Shown in pieces: positions 1 through 64,000 of a stretch of 64,000 nucleotides of DNA (within the stretch, counting starts at the first letter, position 1; each line of letters opens with the position of its first letter). The stretch covers positions 12,000-75,999 of the forward strand of contig JAVKGX010000009.1 in assembly GCA_031432545.1 (NCBI GenBank). The letters run 5' to 3'. The notes below the pieces were generated by a model that saw only the letters and a program-made list of their open reading frames with translations, was not told where the DNA came from and made no database searches. The position numbers and the translations under genes are program-made. Source of the DNA: Armatimonadota bacterium. Its GTDB lineage: Bacteria; Sysuimicrobiota; Sysuimicrobiia; Sysuimicrobiales; Sysuimicrobiaceae.

Positions 1-2
1 CG

Positions 3-1172
3 AATCTGCTCCCACCCCACAACGGCACCCGCGCCGCGACGCGGTTCGTGATCCTGATGGGCGTGGTGAGCCTGTTTGCGGATGCCACATACGAGGGCGC
101 ACGCAGCATCCTCGGGCCCTACCTGCTCGCCCTGGGCGCTTCCGCCACCGGCGTGGGATTCGTATCGGGGTTCGGGGAACTCGTGGGCTACGGTCTGCGC
201 CTCGTGTCGGGTCGGCTCGCGGATCGAACCCGCCGTTTCTGGGACTTCACCGTCGGGGGCTACGCGCTGAACTTGTTGTCCGTGCCGCTGCTGGCGTTGG
301 TCGGCCGGTGGGAGGTCGCGGCGCTGCTCGTGGTGGTGGAGCGCGCGGGCAAGGCGATACGGACGCCGCCCCGCGATGCCATGCTGTCGTATGCCGCAAG
401 CCGGGTGGGCCCGGGATGGGCGTTCGGGCTGCACGAGGCCCTGGATCAGATCGGAGCGGTGGCCGGTCCCCTCATTGCGGCCGCAGTCCTGGCAGCAGGC
501 GGCGGCCTGCGAGGCGGCTTTGCGGCCCTGGCGGTACCGGCCGTACTCTCCTTGTTGTCGTTGGCCAGGGCCCGTGTCCAGTTCCCGCAGCCCTCTCGAA
601 TGGAGGATGCTTCCTTCCCGTTGGACCTGCGCCCGCGTCGTGCCCTGGGCCTGTACCTCCTCGCGGCAGGGCTGGTGGCGGCAGGGTTTGCGGACTTCCC
701 GCTGCTCGCGTACCACTTCACCCGGACGGCCGTCGTCCCGCAGGCTGCCGTCCCCGTTCTATACGCGTTCGCCATGGCCACCGACGCGGTTGCGGCCCTG
801 GTCGTAGGCCGCTGGTTCGACCGATACGGAACACCGGTGCTGGCCCTGGGGACCGCAGCGACCGCTGCCTTTGCGCCCCTGGCCATCTTCGGCGGACCCA
901 CAGGGGCGGTCGTGGGTGCAGCCCTGTGGGGTATGGGAGTGGGCCTGCAGGAGTCGGTGCTGCGTGCCGCAGTGGTCGGCATGGTGCCCCCGGACCGGCG
1001 CGGGTCCGCGTTCGGGTTGTTCCAGACGGTGTACGGCGTGGCATGGTTCGCAGGTAGCGCCCTGATGGGCGTCCTCTACGACGCACGCCCGGCCTACCTG
1101 GCGTGGTTTGCGGCGATCACGCAGACTCCCGCAGCCGCCCTGTTCGCCGCAGTGGCGGCTCATCGGAGGTGA
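3..1172 (+). CDS. MFS transporter (5' end probably outside window)
   Basis: Polytopic membrane protein of the major facilitator superfamily; substrate unknown. The reading frame is open to the window edge. The first possible start inside the window, GTG at 48, has no ribosome binding site and falls at the beginning of the first membrane helix, so the true start is probably upstream. About 11-12 hydrophobic segments can be seen over 374 residues, with the loop GRLADRTRR after the second helix matching the MFS motif A region (G-x-L-x-D-R-x-R-R). It ends about 100 bp before the promoter of the fluoride-responsive operon, so it is likely a separate transcription unit. Confidence 0.8.
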   Translation, partial: NLLPPHNGTRAATRFVILMGVVSLFADATYEGARSILGPYLLALGASATGVGFVSGFGELVGYGLRLVSGRLADRTRRFWDFTVGGYALNLLSVPLLALVGRWEVAALLVVVERAGKAIRTPPRDAMLSYAASRVGPGWAFGLHEALDQIGAVAGPLIAAAVLAAGGGLRGGFAALAVPAVLSLLSLARARVQFPQPSRMEDASFPLDLRPRRALGLYLLAAGLVAAGFADFPLLAYHFTRTAVVPQAAVPVLYAFAMATDAVAALVVGRWFDRYGTPVLALGTAATAAFAPLAIFGGPTGAVVGAALWGMGVGLQESVLRAAVVGMVPPDRRGSAFGLFQTVYGVAWFAGSALMGVLYDARPAYLAWFAAITQTPAAALFAAVAAHRR

Positions 1173-1265
1173 GCGCCACCGGCAACCGAGCCACACCGCA
1201 CCCGCATCGTCGGACGATCGACCTGATGGCACCCCGCGGGAGTCCGGTCAAACCCGACAAGCACG

Positions 1266-1295
1266 TTGACTTGAGTGTCGGCCGCGCCGGATAAT
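1266..1295 (+). promoter_or_regulatory. Housekeeping-type promoter of the fluoride-riboswitch operon
   Basis: TTGACT at 1266-1271 and GATAAT at 1290-1295 are separated by 18 bp. The predicted start of transcription, about 7 bases past the -10 box, falls at 1302, immediately before the first stem of the riboswitch. That independent agreement supports the call. Confidence 0.7.
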
Positions 1296-1300
1296 GGGCA

Positions 1301-1354
1301 CTGGCGATGGAGCCCGCCTAAACCGCCTCCGAGAGGGGCTGATGGCTCCTACCC
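1301..1354 (+). ncRNA. Fluoride riboswitch (crcB motif) aptamer
   Basis: The sequence carries the conserved crcB/fluoride aptamer: GGCGATGGAGCCCGCC from 1303, a linker with TAAAC, a variable stem CGCCTCC/GAGAGGGGC, then GCTGATGGCTCCTACC to 1353. This follows the Bacillus cereus and Thermotoga fluoride aptamers base for base at the conserved positions (GGCGATG, CCGCC-AAAC, CTGATG-CTCCTAC). The family binds Mg2+-fluoride and turns on downstream genes when fluoride is toxic. Here it precedes an antiporter, a universal stress protein and two MutS-like ATPases, and its 3' strand is shared with a terminator. Confidence 0.96.
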
Positions 1355-1380
1355 AGGTCGGGTGGGGGCCATTTCGTTTT
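1344..1380 (+). terminator. Intrinsic terminator of the fluoride riboswitch expression platform
   Basis: An 11-bp stem (1344-1354 with 1360-1370, loop AGGTC) is followed by ATTTCGTTTT. The 5' arm GGCTCCTACCC contains the 3' strand of the aptamer, so fluoride binding and terminator formation exclude each other. This is the standard transcriptional 'ON' arrangement of fluoride riboswitches. Confidence 0.9.
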
Positions 1381-1411
1381 GGCCTCTGCCCCGGTGGTGG
1401 AGGTCAACAGC

Positions 1412-2599
1412 ATGGAGGCGGTCTGGTCGACGGCGGCGCTGTGGATTGTCCTCGCCCTGCTCGCAGCCCTCCTCGGAATCTGGCTGCGGGTATCCGTGGC
1501 CCTCACCGAGATCCTGGTGGCGATCGCAGCCAAGTGGGTGCTGGGTGCTTTCGGCCACGCTTCGTTTCCCGGCGCCCGAGACGGCTGGGTGATCTTCCTG
1601 GCGAGCGCGGGTTCGGTGCTCCTCACCTTCCTCGCAGGCACCGAACTGGACCCCGATGCCTTCCGACGGCGCTGGAAAGAGGCGACCGTGATGGGGCTGG
1701 CCGGATTCCTCGCTCCCTTCCTAGGCGCCGCGTGGGCCGCCCGCCAGCTGCTCGGATGGTCTCCGCAGGCCAGCTGGCTTGCCGGGATGGCCCTCTCGAC
1801 GACCTCTGTGGCGGTTGTGTACGCGGTGCTGCTGGAACTGGGGATCAACCGCACCGAATACGGCAAGGTCGTCCTGACCGCCTGCTTCATCAACGATCTG
1901 GGGACGGTGGTCGCCCTCGGGCTGTTGTTCTCGCCCTTTGGCTTGCGCACCGCGGTGTTCGTGGCTGCTCTCCTGCTCGGACTGTGGGCAGCCGTTCGGA
2001 TCGCCCGTCCCCTGTTGGGCCGCTACGGAGGACGGACCTCGGAAGTGGAGGCGAAGTTCATCTTGGCGGTGCTGTTCGCCCTGGGTGCGGTGGCCGCCTG
2101 GTCGGGGTCCGAGGCCGTCCTCCCGGCCTACGTGTTGGGCATGGCCTTGGCCGGGACAGTGGGGCGCCACGACGAGTTGGTCCGGCGTCTTCGCACACTG
2201 ACCTTCGGGCTTCTGACCCCCTTCTACTTCATCCGCGCCGGACTGCTGGTGCAGCCATCCTCCGTGGCAGGCGGCCTGAGCACGTTCATCGTCCTGTTCG
2301 GCGCCAAGACCTTCAGCAAGTTCGCGGGTGTGTTCCCCCTGACCTTGGCATATCGGTACGCCACGGGCGAGGCGATGTACACCACCCTGCTGATGTCCAC
2401 GGGGCTTACTTTCGGCACCATCTCGGCGCTGTACGGCCTCAGCCACGGGATCATTGACCAGAGTCAGTACTCGTTCCTCGTGACGACCGTGGTGGCAAGT
2501 GCGGTGGTGCCGACCTGGGTGGCCGACCGTTTCTTTTTGCCGGCCCACCACACCCGCCCGGCACCTGCGGACCTGGTCCCGGCTGCGGGAGGCGAGTGA
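1412..2599 (+). CDS. CPA2-type cation:proton antiporter under fluoride riboswitch control
   Basis: Membrane antiporter of the Na+/H+ exchanger (KefB-like CPA2) family with about 12 hydrophobic helices over 395 residues. The ATG at 1412 is preceded by GGTGGAGGT at the right spacing; an in-frame TTG at 1379 lies inside the terminator U-tract and is rejected. There is no C-terminal RCK/TrkA domain, so it is a stand-alone transporter. As the first gene behind a fluoride riboswitch and with no crcB/fluc or CLC-F gene visible here, it is the best candidate for the fluoride defence transporter of the operon. Whether it moves fluoride itself or corrects pH/Na+ during fluoride stress cannot be told. 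It overlaps the next gene. Confidence 0.88.
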   Translation: MEAVWSTAALWIVLALLAALLGIWLRVSVALTEILVAIAAKWVLGAFGHASFPGARDGWVIFLASAGSVLLTFLAGTELDPDAFRRRWKEATVMGLAGFLAPFLGAAWAARQLLGWSPQASWLAGMALSTTSVAVVYAVLLELGINRTEYGKVVLTACFINDLGTVVALGLLFSPFGLRTAVFVAALLLGLWAAVRIARPLLGRYGGRTSEVEAKFILAVLFALGAVAAWSGSEAVLPAYVLGMALAGTVGRHDELVRRLRTLTFGLLTPFYFIRAGLLVQPSSVAGGLSTFIVLFGAKTFSKFAGVFPLTLAYRYATGEAMYTTLLMSTGLTFGTISALYGLSHGIIDQSQYSFLVTTVVASAVVPTWVADRFFLPAHHTRPAPADLVPAAGGE

Positions 2600-3018
2600 T
2601 GTTCCGGCGCGTGCTGGTCGGCTACGACGGCTCTGAGGCTGCCGGCAAGGCGCTGCTGGCGGCCCTCGACCTGGCAGGACGATACCGCGCAGACCTGGTG
2701 GCGGTGGCGGTGGTGCGGCCGCCCGAGTTCGCGGAGCTACAGGGCGAGGTGGATGCGGCGCTCGCTCAGGCTCGCGGCCCACTCGCCGAGTCCTTCCGGT
2801 GGGCCCGGGAACAGGCTCGCAAGGTCGGCGTCCCGTTGACCCTGCGCACCGAGGTGGGACACCCCGCGGAGGTCCTCGTGCGTGTCGCACGAGAGGAGGG
2901 GTTCGACCTCATCGTCCTGGGCCGCCGCGGCCTCACACCGGTGCAGCGGTGGATGCTCGGTTCGGTGTCAGAACGCGTGCTCCGATACGCTCACTGTCCA
3001 GTGATGGTGGTCCACTGA
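2599..3018 (+). CDS. Universal stress protein (UspA family)
   Basis: A 139-residue single Usp domain. The N-terminus MFRRVLVGYDGSEAA is the usual first strand and loop. The C-terminus has the ATP-binding signature G-x2-G-x9-G-S (GRRG...GSVSERVL), so it is probably an ATP-binding member. The ATG at 2599 overlaps the antiporter stop (TGATG), implying translational coupling; a GTG one codon earlier is possible. UspA-like proteins are often encoded beside ion antiporters and may act as nucleotide-sensing regulators of them. Its position makes it part of the fluoride-induced operon. Confidence 0.9.
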   Translation: MFRRVLVGYDGSEAAGKALLAALDLAGRYRADLVAVAVVRPPEFAELQGEVDAALAQARGPLAESFRWAREQARKVGVPLTLRTEVGHPAEVLVRVAREEGFDLIVLGRRGLTPVQRWMLGSVSERVLRYAHCPVMVVH

Positions 3019-4550
3019 TGCAAGAGGCATCCATCCTGTTCCCCACACCGCGACCTGCCCCGCTTTGCGAGCGCCCCCCCGCGTGCCTGCGCGATCTGGG
3101 GTTGGACCGCGTCGTGGAATCCGTCGCGGCGGGCCGGGAGGAGTACGGTGTCGAGGCTGTCTTCTACACACCTCTGGCGGAACCCGACGCCGTCGCCTTC
3201 CGCCAGGAGGTCTTCCGCGACTTACAGCACCGCGGAGTGTCGGAGACGGTGCGTGCCTTTGCCTCTGCCATGCGCAGCGTGCGGGCCAACCTCGCTCGTG
3301 CGGATCAGGCGCACTACGCCATCGAGACAGACCGCTGGTTCCTCGACGCAGCACACCGCTACGCCCATGCGGTCGCCGGACTCCTAGACGGCCTGGCTGC
3401 CCTTCGCCTGCAGAGCCGCGGCCTCGCACGCTTCCGCGACCGTCTGGCCGCCTACGCCGCCTCTTTCGGCTTCCGAGACCTCGCGCAGACCTCGGCGCGC
3501 CTGCACGCGGAGCTGTCGGCTTTGCGCTTTGCGGTGCTCGTCCGGGGACTGCGGGTCAGCGTCCGGCCTTACCGGGGAGAGCCGGACTACACGGAGGTGG
3601 TGCGGTCGACGTTCGAGCGGTTCCGCCAAGTCGACAGCGGCTCTTACGCCTTCGAGTTCCGGGAGTCCCCGCAACTCGAAGGCGTCGAGGCGAGAATCCT
3701 CGAAGGCGTTTCGCGTCTGTCCCCGGATCTGTTCGCCCGGGTGGCGGAGTTCCGGCGGGCCTGCGAACCGTTCCCCCCACCTTTGGTGGCGACCTTCGAC
3801 CGCGAGGCGCACTTCTACCTCGGCTACCTGGATTACCTGGCTCCGCTCGCGACCGCGGGCCTGCCCTTCTGCTTCCCGGCGCTGCCATCGGACGACGGCG
3901 CGGATGCCTTCGTGGAGGGTTGCTTCGACCTGGAGCTGGCTGCGCAGCTGGCAGCAAACGGTCGCCAGCCGGTTCTCAACGACTTCTCCTTCCGCCCGCC
4001 GGAGCGGGCACTGGTGGTGACCGGTCCGAACCAGGGAGGCAAGACGACGTTCGCGCGCGCAGTGGGTCAGGCTTTCTACCTCGCCTCCCTGGGCTGCCCC
4101 ATACCCGGCCGCCACGCCCAGCTTCCGGTGCCGGACCGGGTCTTCACCCACTTCCCCCGGGGCGAGTCGGTCTACGACCTGCGAGGCGAACTCGAAGACG
4201 ACCTGGTCCGCATCCGCGAGGTCCTGCTGGCGGCGACCTCGAGGAGTGTGGTGATCGTGAACGAGATCCTCTCTTCCACCGCGCTCCAGGACGCGCAGAC
4301 CTTGGGCCGACGCCTGCTCGGGCAGCTGTTGGACCTCGACTGCCTGTGCGTGTGGGTGACCTTCCTGGACGAGTTGGCTTCTCTGAACGCGAAGACGGTG
4401 AGCATGGTGGCCACGGTGCCGCCCGATCATCCGGAAAGGCGGACGTTCCGCGTGGTCCGGCGACCAGCGGATGGCCGGGCGTACGCCGAAGCCCTGGCCC
4501 GCAGGTACCGGCTGACATACCGGGACGTGCGCGAGCGGTTCGCCCCATGA
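3018..4550 (+). CDS. MutS-like ATPase A of the fluoride operon
   Basis: A 510-residue protein with a MutS domain V type ATPase at its C-terminus. The P-loop GPNQGGKTT is at about residues 336-344, and the Walker B strand reads VVIVNE rather than the usual LLLDE. The N-terminal 300 residues are helical and resemble the MutS core/lever region, with no recognisable mismatch-binding domain I. The ATG at 3018 overlaps the UspA stop (CTGATG). It is half of a tandem pair with the next gene, so the two may form a heterodimer as eukaryotic MSH proteins do. The DNA or RNA substrate is unknown. I recall MutS-like genes being noted downstream of crcB-motif RNAs. Confidence 0.75.
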   Translation: MQEASILFPTPRPAPLCERPPACLRDLGLDRVVESVAAGREEYGVEAVFYTPLAEPDAVAFRQEVFRDLQHRGVSETVRAFASAMRSVRANLARADQAHYAIETDRWFLDAAHRYAHAVAGLLDGLAALRLQSRGLARFRDRLAAYAASFGFRDLAQTSARLHAELSALRFAVLVRGLRVSVRPYRGEPDYTEVVRSTFERFRQVDSGSYAFEFRESPQLEGVEARILEGVSRLSPDLFARVAEFRRACEPFPPPLVATFDREAHFYLGYLDYLAPLATAGLPFCFPALPSDDGADAFVEGCFDLELAAQLAANGRQPVLNDFSFRPPERALVVTGPNQGGKTTFARAVGQAFYLASLGCPIPGRHAQLPVPDRVFTHFPRGESVYDLRGELEDDLVRIREVLLAATSRSVVIVNEILSSTALQDAQTLGRRLLGQLLDLDCLCVWVTFLDELASLNAKTVSMVATVPPDHPERRTFRVVRRPADGRAYAEALARRYRLTYRDVRERFAP

Positions 4551-6178
4551 CGCCCCGCCTACTGCACCTCGATCGGGACTTCGACTGGCGTTGGGCCCTG
4601 CGGGCAGCCGCCGCCCGCACCGGTCCGCGCGACGCGCGCCGCTACCCACCTCCAGCGGACTTCGATCCCAACGCCGCACTCCCCCCGACGGCAGCCGACC
4701 TGGTGCGCGACCTTGGGCTCAGGCGGATCCTGGAGGCCATGGCCGCAGACGACCCCTTGGTGTTCGAGGTCGGCCGGAGGGTGCTGTTGGAGGGTACGGG
4801 CGGGGATCTCCGAACCGTGTTGTACCGCCAGGCCGTCCTTGAGGACTGTCTGGGCAACCCGGACGCCGTGCGCGAACTGTACGAGATCAGCGTGCAAGCT
4901 GCCGAGCAGGTGAAAGGCCACTACCTAGGGGTGCTCTCACGCTACCCCGACTGGGTCCTGCGGGAGTCGGTCGCCGCGCTGGAGGCGCTGCTGGGTTCAC
5001 TCCGACGCCTGAGGGCGGCCGCGGACAGGCACGCCACCAGGTTCCGGAGCGAGGGCTGGGGGCATTTCTTCGCGGCTGTACGCCGCGACCTCGACGACTC
5101 CTACCTGGACGACGTGCGAGGTCACCTGCAGGCCCTCAAACTGCCCGAGGGCATCCTGTGGAGCGCGCACTCCGGGCCCTCCGGCAAGCCCACCGACTTC
5201 CTGCTGCACCCTCCCCCCAAGGGTCCGAACAACTGGCTCCAAGGCTGGCTGGAGCGGTGGAGGGCGTGGTTCCACCGCCGGGGGGAGGACTATACCTTCG
5301 AGCTTTCTCCCCGGGACGAAGCCGGAGCGAGGGCCCTTGAGGGGTTGCGCGCTCGTGCCCTCGCACCCGCGGCCACCGCCGTTGGGCAGGCCGCCGATCA
5401 CGTCCGGGACTTCTTCTCATCCCTGCGCGTAGAACTCGCCTTCTACGTGGGCTGCCTGAACCTGCACGATCGCCTCCGCGGACGCGGCTACCCCACCTGC
5501 CTGCCGACCGTCCACCCCGCGGGAGAGCCCCGCCTGCGCGCCGTCGCCCTGTACGACCCCGCCCTCGTGCTCTCTGCACAGGGGGCGGTGGTCCCCAGCG
5601 ATTTGGACGCAGACGGCAAACGGTTGGTGTTCGTGACCGGGCCCAACTCGGGGGGCAAGACGACCTTCCTGCGCAGTGTGGGCACCGCCTGGCTGATGGC
5701 CCACGCCGGGATGTTCGTGCCCGCCCACTCCTGCTCCGTCAGCCTGTGCGAGGGGCTGTTCACCCACTTCAAGCGTGAGGAGGACGCGCGCATGGAGACC
5801 GGCAAGTTCGCCGAAGAGCTACAGCGCATGCGCTCCCTCGTGGACCTCGCCACGCCGCGCTCGGTCTTCCTGTGCAACGAGTCCTTCTCCTCGACGAACG
5901 AGCGCGAGGGTTCGGAGATCGCCTCTCAGGTCCTAGCCGCCCTCCTGGAAGCCGGGGTGCGCGTGTTCTTCGTCACCCACTTCTTCGAGCTCGCGCACCG
6001 CTTCCGTGACCGGCAGGACGGCGATGTGCTGTACCTGCGGGCAGAGCGCGACGCCCTGGGCCGACGGACGTACCGGGTGGTGCAGGCCGAGCCGCTGCCC
6101 ACCAGCCACGCCCAGGACGTGTACGAGGGAGTCTTCGAGCCATCCACGGTGACGGCAGCGGGCGGACGGTCCGGCTGA
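4547..6178 (+). CDS. MutS-like ATPase B of the fluoride operon
   Basis: A 543-residue paralogue of the preceding protein, overlapping it by 4 bases (ATGA). The P-loop GPNSGGKTT is at about residues 365-373 and the Walker B strand is VFLCNES. The following SSTNEREGSEIASQVL matches the MutS signature region and FVTHFFELAH the MutS H-loop. It lacks mismatch-recognition and endonuclease (Smr) domains, so it is not MutS1 or MutS2. It is the last gene of the fluoride operon. Involvement in DNA maintenance under fluoride stress is plausible but not shown. Confidence 0.75.
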   Translation: MTPRLLHLDRDFDWRWALRAAAARTGPRDARRYPPPADFDPNAALPPTAADLVRDLGLRRILEAMAADDPLVFEVGRRVLLEGTGGDLRTVLYRQAVLEDCLGNPDAVRELYEISVQAAEQVKGHYLGVLSRYPDWVLRESVAALEALLGSLRRLRAAADRHATRFRSEGWGHFFAAVRRDLDDSYLDDVRGHLQALKLPEGILWSAHSGPSGKPTDFLLHPPPKGPNNWLQGWLERWRAWFHRRGEDYTFELSPRDEAGARALEGLRARALAPAATAVGQAADHVRDFFSSLRVELAFYVGCLNLHDRLRGRGYPTCLPTVHPAGEPRLRAVALYDPALVLSAQGAVVPSDLDADGKRLVFVTGPNSGGKTTFLRSVGTAWLMAHAGMFVPAHSCSVSLCEGLFTHFKREEDARMETGKFAEELQRMRSLVDLATPRSVFLCNESFSSTNEREGSEIASQVLAALLEAGVRVFFVTHFFELAHRFRDRQDGDVLYLRAERDALGRRTYRVVQAEPLPTSHAQDVYEGVFEPSTVTAAGGRSG

Positions 6179-6205
6179 GGGACTGGCGCCCCCGCTCGAA
6201 AGGTA

Positions 6206-6244
6206 CCTGGTACGGGTTCCTGGTACAGGTTCCTGGTACGGGTC
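6206..6244. repeat. Three tandem 13-bp repeats between convergent genes
   Basis: Three contiguous copies of CCTGGTAC(G/A)GGT(T/C) lie at 6206-6218, 6219-6231 and 6232-6244. They fill the gap between the stop of the MutS-like gene (+) and the stop of the pilin gene (-), and the last copy overlaps the pilin stop codon. The core GTAC is palindromic. No U-tract follows, so this is not a clear terminator. Confidence 0.8.
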
Positions 6245-6731
6245 AGAAGCCGGAAGAGACCACGCTGGCCGCGCCTGTATAGTAGAGCGTCACGATGACG
6301 GTGGCGTCCGCCACGGGACTACCAGGTTGCCCGGACGCGATCATCGTGCACTGGTCGTCTCCACACTCGGAGTATCCAAACGACCAGTTGTCGGTTGGCT
6401 CGACGCTGACCGCCACTCCGCTGAAGGTAAGTTTCTCGACGTAGTGCTGCCAGGCAGCCTGCCGCATCTCCTGGAGCGTCTGCTGGGCCTCGGCCAGATA
6501 GGCCTTCTTGCGGGTGCTAAGGTATCCGGGTAGGGCCAGGGCGAGCAGGATCGCCAGGATAACAATCACCATGATCAGTTCGATCAGAGTGAATCCGCGT
6601 TCGCCGGGTCTCCCCCTCACTCCCACCTTCTCTTCCGACCGGGGAAAAGCGCAAGGAGACCGCACATCGTGCCGCGCCGCCGGGCCGAACGGCGTGCCAC
6701 CAGACGACTCGTACCCACAGTTTGTCTCCAT
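6243..6731 (-). CDS. Type IV pilin / pseudopilin
   Basis: A prepilin with the class III signal GERG|FTLIELIMV (cleavage after Gly46, Glu at +5), a hydrophobic helix and an alpha1-C helix, then a small globular domain of about 80 residues containing one possible disulfide pair (CGDDQC). The ATG at 6731 has GGGGGGAC upstream but gives a 46-residue leader. GTG at 6626, with GGAAGAG just upstream, would give a normal 11-residue leader and may be the true start. It is downstream of pilC and pilT on the same strand and is probably a structural pilin or major pseudopilin. Confidence 0.88.
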   Translation of the reverse strand: METNCGYESSGGTPFGPAARHDVRSPCAFPRSEEKVGVRGRPGERGFTLIELIMVIVILAILLALALPGYLSTRKKAYLAEAQQTLQEMRQAAWQHYVEKLTFSGVAVSVEPTDNWSFGYSECGDDQCTMIASGQPGSPVADATVIVTLYYTGAASVVSSGF

Positions 6732-6817
6732 GCGTCCCCCCGCTTGAGTGGCTCTCTGAGGGACAATTTACCCACCGTTGCGGCGGACTAGACCCCGGGG
6801 CGAGGGCGTCAAGACCC

Positions 6818-6840
6818 CCTGCCCGTCCCGGTGGGGCAGG
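6818..6840 (-). terminator. GC-rich hairpin between pilC and the pilin gene
   Basis: CCTGCCC and GGGCAGG form a 7-bp stem with a 9-base loop in the 126-bp gap between pilC and the pilin gene. No U-run follows on the minus strand, so it may be a processing or attenuation hairpin that sets different pilC and pilin levels rather than a full terminator. I recognise nothing else in this gap. Confidence 0.35.
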
Positions 6841-6857
6841 ACGGTAAACGGGTGGCC

Positions 6858-8081
6858 CTACCCGGCCTCCGCGGCCAGTTGGAAGATGGGCAGGTACAGC
6901 GAGATGACCATCGCGCCTACGACTACACCCATGAACACAATCATGGCCGGCTCAAGGGTACTGGCCAGCGCCGCCACAGCGGTCTCGACCTCGGTGTCAT
7001 AGAAGTCGGCGACCTTGATCAGCATCTCGTCCAGGTTCCCCGCTTCCTCCCCGACCTTGACCATCTGGACGACCATCGGCGGAAAGACCTCGATCGCGGC
7101 CAGCGGGACGGCGATGCTCTCGCCCTCGCGGATGCTGGATCGCACCCGCACGATGCCCTCCTCGACGACGGCGTTGTCGGTGGCCTTGCCGGTGACCTCG
7201 AACGCCTGCAGCAGCGGAACCCCCGAGCTGAGCAGCGTGCCGAGCGTGCGGGCAAAGCGCGCGATGATCGTCTTCTGGATGACCGGTCCGAAGATCGGGA
7301 TCTGTAGCTTGACGCGGTCGAACCACTCCTTGCCGCGCTTGGTCTTGAGCCACCTCAGGAAGCCGTACACCGCACCGGCGACGATCGGCATCCACACGTA
7401 CCAGTAGGTCCGCAGCACGTAGCTGATCGCCATCAAAATCCGCGTGGGCAGGGGCAGCTGGCGGATGTTCAGTTCCGCGAAGAACACCACGAACTGCGGG
7501 ATGATGACCATCGTCATGAACAGCAGAGCCGCCGTCGCCACGACTGCGAGGATGACCGGATAGACCATTGCGGACTTGACCTTCTGGCGCAGCGCGTACT
7601 CCTTCTCCAGGAAAGTCGACAGCCGCTGGAGGACTTCGTCCAGAACACCGCCTGTCTCGCCCGCGCGGACCATGTTCACGTACAGGGACGAGAAGGCCTG
7701 GGGGTGCTTGGCGAGGGAGTCGGCCAGCGTGTGTCCCTCCTCGACGTCGGCCCGCACCCTGCCAAGGATCTCACGCAGCTTCTGGTTGGACACCTGCTGC
7801 TCGAGGATCGAGAGGCTGCGGACCAGCGACAGCCCGGAGTTGACCATCGTGGCGAACTGCCGGCTCATCAGCGCCAGGTCGCGCAGACTGATGCCGCGGA
7901 ACGTCTCGAGGAAGCTGCGCGATTCGCCCGGGCCCGCTCGGGCCCGCTCGATCCCGGTGATGTACAGCCCCATCTCCCGGAGCCGGTTGGCGACCTGCGT
8001 GTCGTTTTCGGCTTCGAGGACGCCGCTGATCACCCGGCCCATGTGGTCGCGTGCGGTGTACTGGAATACGGCCACGGTCAA
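6858..8081 (-). CDS. pilC: Type IV pilus inner-membrane platform protein PilC
   Basis: A 407-residue GspF/PilC protein, the inner-membrane platform that couples the cytoplasmic ATPases to pilin polymerisation. It shows the usual duplicated T2SF cytoplasmic domains (about residues 70-190 and 275-395), each followed by hydrophobic helices. MARAGE-like signatures are visible: MVRAGETGGVLDEVL in the first copy and MVKVGEEAGNLDEML in the second. The length is normal. It lies between pilT and the pilin gene, in one direction with the DnaB-like gene. Confidence 0.96.
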   Translation of the reverse strand: MTVAVFQYTARDHMGRVISGVLEAENDTQVANRLREMGLYITGIERARAGPGESRSFLETFRGISLRDLALMSRQFATMVNSGLSLVRSLSILEQQVSNQKLREILGRVRADVEEGHTLADSLAKHPQAFSSLYVNMVRAGETGGVLDEVLQRLSTFLEKEYALRQKVKSAMVYPVILAVVATAALLFMTMVIIPQFVVFFAELNIRQLPLPTRILMAISYVLRTYWYVWMPIVAGAVYGFLRWLKTKRGKEWFDRVKLQIPIFGPVIQKTIIARFARTLGTLLSSGVPLLQAFEVTGKATDNAVVEEGIVRVRSSIREGESIAVPLAAIEVFPPMVVQMVKVGEEAGNLDEMLIKVADFYDTEVETAVAALASTLEPAMIVFMGVVVGAMVISLYLPIFQLAAEAG

Positions 8082-8260
8082 ATCCTCCTTCTGGCTATCG
8101 CCGGTCCGCTGTCGTCCGGGCCCCGAACTCCGGAGCCCACCCGCCGGTCGTCGTCACCCCAAAGACGGAACGACGGGGCACAGCCGATTCGTCCACCTGT
8201 GCCTGCGCCATCCGTCCCCCCGTCCCCCGACGGCCACGCCCGACCTCCACCGCCACCGCC

Positions 8261-9418
8261 TCAATGGAACCCCGCGATCATCTTGCGCAGCTCGTCGGGG
8301 TGGATGGCCTTGCCGATCGCGTCCTCGAACGAGATGAGGTCCCGCTCGTACAGGTCGCGCAGCGACTGGTCCATCGTCTGCATGCCGTGCTGGACGCCGG
8401 TCTGGATCGCCGACTCGATCTGGTGGGTCTTGGCCTCGCGGATCAGGTTGCGGATCGCCGGCGTGGCCATCATCACCTCCACCGCCGGCACGCGTCCGAT
8501 TTCTTCCAGCGATGGCCAGGTGCGCCGCACCGTGCCCACTGCCGCGGCCCGGCGCACCTCGGCCAGCCGCTCCTGCGTGCCGAAGCGCCGCAAGAACAGC
8601 TGGTTGGGCAGCAGCAACTGAGAGATCACCGCCTCGATGACCGAGGCCAGCTGTACTCTGACCTGCTGCTGCTGGTGGGGCGGGAAGACGTCGATGATGC
8701 GGTCGATGGACTGAGCAGCGTTTGCGGTGTGCAGCGTCGCGAAGACCAAATGCCCGGTCTCCGCGATCGTCAGTGCGGCGGCGATCGTCTCCAGGTCGCG
8801 CATCTCACCGATTAGCACGACGTTGGGATCTTCGCGCAGCACGGCCCTTAGCGCGTTGGGAAACGATTGCGTGTCGAATCCCAGTTCGCGCTGGTTGACG
8901 ATGCTGCGCTTGTGCTCGTGCAGATACTCGATCGGGTCCTCGACGGTCACGATGTGGGCAGAGCGCTCCTCGTTGATCTGGTTGATCATCGCCGCCAGCG
9001 TCGTCGACTTGCCGTGCCCCGTCGGCCCGGTGACCAACACCAATCCCCGCGGCCGGCGCGTCAGGTCGATCAGGCTGCTGGGCAGGTTGAGGTCCTCGAT
9101 CGTCGGGATCTCGTGCGGGATCACCCGCAGCGCGGCCCCGACCGCGCCCCTCTGCTTGTAGACGTTGACGCGGAAGCGCCCCAAACCCGCCACGGAGTAC
9201 GACAGGTCCAGCTCCCACGTCTTCTCGAACTTCTGCTTCTGGAACGCGTTCATCATGCTGTAGGCGAGCTGGTAGGTGTCCTCCGGCGTCAGCACCGGGT
9301 AGCGCTCCATCGGCGTGAGCTTACCCCACACGCGCATCGTGGGATGTATGCCTACGGTCAGGTGCAGGTCCGAGGCCTGGTTGTCCACAACGATCTGCAG
9401 CAGTTCGTCGATTTCCAT
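8261..9418 (-). CDS. pilT: Twitching motility retraction ATPase PilT
   Basis: A 385-residue hexameric secretion ATPase that powers pilus retraction. The N-terminal PAS-like domain begins MEIDELLQIVVDNQASDLHL; the P-loop is GPTGHGKST, with His where Ser is usual. The Asp box (TVEDPIEYLH), Walker B (VVLIGEMRD) and His box (HLVFATLHT) are all present. After the QLLLP segment there is an insertion of about 30 residues before the conserved ATPAIRNLIREAK, making it longer than typical PilT (about 350). The 178-bp gap to pilC and the 156-bp gap to the upstream gene hold nothing I recognise. Confidence 0.96.
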   Translation of the reverse strand: MEIDELLQIVVDNQASDLHLTVGIHPTMRVWGKLTPMERYPVLTPEDTYQLAYSMMNAFQKQKFEKTWELDLSYSVAGLGRFRVNVYKQRGAVGAALRVIPHEIPTIEDLNLPSSLIDLTRRPRGLVLVTGPTGHGKSTTLAAMINQINEERSAHIVTVEDPIEYLHEHKRSIVNQRELGFDTQSFPNALRAVLREDPNVVLIGEMRDLETIAAALTIAETGHLVFATLHTANAAQSIDRIIDVFPPHQQQQVRVQLASVIEAVISQLLLPNQLFLRRFGTQERLAEVRRAAAVGTVRRTWPSLEEIGRVPAVEVMMATPAIRNLIREAKTHQIESAIQTGVQHGMQTMDQSLRDLYERDLISFEDAIGKAIHPDELRKMIAGFH

Positions 9419-9574
9419 CGCACCCTCCGGCTTGATCAGGGACCTGGGGTCGAAGGCCGGAGATCAGCCAGGACACCGGCCCGCCCTGTGCGGTTCACCT
9501 GGATTGTTCCGCGATCTTCGACTCCGCTCACCCGTGTCCTCTCTTGCCCAGTGCCGATGCGTCCAGACCCTTCG

Positions 9575-11122
9575 TCAGGCGCGGGCGAAGTCGGGGTGGA
9601 GCATGCCGAGCTCCTTGAGGTGGTTGTAGATGCCCACCACCTTCGAAAAGCCCCGGAACTCGCCCCGGTACTCCTTCTCGTGCTTGAAGTCGAGCTCGAC
9701 GTACTTGTTCAGCGTGATGAAGAACGCGTACTGGATGATGTCCGACTCGGCCTCGGGGGCGTCCCGGTTCTTGTCGATGAACAGGTTGATGATGTCGATC
9801 CTCGGCAGCTCGTCGGGATCCACGCCTTCCTGGCGGGCCTTGGACGCCAGGTAGTCTCGCAGGTCGCGCGTCGCCTTCCAGTCTTTCACGAGGACCATGG
9901 CGACGTCGAGGTCGTACTCAAGGTCCCCCGAGCCCACGCTATGGTGCATCGTCGGCCGCTCGTACAGGCCTTCGTCCACTCCTTCCTCGTCCTCGGCTGG
10001 GCGCTCGTCCAGCCGGCAGCCCTCCTTGTCCAGCGGCGAGATGGCCAGAATCGGCGCCCGCAGTTCGAGGCTCAGTTCGGCCAGCTCCGAGGAGATCAGG
10101 TCGGTGCGGGCCTTGTCGTCTTCGATGTGCCTCTCCAGGGGGATCTTCTGAAGGTAGTCCAGGCAGATCAGGATGTTTTCGGTGCCGTGCTCTTGCATCA
10201 CGTTGTAGGCGTGTGCCTTGATCCGCTCGAGGGTGTCCTTCCGCCCGGCTTCGACCAAATAGAAGTACGGCGCGAACCGAAACACCTCTTCTTCGGCCGC
10301 GCGCAGGTTGGCGAGCATCGCTGGTGTCCGCTCCAGCGCGCCGGCGAGGATGTCGGCCGGGCTGACGAGCATCTCCTTCGCGAGCAGGCGCGCCGCCAGT
10401 ACCTTGACCGTCTGCTCCCACGAGTAGAACAGCACCGGGATCCGATGGTTGCGGGCGACGTAGGAGGCCATCTGCAGCGCCATGTTGGTCTTGCCACGCC
10501 TGGGTGCTCCGGCCAGACCGTAGTAGAAGCCCGGCCGTAGGCCTGACAGCACGGCGTTCAGACGGTCGAACGGCGAAATCGAGTACCCCAGCAGGCCGCC
10601 AGCCGTCGGGTTTTGCAGGTGCTCGACCAGGTCTCCCACCGTGTCGCCGACGGGGCTGAGCCGCTTGCGCAGGCGGCGTCGTTGGATCTCGAACAGGCTT
10701 CCGATCACCTCGCCCGTGAACTGGACGAGGTCGTGCGTGCCGGTGCGGGTCTGCTCGGCCAGGAACTGGCCGATCTGCTCATGCACCCGCTCCAGCCGCC
10801 TGCGCGTCTCGCGCGACTTGAGGGCTTCCACGTACGTCACCATCTGGGCTGCGGTGGGCGGGCGGATCATGAGGACCTGCGACACCACCCTGTCCATCTC
10901 GGGCGTCAGCAGGCCGCGTTCGTGCAACTCGTGCTTCAACGCGACGCCGTCGACGACCGCAAACCGCGTCATGGCCAGCTCCAGCAGCGTGCGGGCCAGA
11001 CGTTGCACCAGGGGGTTCTCGAACATCTCGGTGGTAAGCCCCTCGTTGAGCGCCAGCGTGACCAGGTGCCGGTCGGCGACCAGCCCGGAGAGCACCAACA
11101 GTTCGACGTCGTTCGACTCCAT
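9575..11122 (-). CDS. DnaB-family RecA-fold ATPase in the pilus locus
   Basis: A 515-residue protein with full DnaB architecture: a helical N-terminal domain (about residues 3-110), a linker and a RecA-fold motor. The P-loop is GAPRRGKT (about 205-212), the Walker B LICLDYLQ (about 318-325), and the following strand APILAISPLDKEG replaces the canonical SQLNR. ATG at 11122 with GGTGGGGGAG upstream is preferred over GTG at 11131. It is divergent from the housekeeping helicase family in the motor loops and sits between pilT and divergent pilB behind a sigma-54 promoter. Whether it is a helicase or has been recruited to pilus control or DNA uptake is unknown. Confidence 0.75.
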   Translation of the reverse strand: MESNDVELLVLSGLVADRHLVTLALNEGLTTEMFENPLVQRLARTLLELAMTRFAVVDGVALKHELHERGLLTPEMDRVVSQVLMIRPPTAAQMVTYVEALKSRETRRRLERVHEQIGQFLAEQTRTGTHDLVQFTGEVIGSLFEIQRRRLRKRLSPVGDTVGDLVEHLQNPTAGGLLGYSISPFDRLNAVLSGLRPGFYYGLAGAPRRGKTNMALQMASYVARNHRIPVLFYSWEQTVKVLAARLLAKEMLVSPADILAGALERTPAMLANLRAAEEEVFRFAPYFYLVEAGRKDTLERIKAHAYNVMQEHGTENILICLDYLQKIPLERHIEDDKARTDLISSELAELSLELRAPILAISPLDKEGCRLDERPAEDEEGVDEGLYERPTMHHSVGSGDLEYDLDVAMVLVKDWKATRDLRDYLASKARQEGVDPDELPRIDIINLFIDKNRDAPEAESDIIQYAFFITLNKYVELDFKHEKEYRGEFRGFSKVVGIYNHLKELGMLHPDFARA

Positions 11123-11171
11123 CTCCCCCACCGTCCGATGCGGGTACCTAGGTCAGTCCATGCAAACACAG

Positions 11172-11187
11172 AGCAAGTTTCGTTCCA
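11172..11187 (-). promoter_or_regulatory. Sigma-54 (-24/-12) promoter of the dnaB-like/pilT/pilC/pilin genes
   Basis: The minus strand reads TGGAACGAAACTTGCT, one mismatch from the RpoN consensus TGGCACG-N4-TTGCT, with the obligatory GG-N10-GC spacing. The predicted transcript starts about 40 bases upstream of the DnaB-like gene, and the same strand continues into pilT, pilC and the pilin gene. Confidence 0.8.
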
Positions 11188-11314
11188 CAAACCCCACAGG
11201 TGCCGGGGTAGCCAGGAAGTGTTCTGCCTCCCCACGGGAAACCCTCCGTCAGATCGCAGGAAACCTCCTTGAAATCTGAGGGTGCGTGTGATACCGTCCG
11301 AATGTCGCGCTGGG

Positions 11315-11340
11315 CTCCTGTGCCGATACTGGCACGGGAG
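11315..11340 (+). terminator. Perfect 10-bp hairpin overlapping the pilB promoter
   Basis: CTCCTGTGCC and GGCACGGGAG pair over 10 bp with loop GATACT and are followed by TTGCTCTTTG. It looks like an intrinsic terminator, but its 3' arm is also the -24 element of the sigma-54 promoter. It may stop read-through towards pilB or be a dyad recognised by a regulator. The rest of the 278-bp gap between the DnaB-like gene and pilB holds nothing I recognise. Confidence 0.45.
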
Positions 11341-11345
11341 TTGCT
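11330..11345 (+). promoter_or_regulatory. Sigma-54 (-24/-12) promoter of pilB
   Basis: TGGCACGGGAGTTGCT matches the RpoN consensus TGGCACG-N4-TTGCT at every fixed position, with GG-N10-GC spacing (GG at 11331-11332, GC at 11343-11344). Predicted transcription would start near 11356, about 45 bases before the pilB ATG. Confidence 0.88.
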
Positions 11346-11400
11346 CTTTGTCCGGCATACCCAGGGATTCGTCGCTCCAACCGAGCAGATAAGGAGCAAG

Positions 11401-13794
<2,394 letters not shown>

Positions 13795-13874
13795 GTCGGT
13801 GGACGCCGCGGGCGCGCCGGGGCGCGCATCCCGGACCAGCAGCGTCCGGACGCGCGCCGCCGGGGAACGCAGGC

Positions 13875-14228
13875 CTACAGTGAATCGGCGATCGCCTGCT
13901 GGCGCTTCTTGACTTCGAGACGGATGCGGCCGAGGTTGGCGGCGCCGTTGCCCACAATCACCAGCATCGCCTCACGGCCTACCGGCGAGACCACGATCGG
14001 CCCGTTCTCGTATTCCAGCATCAGACCGAACAGGCCGCCGCGGTTCAGGTCGGTCGACAGCGCCTCCGATGCGCCCATGCTGCTGGCCGTGACCGCACCC
14101 AAAGCCTCCAGGTCGATGTCGTCGGAGGCTACGCCCTCGATCACGAATCCGTCCCGGCCCACCACGAGCGCCGCGGTCACACCGTCGATCTGAGTGAACT
14201 CCCCCAGGGTCTGACGAAGGTCCGCCAT
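13875..14228 (-). CDS. Roadblock/LC7 domain protein 1
   Basis: A 117-residue single Roadblock/LC7 (MglB-like) domain. ATG at 14228 is preceded by AAAGGAGCG; longer in-frame starts are upstream of the sigma-54 promoter and rejected. Pattern: an N-terminal helix (LRQTLGEFTQIDGVTAALVV), the GRDGFVIEG hairpin, a central helix, and the second beta hairpin (GLMLEYENGPIVVSPVG). The family forms dimers that act as GTPase-activating partners of small Ras-like GTPases such as MglA, or as scaffolds. No GTPase gene is in the window. It is converged upon by pilB; the gap of about 80 bp contains GC palindromes only. Confidence 0.85.
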   Translation of the reverse strand: MADLRQTLGEFTQIDGVTAALVVGRDGFVIEGVASDDIDLEALGAVTASSMGASEALSTDLNRGGLFGLMLEYENGPIVVSPVGREAMLVIVGNGAANLGRIRLEVKKRQQAIADSL

Positions 14229-14275
14229 GTGTGTCGCTCCTTTGCGCTGGATTCCGTTCCCGACGCCTTCCGTGT

Positions 14276-14291
14276 AGCAAGTTCGGTGCCC
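14276..14291 (-). promoter_or_regulatory. Sigma-54 (-24/-12) promoter of roadblock gene 1
   Basis: The minus strand reads GGGCACCGAACTTGCT, with GG-N10-GC spacing and matches at GGCAC and TTGCT. The predicted start is about 35 bases upstream of the roadblock ATG. It separates this gene from the sigma-factor operon immediately upstream. Confidence 0.78.
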
Positions 14292-14327
14292 CAGCTGCAA
14301 TCCGGACCGCGCTCCCGGCGGCGACCG

Positions 14328-15089
14328 TCACCGAACCTGGGGCTCTCCGCCGAGCAGCCGACCCAGCTGGGCCAGTGCCTTGTGCATCACGCGCGAGACG
14401 TGCTTCTGGGAGATTCGCAGCCTTCGCGCGGCCTCCGTCTCGGTGAGATCGAGGTAGAAGAGGGCGTAGATCACCTTGCGCTGCAGCTCCGTGAGCTTCT
14501 CGATCGCCTCCGTGAGGACGATCCGGTCCTCGACCGGCAGCTGAAAGGTCTCATAGCGGAGGTGGCGGATCGCGCGGCCCGCTTTCCCTTCCCCACCGTC
14601 CAGGGAGACGTGCGTCGTCGTCTCGCGGGCCCTGAGGATCTCGCGCACGCCGTCGGGCTGGATGTTCATCGCCTGCGCGATCTCTTCGAGGGTCGGCAGC
14701 CTGCCGTTGCGTGCACGCAACGCCTCGACGGTGCGCTCCAGCTCGTGGCTGAGCTTGGCCAGCCACCGGGGGCGACGCACCAACCCGGTATGGTCGCGCA
14801 GGTAGTGCCGGATCTCGCCGGTGATCAGGTGGCTGGCGTACGTCCGGAACTTGACCCCGCGCGCCGGGTCGAAACGGTTGAGGGCGTGCAGCAGGCCGAT
14901 CTGGCCGACTTGGATCAGGTCGGCGAGGGGTTCGGATCCACCGCCCTGGCGGCGGGCGATCCGCTCGACCAGAGGCGCGTACGCGGCGCATATGGCTTGG
15001 TACAGCGCCGGGTCGCCGGAGGCGCGGTACGCCTGCAACTGCGCCACCGTCTGCTCGTCGGACGGCAGATCGTCGTTGGAGCGGGTCAC
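14328..15089 (-). CDS. Alternative sigma-70-family sigma factor (SigB/F/G-like)
   Basis: A 253-residue group 3 sigma factor. GTG at 15089 overlaps the preceding stop (GTGA). Region 2 is clear (DLIQVGQIGLLHALNRFDP...VKFRTYASHLITGEIRHYLRDH), region 3 spans about residues 115-165 (LPTLEEIAQAMNIQP), and region 4 has the helix-turn-helix LTETEAARRLRISQKHVSR. The start of region 2.4 and the RHYLRDH sequence resemble the Bacillus SigB/SigF/SigG group. No anti-sigma factor gene is adjacent; instead it is translationally coupled to a PATAN-module protein, which may control it. Confidence 0.88.
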   Translation of the reverse strand: MTRSNDDLPSDEQTVAQLQAYRASGDPALYQAICAAYAPLVERIARRQGGGSEPLADLIQVGQIGLLHALNRFDPARGVKFRTYASHLITGEIRHYLRDHTGLVRRPRWLAKLSHELERTVEALRARNGRLPTLEEIAQAMNIQPDGVREILRARETTTHVSLDGGEGKAGRAIRHLRYETFQLPVEDRIVLTEAIEKLTELQRKVIYALFYLDLTETEAARRLRISQKHVSRVMHKALAQLGRLLGGEPQVR

Positions 15090-16054
15090 GTCCCGGGCCT
15101 CCGCCGGCTCACGTAGCGATAAATCCACTTCCGCTCGCGCATGTAGAGCAAGATCGGTTCCACGGTCTCCGGCGCGCCGCCGACCGCCTCGACGGCCTGG
15201 TCCAGCGTGTGGGTCCCGTCCAGCACCCGCGCCAGCTCTAGGGCCAGGGGTCCACACGCGCCGACGAGTTCCGCCGCGGCCGGATTCGACGGGTCGTCGG
15301 GGCGGAGTGCGGGCGCGACGATGAACGTGTCGGCGCCCCTGAACGTGTGCCAGGTGCCCGCAGCGGCGGGGGGTGTAGCCGGAGGCCCATCCGCCGCCGT
15401 GCCCTCCTCGGGTGTCGGCGCCTGCGGTGTCGCCTCGTCCGCGGCGGCCTCCGTTGGGGCTTGCGCCGGTGTGGGCTCATGATAGGGGGCCGCCCAAACC
15501 TCGATCTCGGCCGCGGCGTCCGCCACGCTGTCGATCAGCTCGCCCCGCGGCCGGTGGACGGCGGCGTGTCCATCGTAGTAGACGCCGGCCGAACCCCCAC
15601 CGTTGCAGGGCAAGAACGCCCACCACCCCGGACCCTCGACAACCACCATCCCGCGAAAACGCTCGCGCTCCAGCCGGCGCACCAGCCGGCGCAGGTCCAC
15701 GAACGCGGTGTGTAGCCCGGTGTGCAGCGGCTCCAGACCCGACAGCGCCCCCAGCAGGGGACCCAGGGGCAGCGGCAGCTCGATGATCTGCACGTCCGCA
15801 CGGCGCTGCTCGAGCCGCCCGATGATCTGGCGCATGGCGTCCTGCCCACGCACGTCGGTCCCGCCGCCTTGGAACACCGCCAACACCCGCATGTCGCCCG
15901 GCAGGATCAGCACGCCCTCACAGTCGGGCCACCGCAGCTCGACCCAACCGCAGAAGCCCTGGTCCTGCAGGCGCTCGACGATGCCGTGAAGCTTCGTCGC
16001 CGACGTGCTGCGGTGCTGCTCGCGAAGCGTGCCGCTCGGCAGTCTGCGAATCAT
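15086..16054 (-). CDS. Protein with two PATAN/DUF4388-like modules
   Basis: A 322-residue cytoplasmic protein without signal or membrane segments; I do not recognise an exact family. Two copies of a module can be seen: residues about 18-95 (IVERLQDQGFCGWVELRW then a GVLILPGDMRVLAVF hairpin) and about 130-205 (LVRRLERERFRGMVVVEG then GGSAGVYYDGHAAV). This 'helix, F-x-G-hairpin, display of a tag' pattern resembles PATAN/DUF4388. A Pro/Ala-rich linker of about 45 residues and a C-terminal winged-helix-like segment (LARVLDGTHTLDQAVEAVGG) follow. It is coupled by ATGA/GTGA overlaps to a membrane protein upstream and a sigma factor downstream. A signal-transfer role is inferred. Confidence 0.5.
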   Translation of the reverse strand: MIRRLPSGTLREQHRSTSATKLHGIVERLQDQGFCGWVELRWPDCEGVLILPGDMRVLAVFQGGGTDVRGQDAMRQIIGRLEQRRADVQIIELPLPLGPLLGALSGLEPLHTGLHTAFVDLRRLVRRLERERFRGMVVVEGPGWWAFLPCNGGGSAGVYYDGHAAVHRPRGELIDSVADAAAEIEVWAAPYHEPTPAQAPTEAAADEATPQAPTPEEGTAADGPPATPPAAAGTWHTFRGADTFIVAPALRPDDPSNPAAAELVGACGPLALELARVLDGTHTLDQAVEAVGGAPETVEPILLYMRERKWIYRYVSRRRPGT

Positions 16055-16833
16055 GCCTCCCTCATGATCGAGCGGTGCCACAGCGCGCCGACCGTCAACA
16101 GGGCGAACCCACCGATCTGGAGGATGTTGCTGCGGTGGCCGACGAACCACTCACCGAAGAAGACCGCGTGGCTGAACCACATGACCGCCAGGGCCAGGCA
16201 GACGATGGCGGCCGCGATCAGCAGCCAGACGTAGCCCTCCAGCCCGCCCAAGAAGACCGTCGCCGGGATCAGGGCCAGCGGGATGAGCACGATGCCCATC
16301 AACGAGAACGCCACGCTGACGGCTTCCGCACCACCTGCCAAGCCGCCCCCGAGCACCGGCCGCAGGAACGACCAGTACCCGAGGGCCAGCGCCCCCAACG
16401 CCACGGCTGCGACGACCGAGGTCTGCCGCCAGGTCACCAACTCCCGCACGATGGCATACTCAGCATACACGGCAGCCAGGAACAGCACGAAGAACGCCGC
16501 TGTGAAGGCGTCCGCCGCCGAAGGGAACGGAAGCGGATTGCCCCCCACGATCTGCGTGTACCCGAACAGCCCGCGCCCGGCGGCCCACAGCACGCAGGCC
16601 AGCGCGATCGTCCTCCACACCCCGCGTTCCCGGTCGCCGGTTCGATACGACCGGCTGGCCCCGAGGGCACCCAGCGCGGCCAGCAGCGGAAACGTGCTGA
16701 GCGCGGCATGTACGGTCACGATCTGACGGTAGACTTCCGCGGTGCGGACTGGTCGCTGCAGTACGAACCAGCTGCTCGCGGCCGCCAGCGCGACCACGAG
16801 GATCGCCAGCAAGCCGAATCTCGCCACCTCCAC
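16051..16833 (-). CDS. Seven-helix membrane protein, sensor-like
   Basis: A 260-residue integral membrane protein with about seven hydrophobic segments and no soluble output domain. The loop between helices 3 and 4 contains WAAGRGLFGYTQIVGG followed by PLPFPSAADAF, a pattern I associate with 7-TM sensory regions found upstream of GGDEF or kinase domains. Here the 7-TM unit stands alone and its gene overlaps a PATAN-module gene by 4 bases, so it may be the membrane input of that protein. The assignment as a sensor is an inference. Confidence 0.5.
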   Translation of the reverse strand: MEVARFGLLAILVVALAAASSWFVLQRPVRTAEVYRQIVTVHAALSTFPLLAALGALGASRSYRTGDRERGVWRTIALACVLWAAGRGLFGYTQIVGGNPLPFPSAADAFTAAFFVLFLAAVYAEYAIVRELVTWRQTSVVAAVALGALALGYWSFLRPVLGGGLAGGAEAVSVAFSLMGIVLIPLALIPATVFLGGLEGYVWLLIAAAIVCLALAVMWFSHAVFFGEWFVGHRSNILQIGGFALLTVGALWHRSIMREA

Positions 16834-16858
16834 CTCCCTACCACGCGGGTCAGGACAC

Positions 16859-17812
16859 CTACAGACCCAGGGCCTGCCGGTAGGGATCCGCGTCGTCGAC
16901 GCCCAGATCGCGCAACGCCCCCGCCAGGCTCTTCTCGAGGAACGTCTGGCCGGCCACCACGCGGATGTACGCCGCGCAGGCGACGGCCGCGGCCTGTAGC
17001 GCCCGCTGCGACCGGTCAGCCCGTCCGGTCAGCTTTCCGTTCGTGAGTCGGATTCCATAGTCGCCCACCGCCGCGTTCACCTCGCCCTCGAGTCGGGCGG
17101 CGAGCGCGGGACCCCTGAACTTCTTGAAGCGCACGTGCATGTGCTCGATGAGGCCTGCCCAGACCCGCGCATCTCCCCGTGGACCGGAGACGGGCGCCTC
17201 GGCGGGGGTCGTCGTGGAGTCGACGGCATGGGGCTCGACAGGGAATGCTGCGGTGCCGGAAGGCCCTGTCGGTGCGGCAGCCCGGAGTTCGGGTTCGCCC
17301 GCAGACTCGAGGGGACCCGCGGGCGCTTCCGTCCGGGCATCGAGGGGTGGCGGTTCGGACGGGGGCTGCGCTGCAACCTCCCCTGCCGGCGCTTCCACGG
17401 CGGCAGCCGCACCGCCCAGACCGAGGGCGATCGGCTCGCCTTCCCACCAGGACTCGGGGAAGAGTTCGTGGGGCAGCTCGTGCACCCAGATCCTCCCCTC
17501 GACCGCGGTGCTGTCGGCCAGAGCCCGCCGGATCGCCTCGGCGCCGATCAGCTCGGCGCCGGCCACTCGATACTCTGCGGCGTGCGGTCGCCCACGGAAC
17601 AGGAGCACACGGGCCTCGCCCCCTTCGAAGGCGATCCGCACAAGCCCGGAGAACGCCCGGCCCTCCAGGAACCCCAGCAGCCTCACCGGATCGGCATACT
17701 CCGTGGACAGCCCGCGGTAGACCGGAGGTGCTTCCAGACCCTCCGACACCAAGCTGACTGCCTCGGGGCCCAGATGGTCGACTCGGTCGGAGATGTTCAC
17801 GTCGTCCAACAA
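16859..17812 (-). CDS. PATAN/DUF4388-like module protein
   Basis: A 317-residue soluble protein. Residues about 40-112 form a PATAN/DUF4388-like module (LLGFLEGRAFSGLVRI, GGEARVLLFRGRPHAAEY, then a helix and IWVHELP). A Pro/Ala/Glu-rich disordered linker of about 90 residues follows, then a helical C-terminal domain (VWAGLIEHMHVRFKKFRG...) not known to me. It is a cousin of the two-module protein two genes downstream. The start may be TTG at 17812 or GTG at 17800, with a GGGGGG run upstream of both. It belongs to the block that ends in the sigma factor. Confidence 0.5.
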   Translation of the reverse strand: MLDDVNISDRVDHLGPEAVSLVSEGLEAPPVYRGLSTEYADPVRLLGFLEGRAFSGLVRIAFEGGEARVLLFRGRPHAAEYRVAGAELIGAEAIRRALADSTAVEGRIWVHELPHELFPESWWEGEPIALGLGGAAAAVEAPAGEVAAQPPSEPPPLDARTEAPAGPLESAGEPELRAAAPTGPSGTAAFPVEPHAVDSTTTPAEAPVSGPRGDARVWAGLIEHMHVRFKKFRGPALAARLEGEVNAAVGDYGIRLTNGKLTGRADRSQRALQAAAVACAAYIRVVAGQTFLEKSLAGALRDLGVDDADPYRQALGL

Positions 17813-17849
17813 ACCCCCCGGCCGCTCCCATGGGCCGCACCGGAGAGGC

Positions 17850-18125
17850 TCACAGCCCCCTTCCGGCCGTGGGGGCGGCTCCGCCCTCCAGCAGCCGCTT
17901 GACGCCCTGCAAACTCAGCCCCCGCGTTTGGACCATGTGCTTGATCCACAGCAAGCGCTCGACGTCTGCCTGAGAAAACAGACGGTGCCCCCCGTTGGTA
18001 CGGTGCGGCCGGATCAGCCCGTAATCCACCTCCCACGCCCGAATCCGTTGAGGGGACAGCTCGGTCATCTGCGCGACGGTGCGCATCGGGTAGATGGGCG
18101 TCGTACGCTGGGGACTCTTCGCCAT
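17850..18125 (-). CDS. Short MerR-family regulator, GlnR-like
   Basis: A 91-residue DNA-binding protein consisting of a single MerR winged helix with almost no effector domain. PIYPMRTVAQMTELSPQRIR, RTNGGHRLFSQADVERLLWI and GLSLQGVKRLLEG follow the GlnR/TnrA pattern closely. Firmicute GlnR carries a C-terminal tail sensing glutamine synthetase; here only about a dozen residues follow, so the signal is unknown. It lies directly downstream of a TRAP-type solute receptor gene. Confidence 0.82.
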   Translation of the reverse strand: MAKSPQRTTPIYPMRTVAQMTELSPQRIRAWEVDYGLIRPHRTNGGHRLFSQADVERLLWIKHMVQTRGLSLQGVKRLLEGGAAPTAGRGL

Positions 18126-18157
18126 CGCAGGACCCGCCGCGTCCCCCGCACCCCCGG

Positions 18158-19150
18158 CTACTGGATGCCCCGTTCGCGATAGTAGCGCAGCGCGCCGGCG
18201 TGCATCGTGATGGGCATTCCGGCCCGCGCGGTCTCGGGCCGGATGTCCCTGCCGCGGGCGTGCGCCGCGTGCAGCACCGCGACGTTCTCCCAAAGCGCCT
18301 TCGTCAGATCGTAGATCAGGTCTTCCGGCAAGTCCTGCCGCGTGACCAGCATCGCCATCACCGCCACCGTCGGCACGGCCTCGGTCTGGCCGCGGTACGT
18401 GTTCGCCGGGATGGTGACAGGCGTGTAGTAGGGGTAGCGCTCGCGCAGGCGCGCGACCACGTCCGCCGGCACCGGTACGATCTTGAGGTCGCGCGTCGCG
18501 GCGATGTCCTGCACCGCCGCGGTCGGGGTCCCCGCGGTGATGAACGCCGCGTCGATCACGCCGTCCTTGAGCTGGTCTGCAGCCTCGGCGAAGTTCAAGA
18601 AATCCGGCTGGACGCGCTGCGCACGCACGGCGGGGTTGACTCCCCCGTAGTAGCCGATGTCGTAGACCTGCAGGATCTGCCGTGCGTTCACTTCCGTTCC
18701 GCTGCCCGGCGCACCGACGGCCACGCGCTTGCCGCGCAGATCGGCGACCGAGTTGATGTTCTTCTGACGCAGCGTGACGATCTGGATCGTCTCCGGATAC
18801 AGCATCGCCATTCCGCGCAGCCGCTCCTGCCGGTCGCCCCGGAACATCTCGATGCCGTTGAACGCATAGTACGCGATGTCGTTCTGCACGAACGCCACGT
18901 CGACGTCGCCGCGCTGGATGAGTCGGATGTTCGCGACCGACGCGCCGGTGGACTGCGCGCTGGCCTGCACGCCCGGCACCCGCTCCGTCCACATGCGGGC
19001 CAGCGCGCTACCCAGCGGGAAGTACACCCCCGCCGTACCGCCCGTTGCCACGTTCACAAAACGCCGTTGCTGCGCCAGGGCTCCGGTCGCCCCCAGCGCG
19101 AGCGCGGCCACCAGCACAACCGCCATCCATCGCGTGATCCTCACCTGCAT
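18158..19150 (-). CDS. TAXI-family TRAP transporter solute-binding protein (orphan)
   Basis: A 330-residue periplasmic receptor with a Sec signal peptide (AALALGATGALAQ|QR). The TAXI family hallmark is clear at the mature N-terminus (VNVATGGTAGVYFPLG), followed by AQSTGASVANIRLIQRGDVD, a region typical of this family. TAXI receptors hand substrates to fused DctQM membrane subunits, but none is encoded in the window, so either the permease is elsewhere or the receptor feeds a sensor. The ligand is unknown; relatives bind glutamate or other carboxylates. Confidence 0.9.
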   Translation of the reverse strand: MQVRITRWMAVVLVAALALGATGALAQQRRFVNVATGGTAGVYFPLGSALARMWTERVPGVQASAQSTGASVANIRLIQRGDVDVAFVQNDIAYYAFNGIEMFRGDRQERLRGMAMLYPETIQIVTLRQKNINSVADLRGKRVAVGAPGSGTEVNARQILQVYDIGYYGGVNPAVRAQRVQPDFLNFAEAADQLKDGVIDAAFITAGTPTAAVQDIAATRDLKIVPVPADVVARLRERYPYYTPVTIPANTYRGQTEAVPTVAVMAMLVTRQDLPEDLIYDLTKALWENVAVLHAAHARGRDIRPETARAGMPITMHAGALRYYRERGIQ

Positions 19151-19227
19151 CCCTCCCCTGTAATTTGTGTTGCCGACATCCCGCCTGCTCAGTGCTGCTT
19201 ACTCTGGTTCCGTCCCCTGCGCGACGC

Positions 19228-20397
19228 CTACGGCAACACGACCAGGCGCGAGCCGTCGACGCGCAACAGCAGTACCTCCCGCGCCGGATTCCCGAAACGG
19301 TCGAACGTGAGGGTGCCGGTCACACCGGGATAGTCCCGGATCGTCGCTACCGCCTCCCGCAGCCGCGTCCGGTCAGCCGCCCCGACCTTCCTGAGCGCCA
19401 ACGCCACCACGCGGACAGCGTCGTAGGCCTGCGCGGCGAACGGATCCGGGTCGTGGCCGAACTTCCCCCGGTACGCGCGCACGAACGCGCGGACCGCGGG
19501 GACGGGGTTGTCGCGGAAGAACGCCGCCGCCACGATCATCCCGTGCGCCCGCCCGGCCATCTCGCGCACCGCCTCCTCGTTGGCGAACGAATCGGGCGCC
19601 AGCACGCGCAGGTTCACCAGTTCCGCTTCGGCCGCCTGTTCGAAGAACGCAGCACCCTCGTCCGGGTAACCCGCGAAGACGAGCGCCTGGGGACGCTCCG
19701 AGCGCACCGCCCGGACGAACCGTTCGAAGTCGCGCGTGCCGTCCCGGAACAGGCGCTGCGCGACGACCTCCCCCCCGCCCGCGACGAACTCCTCCACGAA
19801 GGCCAAAGCGACCGCGGTTCCGTACTCGTTGCTGTCGTACATCACGCTGACGCGCCGCAGCCCCGCCCCCAGTGCGTACTCGGCCAGCGCGCGGCCCTGC
19901 AGCGTGGCCGGCAGCGCAGTGCGGAAGAAGAAGTCCCCCGCATACGGCACCTCGCCCGTCGCCCCGGGGCTGATGAGCAGCAACTTCGTGCGCGACGCCA
20001 GCGGCGACAGCGACACGGCGACCGAATCCGTGAAGGCGCCGATCACCGCCACCGCATCCGTCTCGCCCGCGATGCGTGTGAAGATCTGTGCTGCGCGCTC
20101 GAAAGACCCCCCGTCGTCGGCGGTCCGGAGGTTGAGCCGGACCGCCCCCTCGGCCCCGACCTCCTCCGCGGCGAGCTCGGCACCTCGCAGGGCGCTGGCC
20201 GCCGCCGCCCCCACACCGCTTTGCAGCGGCAGGATCACTCCGACCGTGACCTCCATCGGAGTGCGCTGCCCCCCGCCGCACGCGGCCGCGAGCACCGTCG
20301 CGAGCAGCAACACCACCGTGCGCGCCGTCCGCGTCAACCCGCCACGTCCTCCTGCAACCGTTCGCCCGGCGGATTCTGAACGTTCGCGGGTACGCAT
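19228..20397 (-). CDS. ABC-type branched-chain amino-acid-like substrate-binding lipoprotein (orphan)
   Basis: A 389-residue periplasmic-binding protein of the LivJ/type I fold. ATG at 20397 follows AGGAG. The signal peptide ends in a lipobox LAAAC, so it is a lipoprotein. VGVILPLQSGVGAAAASALRG, the GAFTDSVAVSLSPLA strand-helix and RVSVMYDSNEYGTAVALAF are standard features. No permease or ATPase gene is nearby. It follows a sigma-54 promoter and is adjacent to a second orphan receptor, within a block of signalling genes, so a sensory role is worth considering. Confidence 0.9.
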   Translation of the reverse strand: MRTRERSESAGRTVAGGRGGLTRTARTVVLLLATVLAAACGGGQRTPMEVTVGVILPLQSGVGAAAASALRGAELAAEEVGAEGAVRLNLRTADDGGSFERAAQIFTRIAGETDAVAVIGAFTDSVAVSLSPLASRTKLLLISPGATGEVPYAGDFFFRTALPATLQGRALAEYALGAGLRRVSVMYDSNEYGTAVALAFVEEFVAGGGEVVAQRLFRDGTRDFERFVRAVRSERPQALVFAGYPDEGAAFFEQAAEAELVNLRVLAPDSFANEEAVREMAGRAHGMIVAAAFFRDNPVPAVRAFVRAYRGKFGHDPDPFAAQAYDAVRVVALALRKVGAADRTRLREAVATIRDYPGVTGTLTFDRFGNPAREVLLLRVDGSRLVVLP

Positions 20398-20488
20398 CAA
20401 ACTCCTGCTCTCGTCGGGGGAATCGCGCCCGATCCTCCGGCAAAAGCGCGGACAAACCGCGCCGTTCCACCGGGCGCGCATAGCGAAG

Positions 20489-20504
20489 AGCAAGTTTCAG
20501 GCCA
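20489..20504 (-). promoter_or_regulatory. Sigma-54 (-24/-12) promoter upstream of the binding lipoprotein
   Basis: The minus strand reads TGGCCTGAAACTTGCT with GG-N10-GC spacing. The last nine bases (GAAACTTGC and T) are shared exactly with the site in front of the DnaB-like gene. It lies about 90 bases upstream of the lipoprotein ATG in a 160-bp gap that otherwise shows nothing recognisable. Confidence 0.75.
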
Positions 20505-20557
20505 CGGGAGCACCCACCACGGAGAAGCGGTACACCCCCGGGGCTGCGCCGGAAGCT

Positions 20558-21505
20558 TCAGCGCCCGTCCACCAACCGGCGGTACAGGGACATCACATTG
20601 TAGACGTACCAGGAGGTCTCCGGGTAGGGGGGCACGCCGCCGTATGCCCGCACCGCGCCGGACCCGGCGTTGTAAGCGGCCAGTGCGAGGGCGACGTTGT
20701 GGTAGCCGTAGCGGTCCAGGTGACCCCGCAGCACACGCACCGTCCCGTAGACGTTCTGCTCGATGGAGAACGGGTCGTGCACGCCGACCGCCCTGGCGGT
20801 CGCCGGCATCAGCTGTCCCAAACCCTGGGCACCGGCCACCGAGACCGCGCGCGGCTCGAAGCCGGACTCGACCGCGATGACCGCGGCCACCAGGCGCGGA
20901 TCGAGGTTGTGGTGCCGGCCGAAGTGGACGACCGATCGCCCGATACGGTCGGCTTCCGCGATCGTGAGCCTGCGGTTGTAGCGCCGCGCCAGCGCCGCGT
21001 ACGTCCACGGGTCGGTGGCCACCATCCCGATGGCGCCCACGGGCACCGACGCGCGCCGTCGGCGCCGGACGAGTTCCGCCGCGGCGCTGCGTGGGGCCAC
21101 GGCGAGGAGGCCGTCGAACACCGAGGTCGCCCCGTGCGACATCCCCACGGCCTCGTAGGCGTATCCGAGCCACAGCAACACGTCCGGCTGCTGGGGCAGG
21201 CGCGCACGCGCACGCTCCAGGGCGCCCACGGCAGCCAGGGCGTTGCCCGCCCGGAACTCGGCGGCACCCAGCCACAGCCACAGCGCGCCATGCGCGAACC
21301 CGCCCGCCAGCGCCCGCCGGAAGGCCGCAGCTGCCTGGCGGTACTCTCCGTTGTGGTAGTGAGCGAAGCCCAGTTGCTCCGGTCGCGGCCTGGCCTCAGA
21401 CGGCGCAGCCGAAGCCAAGGACAGCACAACCCCCAGAACCCACGCCGCCAGGGCCCGGAGGGCGAATGCGCAGCGGGCAGGCCACTGCCCGGCCCCTGCG
21501 ATCAT
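20558..21505 (-). CDS. Lytic transglycosylase with TPR-like N-terminus
   Basis: A 315-residue exported murein hydrolase. It has a signal peptide (VLGVVLSLASAAPSEA), two or three TPR-like helical pairs (about residues 45-140), and a C-terminal SLT domain: AVIAVESGFEPRAVS with catalytic Glu213, GAQGLGQLMPATA, and ALAAYNAGSGAV. It cleaves peptidoglycan with 1,6-anhydro product formation. The ATG overlaps the stop of a roadblock gene (ATGA), so both are co-expressed. Peptidoglycan opening for pilus passage is a plausible role given the context. Confidence 0.9.
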   Translation of the reverse strand: MIAGAGQWPARCAFALRALAAWVLGVVLSLASAAPSEARPRPEQLGFAHYHNGEYRQAAAAFRRALAGGFAHGALWLWLGAAEFRAGNALAAVGALERARARLPQQPDVLLWLGYAYEAVGMSHGATSVFDGLLAVAPRSAAAELVRRRRRASVPVGAIGMVATDPWTYAALARRYNRRLTIAEADRIGRSVVHFGRHHNLDPRLVAAVIAVESGFEPRAVSVAGAQGLGQLMPATARAVGVHDPFSIEQNVYGTVRVLRGHLDRYGYHNVALALAAYNAGSGAVRAYGGVPPYPETSWYVYNVMSLYRRLVDGR

Positions 21506-21873
21506 GGAACGAATTGACGGAGGTGAGAGGCCACCCGGTCGAGGTGTTTTTTCATCTGCAGGCGCGCCCGACCGAGATTCCCACCCTGGCGCAGGCCGAT
21601 CACCAGCGCGTAGTCGACCTCCACGGACGACAGCACCACGACGAACTTCTCAGCAGCGAGTACGCAGTACTCGAGCGGGCCACCGTTCATCTTGCGCGCG
21701 GCGTACGCCGCCACCTTGGTCAGTACACCCAAGTCGGCGGCCACCTTGTCCAGCTTCAGCGCGCCGTCCACGACGTGCGTCTCCAGCGGGGCACCGTCCA
21801 GGCGCACCACGGCTGCGCACAGCGCCCCCTCAACGCCGGTCACGATCTCCTGCAGCACCTCTTTCAAGGCCAT
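21502..21873 (-). CDS. Roadblock/LC7 domain protein 2
   Basis: A 123-residue single Roadblock/LC7 domain. ATG at 21873 is preceded by GGGAGCGCG. The family pattern is visible: LKEVLQEIVTGVEGALCAAVV, the central helix VLTKVAAYAARKMN, then GPLEYCVLAAEKFVVVLSSV. It differs clearly in sequence from roadblock protein 1, so they may form a heterodimer or serve different partners. It is transcribed from its own sigma-54 promoter together with the lytic transglycosylase. Confidence 0.85.
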   Translation of the reverse strand: MALKEVLQEIVTGVEGALCAAVVRLDGAPLETHVVDGALKLDKVAADLGVLTKVAAYAARKMNGGPLEYCVLAAEKFVVVLSSVEVDYALVIGLRQGGNLGRARLQMKKHLDRVASHLRQFVP

Positions 21874-21949
21874 CGCGCTCCCGTGGCGACGTCTCGCGCG
21901 CGGCCCCCCGGCGCGCCGCAACCGTCTCGGACTGGCTTCCACTTACAAG

Positions 21950-21965
21950 AGCAATACTCCTGCCG
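21950..21965 (-). promoter_or_regulatory. Sigma-54 (-24/-12) promoter of roadblock gene 2
   Basis: The minus strand reads CGGCAGGAGTATTGCT with GG-N10-GC spacing and an intact TTGCT. It lies between the stop of the yqeG-like gene at 21968 and the roadblock ATG at 21873. Confidence 0.75.
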
Positions 21966-21967
21966 TC

Positions 21968-22486
21968 CTAGTCCGGGGCGCGGGTGCACCGCACCAACCG
22001 ATCGCGCCCGACGACGCGCTCGAGCCACCGCATCAGTCGGGTCGTGACGAACTCACGACGATCCATCGGCTCCACGAGGATCGTGTACAGCCCCAACCAG
22101 TTTCCGGGAAGGACGTCGGTGAACAGCTGGTCTCCCACCAAGGCGGTCGTCGCCGGGGTTGTGTGCATCGCCCGCATCGCACGCACCAGACGGCACGGGT
22201 TGGGTTTGGGCAGTCCCCCGATCGCCGGCCATCCGAAGTGCCGCGCCAGCGTCGCGGCGCGCCGAAAGTTCGCGTTCGAGACCACCGCACCGCGCAGGCC
22301 GGACCGGCGAAACGCCGCCACCCACGCTTGGACGTCGGAGGGGACTTCGTCCGTGCGGTACGGCACGAGCGTGTTGTCTAGATCAAAGATGACCCCCGCA
22401 ATCCCACGGGCCCGCAGAGCCTCAAGCGGTATCTCGCTGATGCGGCCGACTGCCGCGTCGGGGACGAGCCCCCTGCCCCGCTTCAT
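21968..22486 (-). CDS. YqeG-family HAD phosphatase
   Basis: A 172-residue HAD superfamily phosphatase of the YqeG (IIIA) type. Motif I is FDLDNTLV, motif II VVSNAN, motif III the Lys of GLPKPNP, and motif IV GDQLFTDVLPGNWLG. The characteristic segment WLGLYTILVEP is present. Firmicute relatives include Bacillus YqeG, whose substrate is not settled. It follows mltG in the same direction. Confidence 0.92.
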   Translation of the reverse strand: MKRGRGLVPDAAVGRISEIPLEALRARGIAGVIFDLDNTLVPYRTDEVPSDVQAWVAAFRRSGLRGAVVSNANFRRAATLARHFGWPAIGGLPKPNPCRLVRAMRAMHTTPATTALVGDQLFTDVLPGNWLGLYTILVEPMDRREFVTTRLMRWLERVVGRDRLVRCTRAPD

Positions 22487-22513
22487 TGTCCAGTTGCGGG
22501 CGCGCGGTCCGCG

Positions 22514-23476
22514 TCAACGGTCGCCGTGGATGGCGCGGATCGCACGGTTGTGTTCCTCCAAGGTCCGGCTGAAGACGTGGGAGCCGTCGGTTCGTGCTAC
22601 GTAGTACAGGAAGTCGTGGGCTTCCGGGCGCACCGCGGCCTCGATCGCGGCGAGCCCGGGATTTGCGATCGGCCCGGGCGGCAACCCCGCAAACCGGTAG
22701 GTGTTGTACGGCGAGTCCACCTCCAGGTCGCGGTACAGCACCACATCCTTGTGCCGACCCAGCGCGTACAGAACCGTGGCGTCCACCTCCAGGCGCATGC
22801 CGCGCTGCAGACGGTTGTAGATGACACCGGCGATCCGCGCGCGCTCGGGGGCCAGGCGTGCTTCGCGCTCCACGAGGGAAGCGACCGTGACCACCTCGTG
22901 GGCGGTAAGACCCAAGGGCAGCGGGCCAGCGAGTAGGGCGCCGGCGGCCTCGCGAAAGCGGTTCACCATCATCTGCACAATCCTCTCCTCGGGCAGGCCC
23001 CGCGGCAACAGGTAGGTATCGGGGAACAGGTAACCCTCCAGCGACCCCGTGGCGTTGCCGCGCATCTGCGGGATCCAGAAGCGGTCGGCCTCGTGGGCAA
23101 AGCGCAAGAAGCGCTCCCGGTCCGCCAGACCCGCGCGCGCGAGCGCCTCACCGATCTGCGCGACCGTGTAGCCTTCCGGAATGGTGACCGGGTAGCGGAC
23201 CACGTCCCCCGCCGCGAGCCGCGACAGGATGCGCCGGGCGCCCTCGTCGGGCGCGAACCGGTACTCCCCGGCCTGGAGCCTGGCTTCCAGCCCTTGCCAC
23301 CGCGCGAGCATCCGGAACGCCCACGCGTCCCGAATCAGACCCCGCTCCCGCAGGGTCTGGGCGATCTGGGGAGTCGACGCCCCCTGGGGGATCGTGACCT
23401 GGACAGCCGGTCCGGTCCCCACCGGGCCGAGCGCCCAACCCACATACGTCCAGGCGCCGCCGCCCACGGCCGCCAA
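22514..23476 (-). CDS. mltG: Endolytic murein transglycosylase MltG
   Basis: A 320-residue YceG/MltG protein that cleaves nascent glycan strands at the membrane. It has an N-terminal membrane segment, LysM-like repeats (VTIPQGASTPQIAQTLRERG and VTIPEGYTVAQIGEAL), and the catalytic domain with LEGYLFPDTYLLP, VTVASLVEREA (catalytic Glu) and DSPYNTYRFAGLPPGPIANPG. The start is uncertain: TTG at 23476 cuts the membrane helix short, while CTG at 23509 follows GGGAGGGCGAGGAT and would restore a helix RRALGALLLALAAV; no ATG/GTG exists in frame. It is followed by yqeG and preceded by a DUF1292 gene, as in Bacillus. Confidence 0.93.
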   Translation of the reverse strand: MAAVGGGAWTYVGWALGPVGTGPAVQVTIPQGASTPQIAQTLRERGLIRDAWAFRMLARWQGLEARLQAGEYRFAPDEGARRILSRLAAGDVVRYPVTIPEGYTVAQIGEALARAGLADRERFLRFAHEADRFWIPQMRGNATGSLEGYLFPDTYLLPRGLPEERIVQMMVNRFREAAGALLAGPLPLGLTAHEVVTVASLVEREARLAPERARIAGVIYNRLQRGMRLEVDATVLYALGRHKDVVLYRDLEVDSPYNTYRFAGLPPGPIANPGLAAIEAAVRPEAHDFLYYVARTDGSHVFSRTLEEHNRAIRAIHGDR

Positions 23477-23575
23477 CGCCAGCAGCAGCGCCCCCAGGGC
23501 CCGCCTCAGATCCTCGCCCTCCCGACCCGCGGGCGGACCGGTGCCGTCTCATCGGACGGCCGGGCGTACCGGAAC

Positions 23576-23869
23576 CTACGGGGGAGCCCTATCCGGATCG
23601 ACCAGCTCGATCTCGAAGTCATCGCCCTGTCGCACGAACTCGTCGACCACCCGCTGGAACTCGTCGTCGTCGTCCACGCCGACCAGGGTGTCCTCGTCCT
23701 CCAGGCGCAATACGCTGGCCGGCTCGTCCTCGGAAGCGCCGCTGGGCATGACCACCACGTACCGGCGTTCGTTCACCTCCACGTAGCCGAGTACGGTGAA
23801 CTGATGCTCGTTGCCTTCCTCGTCGCTGACCGTGATCACGTCCTGCCCGTCGCCGTTTTCCTTGCCCAC
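23576..23869 (-). CDS. DUF1292 (YrzB-like) small acidic protein
   Basis: A 97-residue, strongly acidic protein of the DUF1292 family, with the core ITVSDEEGNEHQFTVLGYVE followed by YVVVMPSG and LRLEDEDTLVGVDDDDEF. Function is unknown. In Firmicutes it is almost always found between ruvX and mltG, exactly as here, so it may assist one of these neighbours. Confidence 0.9.
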   Translation of the reverse strand: MGKENGDGQDVITVSDEEGNEHQFTVLGYVEVNERRYVVVMPSGASEDEPASVLRLEDEDTLVGVDDDDEFQRVVDEFVRQGDDFEIELVDPDRAPP

Positions 23870-23888
23870 GGCAGCCTCCCGCTCTCCT

Positions 23889-24392
23889 TCATGCGTCCTC
23901 GCTCACCGGTCCTGACCCCGGGCTGGGCCGCCCGCCGGGTGTGCGGGCCGCCAGGTATCCCTGCAACATCCACGCGGCCGCAACACCGTCCCGGACACGC
24001 CGGCGTCGCGACCGGGAGACGTCCGCACCGACGAGCGCCCGCTCGGCCGCGGCGGTGGTCAACCGCTCGTCCCAGAACTCGATCGTCAGGTCCGTCGCGG
24101 CGGCCAAGTGACTCCCGAAACGCCGCGCGGCTGCGGCAGCCGGGCCTTCCGAGCCGTCCATGTTCCTCGGCAGTCCGACGACGATGCGCACGACCCCATG
24201 CGCGCGCGCAATCTGTGCCACGGCCTTGGCGGCCTGCGCGTCGCTTCGTCGCTCTACGTTCGGAAGTGGCCGGGCGATCGTACCGGTCGGGTCACTCAAC
24301 GCCAGCCCGATGCGCTTGCTGCCCCAGTCGACGCCCAGGATGCATAGGCCACCGGAGGTGGTCGGCGATCTGGGGTCCGCGCGTTCGGCCAT
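23889..24392 (-). CDS. ruvX: Holliday-junction resolvase-like nuclease RuvX (YqgF)
   Basis: A 167-residue RNase H-fold protein. Motifs: GVDWGSKRIGLALSD (first catalytic Asp), the strand VVRIVVGLPRNMDGSEG, and EFWDERLTTAAAE with its acidic pair. The family processes Holliday junctions and/or the 16S rRNA 5' end. Six bases separate it from alaS, in the conserved Firmicute order. The C-terminus carries a short Gly/Pro-rich tail not found in most relatives. Confidence 0.93.
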   Translation of the reverse strand: MAERADPRSPTTSGGLCILGVDWGSKRIGLALSDPTGTIARPLPNVERRSDAQAAKAVAQIARAHGVVRIVVGLPRNMDGSEGPAAAAARRFGSHLAAATDLTIEFWDERLTTAAAERALVGADVSRSRRRRVRDGVAAAWMLQGYLAARTPGGRPSPGSGPVSEDA

Positions 24393-24398
24393 GCGCCG

Positions 24399-27083
<2,685 letters not shown>

Positions 27084-27160
27084 CGCACCACTCTTCAGGA
27101 TACCGTGGTGGGCGGTGCGGCGTCAGCCCACTCAGCGCCCGCGGCGTGCGATCCCCGGCC

Positions 27161-28810
27161 CTACGGACGCCGCGCGAGCAGGCGGCGCATGCGGTCCCAC
27201 CATGTCCCCTGGCGGCGCAGCATGGCCAGGGCGCGTTCCTGCTCCTCGTCGCTGTCCAGCGCGACGTCCACCACGTCCTCGTCGGTGTCCAGCCAGTGGA
27301 TGCGCCCGCCGCGCCGCCCCGTTGCGCCGACCTCCAACGCCGCGGCGGTCGCCGCCGGCGTGACGTCCATCTGTTCCAGGTGCATGCCTTCGCGCGCGGC
27401 GATCCGAACGGTCGCGCCGGTCTGCGTCTCCAGCTGGCGCAGCCACGCTCCACCGTCCTCGGTGAGCTCCGCGTACACGAGCGGGTGCACGTGGACCGCA
27501 AGCGCCGCCGGTTTTTGGGCGACCAGCATCCGGCGAAGCTCCCGCCGGACCCGGTGGGCCATCGTCTCCGCAGACAGCACGCGACCCTTGCCGTCGCAAT
27601 AAGGGCAAGGCATCCGCATGACCTCCTCGAGGTCCTGGTAGACACGCTTGCGCGTGATCTCGACCAGACCCAGCTGCGTCAGGTCGATGATGTGCATCTT
27701 GGATCGGTCGCGCTTGACCGCTTCGTGCAGCGCCGCCAGCACCTGCCTGCGGTGTGCCTCCGATTCCATGTCGATGAAATCCACCAGGATGATCCCACCG
27801 ATGTCCCGCAGGCGGATCTGTCGCACCACCTCCCCCACCGCCTCGAGATTTGTGTGCAGAATCGTCGCCGCCAGATCGCTCTTGCCCACGTACCTGCCCG
27901 TGTTGACGTCGATCACGGTCAGCGCCTCGGTGCGGTCCACGACGATGTAGCCGCCCGAGGGCAGCCACACCTTGCGGCGCAGCGCGTTGTGAAGCTCCCG
28001 TTCGACGCCGAACCGCTCGAAGATCGGTTCGGCGTCTTTGTACAGCTCGACCCGGGTACGCAGGTGCGGCGCGTACGACCCGACGAGATCGACGATGCGC
28101 TCGTACTCGCGGGGAGAGTCGACCACGAAGCGCTCTACCTCAGCGGTGAACAGGTCCCGCACCACCCGGCGGATCAGGCGCAGGTCCTGATACAGCAGCG
28201 CCGGGGCGCGGGCCGCCCGTGCCCGGTCCAGCACCCGCGCCCACACGCTGAGCAGGTAGCGCAGATCGTCCTGCAGGTCCTTCTCGGTGACCCCCTCGGC
28301 CGCGGTGCGGACGATCAGACCCATGCCCTGGGGCCGGATCCGCTCGGCGATCTCGCGCAGCCGCCGCCGCTCGCTCTCCCCTTCGATGCGCCGCGACACC
28401 CCCACGTAAGAGACGGTCGGCATCAGCACCATGTAGTAGGCCGGCAGAGCCACGTACGTCGTGACCCGCGCCCCCTTCGTCCGCATCGGCTCCCTGGTCA
28501 CCTGCACCAGGATCTCCTGACCCGGCCGCAGCCGCTGCTGGATCGACCCCTCGCCGATGGCGTCCTCCAGGTCCTCGCCCCCGATGCGGTGGGAGCGGAT
28601 GTCGGCCACGTGTAAAAAGGCGTTGCGAGGCAGGCCGATGTCCACGAACGCCGCATCCATGCCGCGCAGGACGTTGGTGACCTTGCCCTTGTAGATGTTT
28701 CCGGCCAGCGGGTCCCCGCGTTCGATGAGGATGTTCTGCACCCGGCCCTCCTCGAACAGCGCAACGCGGGTCTCGAACGGCTCGACGTTGGCGACGATCT
28801 GCTTGTTCAT
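27161..28810 (-). CDS. rng: Ribonuclease E/G family endoribonuclease
   Basis: A 549-residue RNase G-type enzyme for rRNA/mRNA processing. ATG at 28810 follows GAGGGCTGGGC; the longer frame upstream is not coding. The S1 domain is at residues 35-120 (GNIYKGKVTNVLRGMDAAFVD), the catalytic Asp residues are in VIDVNTGRYVG and GIILVDFIDM, and the Zn-link is CPYC (residues about 405-408). A C-terminal extension of about 110 residues is acidic and lacks a degradosome scaffold. It lies downstream of rodA, the order seen in many bacteria. Confidence 0.93.
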   Translation of the reverse strand: MNKQIVANVEPFETRVALFEEGRVQNILIERGDPLAGNIYKGKVTNVLRGMDAAFVDIGLPRNAFLHVADIRSHRIGGEDLEDAIGEGSIQQRLRPGQEILVQVTREPMRTKGARVTTYVALPAYYMVLMPTVSYVGVSRRIEGESERRRLREIAERIRPQGMGLIVRTAAEGVTEKDLQDDLRYLLSVWARVLDRARAARAPALLYQDLRLIRRVVRDLFTAEVERFVVDSPREYERIVDLVGSYAPHLRTRVELYKDAEPIFERFGVERELHNALRRKVWLPSGGYIVVDRTEALTVIDVNTGRYVGKSDLAATILHTNLEAVGEVVRQIRLRDIGGIILVDFIDMESEAHRRQVLAALHEAVKRDRSKMHIIDLTQLGLVEITRKRVYQDLEEVMRMPCPYCDGKGRVLSAETMAHRVRRELRRMLVAQKPAALAVHVHPLVYAELTEDGGAWLRQLETQTGATVRIAAREGMHLEQMDVTPAATAAALEVGATGRRGGRIHWLDTDEDVVDVALDSDEEQERALAMLRRQGTWWDRMRRLLARRP

Positions 28811-28836
28811 GCCCAGCCCTCTGTGCGCAGCGGCTT

Positions 28837-29967
28837 TCAGAACTCGATCTTCCGGCGGCGGATGGCGACGCTGAGCAGCAGGCCCACCGCCGCCAGGTTC
28901 GTCACGAGGGAGCTCCCTCCGTACGACAGGAACGGCAGGGGGATTCCGGTGGCGGGCATGATCCCCACAGTCATCCCCACGTTCACGAAGACGTGAAAAC
29001 CGACCATCGAGGCGATGCCCACAGCGAGGTAGGCGCCGAAGGGATCGCGGGCCACGAGCGCGATGCGCAGCGCTCGCATCAGCCACACCCACAAGAGCAA
29101 AAGGACCGCAACGGCGCCGACGAAGCCGAGTTCCTCTCCGATCACCGAGAACAGGAAGTCGGTGTGCTGCATCGGCAGAAACCGCAGCGCGTTCTGCGTT
29201 CCTTCAAACAGCCCCTTGCCCCACATCTGGCCCGACCCGATTGCGATCTTCGACTGGATCAGGTTGTAGCCGGCGCCCAGCGGGTCGAGTTGGGGATCCA
29301 CGAAGACCATCAGGCGCAGACGCTGGTAGGGCTTGAGCATCTGCCACAGCAGAGGAAGGGCGGCCAGCCCAACCCCCGCGAGCCCCGCGAGGTGGCGCGC
29401 CGGCACGCCTGCGGCGAACAGCATCGCGAACACGATGGCCAAGAACACCATCGACGTGCCCAGGTCGGGTTGGACGAAGACGAGCACGAACGCCGGTGCT
29501 ACGTGCAGCAGGTAGGCCACGACGTCGGTCGGCCGCCGGAACGGTTCCCGGCGCTGGCTGAGCACCCAGGCCAGCGTGACGACGATCCCCAGCTTGGCGA
29601 ACTCCGAGGGCTGCAGGCTCACGGGTCCGGCGACCAGCCAGCGTTGTGCACCCAGGGCCGCGCGACCCGCCACGGCCACCAGCGCCAGCAGAACGAGGTT
29701 CGCCGCGTACACGACCTTCCAGATCTCACCCAACGACCGGTAGGGTACGGCCGCACACACCGCCATGGCGACCAGACCGACGAGGAGGTGGGCGGTGCGC
29801 GCGCGCACCAAACCCCAGGGTGCCTCGGGCGTCCTCGTCGCGCTCCACACCATGACGGTGCCGATGGCCACCAGCAGCAGCGTGACGACGAGCAGCCATC
29901 CGTCGACGTACCGCAGGCGCCGGGGCTTCTCCTCCGCGGTGGGCAGGGGGATGGCGGCGTGGGTCAT
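28837..29967 (-). CDS. rodA: Rod-shape peptidoglycan glycosyltransferase RodA
   Basis: A 376-residue SEDS-family polytopic membrane protein, about ten helices. It polymerises lipid II together with its class B PBP, encoded by the overlapping upstream gene. Signatures: PSEFAKLGIVVTLAWVL, the long periplasmic loop with QSKIAIGSGQMWGKG, DFLFSVIGEELGFVGA, and GIPLPFLSYGGSSL near the C-terminus. Its ATG overlaps the stop of mrdA by 4 bases. Confidence 0.96.
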   Translation of the reverse strand: MTHAAIPLPTAEEKPRRLRYVDGWLLVVTLLLVAIGTVMVWSATRTPEAPWGLVRARTAHLLVGLVAMAVCAAVPYRSLGEIWKVVYAANLVLLALVAVAGRAALGAQRWLVAGPVSLQPSEFAKLGIVVTLAWVLSQRREPFRRPTDVVAYLLHVAPAFVLVFVQPDLGTSMVFLAIVFAMLFAAGVPARHLAGLAGVGLAALPLLWQMLKPYQRLRLMVFVDPQLDPLGAGYNLIQSKIAIGSGQMWGKGLFEGTQNALRFLPMQHTDFLFSVIGEELGFVGAVAVLLLLWVWLMRALRIALVARDPFGAYLAVGIASMVGFHVFVNVGMTVGIMPATGIPLPFLSYGGSSLVTNLAAVGLLLSVAIRRRKIEF

Positions 29968-31745
29968 GGCCTGCCGGCGGCGGGTCGCCTATGCTGGGCC
30001 GACGCGCTGTACCACGCCTCGACGATCCGGCGCGCGATGGGTGCCGCGCTGAGCCCTCCGCGGTAGCCGTGCTCGATCAGCACGGCCACGGCGATCTGTG
30101 GCCGGTCGGCGGGCGCGTACCCGACGAACCACGCATGCGGCCGGCCGCGCGGCGTCTCGGCGCTGCCGGTCTTGCCCGCCACGGCCACGCCTGGAACCGC
30201 CGCCGCACGGCCCGTGCCCCGCACGACGACCGCCTCGAGACCGCGGCGCATGGCCTGCAGCGCGGCCGGCGGCAGATCCACCCTCCGCTGCACGCGCGCT
30301 TCAATGCGCCGGACGACCCGCCCTTCGCCGTCGACGACCGCGCGCACCAGGCGCGGCTGGACTAGTTGTCCGCCGTTGGCGATCGCGGCGGCCATGCGTG
30401 CGATCTGCAGCGGCGTCGCCAGGACGAACCCCTGACCAATCGCCATGTTGAGCGTGTCCCCCGGATACCACGGCTCACGCCAGCGCGTCTGTTTGTACTC
30501 GCGCGACGGGATGATGCCCTCCGCCTCCGACGGCAGGTCCACGCCGGTCCGCTCGCCCAGCCCGAGCATCGTCGCGTGGGCGCGGAGGCGGTCCGGGCCC
30601 AGGGCGCGGCCCAGTTGCCAGAACATGACGTTGCACGACTGCGCCACTCCCGTCAGGAAGTCGATGTTCCCGTGCGCGGCCAGGTCGCGGAACACCCACC
30701 GCCCCAGCGTCAGCGACCCGCTGCAGTAGAAGCGGGATCCGGCCGTGGCCTTGCCATCGGCCAGTGCCGCGAGGCCCGTCACGACCTTGAAGACGGATCC
30801 CGGCTCGTACGCGCTGGCGACGGCCCGGTTGAGGAGCGGGTGTCGGGGGTCTTCGCTCAATCGTGCCCACGTCGCCTCGGAGATCCCGGCTGCGAACAGG
30901 TTGGGGTCGTAGGTCGGATTGCTGGCCATCGCGAGGATCTCGCCGTTGCGGGGATCCATCGCGACGATCGCGCCGGCCCGCCCGGCCAGCTCGGCCTCGG
31001 CCAGCGCCTGCAGTTCGCGATCCAGCGTCGTGACGACGCTGCGGCCGGGCCGCGCCGTCTGCTCGCGCAGCACACGCAGCGGCCGTCCGGAAGCGTCGAC
31101 TTCCACGACCTGCTCGCCGTCGTCGCCGCGCAGGAAGGCATCGTAGTGGCGCTCGATCCCTGCCTTGCCGATCAGGTCGCCGGCCCGGTATCCGCGCGGC
31201 CGCAGCACGGCGAGTTCCTGCGCGCTGATCTCGCCCAAATAGCCCAACACGTGCGCCGCCAGCTGCCGGTACCGATACACGCGCACCGGCTCGGCCTCGA
31301 CCACCACCCCGCGCATCTCGGTCCGCCGCTCCTCGATCGCAGTGACCACACGTAGGCCGACGTCGCGCCGGATCCGGACGGGCTCGAAGGGCGGCGTGCG
31401 CGACCCGGCCAGCCGCCTGCGGATCTCGCCTTCGGGGACCCCCAGCAGCGCCGCCAGGTGTGGCAGGACCCGGTCGGGCTCGCCCAGTTCCAGCGGAAGG
31501 ATCGACACCGAGAACGACGGGCGGTTTGCGACGAGCGGGACGCCGCGCCGGTCCAGGATGAGGCCCCGGGGTGCGGCGGTGCGGTAAATGCGCAGCCGGT
31601 TGCCCTCTGCGAGCTGTGCGTAGTGTTCGCCCTGGAGAACCTGCAGCTGCCACAGTCGCAGAGCGAGCAGACCCAACATCACCGAGACCACCACGCCGAG
31701 GGACGCCAGACGCATCGGAAGGTGGGACGGCTTGTCGCGATCCAT
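29964..31745 (-). CDS. mrdA: Penicillin-binding protein 2 (elongasome transpeptidase)
   Basis: A 593-residue class B PBP. One N-terminal membrane helix (LASLGVVVSVMLGLLALRLW) is followed by the PBP dimerisation domain with the GLILDRRGVPLVANRP stretch, and the transpeptidase domain: SVFK as the S-x-x-K nucleophile (YEPGSVFKVVTG), SCN as S-x-N, and KTG in VAGKTGSAETP. ATG at 31745 is chosen because the helix begins soon after; an ATG at 31787 inside mreD is less likely. It partners RodA. Confidence 0.96.
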   Translation of the reverse strand: MDRDKPSHLPMRLASLGVVVSVMLGLLALRLWQLQVLQGEHYAQLAEGNRLRIYRTAAPRGLILDRRGVPLVANRPSFSVSILPLELGEPDRVLPHLAALLGVPEGEIRRRLAGSRTPPFEPVRIRRDVGLRVVTAIEERRTEMRGVVVEAEPVRVYRYRQLAAHVLGYLGEISAQELAVLRPRGYRAGDLIGKAGIERHYDAFLRGDDGEQVVEVDASGRPLRVLREQTARPGRSVVTTLDRELQALAEAELAGRAGAIVAMDPRNGEILAMASNPTYDPNLFAAGISEATWARLSEDPRHPLLNRAVASAYEPGSVFKVVTGLAALADGKATAGSRFYCSGSLTLGRWVFRDLAAHGNIDFLTGVAQSCNVMFWQLGRALGPDRLRAHATMLGLGERTGVDLPSEAEGIIPSREYKQTRWREPWYPGDTLNMAIGQGFVLATPLQIARMAAAIANGGQLVQPRLVRAVVDGEGRVVRRIEARVQRRVDLPPAALQAMRRGLEAVVVRGTGRAAAVPGVAVAGKTGSAETPRGRPHAWFVGYAPADRPQIAVAVLIEHGYRGGLSAAPIARRIVEAWYSASAQHRRPAAGRP

Positions 31746-31756
31746 GGGGACGGGAG

Positions 31757-32281
31757 TCAGCCGGTGCCGGCCGCCCGCTGAAACCATCGTTCGGCGCGGC
31801 GGACCCAAGCGAACACGAGCGGCGCGACCACGCCATTATAGCACGCAGCGACCGCGACGGTGGGCGCCGCGTCCTCCCACGGCGGCGGTGCATAGCCCGT
31901 GAGGGCGCCCAGGCCGAGTTCCAGAAAGCCGTTGGCGAACGTTGCCGCGGCGAGCAGGGCGACCGGCGTGAGGACGTTCTCCACGTAGAGGGTCCGTGTC
32001 ATCAGGCCTAACAAGAACCCGACGACGAGTTTGGGACCTGCCATCAGACCCAGCGACTGGCCGCCGACCAGATCCTGGAGCAGACCGCCGGCCAACCCCA
32101 CTGCGGCACCCAACTCCGGGCCACGGTGCAGCGCGAGGGCGACGACCAGGACCAGCACCAGATCCGGCCTTCCACCCAGCAGCGCCAGCCGCGCGGTCCA
32201 GGTGCTCTCGATCAGTGTCGCCACCACGAGGGCGGCCGCGTAGAGGGCGACCCGCAGCAGGCCCAGGCGAAACGACCCCAT
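31757..32281 (-). CDS. mreD: Rod-shape-determining protein MreD
   Basis: A 174-residue membrane protein with five hydrophobic segments, in the invariable mreB-mreC-mreD-mrdA order. PDLVLVLVVALALHRGPELGA and GLAGGLLQDLVGG match the MreD pattern (GxxxGFxxGLLxDxxxG). It links MreC to the elongasome. Confidence 0.94.
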   Translation of the reverse strand: MGSFRLGLLRVALYAAALVVATLIESTWTARLALLGGRPDLVLVLVVALALHRGPELGAAVGLAGGLLQDLVGGQSLGLMAGPKLVVGFLLGLMTRTLYVENVLTPVALLAAATFANGFLELGLGALTGYAPPPWEDAAPTVAVAACYNGVVAPLVFAWVRRAERWFQRAAGTG

Positions 32282-32298
32282 CTGCGGGGAGGGCGCCG

Positions 32299-33120
32299 TC
32301 AGCGGCGCCCCACGATCACGAGCACCTCTTCCAGCCGCCCCACCGTCGCCGCGGGCACGACCTCGGCTTCCTGGAAGAGGGCGCCGGGGGGTCGCAGCAC
32401 GGCGCGGACGGTTCCCACGCGAATCCCGCGAGGGAACACCCCGCCCAGCCCGGACGTGATCAGCACATCGCCCGGACGGAGGGAGGACTCGCGCGAGACG
32501 TACCGAAGCCGCAGCACGTCCCGGCCCTGTCCTTCCACCACCCCGGCGTCCCGGGTGCTCTGGACGAGGACGCCGACCGCGCTGCGCGGGTCGCTGATCA
32601 GCAGCACCCGCGCCGCCGTCGGGTAGACTTCCATGACGCGCCCGACCAGCCCGTCCGCCGTCACGACGGCGTCGCGCGTGCGCACGCCATCGCGTGCCCC
32701 GCGATCGATGGTCATCGTCGTGAACCAGCGGCTGGGATCCCGCATCGCCACGCGGGCAGCGACGGTGCTCACCGCGGTCTGCGCCCGGAACTCCACGAGG
32801 CGGCGAAGCCGGGCGTTCTCCGCCGCGGCCTCCTGCAGCGTCGCCACGTCGCGCGTCAGTCTCTCGACCTCGGCCCTTAGCCGGGCGTTCTCCAGCCGCA
32901 GCTGCCCGATCTCATTGAGCCCCCGCCACCAGCCGATGACGGTGTCGGCCGCGTGATTCATGCCGAGCTGCACCGGCGTCAGCCACGACAGGAGGAGGTG
33001 TCCCAGGGGGCCGACCTGCCGACGGTCGGTGGACCGCACCTGCCCCGTGAGGGTGACGATGACCGCCAGCAGCAGGACGAGCAGTACGCCGACGGTGCGG
33101 CGCGATCCGGTCGCGATCAT
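32299..33120 (-). CDS. mreC: Rod-shape-determining protein MreC
   Basis: A 273-residue protein with one N-terminal membrane helix, a coiled coil (LRLENARLRAEVERLTRDVA) and the MreC beta-domain (TIDRGARDGVRTRDAVVTAD, GLVGRVMEV, ITSGLGGVFPRGIRVGTV). It organises the RodA/PBP2 complex on the outer face of the membrane. Confidence 0.96.
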   Translation of the reverse strand: MIATGSRRTVGVLLVLLLAVIVTLTGQVRSTDRRQVGPLGHLLLSWLTPVQLGMNHAADTVIGWWRGLNEIGQLRLENARLRAEVERLTRDVATLQEAAAENARLRRLVEFRAQTAVSTVAARVAMRDPSRWFTTMTIDRGARDGVRTRDAVVTADGLVGRVMEVYPTAARVLLISDPRSAVGVLVQSTRDAGVVEGQGRDVLRLRYVSRESSLRPGDVLITSGLGGVFPRGIRVGTVRAVLRPPGALFQEAEVVPAATVGRLEEVLVIVGRR

Positions 33121-33145
33121 GGAAGCGCCCTCGTCTGCGGGCTTC

Positions 33146-34180
33146 CTACAGCTTCTTGGCTGTCACCAGCACCTTCTTTAGGACGTCGATCTCCTCCAGC
33201 GCACGCCCCGTTCCGAGTACGACTGCCGACAGCGGGTCGTCGGTGAGGGTCACAGGCATCCCGGTCTCCTCGGCCAGCAACCGGTCGATCCCGCGCAGCA
33301 GGGCGCCCCCGCCGGCCAGCACGATGCCGCGGTCGACGATGTCGGCAGACAGTTCCGGCGGCGTGCGCTCCAGCGTCTGCTTGACCGCATCCACGATCGT
33401 CGCGATCGGTTCGGCCATCGCCTCGCGGATCTCCGCGCTGGTCATGCGCACCGTCCGCGGCAGTCCGGAGACCAGGTCCCGCCCGCGGACGTCCACCGAC
33501 TGCTCTTCGCGCAGCGGGTAGGCTGAACCGATCGCGATCTTGATCTCTTCTGCGGTCCGCTCGCCGATCAGCAGGTTGTACACCTTCCGCGCGTACTGGA
33601 TGATCGCCTCGTCCATCTCGTCGCCGCCGATGCGGACCGACTTGCTGGTCACGATCCCGCCCAGCGCGATCACAGCCACCTCGGTCGTCCCGCCGCCGAT
33701 GTCCACGACCATGCTGCCAACCGGCTCCGACACAGGCAGTCCGGCGCCGATCGCCGCGGCCATGGGCTCCTCGATCAGGTAGGCTTCCCGCGCACCCGCC
33801 TGGAGCGTCGCGTCGATCACCGCCCGCTTTTCGACCTCGGTGACACCGGACGGGATGCCAACGATGACCCGAGGCTTGAACAACGACCGGCCGCGCAGGC
33901 CCCGCCGGATGAAGTAGCCGAGCATCGTCGACGTCGTGTCGAAGTCGGCGATGACCCCGTCCCGCAGCGGGCGGGTCGCCTGGATGTCGGCCGGCGTACG
34001 GCCGATCATCCTCTTGGCCTCATCGCCCACCGCCAGGATGTGCCCGTCGTTGCGCTTGGCCACGACCGAAGGCTCGCGGAGCACGATGCCCTCGCGCCGC
34101 ACGTACACCAAGGTGTTCGCGGTTCCCAGATCGATGCCCATGTCCCGGGACAGCCGGCCCAAGAACCCGTTTCGCGTCAT
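33146..34180 (-). CDS. mreB: Rod-shape-determining actin homologue MreB
   Basis: A 344-residue bacterial actin. Phosphate 1 motif [14 protein letters not shown], phosphate 2 [18 protein letters not shown], and the adenosine motif [17 protein letters not shown] are intact, as is the [13 protein letters not shown] connection. It directs the lateral cell-wall machinery, so the cell is probably rod-shaped. Confidence 0.98.
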
Positions 34181-34218
34181 CTCGTCCTCCCGCGCCGCCC
34201 ACCGTACCCCAAGCGCTC

Positions 34219-34920
34219 CTAAAATCCTACCCCGCGCTCGCGCAAGCTGACAAACCGGCCGTCTCCGACCACGATGTGGTCGAGCACCGCGATCCCCAAG
34301 ATCGAGCCCGCCTCGCGCAGCGCCGCCGTCAGCCGCCCGTCCTCCGGGCTGGGCTCCGGGTTCCCGGAAGGGTGGTTGTGGGCCAGGACGACGGCGTGTG
34401 CGCTGCGCCGCACAGCCTCCCGGAAGACCTCCCGGGCGGCGACCGATGCGGCGTTGAGCCCTCCGCGCGAGGTCTCGACGATGCCGATCACTTCGTGGCG
34501 GGCGTTGAGGAGGATCACGCAGAAGTGCTCTTGGTCGCGGTCGGCAAGACGCGGCCGGACGGCCGCAGCGGCGTCCTGGGCGTTGCGGATCACCGGGCGT
34601 TCGGCCGCATCGAGGCCGTGCGCGCGGCGCCCCAGCTCGAAGGCGGCCTGCACCACGGCGGCCTTGGCGACGCCGACGCCAGGCGCAGAGGCCAGTTCCT
34701 CCGGCCGGGCCCGGCTCAGACCCCTCAGCCCACCGAAGCGGACGAGCAGGCGGTCGGCTAGGTGGAGGGCGGACTGTCCCCGCGCGCCGCTGCGCAGCAG
34801 GAGCGCAAGCAGATCGCGCGCGCTCAGGCTCTCCGGACCGTCGGCGAGGAGCCGCTCCCGTGGCCGGGCCTCCGGCGGCAGCTCACGGATGACCGGTCCA
34901 CCGCGTTCGTCGTACACCAT
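34219..34920 (-). CDS. radC: RadC/JAB1-MPN domain protein
   Basis: A 233-residue RadC protein: an N-terminal helix-hairpin-helix region ([27 protein letters not shown]) and a C-terminal JAB1/MPN metalloprotease-like domain with the zinc ligands in [18 protein letters not shown]. Its biochemical role is unresolved in general. Here it precedes mreB, as in many Firmicutes. Confidence 0.95.
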
Positions 34921-35001
34921 GGGGCTTCTCCTCCCTGGACAACGCGGTCGGAGCGGGAATTCGTGGAGGGAGCACTGCCCGCAGACCGGCCCGAGCGCGG
35001 C

Positions 35002-35265
35002 CTACAGTACGGCGCGCCATACCCACAGGGCGATCAGCACGCCGATCAGGACCGCCAGGTTCAGGCGGACGGTGAATCCGAACGTGAGGGTCACCAGGCC
35101 GGCGTCGATGTGAAGGGACGGGTCCAGACCGGGCTCGACCGTACGCGACAGAAACGCCAGCCCCGGCAGCGTGCCCACGGCCTGCGCGAGGACATGGCCG
35201 ACCAGTCCCCCCGTCAGCACGACGAAGACGAGCGCGAGCCACGGCCGGTGGGAACGGCGCGTCAT
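35002..35265 (-). CDS. DUF4321-like small membrane protein
   Basis: An 87-residue protein with two hydrophobic helices. VFVVLTGGLVGHVLAQAVG at the N-terminus and VTLTFGFTVRLNLAVLIGV at the C-terminus match the DUF4321 pattern I know from Firmicutes, where it sits near radC/maf/mreB as here. Function is unknown. Confidence 0.7.
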   Translation of the reverse strand: MTRRSHRPWLALVFVVLTGGLVGHVLAQAVGTLPGLAFLSRTVEPGLDPSLHIDAGLVTLTFGFTVRLNLAVLIGVLIALWVWRAVL

Positions 35266-35332
35266 CCGTGCGGGCAGCGGGTGGACAGATGCAGGGACAG
35301 CCCTCGCTCCTTCGACGGGATATCAGGAGCGT

Positions 35333-35500
35333 TCAGGTCTTGCCCGTTTCGTCGTTGTCCTCGTCCTTGACGGACTTGCGGAAGTCGCGGATCGCCCTGC
35401 CCAACGAACTGCCGATGCCAGCCAAACGTGAGGGGCCGAAGATCAGCAGCGCGATGATCAGGATGATGATCAGTTCGGTCGTGCCGATTCCGAACGGCAT
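35333..35500 (-). CDS. tatA: Sec-independent translocase subunit TatA/TatE
   Basis: A 55-residue protein: a short N-terminal membrane helix (GTTELIIILIIALLIFGP), the FGP hinge, an amphipathic helix (RLAGIGSSLGRAIRDFRKSV) and an acidic tail. ATG at 35500 follows GCGGAGG. It is the pore-forming part of the Tat system that exports folded proteins; the Rieske protein encoded at 44871-45527 has a twin-arginine signal and is a likely client. TatC is not in the window. Confidence 0.93.
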   Translation of the reverse strand: MPFGIGTTELIIILIIALLIFGPSRLAGIGSSLGRAIRDFRKSVKDEDNDETGKT

Positions 35501-35538
35501 CTGCTACCTCCGCGGTGATTGTACCACCGCCGGCCGGT

Positions 35539-35736
35539 TCAGGGGCGCCGCCGCGTGCTCAGCGACACCACACCCCAGGAGACCAGCAACCCCAGGACAG
35601 CCGCCCACCGGCCGCGCAAGATCGGATCGCGCGGGATCGCGGTCCGCACCGCTTCCTGGATGCGCAGCACGCGGCGCTCTATCCGCGCCCGGATCTGCGG
35701 AATCTCCGCAGCGAGTCGATCAGGTCCCGTATCCAC
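35539..35736 (-). CDS. Small membrane-anchored protein overlapping the holin-like gene
   Basis: A 65-residue frame starting at GTG 35736, in a different frame from, and overlapping by 58 bases, the end of the holin-X-like gene. It predicts an amphipathic helix (IPQIRARIERRVLRIQEAV) and one C-terminal membrane helix (WAAVLGLLVSWGVVSLS) with a basic end. This resembles the small DUF3618/YqjD-like proteins often encoded after DUF1469 genes. The start is uncertain and no homology search was possible. Confidence 0.45.
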   Translation of the reverse strand: MDTGPDRLAAEIPQIRARIERRVLRIQEAVRTAIPRDPILRGRWAAVLGLLVSWGVVSLSTRRRP

Positions 35737-36089
35737 ACCCGGTCCTCGCGCAGCGCCAGTCGCGTTCGCCGCATCTTCGGCCGCCGCAGCCTCCGCACCC
35801 CGACGGCCAGAGACGCGCCCGCCGCCGACACCGCCGCCGCCGTGGCGAGCAGGGCTGCTGCCCAGGTCGGCAACCACACGGACAGCACGATCGTGACCAC
35901 GACCGGCACGAACAAGACCACCGCCAGCGCTGCGACCGCTCCCACGGCGATCCACGCGCCGGCCCGAACGATGTCACCCGCCGCCTCCTGTACCTCCTCC
36001 CGCACCAGCGCCGCGTGCTTGCTCGCGAGCGCCCTCAGGTCCGCCACCAGGGCACGCCATTCCTCGGACACGGAGATCTCTTCGGCCAT
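35679..36089 (-). CDS. Phage-holin-X-like (DUF1469/YqjE) membrane protein
   Basis: A 136-residue protein with an N-terminal amphipathic coiled region (ALVADLRALASKHAALVREEVQ), two adjacent membrane helices and a basic C-terminal tail. This matches the DUF1469 'putative actinobacterial holin-X' family. Despite the name it is a general, non-phage membrane protein; its role is unknown. Confidence 0.75.
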   Translation of the reverse strand: MAEEISVSEEWRALVADLRALASKHAALVREEVQEAAGDIVRAGAWIAVGAVAALAVVLFVPVVVTIVLSVWLPTWAAALLATAAAVSAAGASLAVGVRRLRRPKMRRTRLALREDRVWIRDLIDSLRRFRRSGRG

Positions 36090-36092
36090 CGG

Positions 36093-36674
36093 TCACATCA
36101 CACCGTGCGCGGTCACGATCGCCCGCGCGATCTCCACGAGTTTGCGGTTCTCCTTCTGGCTCTGCACCTGCATCCGGCGGAAGGCTTCGGCTTCGCTGAG
36201 TCCCAGGCGCTTCATCAGGATGCCCTTCGCCCTCTCGATGACCTTGCGTGCCTCCAGTGCCTCGCGCAGGTCGCGCACTTCCCCTTCCAGCACGCGGAAC
36301 TCTTCGAACCGCGCGCGCGCCAACAAGATCGCCGGCAGCAACTCCTCCTCGCTGACCGGCTTCACCAGGTAGGCGAAGACCCCCGCCTCGCTGGCCCGCT
36401 CCACCAGGTCCAGCTCGCTGTAGGCCGTGAGCAGGATGATGGGGATCGGCCGCCTCCGGACGATCTCGTGGGCCGCCGCAATCCCGTCCATCTCGGGCAT
36501 CTTGATGTCGAGGATCGCAAGATCCGGCTCGTGTTGTTCGGCCAGGCGAACGGCCTCCGCACCCGTGCTCGCCTCGGCCACGACATCGAATCCCAGCGAG
36601 CGCAGCTGCGTCCGCAGAGTCATCACGCGGATGGCCTCGTCGTCGGCGATGAGGATGCGTAGCCGCTCGCCCAT
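36093..36674 (-). CDS. ANTAR-type response regulator (RNA-binding antiterminator)
   Basis: A 193-residue response regulator. The receiver domain has the acidic pair DD at 11-12, phospho-acceptor Asp56 (LAILDIKMPEMDG), Thr/Ala switch LLTAYSE and Lys of LVKPVSEEELL. The C-terminal ANTAR domain (ARKVIERAKGILMKRLGLSE, AEAFRRMQVQSQKENRKLVEIA) binds two-hairpin RNAs to prevent termination. It is the output partner of the kinase encoded 11 bases upstream, like PdtaR/PdtaS of mycobacteria. No ANTAR target hairpin pair was found by eye. Confidence 0.93.
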   Translation of the reverse strand: MGERLRILIADDEAIRVMTLRTQLRSLGFDVVAEASTGAEAVRLAEQHEPDLAILDIKMPEMDGIAAAHEIVRRRPIPIILLTAYSELDLVERASEAGVFAYLVKPVSEEELLPAILLARARFEEFRVLEGEVRDLREALEARKVIERAKGILMKRLGLSEAEAFRRMQVQSQKENRKLVEIARAIVTAHGVM

Positions 36675-36685
36675 GGGCAGTTCGC

Positions 36686-37864
36686 CTACCCTCCGCTTCT
36701 CGGAAACCGCATCTCGGCCACGGTTCCGTTCTCGCTGCGCAGCGCAAACGTCCCCCGCAGGTCGCGGGACACCAGGTCGCCGACGATCCGCAGGCCCAGG
36801 TGCGCGTCCCGCTCCAGGGCGAACCCCGTCGGCAACCCGCGCCCGTCGTCGCGCACGGAGACGACGACGTCCCGATCCGACGCCCCCAGCGAGATGACGA
36901 CGTTCCCTCGGCCGTCGACGAAGGCGTGCTCCAGCGCGTTGGTGACCAGCTCGCTCAGCACCAACGCCAGCGAGGTCGCCTGCTTGCTGGGCAACCGCAG
37001 CGGCTCGCCCACGACTCCGACGCGCACACTGCGGCCCGCGCCGGCCAGGTCCTTGGCGATCGTCTCGCCGATCCGTTCTGCGAGCCGCCGGACGTCGACC
37101 TCCTCGATCTGATCGGCCGACAGCATCTGGTGCACCGCCGCGATGCTCTTGACGCGTCCGATGCTGTCGCGCAGGCTCTTCTGCGCCGGCCCGGGGGCGT
37201 CGATGGTCTCCAGGTACAGCAGGTCGGCCAGGGTCTGCAGGTTGTTCTTGATGCGGTGGTGCATCTCCTGGAGCAGCGTCCTCAGCTGTCGGTTGCTCTG
37301 CTCGAGGTCCTGCTGGCTCTTTCGGATCACGCGGTCGCGGGCTTCCAGGTACGCCTGGCCGATCGCCAGCATCTGTAGATCGATGGCCTCATGTACGCGC
37401 TCGGTGGCGAGCATGACGTCGGGGGGGAAGGCCACCCACAGGCGCCGGTTGAGCATCGCCTGCACCTGGGCGCCCACGCTCCCGCGCAACAGACTGAGTG
37501 CCTGCAGGATCTCCTCGAGCGTGAACCCCAGATCCAACTGGCGGGACGCGACCCGATGGGCGTGCTCGAACACCCGATCGCGCGACGCCGCCTTCTCCTG
37601 GGGTTGGTCTGCCCGCATCACCTGGACGAGGAGATCTACCGTCTGCCGCCCCCACTCCCGGACCCAGTCGGGCTGCCCGGCGTACCGCGCGACGCGGCGG
37701 TGCAGGCTCTGCTGCCACCGACGCAGGATGTCGTCGCGGTGCGCGGCCAGGTGCCGGGAGGTCGTCGCGACCGCGAAGTCGACCATCGCGGCCCGCAAGC
37801 GCCGGAACACACCCACCCCGTCCGGTACGGATGCCCGCGAACGCCGTTGCCGCACCACGTCCAC
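36686..37864 (-). CDS. HisKA_2-type sensor histidine kinase
   Basis: A 392-residue soluble kinase. The first 190 residues are helical and resemble an RsbRD-like sensory region. The HisKA_2 box is LQEMHHRIKNNLQTLADLL (phospho-His at 202 or 203), followed by the HATPase: LVLSELVTNALEHAF (N box), VSVRDDGRGLP (G1) and HLGLRIVGDLV (G2). There are no membrane segments. It forms a PdtaS/PdtaR-type pair with the ANTAR regulator downstream, so the pathway controls RNA elongation rather than promoters. The start may be GTG 37864 or ATG 37786. Confidence 0.9.
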   Translation of the reverse strand: MDVVRQRRSRASVPDGVGVFRRLRAAMVDFAVATTSRHLAAHRDDILRRWQQSLHRRVARYAGQPDWVREWGRQTVDLLVQVMRADQPQEKAASRDRVFEHAHRVASRQLDLGFTLEEILQALSLLRGSVGAQVQAMLNRRLWVAFPPDVMLATERVHEAIDLQMLAIGQAYLEARDRVIRKSQQDLEQSNRQLRTLLQEMHHRIKNNLQTLADLLYLETIDAPGPAQKSLRDSIGRVKSIAAVHQMLSADQIEEVDVRRLAERIGETIAKDLAGAGRSVRVGVVGEPLRLPSKQATSLALVLSELVTNALEHAFVDGRGNVVISLGASDRDVVVSVRDDGRGLPTGFALERDAHLGLRIVGDLVSRDLRGTFALRSENGTVAEMRFPRSGG

Positions 37865-37911
37865 AAGTGTACCGGTTTCCCCCGGCGCACGGCCACGGCA
37901 GCCCCCCGCCG

Positions 37912-38877
37912 TCAGTGGCGGCGCGCGACGACGAACTCGGTGAGGGCGGCCAGGCTGTCGCGGGCGGCGCTGGGCGGAAAGCGAGCCAGCACGTCGAGGG
38001 CGCGCTCGGCGTGCTGGCGGGCGACGTCCAGGGCGTAGGCGATCGAGCCGTGGCGGCCCAGGATCTCGCGCACAGCGTCTGCGGCTGCACCGTCCCGGAT
38101 CAGGGCCTCCAGGCGCGCCCGATCGTCGGGCGTCCCGCTGCGCAGGGCGTGGATCAGCGGAAGGGTGACCTTTCCGCCCCGGACGTCGCTGCCGATCGGC
38201 TTGCCCAACACCTCGGGGTTACTGGTGAGATCCAGTGTGTCGTCGGTGATCTGGAACGCCACGCCCCAGTGCCTCCCGAATGTCTCCAGGCAGGCGGCCG
38301 TGTGCGCGTCGGCACCGGCGACCGCCGCTCCGCCGGCGCAGGCGGAGGCGATCAGCTGCGCCGTCTTGCCCTCGACGATCGTGAAGTAGACCTGCTCGTC
38401 GGTGTGCGGCGTGTTGCCGTAGCGGATCTGCAACAGTTCCGCCTGGCTCATGCGCACCGTAGCCAGCGCCATGCGCGGGGCGACGTCGGCGCGCCTCACG
38501 CGGGCCAGCATGTGGAAGGCCTTGCTGAACAGGTAGTCGCCCAGCAGCACCGCGACGTGGTTGCCCCACCGCGCGTTGGGCGTCGACTGCCCGCGGCGAC
38601 GGTCGGCTTCGTCGATGACGTCGTCGTGGATCAGTGAGGCGACGTGGATCAGCTCAACCGCACCGGCGACCAGGCGGCGGTCGTCGCCGGCCCCACCCAC
38701 GATCTGCGCGCACAAAAACACCAGGGCCGGCCGCACCATCTTGCCGCGCGTCTGCAACACGTGGGCCACAAGCTCCGCCAGGAAGGGCTCGCCCGCCGTC
38801 AACTCGTCCCGGAGCAGTCCGTGCAGATCGTCTAGGTCACGGCGGATGGGCGCGTAGGCGGCGACCAGGGGATCCAT
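37912..38877 (-). CDS. Polyprenyl diphosphate synthase
   Basis: A 321-residue trans-prenyltransferase. First aspartate-rich motif DDVID at 85-89 (LIHDDVIDEADRRRG), second motif ITDDTLDLTSN, basic GKMVRP and GGKVTLPL. Small residues precede the first motif, as in medium/long-chain (C35-C40) enzymes of the HepT/IspB type. It follows the respiratory cluster by 10 bp, so it probably makes the menaquinone or other quinone side chain used by that complex. Confidence 0.92.
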   Translation of the reverse strand: MDPLVAAYAPIRRDLDDLHGLLRDELTAGEPFLAELVAHVLQTRGKMVRPALVFLCAQIVGGAGDDRRLVAGAVELIHVASLIHDDVIDEADRRRGQSTPNARWGNHVAVLLGDYLFSKAFHMLARVRRADVAPRMALATVRMSQAELLQIRYGNTPHTDEQVYFTIVEGKTAQLIASACAGGAAVAGADAHTAACLETFGRHWGVAFQITDDTLDLTSNPEVLGKPIGSDVRGGKVTLPLIHALRSGTPDDRARLEALIRDGAAADAVREILGRHGSIAYALDVARQHAERALDVLARFPPSAARDSLAALTEFVVARRH

Positions 38878-38887
38878 CCCGTCTCAT

Positions 38888-39451
38888 CTAGGGACTCTGT
38901 CTGCCCAGGCGCTTCAGGTACTCGACCAGCGCCCACACCTGCTCGTCGGAAAGTGCCGCGAACGCCGGCATCCCGCTCCGGCGGGGTGTGGTGCCCAGAC
39001 CGTGCCGGATGACCCAGTGGCTGACCCCGCGGGGGGTTTCCAGGAACGCGGGGCTGTGGAAGCTCATCGGCGGCGGGTTGAGCGTCGCGCCGGCCGGGCC
39101 GTCGCCGCGTCCGGTCGGACCGTGGCAGACGGCGCACAGCGCCCGGTACTGACTCTCCGCGTCTGCGAGCATCGCCTCGGTGATCTCTGTGGGCGGCTCA
39201 TCGTCGCGCGCGTCCGCCGGCACCACCTCGACGATCGCGCGCATCTGATCCGCGTGCGGATCCTCCGCCACACCCGGCGCCCTCGAGACGCCCGGAATCT
39301 GGCGGGCAACGGGGCTGACCTCCGGCGCCACGAGTCCGCCGGCCACGAACAGGTACGCCGCCGCCCACACCGGCAGCAGGACGTACAGCACCAGCAGACC
39401 GCGCGGTGGGCGGTGGCCGGAAGGTTGCGTAGGAGGCGTGGGTTCTGCCAT
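38888..39451 (-). CDS. Membrane-anchored monoheme cytochrome c
   Basis: A 187-residue protein with one N-terminal membrane helix (LLVLYVLLPVWAAAYLFVAGG) and a C-terminal cytochrome c domain with the heme site CAVCH at 106-110 and a Met in GMPAFAALSDEQVW as the likely sixth ligand. It faces outside. It is the last electron carrier gene of the respiratory cluster and lies 6 bases from the CcoO-like gene, so it may be the exit or entry c-type carrier of that complex, in the place of CcoP. Confidence 0.92.
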   Translation of the reverse strand: MAEPTPPTQPSGHRPPRGLLVLYVLLPVWAAAYLFVAGGLVAPEVSPVARQIPGVSRAPGVAEDPHADQMRAIVEVVPADARDDEPPTEITEAMLADAESQYRALCAVCHGPTGRGDGPAGATLNPPPMSFHSPAFLETPRGVSHWVIRHGLGTTPRRSGMPAFAALSDEQVWALVEYLKRLGRQSP

Positions 39452-39457
39452 GTCAGT

Positions 39458-39925
39458 TCACTTCAGACTCAACAGGTAGGCCGCCAGCACGCGCAGTTCT
39501 TCGTCCGAGAGGTGCGCGTAGGACGGCATTCGCGACCCAGGCGTTCGCTCGGAGGGAGCGCGCAGCAGCGCGATGATCTCCTGGGCCCCCTCGATGCGCG
39601 CGCCCACCCGCAGCAGGTCCGGCCCCACGCGCCGCCCGCCCAGCAGGGCGGGGGTCTGTCCGGCGTAGGCGGCGAAGTCCGCCGCCTGTCCGATGTCGCC
39701 GGGTTCGGCGATCATCCCGAACCTCGACTCGATCGTGCGCACCTGCTGGGTGTGGCAGACCATGCAGTTCTCCCGCACGTAGACGGCCCTGCCGGCTTCC
39801 TGCTCCCGAGTCAGGGCGGGCCCCGGAGCGGCCGGTCCGACGGAGGGCAGGGCGACCGTGGCCACAAACCCGCTGACCGTGGCCACCACGGCGAACAGCA
39901 CGATCGGGCGGACGCTCAGCTGCAC
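39458..39925 (-). CDS. CcoO/FixO-like monoheme cytochrome c
   Basis: A 155-residue protein with a membrane anchor (residues 8-27) and a cytochrome c domain. GRAVYVRENCMVCHTQQVR has the heme site C54-x-x-C-H58 followed by the TQQVR typical of CcoO, the monoheme subunit of cbb3 oxidases; GSRMPSYAHLSDEEL carries the axial Met. It is shorter than CcoO (about 200). GTG at 39925 follows GGGGGAG. It pairs with the next gene upstream, a subunit I homologue that has lost its heme ligands, so it cannot be serving a normal oxidase here. Confidence 0.88.
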   Translation of the reverse strand: MQLSVRPIVLFAVVATVSGFVATVALPSVGPAAPGPALTREQEAGRAVYVRENCMVCHTQQVRTIESRFGMIAEPGDIGQAADFAAYAGQTPALLGGRRVGPDLLRVGARIEGAQEIIALLRAPSERTPGSRMPSYAHLSDEELRVLAAYLLSLK

Positions 39926-39947
39926 AGGCGCTCCCCCGCGCGCACCG

Positions 39948-41363
39948 TCATGTACCCGCCTCCCCCACCAGCCTCGCCTGCGCCGGCGGGGACAGGTCGC
40001 GCTCGGCAGCCGACGCCGGTTCGCCGGAATCCACGGTCAAAAAGACGTTCCAGGCGAACAGTGCCTGCCCGGTGAGGAGCAGACCGGCCGAGACCGCGTA
40101 CACGACGAGAAACGGCGAGACCGCCGCGGCTCCGTGGGCGAAGGGTACGGTGCCCGTCGCCCACACCGCTCCCTGACTCAGTCCGGCGAAAAGCAGCGTC
40201 AACCCGCCGACCGCCCACCCCGCCACCGTCGATCCCACCTGCCACCACGCCAGGGTGCGACTCGCCAGCGCCCGGCCGACGAGGGAGGGCAGCATCGCGT
40301 ACGCCGCCCCCACGGCGATCGAGAGAATCCCGCCGAGCCACAACAACCGTTGACCCTCGACCCACAGCGTCAGGTTCACCACCCGACTGGGGCCCAAGAG
40401 GCCGTGGACCGCACCGACCGACGCTGAGCCGGCCAGCGCGAACGCCCCCACGGTGAACAGCATCAGCGTCGGGCTGGCGCAGGCGGCCGTCCACCTGCCC
40501 CCCACCGTCGTCCACACCACCACGAGCAACGTCGCGGCGGGCAGGACCAGCAGCAGCGACGCGACAGCCCCGACGGTCTGCGTCCAGAACGGAACCGGCC
40601 CCCACACGAACGCGGCGGGCCCGGCGAGCGGGGCGAACGCGAGGATGCCCAGCAGCGCCGCGGCCGGCAGCGCGGCCGCGAAGACCGCGCGGCCCGCGGC
40701 CACGGGGACCAAGGCCACCAGGACACCGCCGGACAATATGCCCAGCCACAGCCAGTTCAGACCCGACTGCAAGAACGCCTGCGCCAGCGCGTCCGGCACA
40801 CCGGCGTACGGATTGGCAAACGGCGAGAACAGACCCTTTCCGAGCAACAGCACCAGCGGGAAGGCCACCAGTGCGCTGGCGAAGTACCAGGCCGGCGGCT
40901 CCACGGCCGCCGCGCTCACCGTCCGCCACACCACCCACAGCAGCAGCAACCCGGCCACCACCCGCAGCAGGTCGGCCGGCCACGGCGCCTCGCCGAACGC
41001 GCGCCCGCGGGTCCAGCCCACGGTCAGGTACCACCACGCGAGCACCTGCGCGACGGTCCACAGCCAGAAAGCGAGGTTGGCGGTCCTCTCCCCCCACAGG
41101 TGTCCGCGCGCGGACTGGGGCGCCAGCCTCAGGACCGCGGCGATCAGCAGGTGCGAGCAGGCACCGAAGATCCACACGTCGCGGCTGACCGCGACCAGCC
41201 GACCGTGGGACGACCAGGCACTGCCCGCCAAAAAGCCCGGCCAGGCCAGCTGCGCGGCGATCAACAGTTCGTAGATTGCGCCCACCAACGCCCAGGCCGT
41301 GCCGAGGTAGGCGAACCGGCGGGCGGCGCTCCACTGTTCGTCGCTCAACATCCACGCGAGCAA
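39948..41363 (-). CDS. Heme-copper oxidase subunit I (CcoN-like) homologue lacking all metal ligands
   Basis: A 471-residue membrane protein with about 12 helices. TTG at 41363 follows GGAGGGG. Homology to CcoN is visible along the length: GRLVAVSRDVWIFG for GRLRPLHTxAVIFG, WPADLLRVV, YAGVPDALAQAF, PVPFWTQTVGAVASL and LTLWVEGQRLLWLGG for the T-D-W-T-I-G-H-V-H region. At each ligand site the His is replaced: low-spin heme (Ser60), Cu/heme helix VI (around Ser200), the HH pair (Ala250-Ala251), and the final H-x-H (Gln338, Leu340). Only five His exist (53, 71, 88, 320, 410). It cannot bind the hemes or copper in the known way; a structural or proton-channel role is inferred. Confidence 0.8.
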   Translation of the reverse strand: MLAWMLSDEQWSAARRFAYLGTAWALVGAIYELLIAAQLAWPGFLAGSAWSSHGRLVAVSRDVWIFGACSHLLIAAVLRLAPQSARGHLWGERTANLAFWLWTVAQVLAWWYLTVGWTRGRAFGEAPWPADLLRVVAGLLLLWVVWRTVSAAAVEPPAWYFASALVAFPLVLLLGKGLFSPFANPYAGVPDALAQAFLQSGLNWLWLGILSGGVLVALVPVAAGRAVFAAALPAAALLGILAFAPLAGPAAFVWGPVPFWTQTVGAVASLLLVLPAATLLVVVWTTVGGRWTAACASPTLMLFTVGAFALAGSASVGAVHGLLGPSRVVNLTLWVEGQRLLWLGGILSIAVGAAYAMLPSLVGRALASRTLAWWQVGSTVAGWAVGGLTLLFAGLSQGAVWATGTVPFAHGAAAVSPFLVVYAVSAGLLLTGQALFAWNVFLTVDSGEPASAAERDLSPPAQARLVGEAGT

Positions 41364-41422
41364 GCGACCCCTCCGCGGGACGGCCAGCCTGCACCGCCCC
41401 TACGACCGCGCGCCGCCGTCGC

Positions 41423-41542
41423 TCATGCCTCCGCGACCAGACCGAAGGCGGCCACGAACAGCAGCAGCGCGAAGAACAGCAGGTAGAAGACTGCGTACCA
41501 GATATAGGACTTCAGCTTCCGGGGCCCGAACCGCCCGATCAC
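41423..41542 (-). CDS. 39-residue single-helix membrane protein of the respiratory cluster
   Basis: GTG at 41542 overlaps the stop of the MvhD-like gene (GTGA) and follows GGAGGAG. The product is a basic N-terminus (IGRFGPRKLKSY) and one membrane helix (WYAVFYLLFFALLLFVAAFG). This shape and the coupling suggest a small stabilising subunit, comparable to the tiny subunits of cytochrome bc/b6f and cbb3 complexes. Confidence 0.7.
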   Translation of the reverse strand: MIGRFGPRKLKSYIWYAVFYLLFFALLLFVAAFGLVAEA

Positions 41543-41982
41543 TTCTTCTCCTCCGCCCAGATCCGCAGGACCTCCTCCCGGAACGACCGCACCGCGTCGA
41601 TGAACTCCCTGCGGTCGTGCAGTCCGTAGGCCAAGAACCCGATGCGCGCGGGGTTCACCTTCTGCCGCTGCAACCGCTTGCGCAGCGCCTCGATGCGATC
41701 CTCGATGATCCAGTTGCCCTCGCGGTTCAGACAGTCGCCCATCGGGCACCCGCACACGAACGTACCGGCAGCGCCGCTGCGAAGTGCCAGCTCCAGCCAC
41801 GCCGGCTTGACGAAGCCCGAGCAAGGCACGCGGATGAGCACGACGTCCGGGAGGGTGACCATGGTGCCGTCCGGGTTCAGCAGGCCTTCGCTGCTGACCG
41901 CCCAGTCGCACAGGAACCCGACCACGCGGCCGGCCGGTTGGCTCTTGGACTTGTCCTGCACCACAGGCTCGACGCTGTCCAT
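41539..41982 (-). CDS. MvhD/FlpD-like iron-sulfur electron transfer protein
   Basis: A 147-residue protein of the MvhD/FrhD/FlpD (hydrogenase delta subunit) family, which carries a [2Fe-2S] cluster between hydrogenase or formate dehydrogenase and HdrA. ATG at 41982 follows GAGGTGAGG. Family features: VVGFLCDW, VVLIRVPCSGFVKPAWLELA, and GTFVCGCPMGDCLNREGN. Cys at 25, 54, 77, 79 and 84 remain; the second Cys of the usual N-terminal C-x-x-C is replaced (CDWA). No hydrogenase or Hdr gene is present; instead it follows a cytochrome b-ferredoxin fusion by 7 bases, so it probably takes or gives electrons at the ferredoxin domain on the cytoplasmic side. Confidence 0.85.
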   Translation of the reverse strand: MDSVEPVVQDKSKSQPAGRVVGFLCDWAVSSEGLLNPDGTMVTLPDVVLIRVPCSGFVKPAWLELALRSGAAGTFVCGCPMGDCLNREGNWIIEDRIEALRKRLQRQKVNPARIGFLAYGLHDRREFIDAVRSFREEVLRIWAEEKK

Positions 41983-41989
41983 CCTCACC

Positions 41990-43165
41990 TCACGCCGTGA
42001 CCGCCGCCCCGGCGCCGGCACGGATCTGTGCCTGCACGTCCCGTTCGAGCAGGCGCGGCAGCTCCAGCGCCTCGAAGGGACAAGCGCCGATGCAGATCCC
42101 GCACTCCACGCAGCGCGGATCCACGACCACGGCCAGCAGCTTGCGGTTCGCCGCGGCCTTGCTCTTGCCCGGGTACGGGCTGGGCACCATGTAGATCGCG
42201 TTGTACGGACAGTCGAAGTAGCACAGCTCGCAGCCGGTGCAGTTCTCGTCGACGACCACCGCCTGTCCCAACCCGCGCAGCCCGCGCTCTTGGGGCGTCT
42301 CGCGCAGGGAATACGGGATGTACATTCCGTACGCCACGAGCGCGGCGACCAGCGCGAGCGCCCACCCCGGCGCGATCCATCGCGCCAGCACGTAGGGCCA
42401 CAGGTAGAACCAGTCGACCTCGAAGCCTTCGGGCGTCGCCCCCGGCTGCGCCGGCGGCCCGCTCGCCGCGGGAATCGCTGCGGCCAGCACGAAGATCAAC
42501 CCGATCCCGAACAAGACCCACAGCGCCGGCGGCCAGACCTTCGGGTGGCGCAGCCGCACGTAGTGCCACCACAGGAGGATGTACAGCGTCATCGCCGGCG
42601 CGATGTGCAGGAAGAGGAACCGCACGATCGTCGCATCGCTCAGCCCCGGTCCACCCAAAAACGCGTGCGCCAGCCAGCCGCCGATCAGCGGTACGCTCTG
42701 CAGTGCCTGCACCGTCATGCTCGTCAGCAACTGGGAGCGCTGATCCCACACCAGCAGATATCCGGTAACGCCCGCGATGCCCGAGAACACCAGCAGCACC
42801 ATCCCCGACAACCACTGGCTGTCGCGCGCTTCGCGGTAGCGGTCCGTAAACCAGTTCCGGAACAGGTGCAACAACACGGCCACGATGTACGCGTCGGCTG
42901 CGTACCGGTGGATGCCGCGGAAAATTACCCCGTAGGGCACCTGGTCCGAGAGGAACTGCACCGAGGCGTACGCGCCTTCCAGGCTGGGCTCGTAGTACAG
43001 CCAAATCAGGATCCCGGAGACGACCAGGACGGTCAGGAACAGGTTGCTCAGCCCGCCCGTATAGTACAGGGGGTTGAAGTCCTGCGGGTATACGCGGTTG
43101 ATCGCCACGTCCACTTTGAGCGTGGCGCTCTGGATCCTCTGCAGCAGCGGCCGGTACACCGTCAC
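41990..43165 (-). CDS. Cytochrome b fused to a 2x[4Fe-4S] ferredoxin domain
   Basis: A 391-residue fusion. GTG at 43165 overlaps the preceding stop (GTGA). Residues 30-210 form the cytochrome b (b6-like) four-helix core with all four heme ligands: His86 and His100 (GIHRYAADAYIVAVLLH), His187 and His201 (LHIAPAMTLYILLWWH). A subunit-IV-like part has DWFYLWPYVLAR where Qo motif PEWY is usual. Residues 300-370 form a bacterial-type ferredoxin: C309-x2-C-x2-C-x3-C319-P and C352-x2-C-x2-C-x3-C362-P. The topology puts the clusters on the cytoplasmic side, next to heme bH. It is a paralogue of the cytochrome b encoded at 43619-44773. Confidence 0.92.
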   Translation of the reverse strand: MTVYRPLLQRIQSATLKVDVAINRVYPQDFNPLYYTGGLSNLFLTVLVVSGILIWLYYEPSLEGAYASVQFLSDQVPYGVIFRGIHRYAADAYIVAVLLHLFRNWFTDRYREARDSQWLSGMVLLVFSGIAGVTGYLLVWDQRSQLLTSMTVQALQSVPLIGGWLAHAFLGGPGLSDATIVRFLFLHIAPAMTLYILLWWHYVRLRHPKVWPPALWVLFGIGLIFVLAAAIPAASGPPAQPGATPEGFEVDWFYLWPYVLARWIAPGWALALVAALVAYGMYIPYSLRETPQERGLRGLGQAVVVDENCTGCELCYFDCPYNAIYMVPSPYPGKSKAAANRKLLAVVVDPRCVECGICIGACPFEALELPRLLERDVQAQIRAGAGAAVTA

Positions 43166-43362
43166 TCCTCGGCCGTGATGTGTGCCTTCCGGAACAGCAG
43201 CACGACGAACGAGTAGATGATGAGCAGCACGCCCAGCGCGCCGGCGCCGACCCGGCGGTGGTCGAACCACTCGCCGTAGACGATCAGTGCCACGCACAGC
43301 AGCGCCGCCATCGCCAGCAGGACGATGAGCGCCATGTACACGACCGCGCGTGAGCGTTCCAC
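43162..43362 (-). CDS. Small two-helix membrane protein of the respiratory cluster (a)
   Basis: A 66-residue protein with two hydrophobic helices (VVYMALIVLLAMAALLCVAL and AGALGVLLIIYSFVVLLF) and short charged ends. The stop overlaps the start of the cytochrome b-ferredoxin gene. It resembles no family I can name; it is probably an accessory subunit. Confidence 0.7.
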   Translation of the reverse strand: MERSRAVVYMALIVLLAMAALLCVALIVYGEWFDHRRVGAGALGVLLIIYSFVVLLFRKAHITAEE

Positions 43363-43365
43363 GGC

Positions 43366-43614
43366 CTATGACCCTCTACCCAGGAATCTCTCGTACAGTC
43401 GCAGGCGGCGGCGCAACTTCCCAGCAGCCCGATCCGTTGCGTAGATCAAGAAGCCCGCGTACAGGAACGCCCCGACGAGCAGCGCGGTCCACCCGACTGC
43501 CGCGGCCCACGCGACCGCGGTCTGCACCGCCACCGCCTCACTGTAGGCGCCGAACACCTGCTTGAACGCCACGACCGCGGCTGCAAACGCCATGACGAAC
43601 ATCACGCCGCGCAC
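43366..43614 (-). CDS. Small two-helix membrane protein of the respiratory cluster (b)
   Basis: An 82-residue protein with two hydrophobic helices and a basic C-terminal tail (RAAGKLRRRLRLYERFLG) that would be cytoplasmic. It starts at GTG 43614, with ATG 43602 possible, 4 bases after the cytochrome b stop and 3 bases before the next small gene. Unknown family, probably an accessory subunit of the same complex. Confidence 0.68.
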   Translation of the reverse strand: MRGVMFVMAFAAAVVAFKQVFGAYSEAVAVQTAVAWAAAVGWTALLVGAFLYAGFLIYATDRAAGKLRRRLRLYERFLGRGS

Positions 43615-43618
43615 CGCC

Positions 43619-44773
43619 CTACCCTGCCGTCGGCGCCGGCCGCGCCCCCACCACGCGGGGCGGCGGCTTCGGCGCCGCCGCTTCTGCCGCCCGCCGGCGG
43701 CGCCGGTACCGCAACTCGAGCAGCAATCCGATCACGAGCACCACGCTGGTCATCACCAGGACGATGTGCGGATCCCGGTCGATGACTGCGATGTTGAACA
43801 TGATCAGCGTTGTGAACACCACGAAGTACGTGAGGGCCATGACGCCGACCACCGTGAAGAAGGGGCGTTCGGACGGTCGGCGGCCCTTGCTGCGGTCGAG
43901 GAACGGGACGAGCATCCCGTAGGTGATGAGGAATCCCGGCCCCAGTCCGGCCCACAGCGGCGGGGTGTACTTCACGTACTGGTACAGCGCCAAGAAGTAC
44001 CAGTCCGACAGGATCGGCAGCGGCGTCCGGTTCGGGTCGGCGCGCCGGCCCATCTCGGCGGGGAAGATGTAGCTGGTGGCGACGATCATCAGCAGCAAGA
44101 CGACGATCGCCGTCGGCGAGAGCCCGAAGCGCTTGCGCCGAGTGAAGATGAAGTACAGTTCTACGGCGATCAGCAACAACGCGGAGATCCCGAAATGGAT
44201 CGCGTAAAAACGCGTCAGCGCCCCCTGCCCGACCGCCGGGCCGCCGAGGAAGATGAAGGCGATCGCGCTGCCGAACTTGCTCGCACCGATGATCGGAATT
44301 TGGTCTAGGTAGACCGCGACGCTGAGCACGGTCTTGGCTGCCCAGAACGCGCGCTGGTTCCAGATCAGCAGATAGCCCGTGATCCCGGAGATCATCGCCA
44401 GCACAAGGGACGCGAACAGGATCATCCACGTCAACTCGTTCGGGCGCTTGTACTCGCCGAGGAAGTACATGCGGTAGATCCGCAGCATGATCGCGAGGAT
44501 CAGCATATCTGCGGCGTACTTGTGGGCGCCCCGGATCAACCAGCCCAAAGGCACCTCATGCTGGATGCGCAGGATGGAGTTGTACGCGCCGTGGGTCGTC
44601 GGCTCGTACCAGATCATCAGCAAAACACCCGTGACGAAGACCACGATCCAGGAGAAGTAGACGATGTGGCCCAGCGCGTACAGCGGGTTGTCCAGCCGGT
44701 CGACGTTGGTCTCGTCGAAGAGGTCGAGCTTCTCCTTGCGCTCGCGCAGCCACTCCCGTACGCGGTCGAGCAT
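43619..44773 (-). CDS. Cytochrome b lacking the n-side heme ligands
   Basis: A 384-residue cytochrome b with about eight helices, fusing the b6-like and subunit-IV-like parts. ATG at 44773 overlaps the previous stop (TGATG). The first ligand of each pair is kept, His84 (RGAHKYAADM) and His193 (FYAIHFGIS). The second of each, 14 residues on, is replaced: Arg98 (IMLRIYR) and Tyr207 (VELYFIF). In known cytochrome b these two positions hold heme bH/bn, so only the p-side heme bL should bind. The Qo motif is LSDWYFLALYQ instead of PEWY. It is coupled to Rieske and diheme cytochrome c genes. Confidence 0.92.
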   Translation of the reverse strand: MLDRVREWLRERKEKLDLFDETNVDRLDNPLYALGHIVYFSWIVVFVTGVLLMIWYEPTTHGAYNSILRIQHEVPLGWLIRGAHKYAADMLILAIMLRIYRMYFLGEYKRPNELTWMILFASLVLAMISGITGYLLIWNQRAFWAAKTVLSVAVYLDQIPIIGASKFGSAIAFIFLGGPAVGQGALTRFYAIHFGISALLLIAVELYFIFTRRKRFGLSPTAIVVLLLMIVATSYIFPAEMGRRADPNRTPLPILSDWYFLALYQYVKYTPPLWAGLGPGFLITYGMLVPFLDRSKGRRPSERPFFTVVGVMALTYFVVFTTLIMFNIAVIDRDPHIVLVMTSVVLVIGLLLELRYRRRRRAAEAAAPKPPPRVVGARPAPTAG

Positions 44774-44874
44774 CAGGACGGCCTCGGCGCTTCGGGGTCG
44801 GGGGTCGTCGTCTGCGGGTCCGCCGCGCCGGCGTGAAGGCAAGCCACGAACCGCAGGCCCCAGCTCGGGGTCAT
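44773..44874 (-). CDS. 33-residue peptide between Rieske and cytochrome b
   Basis: A short frame whose ATG overlaps the Rieske stop (ATGA) and whose TGA overlaps the cytochrome b ATG (TGATG); GGAGGG lies 5 bases upstream. The product starts TPSWGLRFVACLHAGAAD and ends in a Thr/Pro-rich tail. The perfect coupling on both sides suggests it is translated, either as a tiny subunit or only to link translation of the two flanking genes. Confidence 0.4.
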   Translation of the reverse strand: MTPSWGLRFVACLHAGAADPQTTTPDPEAPRPS

Positions 44875-45527
44875 GCGATCCCTCCGGGCTCGGCGCTCGT
44901 GATCACGATAACGCCGTCGCGGATCTCGTAGGTGAAGTAGTACGGCGGCCGTGGCGCCGGGCCGGAGAGGACCCGTCCCGGTCGGTCGCGGTCCGCGGGG
45001 TCGTAGATTGACAGGTGGCAGGGGCACGCCATCAGCCCGTGGCGCCGCTCCTCCGGCGGGACGTACCCTCCGTAGCCCGCGGTGACCTCCCGCCAGTTGG
45101 GCACGTAGTTGAAGATGCAGCCCAGGTGCGGACAGATCCGGGAGAAGATGACGATGTCGGTGGGTTCTTCGCCCTGCTTGAACCCGGGGAAGCTGACCTT
45201 CCACGGCAGCCTGATGGCCACGCCGGGGATCGTCGCCACGCGCGCCTGCTCGGGCGTGTACTGCGCGTAGCGCTGCGTGTACACGAAGATTCGCGACGAC
45301 CACGGTTCGGCGAGCTCCTCCACGCGTCCCAACGCCAGCTGCTCCCCCTGCGGGAGATCCATCTCCGCGAGACTGCGCAGCCGACCTTCCGGCAGCCCCA
45401 GCCCGGGGTCGAGGTTCGGCTTGAGATAGCGCAGTAACGGCGCCGCGAATGCCGCCAGCGCACCGAGCACGGGGATCGCGCTTAGCGCGCGCAGGAACGT
45501 GCGGCGGTTCACTCCCCTCTCGGCCAT
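44871..45527 (-). CDS. Rieske [2Fe-2S] protein
   Basis: A 218-residue high-potential Rieske subunit. It has a Tat-type signal anchor (NRRTFLRALSAIPVLGALAA). The cluster ligands are C132-P-H134-L-G-C137 and C168-P-C170-H171; the second box reads CPCHLS rather than CPCHGS. It is the p-side electron acceptor from quinol, passing electrons to a cytochrome c. It lies between the diheme cytochrome c and the bL-only cytochrome b, showing that the cluster is a modified bc complex. ATG at 45527 follows GGAG. Confidence 0.95.
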   Translation of the reverse strand: MAERGVNRRTFLRALSAIPVLGALAAFAAPLLRYLKPNLDPGLGLPEGRLRSLAEMDLPQGEQLALGRVEELAEPWSSRIFVYTQRYAQYTPEQARVATIPGVAIRLPWKVSFPGFKQGEEPTDIVIFSRICPHLGCIFNYVPNWREVTAGYGGYVPPEERRHGLMACPCHLSIYDPADRDRPGRVLSGPAPRPPYYFTYEIRDGVIVITSAEPGGIA

Positions 45528-45543
45528 CGTGGCTGCTCCTGGC

Positions 45544-46404
45544 TCACCGCAGGTCTTCGGGAAGCGTGTAGACGAACGTCCACAGATAATCTACCACAGC
45601 CCAGATCTGGTCCGACGTCAGGCGATCTCCGTACGCAGGCATCAGCTCGATGCCACGGCGGTGCACGCCTTCGAACACCCGCTGGTAGAGCTCCGTCGGT
45701 TTGCGGTAGGCCATCCAGTCGCGGTCGGTGAAGATCCCGGGGCCCACGCCGCGACCCCACGTCCAGATCTCCTGGCGGATGCGAGCGGCCTCCGGACCGT
45801 TGCCGTCGCCGGATTCACCGTGGCAGGCGGCACACTGTTGCTGGTAGATGCGCCGACCCTCGGCGAGTTTGTCGCGCGTGGTCATGCGGCTCCACTCCCA
45901 GAACAGGACGTTCCAGATCTCTTGCTCGCTCAGCGGAGGGTCGGCGAGGCTGTCGGCGCCGTAGGCGGGGTGGCGGAAGCCCGGCATCGCGGTGTGCGGC
46001 CGACCGCGGTCGATCACCTCGAACATGGAAAAGGGCGTGTTGAGTCGCATCTGGTCGAGGTTGTCGAAGCGCGCAGGCCGGCTGGGAAGCGGTTCGCCCC
46101 TGGGGTGGATCCGGAAGATGCGCAGCACGTCCCGGTACGGGTCCTTCTCCGGGGCCACCAGCTGCGGCGCCATCGGTCCGTCGCCCCGGCCCTCGGGCCC
46201 GTGGCAGACGGCACAGCGCGCCTCGTAGACCCGCTTGCCTCCGTCGGCGTTGGGCTTTTGGGGAATGAAGTTCATCCGGTGGACGTAGCCGGCCAGCGGT
46301 TCGTAGGCGGGACGGTCGGGCGACCCGATCCGCACGTATGGCTGGCAGCCCACGAGCAACACCGACGTCGCCGCGATCAGCGCGGCGCCGGCAACTGGCC
46401 GCAT
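45544..46404 (-). CDS. Diheme cytochrome c lipoprotein
   Basis: A 286-residue lipoprotein (lipobox LLVGC, Cys20) with two cytochrome c domains: heme sites CAVCH at 64-68 and CAACH at 191-195, with Met in GRPHTAMPGF and IELMPAYGD as probable axial ligands. ATG at 46404 follows GGGAGG. It is anchored outside the membrane and is the first gene of the respiratory operon, so it probably replaces cytochrome c1 as acceptor from the Rieske protein. A 173-bp gap with a terminator separates it from the ccm genes. Confidence 0.92.
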   Translation of the reverse strand: MRPVAGAALIAATSVLLVGCQPYVRIGSPDRPAYEPLAGYVHRMNFIPQKPNADGGKRVYEARCAVCHGPEGRGDGPMAPQLVAPEKDPYRDVLRIFRIHPRGEPLPSRPARFDNLDQMRLNTPFSMFEVIDRGRPHTAMPGFRHPAYGADSLADPPLSEQEIWNVLFWEWSRMTTRDKLAEGRRIYQQQCAACHGESGDGNGPEAARIRQEIWTWGRGVGPGIFTDRDWMAYRKPTELYQRVFEGVHRRGIELMPAYGDRLTSDQIWAVVDYLWTFVYTLPEDLR

Positions 46405-46484
46405 CCGACCTCCCGGCAATGGTCTCACACCGGCTGTGCTGTGTTTTGACCTGCGTTCGAGCGATTCCTCTTCGACAAACGCAA

Positions 46485-46505
46485 GGAGGGCCCCGCGGGC
46501 CCTCC
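46485..46505 (-). terminator. Terminator of the ccm operon
   Basis: GGAGGGCCC and GGGCCCTCC form a perfect 9-bp stem with a 3-base loop, followed on the minus strand by TTGCGTTTGTC. It lies about 70 bp after the ccmE stop. A second 7-bp hairpin (GACGCCC/GGGCGTC, 46521-46540) sits between. It separates the ccm block from the respiratory operon. Confidence 0.7.
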
Positions 46506-46577
46506 CGTCCGTGAAGGTCCGACGCCCATGGTCGGGCGTCGAGGGCTGACCGTCAAGGGCCGGTCCGCTGCGACCCG

Positions 46578-46955
46578 CTACGTGTCCCGCTCGTACCGGG
46601 TCGGGCACTTCGCCAACAGCACCGTCGCGGCGAACACGCCGTCGCGGCGCAGCTGCCCCTCGACCACGACCTCCGCTTCGTCGGTGAACAGATCGGGCAC
46701 CGTGCCCTGGTAGACCACCGGCAGCGCGATGCCTTCGTCACGCAGCGTGAACCGGATGCGCGACCCCTCGCGGCGGATCGATCCTGAGGCCACCGTCCCC
46801 GCGACCCGAGAGGGGACGTCCACGGCCGCCTCTCCCCTCTCGAGCAACTCCCCGACGGTGACATAGTACACGGCCGCCGAACGCACCCCGCCGTAGATCA
46901 GGTACGCGAGCGCGGCGACGATCACGGTCACCAGGACGGCGTAGCGGCGGTTCAT
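46578..46955 (-). CDS. ccmE: Heme chaperone CcmE, Cys-type
   Basis: A 125-residue periplasmic heme chaperone with one N-terminal membrane helix and an OB-fold domain. In most CcmE the heme is bound covalently by His in H-x-x-x-Y; here the site is C117-P-T-R-Y121, the C-x-x-x-Y variant described for archaea and some bacteria with a variant System I that lacks CcmH. It is short after the motif (four residues). It serves the many c-type cytochromes of the neighbouring cluster. Confidence 0.93.
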   Translation of the reverse strand: MNRRYAVLVTVIVAALAYLIYGGVRSAAVYYVTVGELLERGEAAVDVPSRVAGTVASGSIRREGSRIRFTLRDEGIALPVVYQGTVPDLFTDEAEVVVEGQLRRDGVFAATVLLAKCPTRYERDT

Positions 46956-46965
46956 CGAACACCCC

Positions 46966-47133
46966 TCAGACCCGCACCGGATCCGCGGGATCCGGTCGGG
47001 ACCCCGAAGCGGCCAGCTGTTCGCGAAGGCTGTGCACCTCGCGCTCCAGGGCGCCCGCCCGCCGCTGCAGCGCGGCCAGGTAGATCGCGAGCCCGACCCA
47101 CACGACGAGGTATCCGAAGAACAGGTACGTCAC
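46966..47133 (-). CDS. ccmD: CcmD-like small membrane protein
   Basis: A 55-residue protein starting at GTG 47133: one membrane helix (TYLFFGYLVVWVGLAIYLAA), then a short coiled coil (LEREVHSLREQLAAS). Position between ccmC and ccmE and the shape identify it as CcmD, which helps release holo-CcmE from CcmABC. Confidence 0.85.
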   Translation of the reverse strand: MTYLFFGYLVVWVGLAIYLAALQRRAGALEREVHSLREQLAASGSRPDPADPVRV

Positions 47134-47140
47134 GACGCCC

Positions 47141-47809
47141 TCACGTCGCCAGCTCCGCCCGCATGCGCGCGACCTCCGCCCGGAGCAAAGCGATGCGCAT
47201 CCGAACACCGAGCAGCACGGCGTACAAAAGCGAGAACGCGGCCAAGCAAACCAGCAGCGTGTACAGCATCTCCGGTTCCAGCCCGATGCCCTGACGTGTG
47301 AAGACGACCGGTGAGATCCCGCGCAGCAGCCGCGCGGAGAAGAACACGATCGGCACGTTCAGGAACGCAATGACCCCGAAGGCGGCCGCAAACCGCGCCC
47401 TTCGTTCATCGTCGGCGGCGCTACGCAGCAGCAGGTAGCCCATGTACATCAGCTGCATGATCAGCGTCGCCGTCACCTGCGGATCCCACGTCCACCACAC
47501 GCCCCAGGTAGGCCTTGCCCAGATCGATCCGGTGACGATCACCAACCCGTTCATCCACACCCCGACCTCGGCGGACCCCGCGGCCAGTTCGTCCCACCAT
47601 GTGCTGCGCGTGCGCAGGTACTGGATCCCGCCGACGAACACTCCGAAGAAAGCGACGAAGGCAACCCACGCCAGCGCGAGGTGGAAGTAGAAAATACGCT
47701 GGACCGGTCCCATGATCCGCTCGGTGGGCGCGTACAGGAAGACCATGTACAGGGAGGCGACCATCGCGACCACCAGCGTCCACCACAGCACGCTGTCGAC
47801 GCGCCTCAC
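47141..47809 (-). CDS. ccmC: Heme-handling protein CcmC with one axial His missing
   Basis: A 222-residue membrane protein with six helices and the tryptophan-rich WWD region (TWGVWWTWDPQVTA). It presents heme to CcmE. The first external His is present (RIFYFHLALAW, His43), but the second, normally in a W-x-x-L-H sequence after VPIVYFS, is replaced: VPIVFFSARLLRGISP, Ser166. Loss of this ligand together with a Cys-type CcmE suggests a modified heme-transfer chemistry. Confidence 0.92.
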   Translation of the reverse strand: MRRVDSVLWWTLVVAMVASLYMVFLYAPTERIMGPVQRIFYFHLALAWVAFVAFFGVFVGGIQYLRTRSTWWDELAAGSAEVGVWMNGLVIVTGSIWARPTWGVWWTWDPQVTATLIMQLMYMGYLLLRSAADDERRARFAAAFGVIAFLNVPIVFFSARLLRGISPVVFTRQGIGLEPEMLYTLLVCLAAFSLLYAVLLGVRMRIALLRAEVARMRAELAT

Positions 47810-48486
47810 AACCCCTCCTCCACGACACCCTCGAACAGCAGGACGCTTGCAGCCCCGAGGATTATATCAAAGGCGGCGATCAACCTCATTTCGGACACCG
47901 ACGCGGCCAGCGGCAGCCCGGCGAGCACCTTGGATGTCGCGCTGAGACTGGCAACGAGCAACGGCATCGCCAGCGGGAAAAGCAACAACGGCAGCAAGAC
48001 CTCCCGCAGCCGCGTGGCGGCGCTCATGGCCGCCAGCAGGGTGCCGACGATCGCCAGCCCCGCGCCGCCCAGCAGCAGCACCGGCGCGAGTCGGCCCAGG
48101 TGGGGCCACAGATCGTAGTCGAACAGGACCGCCAGCAACGGCAGCGCCGCAGCCTGCACCGCGAGGATGGCCAAAAAACCGGTGGCCGCCTTCGAGAGGA
48201 GGATCCAGCCGCGGTCCACCGGAGCGGCGAGCACGCCCGAACCCGCCTCGCGCTCCTGCTCGATGCCGTATGCGCGGCTCAGACCGGCGACGGCGGCGAA
48301 GGCGAGCGTCACCCACAGCACCCCCGGCACCACCGCTGCGACCAGATCGCGGCGGTGGCCGACCGCGAAGCTGAACAGCACCAGGACGATGAGTGTCATC
48401 AGGCCCATCGAGGCCAGCATCTCCCGTGTGCGAAGTTCGATGCGCAGATCCTTGTACAGCAGGACCCAGAACGCCCGCACGCTCAC
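47806..48486 (-). CDS. ccmB: Heme exporter subunit CcmB
   Basis: A 226-residue ABC-type membrane subunit with six helices. Typical CcmB elements are the N-terminal LYKDLRIELRTREML, FAAVAGLSRAYGIEQEREAG and the C-terminal LLFPLAMPLLVA. It pairs with CcmA to drive release of heme-loaded CcmE from CcmCD. It overlaps ccmC and ccmA by 4 bases each. Confidence 0.95.
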   Translation of the reverse strand: MSVRAFWVLLYKDLRIELRTREMLASMGLMTLIVLVLFSFAVGHRRDLVAAVVPGVLWVTLAFAAVAGLSRAYGIEQEREAGSGVLAAPVDRGWILLSKAATGFLAILAVQAAALPLLAVLFDYDLWPHLGRLAPVLLLGGAGLAIVGTLLAAMSAATRLREVLLPLLLFPLAMPLLVASLSATSKVLAGLPLAASVSEMRLIAAFDIILGAASVLLFEGVVEEGL

Positions 48487-49178
48487 GCCTCCTCTGCTGG
48501 CCCTTCGTCCGTCCGATCCTCCCCGAGCCGGACGAGGCGACCGGCCTCAAGGCGCGCGAACGCCTCGCACACCCCCTCCACCTCATCGGGGCGATGCGTC
48601 GTCAGCACAACCCCGCCGCCGCGCCCCCGGTGCGCGCGCAGCGCAGCCCGCAGCCAGGCGCTGCCCTCCTCGTCCAACCCGGTAAACGGCTCGTCGAGCA
48701 GCAACAGGGTGGGCTGGTGCACCATCGCACGGACCAGCGCCGTGCGCTGCTGCCATCCCCGCGACAGGTCCCGCACCAGGTCGTCCCGCCGCGGGTACAG
48801 GCCGCTTTCGCGCAGCCACCTCCGCACCGCTGCGGCGTCGGCGCCATGGAGGGCCGAGAACACCCGCAGGTTCTCCTCCACGCTGAGCCCGCCGTAGAGG
48901 AACGGCTCGTGGCCCACCACTCCGATCCGCCGGCGCACCGCCACCCCGTCCTGCCGGGGGTCGATCCCGAACAGGCGCAGCTGGCCGCCGTCCGGTCGCC
49001 GAAGCCCGGCCAGGATGCGCAGCAGCGTGCTCTTGCCCGACCCGTTGCGCCCCGAGATCGCCACGGCCTCGCCCGGACCCACCGCGAGCGTTACGTGCCG
49101 CAACACCCAGCGCCCACCCATTTGCTTGCGCAGACCCACGGTGTCCACCAGCGGCGCACCCGGACGGACCGCACTCAC
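48483..49178 (-). CDS. ccmA: Heme export ABC ATPase CcmA
   Basis: A 231-residue ATPase starting at GTG 49178, overlapping the upstream stop (GTGA). Walker A GRNGSGKST, signature region RDLSRGWQQRTALVRA (LSxGxxQR), Walker B LLLLDEPFTGLDEEG, and the switch His in LTTHRPDEV. It energises CcmB. Confidence 0.95.
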   Translation of the reverse strand: MSAVRPGAPLVDTVGLRKQMGGRWVLRHVTLAVGPGEAVAISGRNGSGKSTLLRILAGLRRPDGGQLRLFGIDPRQDGVAVRRRIGVVGHEPFLYGGLSVEENLRVFSALHGADAAAVRRWLRESGLYPRRDDLVRDLSRGWQQRTALVRAMVHQPTLLLLDEPFTGLDEEGSAWLRAALRAHRGRGGGVVLTTHRPDEVEGVCEAFARLEAGRLVRLGEDRTDEGPAEEA

Positions 49179-50797
49179 GTCTGCGGTACTCCGCAGGCCG
49201 CCCGAACGGCGGCGCGCAACTCCTCGGGATCGAACAAGAAGAACGGGTAGGTCCTCAGCGTCGCGATCTCGTGCTCGGTCTCCTCGACCGCGATGACCTG
49301 CAACTCCTCGTCGATGGCGCGGATCTCGTCTTCGAGGTGCCGGGCGAGCGCCTGGTTGATCGCGCGGATGCGCTGGGTGATCTCGCGCCGCTGGCGGCGC
49401 GTCAGCGAATCCGACTCCAACTGGCGGATGCGCTCCCACTTCTCGGCCACCAGTGCGCTCACCGTCTCGTCCCCGCGGTTGAGGAACCTGTCCGGGTTGT
49501 GCTGCAGGTCCAGCCGCCTGCGCTCCAGCGCCAGCCGATCCGCCCGGGGATTCGCGTGCCGGCCCAGCGGCAGGTGAAAGGTCCCGCTGGCCACGGCGAA
49601 CAGCGGCGGCCGGACGCCGAACAGCTCGGCTATCAACCGGTCCGTCGCACGGTCGTACTGACCGCCGCCGATCCCGTGCACGAACAGATCCGCAAAGCAC
49701 AGCCGCACGAACATCGTCAGGGTCAGCGCCCGCGGTCGCAACTCCGTCGCCGCAAGCGCCTCGGGGTCTGTTTCCTTCGCGCTCACCGTCGTAACCACGT
49801 GCCCCTGTGCCCGCACCCTGATCACATCGCCTCTGCGCACCGCGCTGGCCGGCCAGCGCCGTCCGTCGCGAACGACCCAGAACGGAAGCTCGCAGCCTTC
49901 GCCGTCCAGCCGGAGGTTCGGGAACGGCTGGGCGGCGGATCGAATTCCCTCTTGTTCCCTGTGGGCGTCGAGTGCGCGGTTGTGGCATTCTCGGAAGGTC
50001 TCGTGGTGGCGCAGGATCCACATCGCGAAACATCGGAACGCGCGGGTCCGGCTCATCGCCGACACCGGCAGTTCCCCGTAGCGGGGTGAGCGACCGGCCC
50101 CCTCAAACCCGCGGCGCACCAACGCCATGAACTCACCCAGGTGCTCCGCCACCGCCCGGGCGCGCGCCCCCGCAGCGGCTAGCCGATCGACCCGCTCGGT
50201 CAGCGCGTGGTTGCCCAGCGTCTGTACCTCGGCCCGCACGCCGTCGACGAAGCGCGCCCAGTTCGCGGCCGACGGTGGGGGTACGGCTTCGAACGGCACG
50301 TCCGGAGGGCGGCGCACCAGACTGCGGTGCACCACTTCCAGCCGACCGTCCCTGCGGGGCAGGGCGACGCCGATGTCCTCGAAATCGTCGGTGTCCACGA
50401 TCAGGTTCAGGCCCGCCGCCCCTTCTCGGACGCAGGAGTCGACCAGCAGGTTCTTGACCCAGATCCCAGGATGGAAAAACAGCGGCTGGTGTCCGGTGAC
50501 GACCAGGGGGCCCTCGGGGAGCCCGTCCGGGGCCGCTCCCACGCGGGCCAAGAACGCTCCCGCCGCGCCGAGCAGATCCTTACGGGTCTGCCGGCGCAGT
50601 TCGCCGAGCGGAAGGTCCGACAGGTCCATCGATGCGTGGTCCAAGGACGCGGCGTTGCGGGCCGCCAGACCCAGCCATGCGGACCTCGGTGGAACGCAGA
50701 GCACCTCGCCGTGGCGCTCCGGGATGCGGAGGTCGGCCGCGCGAACCTGCGCGCCACCCACCGCGCTCGCAGCCGAAGCTCCCGATCCCTCGTCCAT
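49175..50797 (-). CDS. Divergent BshC-like protein (putative bacillithiol cysteine ligase)
   Basis: A 540-residue soluble protein, the length of BshC. Resemblances to BshC: VVTGHQPLFFHPGIWVKNLL for the V-x-T-G-Q-Q-x-G-L-F-G-G-P region, a middle segment VHGIGGGQYDRATDRLIAEL for V-x-G-P-G-E-x-x-Y, LFAVASGTF for the P-R-P-S-x-T stretch, and a C-terminal coiled coil (RREITQRIRAINQALARHLE). Identity appears low, so it may be a remote paralogue with another substrate. TGATG coupling to the BshB1-like deacetylase gene supports a thiol biosynthesis role. BshA is not in the window. Confidence 0.55.
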   Translation of the reverse strand: MDEGSGASAASAVGGAQVRAADLRIPERHGEVLCVPPRSAWLGLAARNAASLDHASMDLSDLPLGELRRQTRKDLLGAAGAFLARVGAAPDGLPEGPLVVTGHQPLFFHPGIWVKNLLVDSCVREGAAGLNLIVDTDDFEDIGVALPRRDGRLEVVHRSLVRRPPDVPFEAVPPPSAANWARFVDGVRAEVQTLGNHALTERVDRLAAAGARARAVAEHLGEFMALVRRGFEGAGRSPRYGELPVSAMSRTRAFRCFAMWILRHHETFRECHNRALDAHREQEGIRSAAQPFPNLRLDGEGCELPFWVVRDGRRWPASAVRRGDVIRVRAQGHVVTTVSAKETDPEALAATELRPRALTLTMFVRLCFADLFVHGIGGGQYDRATDRLIAELFGVRPPLFAVASGTFHLPLGRHANPRADRLALERRRLDLQHNPDRFLNRGDETVSALVAEKWERIRQLESDSLTRRQRREITQRIRAINQALARHLEDEIRAIDEELQVIAVEETEHEIATLRTYPFFLFDPEELRAAVRAACGVPQT

Positions 50798-51480
50798 CAC
50801 ACGAGCCCGTCCAGGGTGCGCAACCCGACTTCCTCCCGGAGCAGGAACGGCTCTGCGTAGCGCACACCGATCAGCGACCCGAAGTAGGCGGCCTGCGTCC
50901 GGATCTGGTCCAGGATCCACAGATTTCCGCGCGCTGCACTGAACTGGCTTTCGTAGGCCGCCACGCTCTGCATCTTCGTTTCGAACGTCTCCGAGACGTC
51001 GAAGAGGAACGATGGTCGGCGGTGCAACCGGTAGTGGGTCGAGAAGAAGTGGATCACGCGGCGCGGATAGTGCACCTCGCCCGGGATGTCGGTGCGGGTG
51101 AGCTTCGCGTAAAAGCGCGCCGCCTCGCCCAGACGGGCGGCCTGGACGTGGTCGGGGTGGGCGTCTTCCCAGTACGGCACGAACAGCAGATCCGGCCGTA
51201 CTCGCCGGATGACCTCCGCCACCACCCTGCGGTTGTCGACCGTGTCCATCAGGTAGCGGTTGGGGAGATCGAGCGTGATGCGCTCCACGCCGAGGATCTC
51301 AGCCGCCCGTCCGGCCTCTCGGGCGCGCGTCTGCGGCGTACCCATCGGCGTGGGTTCGCCGTCGGTGATGTCGCACAGCGTTACCCGCCACCCGCCGCGC
51401 ACCAGGGCGGCCATCGTGCCCCCCATTCCGATCTCGCCGTCGTCGGGGTGCGGAGCGACGACCAGGACCGACCGGCTCAC
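50797..51480 (-). CDS. LmbE-type deacetylase, BshB1-like
   Basis: A 227-residue zinc deacetylase of the LmbE/PIG-L family. Motif AHPDD is present as VVAPHPDDGEIGMGGT, and the second metal site as PYWEDAHPDHVQAARL. The sequence DLPNRYLMDTVDNRRVVAEVIRRVRPDLLFVPY is typical of BshB1, which deacetylates GlcNAc-malate in bacillithiol synthesis. GTG at 51480 overlaps the upstream stop and follows GGGGGAG. It is coupled to the BshC-like gene. Confidence 0.82.
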   Translation of the reverse strand: MSRSVLVVAPHPDDGEIGMGGTMAALVRGGWRVTLCDITDGEPTPMGTPQTRAREAGRAAEILGVERITLDLPNRYLMDTVDNRRVVAEVIRRVRPDLLFVPYWEDAHPDHVQAARLGEAARFYAKLTRTDIPGEVHYPRRVIHFFSTHYRLHRRPSFLFDVSETFETKMQSVAAYESQFSAARGNLWILDQIRTQAAYFGSLIGVRYAEPFLLREEVGLRTLDGLV

Positions 51481-52196
51481 TTCACCCGCTCCCCCAGCCA
51501 CCGGTCGGCCTCGCGCCGCAGGACGTCCAGATAGTACGCACGGCGAACGGCGGCATCGTCCAGACCGCCCCAGAAGCGGCGCTGTGGGTTCTTGTAGATC
51601 CGCCCGATGGGGATCTCCCGCACCCGCAACCCGTGGTGCGCCGCCTGCACCCAGACCTGCAGGGGCATTCCGTAGGACGGCTCGTCGAGCTGCATCTTCC
51701 GCAGCGCCTCGATCCGGTAGGCCTTGAAGCCGCAGAAGGCGTCCGTGATGGCGTACCCGGTGAGGATGTTGATCCGGTCGGTGATCTCTCGGTTGATCTG
51801 CAGCCGATCGGGCGGTGTCTCCTGCCCTCGCGACGAACCTGGCAGGTAGCGACTGCCCGACGCGATGTCCACACCGTCCAGCGCGCTCAACAGGTCCGGA
51901 ATGAGGTACGGCTCGTGCTGCTCGTCGCAGTCGATCGTGACGACGACGTCGTAGCCGCGCTCGATCGCGTACCGAAAGCCATCGATCAGCGACGCACCGT
52001 AGCCGCGGTTTTCTCCGTGCCGGATGACGTGGACATCGGGAAACTCGCGCAGGATCTCCGGCGACTGGTCCGTCGACCCGTCGTCGACCACCAGGATGTC
52101 CGCCCCCTCGGGGGCGTAACGGCGAACCGCGCGCAGGACGTCGCGCAGCGTCGCCTCCTCGTTGTACAGGGGCATGACGATGAGAACCTTCTCCAT
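51477..52196 (-). CDS. Family 2 glycosyltransferase
   Basis: A 239-residue cytoplasmic GT-A enzyme similar to dolichol/polyprenol-phosphate sugar transferases. IVMPLYNEEATLRDVL and DILVVDDGSTDQSPEI form the nucleotide-binding part, TIDCDEQHEPYLIPDL has the D-x-D-like metal site, and DAFCGFKAYRIEAL the acceptor region. There is no membrane domain. It is not BshA, which is a GT4 enzyme, despite lying next to the bsh-like genes. ATG 52196 follows GAGGAG. Confidence 0.88.
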   Translation of the reverse strand: MEKVLIVMPLYNEEATLRDVLRAVRRYAPEGADILVVDDGSTDQSPEILREFPDVHVIRHGENRGYGASLIDGFRYAIERGYDVVVTIDCDEQHEPYLIPDLLSALDGVDIASGSRYLPGSSRGQETPPDRLQINREITDRINILTGYAITDAFCGFKAYRIEALRKMQLDEPSYGMPLQVWVQAAHHGLRVREIPIGRIYKNPQRRFWGGLDDAAVRRAYYLDVLRREADRWLGERVK

Positions 52197-52241
52197 ACGC
52201 ACTCCTCGAGCCGTCGCCGCCCGGCGGCCCACCCCCGTGGA

Positions 52242-53540
52242 CTATTGCCGTCTACGCGCCGCCTCCATCGCTTCCCGCGCCGCATCGATCGTCCGCGCGA
52301 CGTCGACGTCGGTGTGCGCCGCCGACACAAACATGGCCTCGAACTGCGAGGGCGGCAGGTAGATGCCGCGCGCCAGCATGCCCTGAAAGAATGCCGCGAA
52401 CCCGTCGGTGTCGGCCCGGCGTGCAGTGGCGTAGTCGGTGACCGGCTCCGCGCTGAAGAACACAGTCAGCATCGAGCCCGCCCGGTTCACCTGAACAGGC
52501 ACCCCGGCGTCCGCTCCCGCCTGTCGGAGCCCTCGGGCCAGCGCTTCCGACCGGGCTTCCAGCGCCCGGTATGGCGGATCTTCGCGCAGCACGCGCAGAG
52601 TGGCGAGTGCCGCCCGGACGGCAACGGGGTTTCCCGCGAGCGTGCCGGCCTGGTAGACGGGACCGGACGGAGCCACCAGCCGCATCACGTCGGCGCGCCC
52701 GCCGTAGGCGGCCAACGGCAGCCCCCCGCCGGCGATCTTGCCGAGGCACACCAGGTCGGGCCGCACGCCCAAGCGCTCGTGCGCGCAACCGTACGACAGC
52801 CGAAAGCCGGTGATCACCTCATCGAAGACCAGCAGCGCCCCATGCTGTTCGGTGAGTGCCCGCAGCGCCTCCAAAAACCCCGGTGCGGGTGGGACGACGC
52901 CCATGTTGCCCGCGATCGGCTCCACGATGATGGCTGCGATCTCGTTCCCACGCTCGGAAAACAATCGCTGCGCGGCCGAAGGGTCATTGTAGGGAAGCGA
53001 GAACGTCTGCTCGATGGCACCCGCCGGCACGCCCGGACTGGCGGCCAGACCGAGGGTGGCGACGCCGGATCCGGCGGACACCAGGAGCGCGTCGGCGTGG
53101 CCATGGTAGCCGCCGTCGAACTTCACGATCCCGGCACGACCGGTGAACGCGCGCGCGACGCGCAGCGCGCTCATCGTCGCCTCCGTGCCCGACGAGACCA
53201 GGCGCACCATCTCCATCGCCGGCACGGCCTCGCACAGAGCTTCGGCCAGCTCCACCTCGTACGGTGTGGGGGCGCCAAAGGTGCTGCCGTCGGCGGCGGC
53301 CGTCCGGATCGCGGCGGTCACCTCCGGGTGTGCGTGCCCCAGGATCAAGGCACCCCACGATCCGACGTAGTCCACGTAGCGACGCCCGTCGGCGTCCTCG
53401 ATCCAGGCTCCGCTTCCCCGCACCACGAACGGCGGGATTCCACCGACGGCGCCGAACGCACGCACCGGGCTGTTGACGCCTCCCGGCATCACGCGCCGCG
53501 CGCGCTCGAACCACGTGCGCGATCCGCTGCCAGGGTGCAT
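52242..53540 (-). CDS. hemL: Glutamate-1-semialdehyde 2,1-aminomutase
   Basis: A 432-residue PLP enzyme that makes 5-aminolevulinate from glutamate-1-semialdehyde. It has the N-terminal MPGGVNSPVRAFGAVGG, LVSSGTEATMSALRVARAFT, VFDEVITGFRLSYG and the PLP Lys in DLVCLGKIAGGGLPLAAYGG. One base separates it from hemB. With hemA it forms the C5 pathway. Confidence 0.97.
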   Translation of the reverse strand: MHPGSGSRTWFERARRVMPGGVNSPVRAFGAVGGIPPFVVRGSGAWIEDADGRRYVDYVGSWGALILGHAHPEVTAAIRTAAADGSTFGAPTPYEVELAEALCEAVPAMEMVRLVSSGTEATMSALRVARAFTGRAGIVKFDGGYHGHADALLVSAGSGVATLGLAASPGVPAGAIEQTFSLPYNDPSAAQRLFSERGNEIAAIIVEPIAGNMGVVPPAPGFLEALRALTEQHGALLVFDEVITGFRLSYGCAHERLGVRPDLVCLGKIAGGGLPLAAYGGRADVMRLVAPSGPVYQAGTLAGNPVAVRAALATLRVLREDPPYRALEARSEALARGLRQAGADAGVPVQVNRAGSMLTVFFSAEPVTDYATARRADTDGFAAFFQGMLARGIYLPPSQFEAMFVSAAHTDVDVARTIDAAREAMEAARRRQ

Positions 53541-54527
53541 CTAACGCAGCCGGTGAGCGGCGTCGCGGGCGAAGTAGGTCAGAATCCAGTCGGCGCCGGC
53601 GCGCCGCACCGCCAACAGGGTCTCCATCATCGCCGCCTCCCGGTCCAACCAGCCGCGGTCGGCGGCCGCTTGAACCATGGCGTACTCGCCGCTCACGCTG
53701 TAGGCTGCCGTGGGAATGCCGAACCGCTCCTTGACCGCGCGGATCACATCAAGGTAGGCGAGCGCCGGCTTCACCATCACCACATCGGCACCTTCGGCGA
53801 CGTCCCGCTCCACCTCACGCAGCGCTTCGGCGGCATTGCCCGGCTGCATCTGATACCCGCGCCGATCGCCGAACCGAGGCGCGGACTCCGCCGCTTCCCG
53901 GAACGGGCCGTAAAACGCCGAGGCGTACTTCGCCGCGTACGCGAGGATCGCGGCATCGTACATCCCCGCGTCGTCCAGCGCGCGCCGGATCGCCCCCACC
54001 TGGCCGTCCATCATGCCGGACGGAGCCACGATGTCGGCACCGGCCCGTACTTGGCTGACCGCGATCTTGGCGTACAGCTCCACCGTCCGATCGTTGTCGA
54101 TTCCAACGGTGGATCCCTCGCCGCTCAGCACCCCGCAGTGGCCGTGGTCGGTGTACTCGCACAGGCACAGATCCGCGATGAGCACGATGCGGTCGGCGAA
54201 CTCGGAACGCAGCGTCCGCAGCGCCCTCTGCACGACGCCCTCCTCCGCCCACGCTTCGCTGCCCTCGGCGTCCTTGCGCCCAGGGATTCCGAAGAGGATC
54301 ACAGACCGGATGCCGGTGTCCAGCAAGGACCCCACCTCGTCCACGATGCTGGTGAGCGTGTGCTGGAAGTGACCCGGCAGCGCGCCGATGGGCGCCGGCT
54401 CGCGCAGACCCTCTTTGACGAACAGGGGTGCGATCAGGTGGTGCGGCCGCAGAACCGTCTCGGCCGCCATGGTGCGCAAGGCCTCAGTCCGCCGCAACCG
54501 CCTGCCGCGATGGGGTAACGACGCCAC
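53541..54527 (-). CDS. hemB: Delta-aminolevulinic acid dehydratase
   Basis: A 328-residue porphobilinogen synthase. The zinc-site Cys-rich loop [17 protein letters not shown] and the two active Lys ([14 protein letters not shown] and [12 protein letters not shown]) are present. GTG at 54527 is chosen because it overlaps the end of hemD; the usual N-terminal R-R-x-R-R-x-x-x-x-R region ([14 protein letters not shown]) follows it. Confidence 0.97.
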
Positions 54528-54528
54528 C

Positions 54529-55326
54529 TCAACCCTCCTCTCCCGTGAACAGACGCAAGATCGCCGCCACGATCCCCTCGTCGGTGTGCGGGTCGGCAAC
54601 CGCAGCAACCTCCAGTCCCGCCGCGCGGGCAGCGCGCGCCGTCACCGGTCCGATGCACACGCACGCCACGCCCTCGAGGGCATCAACGCCCGCCAGCTCC
54701 AGCGTCCCGCGCACCGCCGACGGACTGGCGAAGACCACGGCGTCCACCCCGTCCTCCAGCACCCGCTGGAGCCGGCTCGCTTCATTGTAGGCGGGTTCGG
54801 TACGGTATGCCTCCACCACGTCGACGACGGCGCCTCGGCTGCGGAGGCCTTCCACCAGCCCCTCTCTGCCTTCGGCCGCCTGGGGCACGAGCACCCGGAC
54901 GCTGGCCACGGGGTGGCGACCGAACGCCTGCAGCAGTCCGTCGGCGGTGAAGTCGTCCGGCCGAAGCGCCACGGCGATGCCGCGGCGCTCCAAAGCCGCG
55001 GCCGTGGCATCGCCCACGGCCGCCACCCGCGTCCCACCGAGCGCCGACGCGTCCCGCCCCGCGGCCGTCAGCCGATCGAAGACGGCGTCGACCGCGTTCT
55101 GGCTGGTGAAGACCACCCAGTCGTAGGTGTCCAGCCGCTGCAGCGCTCGGTCCAAGTCGCCATACGACGCTGGCGGCACGATGCGGATCGCCGGGACCAC
55201 GACCGCCTCCGCACCGGCGTCTGTGAGACGGCGGACCAGATCGTCGGCCTGGTGCGCAGGACGTGTGATCAGGATGCGCTGACCGGACAATGGCATGGGT
55301 GTGGCGTCCAGTGCAGATATCACCAT
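54529..55326 (-). CDS. hemD: Uroporphyrinogen-III synthase
   Basis: A 265-residue two-domain HemD that closes hydroxymethylbilane. Sequence is variable in this family, but [52 protein letters not shown] and [17 protein letters not shown] are typical. It overlaps hemC by 7 bases (ATG 55326, GTG 55323 also possible). Confidence 0.94.
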
Positions 55327-56216
55327 TTCGAGATCGGTGCCAAGGCCAGGACTTGTCTTGCGGCAGCCTCGCCGATGCCCGACGCCTGCTCCACCGGACC
55401 CGATCGCGTGGCCCGTACGACGCGCCTCCCGTCATCGGAGGCGACGAGAACCCTCAGCACCAGCTCGTCCCCCACCGTAGCGAGCGCACCAGCCGGCAAC
55501 GAGCAGCCGCCGGCGAGGGTCCGCAAAAATGCCCGCTCCGCGGTCACCGCCGCGCGTGTCGGTGGATCGTCCAGGGCGGCCACGAGCGCCTGCAGTTCGA
55601 CGTCGTCCTCTCGCACCTGGACCGCCAGCGCGCCCTGACCGGCTGCGGGCAGCAACACCTCCGGGTCGAGGAGCTGGGCGATCGCCTCCGACCACCCGCC
55701 CCGTAGCAGCCCCGCGGCGGCGAGGACCGCCGCATCGACCTCGCCGTCTCGCACCTTGCGCAGGCGGGTGTCCACGTTGCCCCGCAACGGCACGACCTCC
55801 AGGTCGCGCCGCACTGCCCGCAGCTGGGCGGCCCTCCGAGGGCTGCTCGTGCCGACGCGGGCCCCGTAGGGCAGCGCATCCAACGACGCATGCTGTGAGA
55901 CCAGCGCGTCGCGGGGATCCTCGCGCGGCGGTATGGCGGCCACGACGAGCCCTGGGGTCGGCGCAGTCGGGAGGTCCTTGAGGCTGTGTACCGCCAGATC
56001 CACACGCCGTTCGAGCAGCGCACGCTCGATCTCCGAGGTGAACCAACCCGTCGCACCAGACTGTCGCAACGGTGCCTCGGAGCGATCCCCGGTCGTCTGC
56101 AGGACCAAGATCTGGCAGCGCAGCCCCGGATGCACGGCCGACAGCGCGGCCGTGACCGTGTCGGTCTGCGCCCGGCTGAGCCGGCTGCCGCGGGTGCCCA
56201 CGCGGACGACGTTCAA
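55320..56216 (-). CDS. hemC: Hydroxymethylbilane synthase
   Basis: A 298-residue porphobilinogen deaminase. VRVGTRGSRLSRAQTDTV at the N-terminus, VHSLKDLPT, GTSSPRRAAQLRAVR and the dipyrromethane-cofactor Cys in LAGGCSLPAGA are all present. Confidence 0.97.
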   Translation of the reverse strand: MNVVRVGTRGSRLSRAQTDTVTAALSAVHPGLRCQILVLQTTGDRSEAPLRQSGATGWFTSEIERALLERRVDLAVHSLKDLPTAPTPGLVVAAIPPREDPRDALVSQHASLDALPYGARVGTSSPRRAAQLRAVRRDLEVVPLRGNVDTRLRKVRDGEVDAAVLAAAGLLRGGWSEAIAQLLDPEVLLPAAGQGALAVQVREDDVELQALVAALDDPPTRAAVTAERAFLRTLAGGCSLPAGALATVGDELVLRVLVASDDGRRVVRATRSGPVEQASGIGEAAARQVLALAPISKW

Positions 56217-56244
56217 TGCCTGGCGACTCCGGGACGTTCGGGAG

Positions 56245-57513
56245 TTAGGGACCGGCGGCGTCGTCCAGTTGCGGTGCCGCTTGCGCAGATTCGACCTCGG
56301 GATCGTGCTCTCGCGCCACGTCCTTCAAGCGCACGATCTGCGCGTGCAGCAACCGGTTCACCACACGCCGCAGCGTCGCCCGAACGGTCTCCCGTTCGCG
56401 AGCCGACAGCGACGCCAGCTGCGGGAGCACGCGGCGCCACTCCTCGTCCAGTACGGCGTCGGCGCGCGCCCGCAGCGCCGCAATCAACGGTACCACGCGC
56501 ACCGAGCGCAGCCATGCTCCGAAGGCCTCCGCGTGCTCTCGGGCGATCGCTTCCGCCCGCGCCACCGCCTTCGACCGCCGGGCGTGCGTCTGCGCGCGCA
56601 TGCCCTCCAGATCGTCGATGTTGACCAGGTGGACGCCGTCGATCTGTGCGACCGCCGGGTCCACGTCCCGGGGCACCGCGATGTCCAGGATCACCAGCGG
56701 CCGGCCCCGACCGTGCATGGCCTGCCTGACCAGCGGGACCTCGATGACCGGGTGCGGCGCGCCGGTCGAAGTCACGAGGATGTCGGCCGCTGCCAACTGC
56801 CCGCCGAGCTCGTCGAAGCGCACCGCCCGACCACCCACCATGGCGGCCAGCGTGCGAGCGTTGTCCAGCGTGCGGTTGCACACCGCAATCGGAGCACAGC
56901 CGGCGGAGGCCAAGTGGCGTACGGTCAGCTCAGCCATCTCACCGGCCCCCACGACCAGCACGGCGCGGCCCCTGAGGTCTCCGACCAGCCGGCGGGCCAT
57001 CGCCACCGCCGCGCCGGGGACCGAGACGGCGCCACGGTCGATACCGGTTTCCTGCCGCACACGCCGTCCGGCGGCGATCGCCTCGCGGAACAGCGCGCCG
57101 AGCACCGGTCCTGCGGATCCCGCCTCGCGCGCCGCGGCGTAGGCGTCGCGCACCTGGCCCAGGATCTGGGTTTCCCCCAGGAGCATGGAGTCCAGCCCGG
57201 CGGCCACACGGAACAGGTGCTGAGCCGCTTGCACACCGCGATGCGCGTAGAGGTAGGGCTCGATGTCCTGCCGGCCGACCTCGTGGTAGGCGCACAAGAA
57301 GGCAACGACGGCCTCCACCCCAGCGTCCGGGTCGTCGACCGCCGCGTACGCCTCGGTCCGGTTGCACGTTGACAGCAGCACGGCCTCGCGGACGCCGGCG
57401 CGCTGACACAGTAACGCAGCGGCGGAGCCGATCCTCGACTCCAAAAAAGCCACCCGTTCGCGCGCCTCCACCGGCGCCGTACGGTGGCTCATGCCGACCG
57501 CTACGATCTGCAT
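56245..57513 (-). CDS. hemA: Glutamyl-tRNA reductase
   Basis: A 422-residue enzyme that reduces Glu-tRNA to glutamate-1-semialdehyde. VGMSHRTAPVEARERVAF, the catalytic Cys in VLLSTCNRTEAYA, LLGETQILGQVRDAY, and the NADPH-binding VLVVGAGEMAELTVRHL are present, with the C-terminal dimerisation helices. It is the first gene of hemACDBL. A -24/-12-like sequence lies just upstream at 57531-57546 but leaves almost no leader. Confidence 0.97.
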   Translation of the reverse strand: MQIVAVGMSHRTAPVEARERVAFLESRIGSAAALLCQRAGVREAVLLSTCNRTEAYAAVDDPDAGVEAVVAFLCAYHEVGRQDIEPYLYAHRGVQAAQHLFRVAAGLDSMLLGETQILGQVRDAYAAAREAGSAGPVLGALFREAIAAGRRVRQETGIDRGAVSVPGAAVAMARRLVGDLRGRAVLVVGAGEMAELTVRHLASAGCAPIAVCNRTLDNARTLAAMVGGRAVRFDELGGQLAAADILVTSTGAPHPVIEVPLVRQAMHGRGRPLVILDIAVPRDVDPAVAQIDGVHLVNIDDLEGMRAQTHARRSKAVARAEAIAREHAEAFGAWLRSVRVVPLIAALRARADAVLDEEWRRVLPQLASLSARERETVRATLRRVVNRLLHAQIVRLKDVAREHDPEVESAQAAPQLDDAAGP

Positions 57514-57562
57514 CCGCTGCCTGCCAGGATAGCAAAAACCGCGCCGGGCTGTCAGGTTGCTG

Positions 57563-58258
57563 CTACAGGAGTTTTACCCCGTTGATCTGCAACTTGAACG
57601 CGCAGCCCAAGAACTCGGCGGCCCGCCGGCACATGATCATCCGCGTGAGGAAGATCTCGAAGTACTCCATTACCTGGGCGCTGTCGGTGTTCACCGTCAA
57701 CTCCAGTGTGATCTCGCGCGCCTTCTCGTCAACCCGCAAGAACGAGTGCTCCACGGCGTAGTTGACACGGTCGTGGATGTCGAACGTTGCCGGATCGGGA
57801 TTGCGCACGCGCGAGCGGTGCACGTCGGACTTGTCGGCGAGGATCACCGCGGCGCCCACACGGCTCACCGGCTGCCCGTGGGATTCCTCGTGGTTGCCGA
57901 TTGCGCTCATCACGACCGCGCGCTCGGCCGGCTCCATCCCCAGCCGGGCCAGGATGCCGTCGGCCAGGACCGCGCCGGTGTGCTCGTGGTTCAGACGGCT
58001 CACGAGGTTGCCGATGTCGTGAAGATAGGCGGCGATGGCGGCGAGTTCGGCCTCCCGCTCGGGGCTACCCAGGCGCCGGAGGATGTTGAACGCGATGCGT
58101 GAGCACAACCCCGCATGCCGAAACCCGTGCTCGGTGTAGCCGAGGATGCCGGTGTACTCGTTGGCTTTCTCGACGTACGCCTCCACCTCGGGATCGGCCT
58201 TGACGACCTGCAGGGTCACCCGTCCGGGCGGATGCGCGACTTCTCTGGCAACGCCCAT
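57563..58258 (-). CDS. HD-domain phosphohydrolase
   Basis: A 231-residue soluble protein of the HD superfamily. Metal-binding residues are seen in HGFRHAGLCSRIAFN, AAYLHDIGNLVSRLNHEHTG and SAIGNHEESHG. Residues about 130-230 form an extra domain (SRVGAAVILADKSDVHRSRV...). The substrate is unknown; nucleotide or c-di-NMP turnover is typical of the superfamily. It is 18 bp from gdhA in the same direction. Confidence 0.88.
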   Translation of the reverse strand: MGVAREVAHPPGRVTLQVVKADPEVEAYVEKANEYTGILGYTEHGFRHAGLCSRIAFNILRRLGSPEREAELAAIAAYLHDIGNLVSRLNHEHTGAVLADGILARLGMEPAERAVVMSAIGNHEESHGQPVSRVGAAVILADKSDVHRSRVRNPDPATFDIHDRVNYAVEHSFLRVDEKAREITLELTVNTDSAQVMEYFEIFLTRMIMCRRAAEFLGCAFKLQINGVKLL

Positions 58259-58276
58259 CGGCGTCTCCCGTTCGGA

Positions 58277-59551
58277 TCAGGCGTACAGACCGCGCAGCCG
58301 CCGCGCCTCGACGATCCGCTGGACGCCCAGGCAGTATGCCGCGGTGCGCAGGTCCAGGTTGAGTCGCTCGGACATCTCCAAGACGTCGGCGAACGCCTGG
58401 CGCATCTTCGCCTCCAGACGCGCGCGAACCTCGGCCTCCGGCCAGAAGTACCCGTACCGGTCCTGCACCCACTCGAAGTAGCTCACGACCACGCCGCCGG
58501 CGTTGGCCAGGATGTCGGGGACCACCACGACCCCGCGGCGCCGCAGGATCTCGTCGGCCTCCGGCGTTGTGGGGCCGTTCGCCCCCTCGACGATCACCTT
58601 GGCCCGCAGCACGCCTGCGTTCTGCGGCGTGATCTGGTTCTCCAAGGCGGCCGGCACGAGCATGTCGCAGTCCATCTCGAGCAACTCCTGGTTGGTGATC
58701 GTGCGGGCGCCCGGATAACCGACGACGCTGCCGGTGTTCTGTGCGTACTCGCGCACCAGCCTCGGCACCAGCCCCTCGGGGTGGTGGATCCCGCCCGCGA
58801 CGTCGCTGACCGCCACGATGCGCGCGCCGGCCTCGTGCAGCAGCCTCGCCGTGTGCCAGCCCACGTTGCCGAAACCCTGGATCGCGACGCGCGCACCCTC
58901 CAGGGGCAGGCCCAGGACGCCGAAGGCCTCGCGCGCCACCACGACCAGACCACGGCCGGTGGCGTCCTCGCGCCCGCGCGAGCCGCCCAGCGGCACCGGC
59001 TTGCCTGTCACGGTCCCGTGCTCGAGGTGCCCCCGCTTCATGGAGATCGTGTCCATCATCCACGCCATGACCTGGGGGGTTGTGCCTACGTCGGGGCCGG
59101 GGATGTCCTTGTCCGGGCCGATGATGTCGAAGATCTCGGCGGTGTAGCGTCGGGTCACGCGTTCGAGCTCGCGGTTGGACAGCCGCGCCGGATCGCACGC
59201 CACCCCGCCCTTGCCGCCGCCGAAGGGTACGTCCACGACCGCGCACTTGATCGACATCCAGGCTGCCAGCGCCTTCACCTCGTCCAGGTTCACGGCGGGG
59301 TGGTAGCGGATCCCGCCCTTGCAGGGCCCGCGTGCGGTGTCGTACTGGACCCGGTAGCCGGTGAACACCTCGATGCGGCCGTCGTCCATCTCTACGGGTA
59401 CCGCGACGATGACCGAACGCCGAGGGTGCTTGAGGGGCTTGGCGGTGGAGTCGTCGTACCCGAGGATCGCGGCCGCTCGGTCGATCCAGCGGCAGACGCT
59501 GTCGAAGGGGTTCTCCTGCTGGGCTTCCATCAAGAGGCTCACGTCGATCAC
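58277..59551 (-). CDS. gdhA: Glutamate dehydrogenase (Glu/Leu/Phe/Val family)
   Basis: A 424-residue hexameric-type dehydrogenase. Substrate motif GPCKGGIRYHPAVNLDEVKA, catalytic Lys in DVPFGGGKGGVACDP, and the nucleotide-binding VAIQGFGNVGWHTARLL are intact. The length and pattern are those of NAD(P)-dependent enzymes of Firmicutes and archaea. It links glutamate with 2-oxoglutarate and ammonia. Confidence 0.96.
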   Translation of the reverse strand: MIDVSLLMEAQQENPFDSVCRWIDRAAAILGYDDSTAKPLKHPRRSVIVAVPVEMDDGRIEVFTGYRVQYDTARGPCKGGIRYHPAVNLDEVKALAAWMSIKCAVVDVPFGGGKGGVACDPARLSNRELERVTRRYTAEIFDIIGPDKDIPGPDVGTTPQVMAWMMDTISMKRGHLEHGTVTGKPVPLGGSRGREDATGRGLVVVAREAFGVLGLPLEGARVAIQGFGNVGWHTARLLHEAGARIVAVSDVAGGIHHPEGLVPRLVREYAQNTGSVVGYPGARTITNQELLEMDCDMLVPAALENQITPQNAGVLRAKVIVEGANGPTTPEADEILRRRGVVVVPDILANAGGVVVSYFEWVQDRYGYFWPEAEVRARLEAKMRQAFADVLEMSERLNLDLRTAAYCLGVQRIVEARRLRGLYA

Positions 59552-59576
59552 CCCGCCGGATCGCGGCGGAAGTAGC

Positions 59577-59918
59577 TCATCTCCGCCTGCTCGCCTCCGC
59601 CGCCTTCTCCTTGCCCCTGTCGGACTCCGCCTGACGGCTGCGCACCGACCCTACCGCCGATCGGTCGGCCTTGACCCTGAGATTGGGCGCGAGCTCGAGG
59701 GTGATGTGGTCGTCCTGCACGTCGGTGATCACCGCGTGCAGCCCTCCCACCGTCACGACCCGATCCCCTTTCCGGAGCTTGGAGAGCATTTCGCGCCGCC
59801 GCTTCTGCTGCTGCTGCTGCGGTCGGATCAAGAGCAAGTAGAATACCGCAAAGATTAAAACGTAGAAGATCGCCGTCCCAATCCAACCGGCCTGTCCACC
59901 GTCCGCCTGTAGGAACAT
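59577..59918 (-). CDS. yajC: Sec translocase accessory subunit YajC
   Basis: A 113-residue protein with one membrane helix (IGTAIFYVLIFAVFYLLLIRP) and the family's RPQQQQQKRR and LRKGDRVVTVGGLHAVITDV. ATG 59918 follows GGAGG. It follows tgt, as in most bacteria, but secDF are not in the window. Confidence 0.95.
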   Translation of the reverse strand: MFLQADGGQAGWIGTAIFYVLIFAVFYLLLIRPQQQQQKRRREMLSKLRKGDRVVTVGGLHAVITDVQDDHITLELAPNLRVKADRSAVGSVRSRQAESDRGKEKAAEASRRR

Positions 59919-60006
59919 CCTGCCTCCTGCTGCGCCGTTTGCGGCGTCTTCGACCACCTGGGGTTTTCCCCTTCGCGATGCTCTTTCCCTGTCGGCCGCG
60001 GGCGCG

Positions 60007-61155
60007 TCACCATCGCGTCGCGTACCGCCTTCGGACCTCCGCCAGCCAGGCGTCGAACGTCCCCCCGACGATCGCCTGGCGCATTTCGGTCATCCAGCGC
60101 GTCGTGAAGAAGACATTGTGAAACGTCACCAGGCGCGGACCCAGCATCTCGTTCGCCTTGAACAGGTGCCGTACGTACGCCCGTGAGAACGTCCGGCAGA
60201 CCTCGCACGCGCAGGCCGGGTCCAGCGGCCGCAGGTCCTCGCGGTAGCGCGCGTTGCGGAGGTTGATCCTCCCGTTCTGCGTCAGGACGACACCGGTGCG
60301 CGCCGCCCGCGTCGGCAGGGCGCAGTCGAACAGATCCACACCCCGCGCCACCGCCTCGGCCAGCGCCGGCGCCGACCCCAGGCCCATGAGGTAGCGGGGC
60401 CGGTCCTCGGGCAGCAGCGGCAGCACCGTGGCCAGGATCTCGTACATCGTCTCGTGCGGCTCGCCGACCGACAGCCCTCCGATCGCCACCCCGTCCAGGT
60501 CCATCGCGCCCACCGCGAGCGCGGCCTGACGTCGCAGCCGGAGATCGAAACCTCCCTGGACGATGCCGAACAGCCCCTGCGCCGGGCTGCGGTGTGCCGC
60601 CCGTGCCCGCTCCAACCAGCGAATCGTACGGTCCAGGGCCTGGCGGGCCTCGTCGTCGCCGCATGGATACGGGGAACAGACATCCAGCGGCATCACGATG
60701 TCCGATCCCAGCGCCTGCTGGATCTCTGCGACGCGCTCTGGCGTGAAGACGTGCTCGCTGCCGTCGAACGGAGACCGGAACACGACACCGTCGTTGCCGA
60801 CGCGCCGCAGGTGCGCGAGGCTGAACACCTGGAAACCGCCGCTGTCGGTCAGGATCGGCCCGTCCCACCCCATGAAAGCGTGCAGGCCGCCCGCCCGGTG
60901 GATCAACTCGTGTCCGGGCCGCAGATAGAGGTGAAAGGTGTTCGCGAGGACCATCGGCGTTCCGATGCGCCGCAGGTCGTCGGGTGCCAGGGCCCGCACG
61001 GTGCCCTGCGTGCCGACGGGCATGAAGCACGGGGTCGGGACCACCCCACGGGGGGTGTGCAGCAGGCCGGCCCGGGCGGCTCCGGCGCGCACCTGGACCT
61101 CGAAGCGCACGGCGCTGCCGCCGGGTCGCGCGGATGCCCGAGGAATCGACGCCAC
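60007..61155 (-). CDS. tgt: Queuine tRNA-ribosyltransferase
   Basis: A protein of about 382 residues that exchanges guanine 34 in tRNA-Asp/Asn/His/Tyr for a queuine precursor. Catalytic Asp residues lie in LTDSGGFQVFSLA and VDLFDCALPTRAAR; the zinc site is C-x-C-x2-C...H (DPACACEVCRTF and TFHNVFF). The start is unclear: homology begins at GTG 61110 (VRFEVQV), while GTG 61155 is the nearest start downstream of a TATACT box at 61184-61189. Neither has a good ribosome binding site. Confidence 0.95.
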   Translation of the reverse strand: MASIPRASARPGGSAVRFEVQVRAGAARAGLLHTPRGVVPTPCFMPVGTQGTVRALAPDDLRRIGTPMVLANTFHLYLRPGHELIHRAGGLHAFMGWDGPILTDSGGFQVFSLAHLRRVGNDGVVFRSPFDGSEHVFTPERVAEIQQALGSDIVMPLDVCSPYPCGDDEARQALDRTIRWLERARAAHRSPAQGLFGIVQGGFDLRLRRQAALAVGAMDLDGVAIGGLSVGEPHETMYEILATVLPLLPEDRPRYLMGLGSAPALAEAVARGVDLFDCALPTRAARTGVVLTQNGRINLRNARYREDLRPLDPACACEVCRTFSRAYVRHLFKANEMLGPRLVTFHNVFFTTRWMTEMRQAIVGGTFDAWLAEVRRRYATRW

Positions 61156-61183
61156 GTGTCCCGTTCTTAGCACACCGGCCAGC

Positions 61184-61201
61184 AGTATAGCACGGTATAA
61201 T
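61184..61201. promoter_or_regulatory. Overlapping divergent -10 boxes between tgt and the orphan gene
   Basis: TATAAT at 61196-61201 (+) points to the orphan gene 50 bases on, and TATACT at 61189-61184 (-) points to tgt. No convincing -35 element is seen for either. The region is AT-rich against a GC-rich background, which supports a divergent promoter. Confidence 0.5.
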
Positions 61202-61250
61202 GTATGCCCGGCGGCCGGCAGGCGGTCGCGCAAGAGGGAGGCGGTCTACG

Positions 61251-61823
61251 ATGGCCGAGGACCGGAACAAGGCGGCGGACGATCCGCAGAAGGCAGCGGA
61301 GCGCAGGCGCATCATCGAGGAAGCCAAGGCGCGCTGGGCAGCCAAGAAGGCCGCACAGGAGGGTACACCGGCAGCCGGTGCACCGGCGGCGCAGGAAACG
61401 CGCGAGGAGCGAGCCGCCGCGGCCAGGGCGAAGGCCGAAGCGCTGCGGGCGCAGCGTGAGGGCGCACAGGCCCCACCCGCCCCTTCGATCCCGCCGATCG
61501 TGGCGGCCCACAATCCCGGCGGCACCCCGGTCAACGCGCCCGCCAACCCGAAGCTCCAAGCCCTGGGAACGATCAACCAGGCCGTGGAGGTGCGCGCCGA
61601 CCCCGCAGAGGACGCCAACCTCCGGAAACTCCTCGGAGGGATCGGTGCCTATCAGAACCCGCTCCGCGACAACGCCTGGCAGGTGGACTACCGGTACTGG
61701 AAGGAGGCCCGCAGGCGCCTGCTCGCGGCGGGCTATCAGATCGAAGAGACGGACTATATGGGCCGCCCCCTCGAGGAGTGGGAACCGATCACCCGCGGCT
61801 GGGCGCGCGCAGAGCTGTCGTAG
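61251..61823 (+). CDS. Orphan protein inserted between queA and tgt
   Basis: A 190-residue protein I do not recognise. Residues 1-70 are a highly charged Ala/Lys/Arg/Glu-rich helix or coiled coil (AAERRRIIEEAKARWAAKKA), 70-100 a Pro-rich linker, and 100-190 a compact, conserved-looking domain (LRKLLGGIGAYQNPLRDN, YRYWKEARRRLLAAGYQIEE, ending WARAELS). No signal or membrane segment. ATG 61251 follows GAGGGAGG. It is the only plus-strand gene after 13794 and interrupts the usual queA-tgt order. Confidence 0.7.
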   Translation: MAEDRNKAADDPQKAAERRRIIEEAKARWAAKKAAQEGTPAAGAPAAQETREERAAAARAKAEALRAQREGAQAPPAPSIPPIVAAHNPGGTPVNAPANPKLQALGTINQAVEVRADPAEDANLRKLLGGIGAYQNPLRDNAWQVDYRYWKEARRRLLAAGYQIEETDYMGRPLEEWEPITRGWARAELS

Positions 61824-61831
61824 CGGAACTG

Positions 61832-62872
61832 CTATCTGATCAGCATCGCGTCCCCGAAGCTGTAGAACCGATAGCCCCGTTCGACCGCCTCCCGGTACGC
61901 CGCCAGGACTGTCTGCCGGTCGGCGAAGGCGCAGACCAGCATCAGCAGCGTTGTGCGCGGAAGGTGGAAGTTGGTGATCAGCGCATCGACCACGCGGAAC
62001 CGGTGGCCGGGCAGGATGAACAACTCGGTCCACCCCCTGCCCGCCTCGACCGTCCGCTCCTCGGTCGCCGCGGTCTCCAGGGTGCGCACGACCGTCGTGC
62101 CGACGGCGACCACACGCCGTCCTGCCTGCCGCGCACACCGGATCGCAGCGGCGGTTTCCGAAGGGATCTCGTAGTACTCCGCCTCCATTTGGTGTCTGGA
62201 AGGGTCCTGGGACCTCACCGGTCGGAACGTACCGGGGCCGACGTGCAGGGTGAGGAACGCGCGGTCGATCCCGCGGGCTGACAGACGATCCAGCAGTTCG
62301 GGCGTAAAGTGCAGCCCCGCGGTCGGCGCCGCCACGGCCCCTTCGACCCGGGCGTAGACGGTCTGGTAGGCTTCCGGGTCTTGGGGCGCCCGGCGGATGT
62401 AGGGCGGCAGCGGCATCTGCCCTCGACGCCGCAACACCTCCGGCAGCGCAGCGTTGCCGTGCACCTCCAGCAGCCAGACCCCTCCGCCCCGGCGGGTGGT
62501 TACCGTAGCGGTCAGACCGCCGGCCAGACGGAGCCGTACACCCTCGCGCAGCCGCCGGCTCGGGCGGACCATCGCCAGCCACGACGCTTCTCCGGCACCC
62601 CGTAACACGAGGACCTCGACCTGCCCCCCACCGGGATCCCGGACACCGCGCAGCCTCGCCGGCAGTACGCGCGTGTCATTCAGGACCAGGAGGTCGCCTG
62701 GGGAGAGGAGATCCGGGAGGTCCCGAAACACCCGGTGCGACAGCGCGCCCGTCCTGCGGTCGAGGACCATCAGCCGGGAGGCGTCGCGCGGTCGGGCAAG
62801 TGATTGCGCGATCCGGTCGGGCGGAAGGTGGTAGTCGAAGTCGGCCAGCCGCACAGAGGAATCCCGCGGCAT
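61832..62872 (-). CDS. queA: tRNA preQ1(34) S-adenosylmethionine ribosyltransferase-isomerase
   Basis: A 346-residue enzyme making epoxyqueuosine from preQ1-tRNA and SAM. Family sequences: FDYHLPPDRIAQSLARPRD, SPGDLLVLNDTRVLPARL, YQTVYARVEGAVAAPTAGLHF, FLTLHVGPGTFRPV and FHLPRTTLLMLVCAF. It converges on the orphan gene with a gap of 8 bases. Confidence 0.96.
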   Translation of the reverse strand: MPRDSSVRLADFDYHLPPDRIAQSLARPRDASRLMVLDRRTGALSHRVFRDLPDLLSPGDLLVLNDTRVLPARLRGVRDPGGGQVEVLVLRGAGEASWLAMVRPSRRLREGVRLRLAGGLTATVTTRRGGGVWLLEVHGNAALPEVLRRRGQMPLPPYIRRAPQDPEAYQTVYARVEGAVAAPTAGLHFTPELLDRLSARGIDRAFLTLHVGPGTFRPVRSQDPSRHQMEAEYYEIPSETAAAIRCARQAGRRVVAVGTTVVRTLETAATEERTVEAGRGWTELFILPGHRFRVVDALITNFHLPRTTLLMLVCAFADRQTVLAAYREAVERGYRFYSFGDAMLIR

Positions 62873-62873
62873 C

Positions 62874-64000
62874 TCAGCGGGCGACGACCTCGACGCCGGT
62901 GTAGTAGTGCCGCAGGATTTGCGCGAAGGTCATGCCGCGCATCGCCATTCCCCGCGCACCCCACTGCGACATCCCCACGCCGTGGCCCCACCCGCTGCCC
63001 TCGAAGACCGCCGATGGGCCTTCCACGCGGACCGCAAACTTCGTGCTCCGGATCACGTCCGCGCCCATGAGGAGGCGGAACCGGTGGCCGGTCAGTTCCA
63101 ACGAAGCGCCGTCGGTCAGCACGCGCAGGGTGAGCACCCGCCCGGACTCGCTGGTGCGCGCCACCTCCAGACCGCGCAAGTCCTGTACCCCCAACCCACC
63201 CCGCCGCAGGCGGTTGCCGATCTCCGACAGCGCCAGACTCACCGCCCAGCGCTCGTAGGGCGAGCCGGCGGAGTATGGATCGTCCACGCCCCGCAGGTAC
63301 GGGTAGGCCGTCCCCCAGACGTTCTCGCTGCTCTCGGTTCGGCCTCCCGAGTCGGCGTGGTAAGCGGCTAAGATCGGCCGCCCCGCGTGGACGAGGATCA
63401 GGCCCCGCGTGGCGTCCACCGCCTCCGTGGCCCGCGGGTCCTCGAACGTCACGCCACCGTATACCTGGGAGTCCGTGGTATCCCGCAGGTCGTAGCCCTC
63501 ACGGGCGAACCGCCCCAGGCTGTGCACCGCCAGTGTCCGCGCCGCGACGGCCTGCGCCCGCACCGCTTCGGGGGGCCACGCCGGATTGATCTCCAGCTTG
63601 ATGACCCCGTAGAGGTAGGGCTCCAGCTCCAGTTCGTTGACGACCGTCAGCCCGCGTTCGGTCCTCCGCAGCTCGATCGTGCCGCGATAGGCCCGCATCC
63701 TGTCTTCGACCCGCACCGGCCGGTCGCCAGCCGCCCGCACGCGCACGACGTCGCCGTAGCGCGTCAACCCGGGGATCTCGATCCCTGACGGCGCGGCGCG
63801 AAACGTCCAAGCCCCCCTGCTGAGCTGCTCGCGCCGGTCAAAGATCACATCGACGACCTCCAGGAGCCCATCCGCGCTGAGCGTGACTTCCGGCTGACCG
63901 ATCATCAGCCCCACCCGCACAGACGGCGGCACCTGTCCCGCGGACGGGGCGAAGGGAACCCCGCTCAGCGCAACCGCAGCGAGCGCGACCAGGATCGCAC
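62874..64000 (-). CDS. SpoIID/LytB-domain protein (5' end outside window)
   Basis: At least 375 residues. The frame remains open to the window edge, where it encodes a signal peptide (ILVALAAVALSGVPFAPSAG), so the start is just outside and GTG 63932 is internal. SpoIID domain features: GVIKLEINPAWPPEAVRAQA with the catalytic Glu, AYHADSGGRTESSENVWG, and SGWGHGVGMSQWGARGMA. SpoIID-type enzymes are lytic transglycosylases acting on denuded glycan strands; homologues are widespread in non-sporulating bacteria. One base separates it from queA. Confidence 0.92.
   Translation of the reverse strand, partial: AILVALAAVALSGVPFAPSAGQVPPSVRVGLMIGQPEVTLSADGLLEVVDVIFDRREQLSRGAWTFRAAPSGIEIPGLTRYGDVVRVRAAGDRPVRVEDRMRAYRGTIELRRTERGLTVVNELELEPYLYGVIKLEINPAWPPEAVRAQAVAARTLAVHSLGRFAREGYDLRDTTDSQVYGGVTFEDPRATEAVDATRGLILVHAGRPILAAYHADSGGRTESSENVWGTAYPYLRGVDDPYSAGSPYERWAVSLALSEIGNRLRRGGLGVQDLRGLEVARTSESGRVLTLRVLTDGASLELTGHRFRLLMGADVIRSTKFAVRVEGPSAVFEGSGWGHGVGMSQWGARGMAMRGMTFAQILRHYYTGVEVVAR

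Follow-up and report, generated by a model that had tools for sequence, protein, structure and literature searches.

A run of 11 same-direction genes occupies the minus strand from position 46404 to 38888 of the window, the 64,000-nucleotide stretch of Armatimonadota bacterium GCA_031432545.1 (contig JAVKGX010000009.1) analyzed here. Gene families were assigned by Pfam/NCBIfam profile matches (Table 1), which agree with the families named in a preliminary description of this DNA, and all of these families were found on the minus strand where that description had placed them. Neighboring genes within the run are separated by -4 to ~97 bp, without a terminator-like site between any of them. The earlier count of eleven or twelve genes is settled at eleven: the candidate for a twelfth, a 33-amino-acid open reading frame in the gap between the Rieske and cytb1 genes, is not conserved, and the corresponding gap in loci L003 and L004 is just 12 bp, which leaves no room for it. 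Overlapping start and stop codons had been taken to imply fixed stoichiometry; they suggest translational coupling instead.

Table 1. Genes of the cluster, listed 5' to 3' along the minus strand
Gene product	Position	Strand	Remarks
Diheme cytochrome c lipoprotein	45544..46404	-	Two CxxCH; Cytochrome_CBB3 E=2.5e-22
Rieske [2Fe-2S] protein	44871..45527	-	TIGR01416 E=5.7e-9; Pfam only E=0.007
cytb1, 8-helix cytochrome b	43619..44773	-	Cytochrome b profile E=1e-32
Small membrane protein 1	43366..43602	-	Alternative start at 43614 possible
Small membrane protein 2	43162..43362	-	GTG start at 43362 or 43344; homologues in CSP1-3 loci
cytb2-Fd, cytochrome b with C-terminal 2x[4Fe-4S] ferredoxin fusion	41990..43165	-	Start codon overlaps stop of preceding gene
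FlpD/MvhD-like [2Fe-2S] protein	41539..41982	-	PF02662 E=7.9e-23
Tiny single-helix membrane protein, 39 aa	41423..41542	-	Start overlaps FlpD stop
CcoN-like protein without heme or copper ligands (accessory)	39948..41363	-	COX1 E=5e-24; TIGR00780 E=3.3e-31
CcoO-like mono-heme cytochrome c (accessory)	39458..39925	-	FixO E=1.1e-19; one CxxCH
Membrane-anchored mono-heme cytochrome c (accessory)	38888..39451	-	Cytochrome_CBB3 E=2e-11

The host genome (2.19 Mb, estimated completeness 100) groups with MAGs of the CSP1-3/Sysuimicrobiota. A core of seven genes, in the order diheme cytochrome c, Rieske, cytb1, two small membrane proteins, cytb2-Fd, and FlpD, is identically arranged, on a single strand, in essentially every CSP1-3 locus uncut by contig ends, and the gene set is therefore far above chance expectation. 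The preliminary description had made its proposal depend on conservation of the neighbors as a set in relatives, and this was found for the bc-like core, FlpD included. The CcoN-like, CcoO-like, and membrane-anchored cytochrome c genes, which had been counted as part of the same unit, do not belong to it, being present in just 9 of the 43 genomes of the phylum. Homologues of small membrane protein 1 hold the same position in CSP1-3, L026, and Deinococcales loci, and those of the 39-amino-acid protein adjoin FlpD in most CSP1-3 loci.

A cytochrome b match of some kind was obtained in 41 of the 43 phylum genomes examined, 38 of which contain cytb1 itself (in one as two pieces, in a few truncated). 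Beyond the phylum, four Deinococcales MAGs and one MAG labeled Symbiobacterium (Symbiobacteriaceae) proved to carry cytb1. The search outside CSP1-3 covered the Deinococcota (111 genomes) and the class of L026 (154 genomes), and apart from these five MAGs cytb1 was absent from the other members of both; the contig scan used short motifs from the window's own cytb2-Fd, which distant members may escape. G130, considered as an additional member from the Deinococcota, has a conventional cytochrome b and was rejected. L026 and L028 to L030 carry a shorter core (Rieske-cytb1-small membrane protein-cytb2-Fd-FlpD), and the patchy spread outside CSP1-3 suggests horizontal transfer of the core.

Amino acid comparisons, with b6 as the reference for the heme-ligand positions, revealed that the two cytochromes b differ from each other in opposite directions. 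cytb1 retains the bL ligands H84 and H193 and the Qo motif SDWY in 36 of 36 sequences, and its cd1 segment is conserved too, but the first bH ligand site (b6 His100) is R98 in all 36 and the second (position 207, b6 His202) is Y, F, L, M, or W in 35 of 36, with histidine solely in L026. In cytb2-Fd, by contrast, all four heme histidines (H86, H100, H187, and H201) are kept in 40 of 40 sequences and in L026, and it is the Qo motifs that are degraded. Since the Asp at the PEWY position is retained in 39 of 40, a second Qo site may exist in cytb2-Fd. Four histidines are likewise present in b6 and in the 14 conventional control cytochromes b, which come from CSP1-3 and Actinomycetota. The second cytochromes b of some CSP1-3 genomes (L116 to L124), considered as members of the family, proved to be conventional, with all four histidines, and became controls.

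The contrast extends to the surrounding segments. In mean top-residue fraction, the Qo segments cd1 and ef reach 0.92 and 0.91 in cytb1 and 0.62 and 0.57 in cytb2-Fd (domain means, 0.76 and 0.70), making them the most conserved of the measured segments in the former and the least conserved in the latter, while the bH-side segments score 0.83 and 0.71 in cytb1 versus 0.87 and 0.85 in cytb2-Fd. The reciprocal contrast is significant by block permutation (P = 0.009; 4 of 260 rotations reach it), as is the Qo contrast alone (P = 0.015), and the bH-side contrast alone is not (P = 0.12); because the segments were picked from known bc1/b6f anatomy after the ligand loss had been seen, these values are supporting rather than decisive. 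cytb1 and cytb2-Fd each form a single clade (SH-aLRT, 99 and 91), as would be expected for two parts inherited together. Glu205 of cytb1 is invariant (36/36) and, being near the lost ligand, would suit a salt bridge with R98; single-chain structure models built from 12-row alignments (pLDDT, 62 and 66) are too weak for measuring this contact. Given that cytb1 has lost its bH ligands and cytb2-Fd only its Qo motifs, the two appear to have specialized reciprocally and resemble halves of an asymmetric dimer that complement each other. This reciprocal specialization, with the loss of bH ligands in cytb1, goes beyond what the preliminary description had noticed.

The Rieske protein has an insert of ~20 residues between its ligand boxes CPHLGC and CPCH, which accounts for its weak Pfam score. 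The two Cys and two His of its cluster and the disulfide residues, six in all, are present in 35 of 35 sequences. In the box CPCH(L/F)S(I/V)Y, the Ser is found in all homologues and the Tyr in all but one; these two residues raise the potential of the cluster (PMC12954380). The diheme cytochrome c, likely the equivalent of cytochrome c1/f, has two heme motifs in all homologues found but one.

Six membrane helices are predicted in cytb2-Fd, which would place its ferredoxin domain where the N terminus also lies, on the cytoplasmic side and adjoining bH. The eight cluster cysteines of this domain are each conserved in 39 to 40 of 40 sequences, the exception being one residue in one sequence, and the four cysteines of FlpD are conserved in 41 homologues, with one ambiguous residue. 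The idea that the bc-like core carries a cytoplasmic iron-sulfur/FlpD arm thus gains from the complete or near invariance of these cysteines. In HdrA2, the stretches matched by the ferredoxin domain and by FlpD lie next to each other (572 to 639 and 645 to 775 of 777), but here this ferredoxin-MvhD module is joined to a cytochrome b in place of the flavin domain of HdrA, and the cluster has no HdrB/C or MvhA/G. Neither an HdrA flavin subunit nor a NiFe hydrogenase is encoded within the cluster. Fused cytochrome b-ferredoxin-FlpD proteins without a Rieske protein have oxidase genes as neighbors in Aquificaceae and Anaerolineae MAGs and an SCO-like gene in a Myxococcales MAG, and the arm module therefore also exists alone.

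The CcoN/CcoO homology of the remaining genes spans their full length, and the membrane-anchored cytochrome c comes after the CcoN-like and CcoO-like genes in the same loci. As the preliminary description had recognized, the CcoN homologue is ligand free: in the protein of the window, and in the family to which it belongs, other residues occupy the positions of the six metal-ligand histidines and of the active-site tyrosine. This family accordingly lacks the CcoN histidines for heme b, heme b3, and CuB by which a cbb3 oxidase is defined. L018 has two of the histidines left, and L026 has two histidines and the tyrosine. In contrast, the CcoN of the equivalent Deinococcales cluster (L028 to L030), which lies with CcoO upstream in the same run, retains the tyrosine and every one of the six histidines, as a working oxidase would. 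A decaying pseudogene was considered for the CcoN-like gene of CSP1-3 and rejected, as the gene is intact in all nine genomes and has a dN/dS of 0.12 to 0.46, indicating purifying selection on the dead versions. The CcoN/CcoO/cytochrome c module is a clade-specific accessory, most likely a former oxidase that is catalytically dead and persists in a docking or wiring role on the side of cytochrome c.

cytb1 and cytb2-Fd are the only cytochromes b of the genome, which has no match to the NrfD-like subunits of alternative complex III (ActC/NrfD) and encodes complex I and a caa3-type oxidase; the Rieske/cytochrome b complex is thus the best candidate for the complex III of this organism. MqnA/D of the futalosine route to menaquinone were not matched in the genome. 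With canonical bc1 and b6f complexes the cluster shares the Rieske protein, the bL ligands, the Qo site, a c-type cytochrome, and, probably, the function of the only quinol:cytochrome c reductase. Instead of two identical halves, however, it has two cytochromes b with reciprocal losses, to which a ferredoxin domain and FlpD have been added. Judged by its sequences, the complex would work in a bc-like way and yet falls outside the canonical definition of two bis-His b hemes per monomer and one cytochrome b gene: both histidine pairs are found in cytb2-Fd and the bL pair alone in cytb1, and each cluster holds cytochromes b of two distinct clades. The lineage appears to have exchanged a symmetric complex III for one built of two unlike cytochrome b halves. 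No description of the cluster was found in the open-access literature searched, and the CSP1-3 genome paper is silent on cytochromes and Rieske proteins in its main text (PMC11604079). The cluster is a real and conserved variant of the Rieske/cytochrome b family that has apparently not been described before.

We propose that quinol would be oxidized at the Qo site of cytb1, with the first electron passing through the Rieske protein and the diheme cytochrome c to the caa3-type oxidase. The second electron would reach bL of cytb1, where there is no bH to receive it, cross the dimer to bL', and move on to bH' of cytb2-Fd. From bH' it could reduce quinone on the n side, as in half of a Q-cycle, pass through the [4Fe-4S]-FlpD arm to a cytoplasmic acceptor, or do both; the ligand-free CcoN, CcoO, and cytochrome c added in the window's family would serve as a docking or wiring platform. 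A cytb1 homodimer would strand electrons on bL, which is why we favor a heterodimer of cytb1 and cytb2-Fd in which transfer between bL and bL' is obligatory. Such transfer has a precedent in an engineered bc1 of Rhodobacter capsulatus with fused cytochromes b (G158W and H212N), in which the Qo site was disabled in one half and a bH ligand removed in the other and turnover proceeded via bL-bL in milliseconds (PMC4330944). The same logic of a Qo-only half and a bH-only half would apply here, except that this system is natural, spread across phyla, and equipped with a cytoplasmic iron-sulfur arm, and that its heterodimer is deduced from sequence. Taken as a whole, a complex III with an obligate cytb1/cytb2-Fd heterodimer is probably the correct explanation.

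In a stronger form of this explanation, bH', [4Fe-4S], and FlpD would be the main exit of the second electron, which would reduce ferredoxin or NAD(P)+ in the cytoplasm and so serve CO2 fixation. The conserved cysteines throughout the arm, the collinearity of the ferredoxin-FlpD module with the C terminus of HdrA2, and the potential-raising Ser and Tyr of the Rieske protein all speak for such quinol bifurcation, as does physiology: sulfide:quinone reductase is present in 109 of 112 CSP1-3 MAGs, and several families have autotrophic pathways (PMC11604079). The output would parallel that proposed for the anammox complexes Kuste4569-4574 and Kustd1480-1485 of Kuenenia stuttgartiensis, which resemble the present cluster in their b6-type core, in a Rieske protein with the potential-raising Ser (accompanied in Kuste4569 by the Tyr), in multiheme cytochromes of the c type, and in an iron-sulfur extension into the cytoplasm, which has been suggested there to receive electrons of the low-potential branch (PMC12954380). 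The anammox complexes are, however, modeled with a homodimeric cytochrome b and a flavin NAD(P) oxidoreductase (PMC12954380), whereas the cluster described here pairs two unlike cytochromes b, of which one lacks bH, and adds a fused ferredoxin domain and FlpD. No flavin NAD(P) oxidoreductase subunit was found among the annotated cluster proteins, which leaves the arm with no flavoprotein partner from the cluster on the cytoplasmic side, and the genome encodes no FlpD besides this one. The encoded complex I can also run in reverse. On balance, we lean against bifurcation as the main output. The fully specified version, a heterodimeric bc complex sending all low-potential electrons over bL-bL' and then through [4Fe-4S]/FlpD to a cytoplasmic acceptor for biosynthesis, is rather doubtful.

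The arm might instead work inward, with a cytoplasmic reductant feeding FlpD, [4Fe-4S], and an n-side quinone at cytb2-Fd so as to join the Q-cycle. FlpD usually relays electrons from dehydrogenases or hydrogenases to a partner, and the Rieske-free fusions near oxidase-related genes in Aquificaceae, Myxococcales, and Anaerolineae MAGs would suit this direction too. An input device of this kind seems unlikely here, given that it would bypass the encoded proton-pumping complex I, has no donor gene in the cluster, and by itself fails to explain the loss of bH in cytb1. The occurrence of the cytochrome b-ferredoxin-FlpD protein on its own in other phyla also allows for two separate complexes. In that case, cytb1-Rieske would feed its bL electron elsewhere, and a cytb2-Fd-FlpD homodimer would function independently as a quinone oxidoreductase. 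From bL of a cytb1 homodimer, though, electrons could not be moved across the membrane, and cytb1 adjoins cytb2-Fd in loci uncut by contig ends and is reciprocally specialized with it, so that we consider this division quite improbable.

Whether electrons cross from bL to bL between the halves of bc1 in normal catalysis has been debated by means of engineered mutants. If the heterodimeric complex III favored above is correct, it would be a natural enzyme in which this crossing is the sole route from Qo to the n side, making the question directly testable, and a natural counterpart of the lopsided enzyme so far obtained by engineering. It would also identify the complex III of the widespread uncultured phylum CSP1-3/Sysuimicrobiota and, beside the anammox proposal, might provide a second, structurally different coupling of quinol oxidation to cytoplasmic low-potential carriers.

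The cluster is flanked upstream by CcmE-like and CcmC-like genes and downstream, at a distance of 10 bp, by a polyprenyl diphosphate synthase gene, all named by eye from the sequence. A polyprenyl diphosphate synthase is also found 3' of the cluster in L009, L011, and L016.

In the Deinococcales MAG loci with a shorter core (L028 to L030), the CcoN homologue keeps every oxidase ligand and is accompanied by a diheme CcoO-like protein. Both genes share one run with those of the core, so the oxidase and the bc-like core may form a single complex there. The Rieske proteins of the cluster's family have a long insert separating the two cluster boxes, which pushes their score under the Pfam cut-off, and automated annotation may therefore overlook them; the window Rieske protein was missed by a genome-wide search of its own genome.

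In loci from Aquificaceae, Myxococcales, and Anaerolineae MAGs (L031 to L033), a single chain of 643 to 716 amino acids combines a cytochrome b with a pair of [4Fe-4S] sites, an FlpD part, and an unassigned C-terminal domain. No Rieske gene was found beside these three fusions, which possibly constitute a separate undescribed family. Oxidase genes adjoin them, the neighbor in L032 being a SCO-like gene.

Some genomes of CSP1-3 (phylum Sysuimicrobiota) contain an extra locus for a conventional cytochrome b (L116 to L124), and two of the same genus, G008 and G009, have only this type. The window's cluster has a CcmE gene upstream and a polyprenyl diphosphate synthase gene downstream, and several CSP1-3 relatives likewise carry the synthase after the cluster. 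The COX1-family match in L081 is spread across two frames, with a NorB-like stretch immediately upstream, and looks like a frameshifted or mis-assembled gene for a quinol-dependent nitric oxide reductase.

Coordinates of the features discussed
Feature	Location	Remark
CcoN + diheme CcoO-like protein	L028:2409-4786	
CcoN + diheme CcoO-like protein	L029:2279-4692	
CcoN + diheme CcoO-like protein	L030:2361-4729	
Rieske protein with long insert between two cluster boxes	window 44871-45527	
Polyprenyl diphosphate synthase	window 37912-38877	downstream of cluster
CcmE	window 46578-46955	upstream of cluster
COX1-family match	G000:C9:9450-10692 (L081)	directly ahead of window start
Cytochrome b-2x[4Fe-4S]-FlpD fusion	L031:966-3017	
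Cytochrome b-2x[4Fe-4S]-FlpD fusion	L032:1057-3207	
Cytochrome b-2x[4Fe-4S]-FlpD fusion	L033:8986-10917
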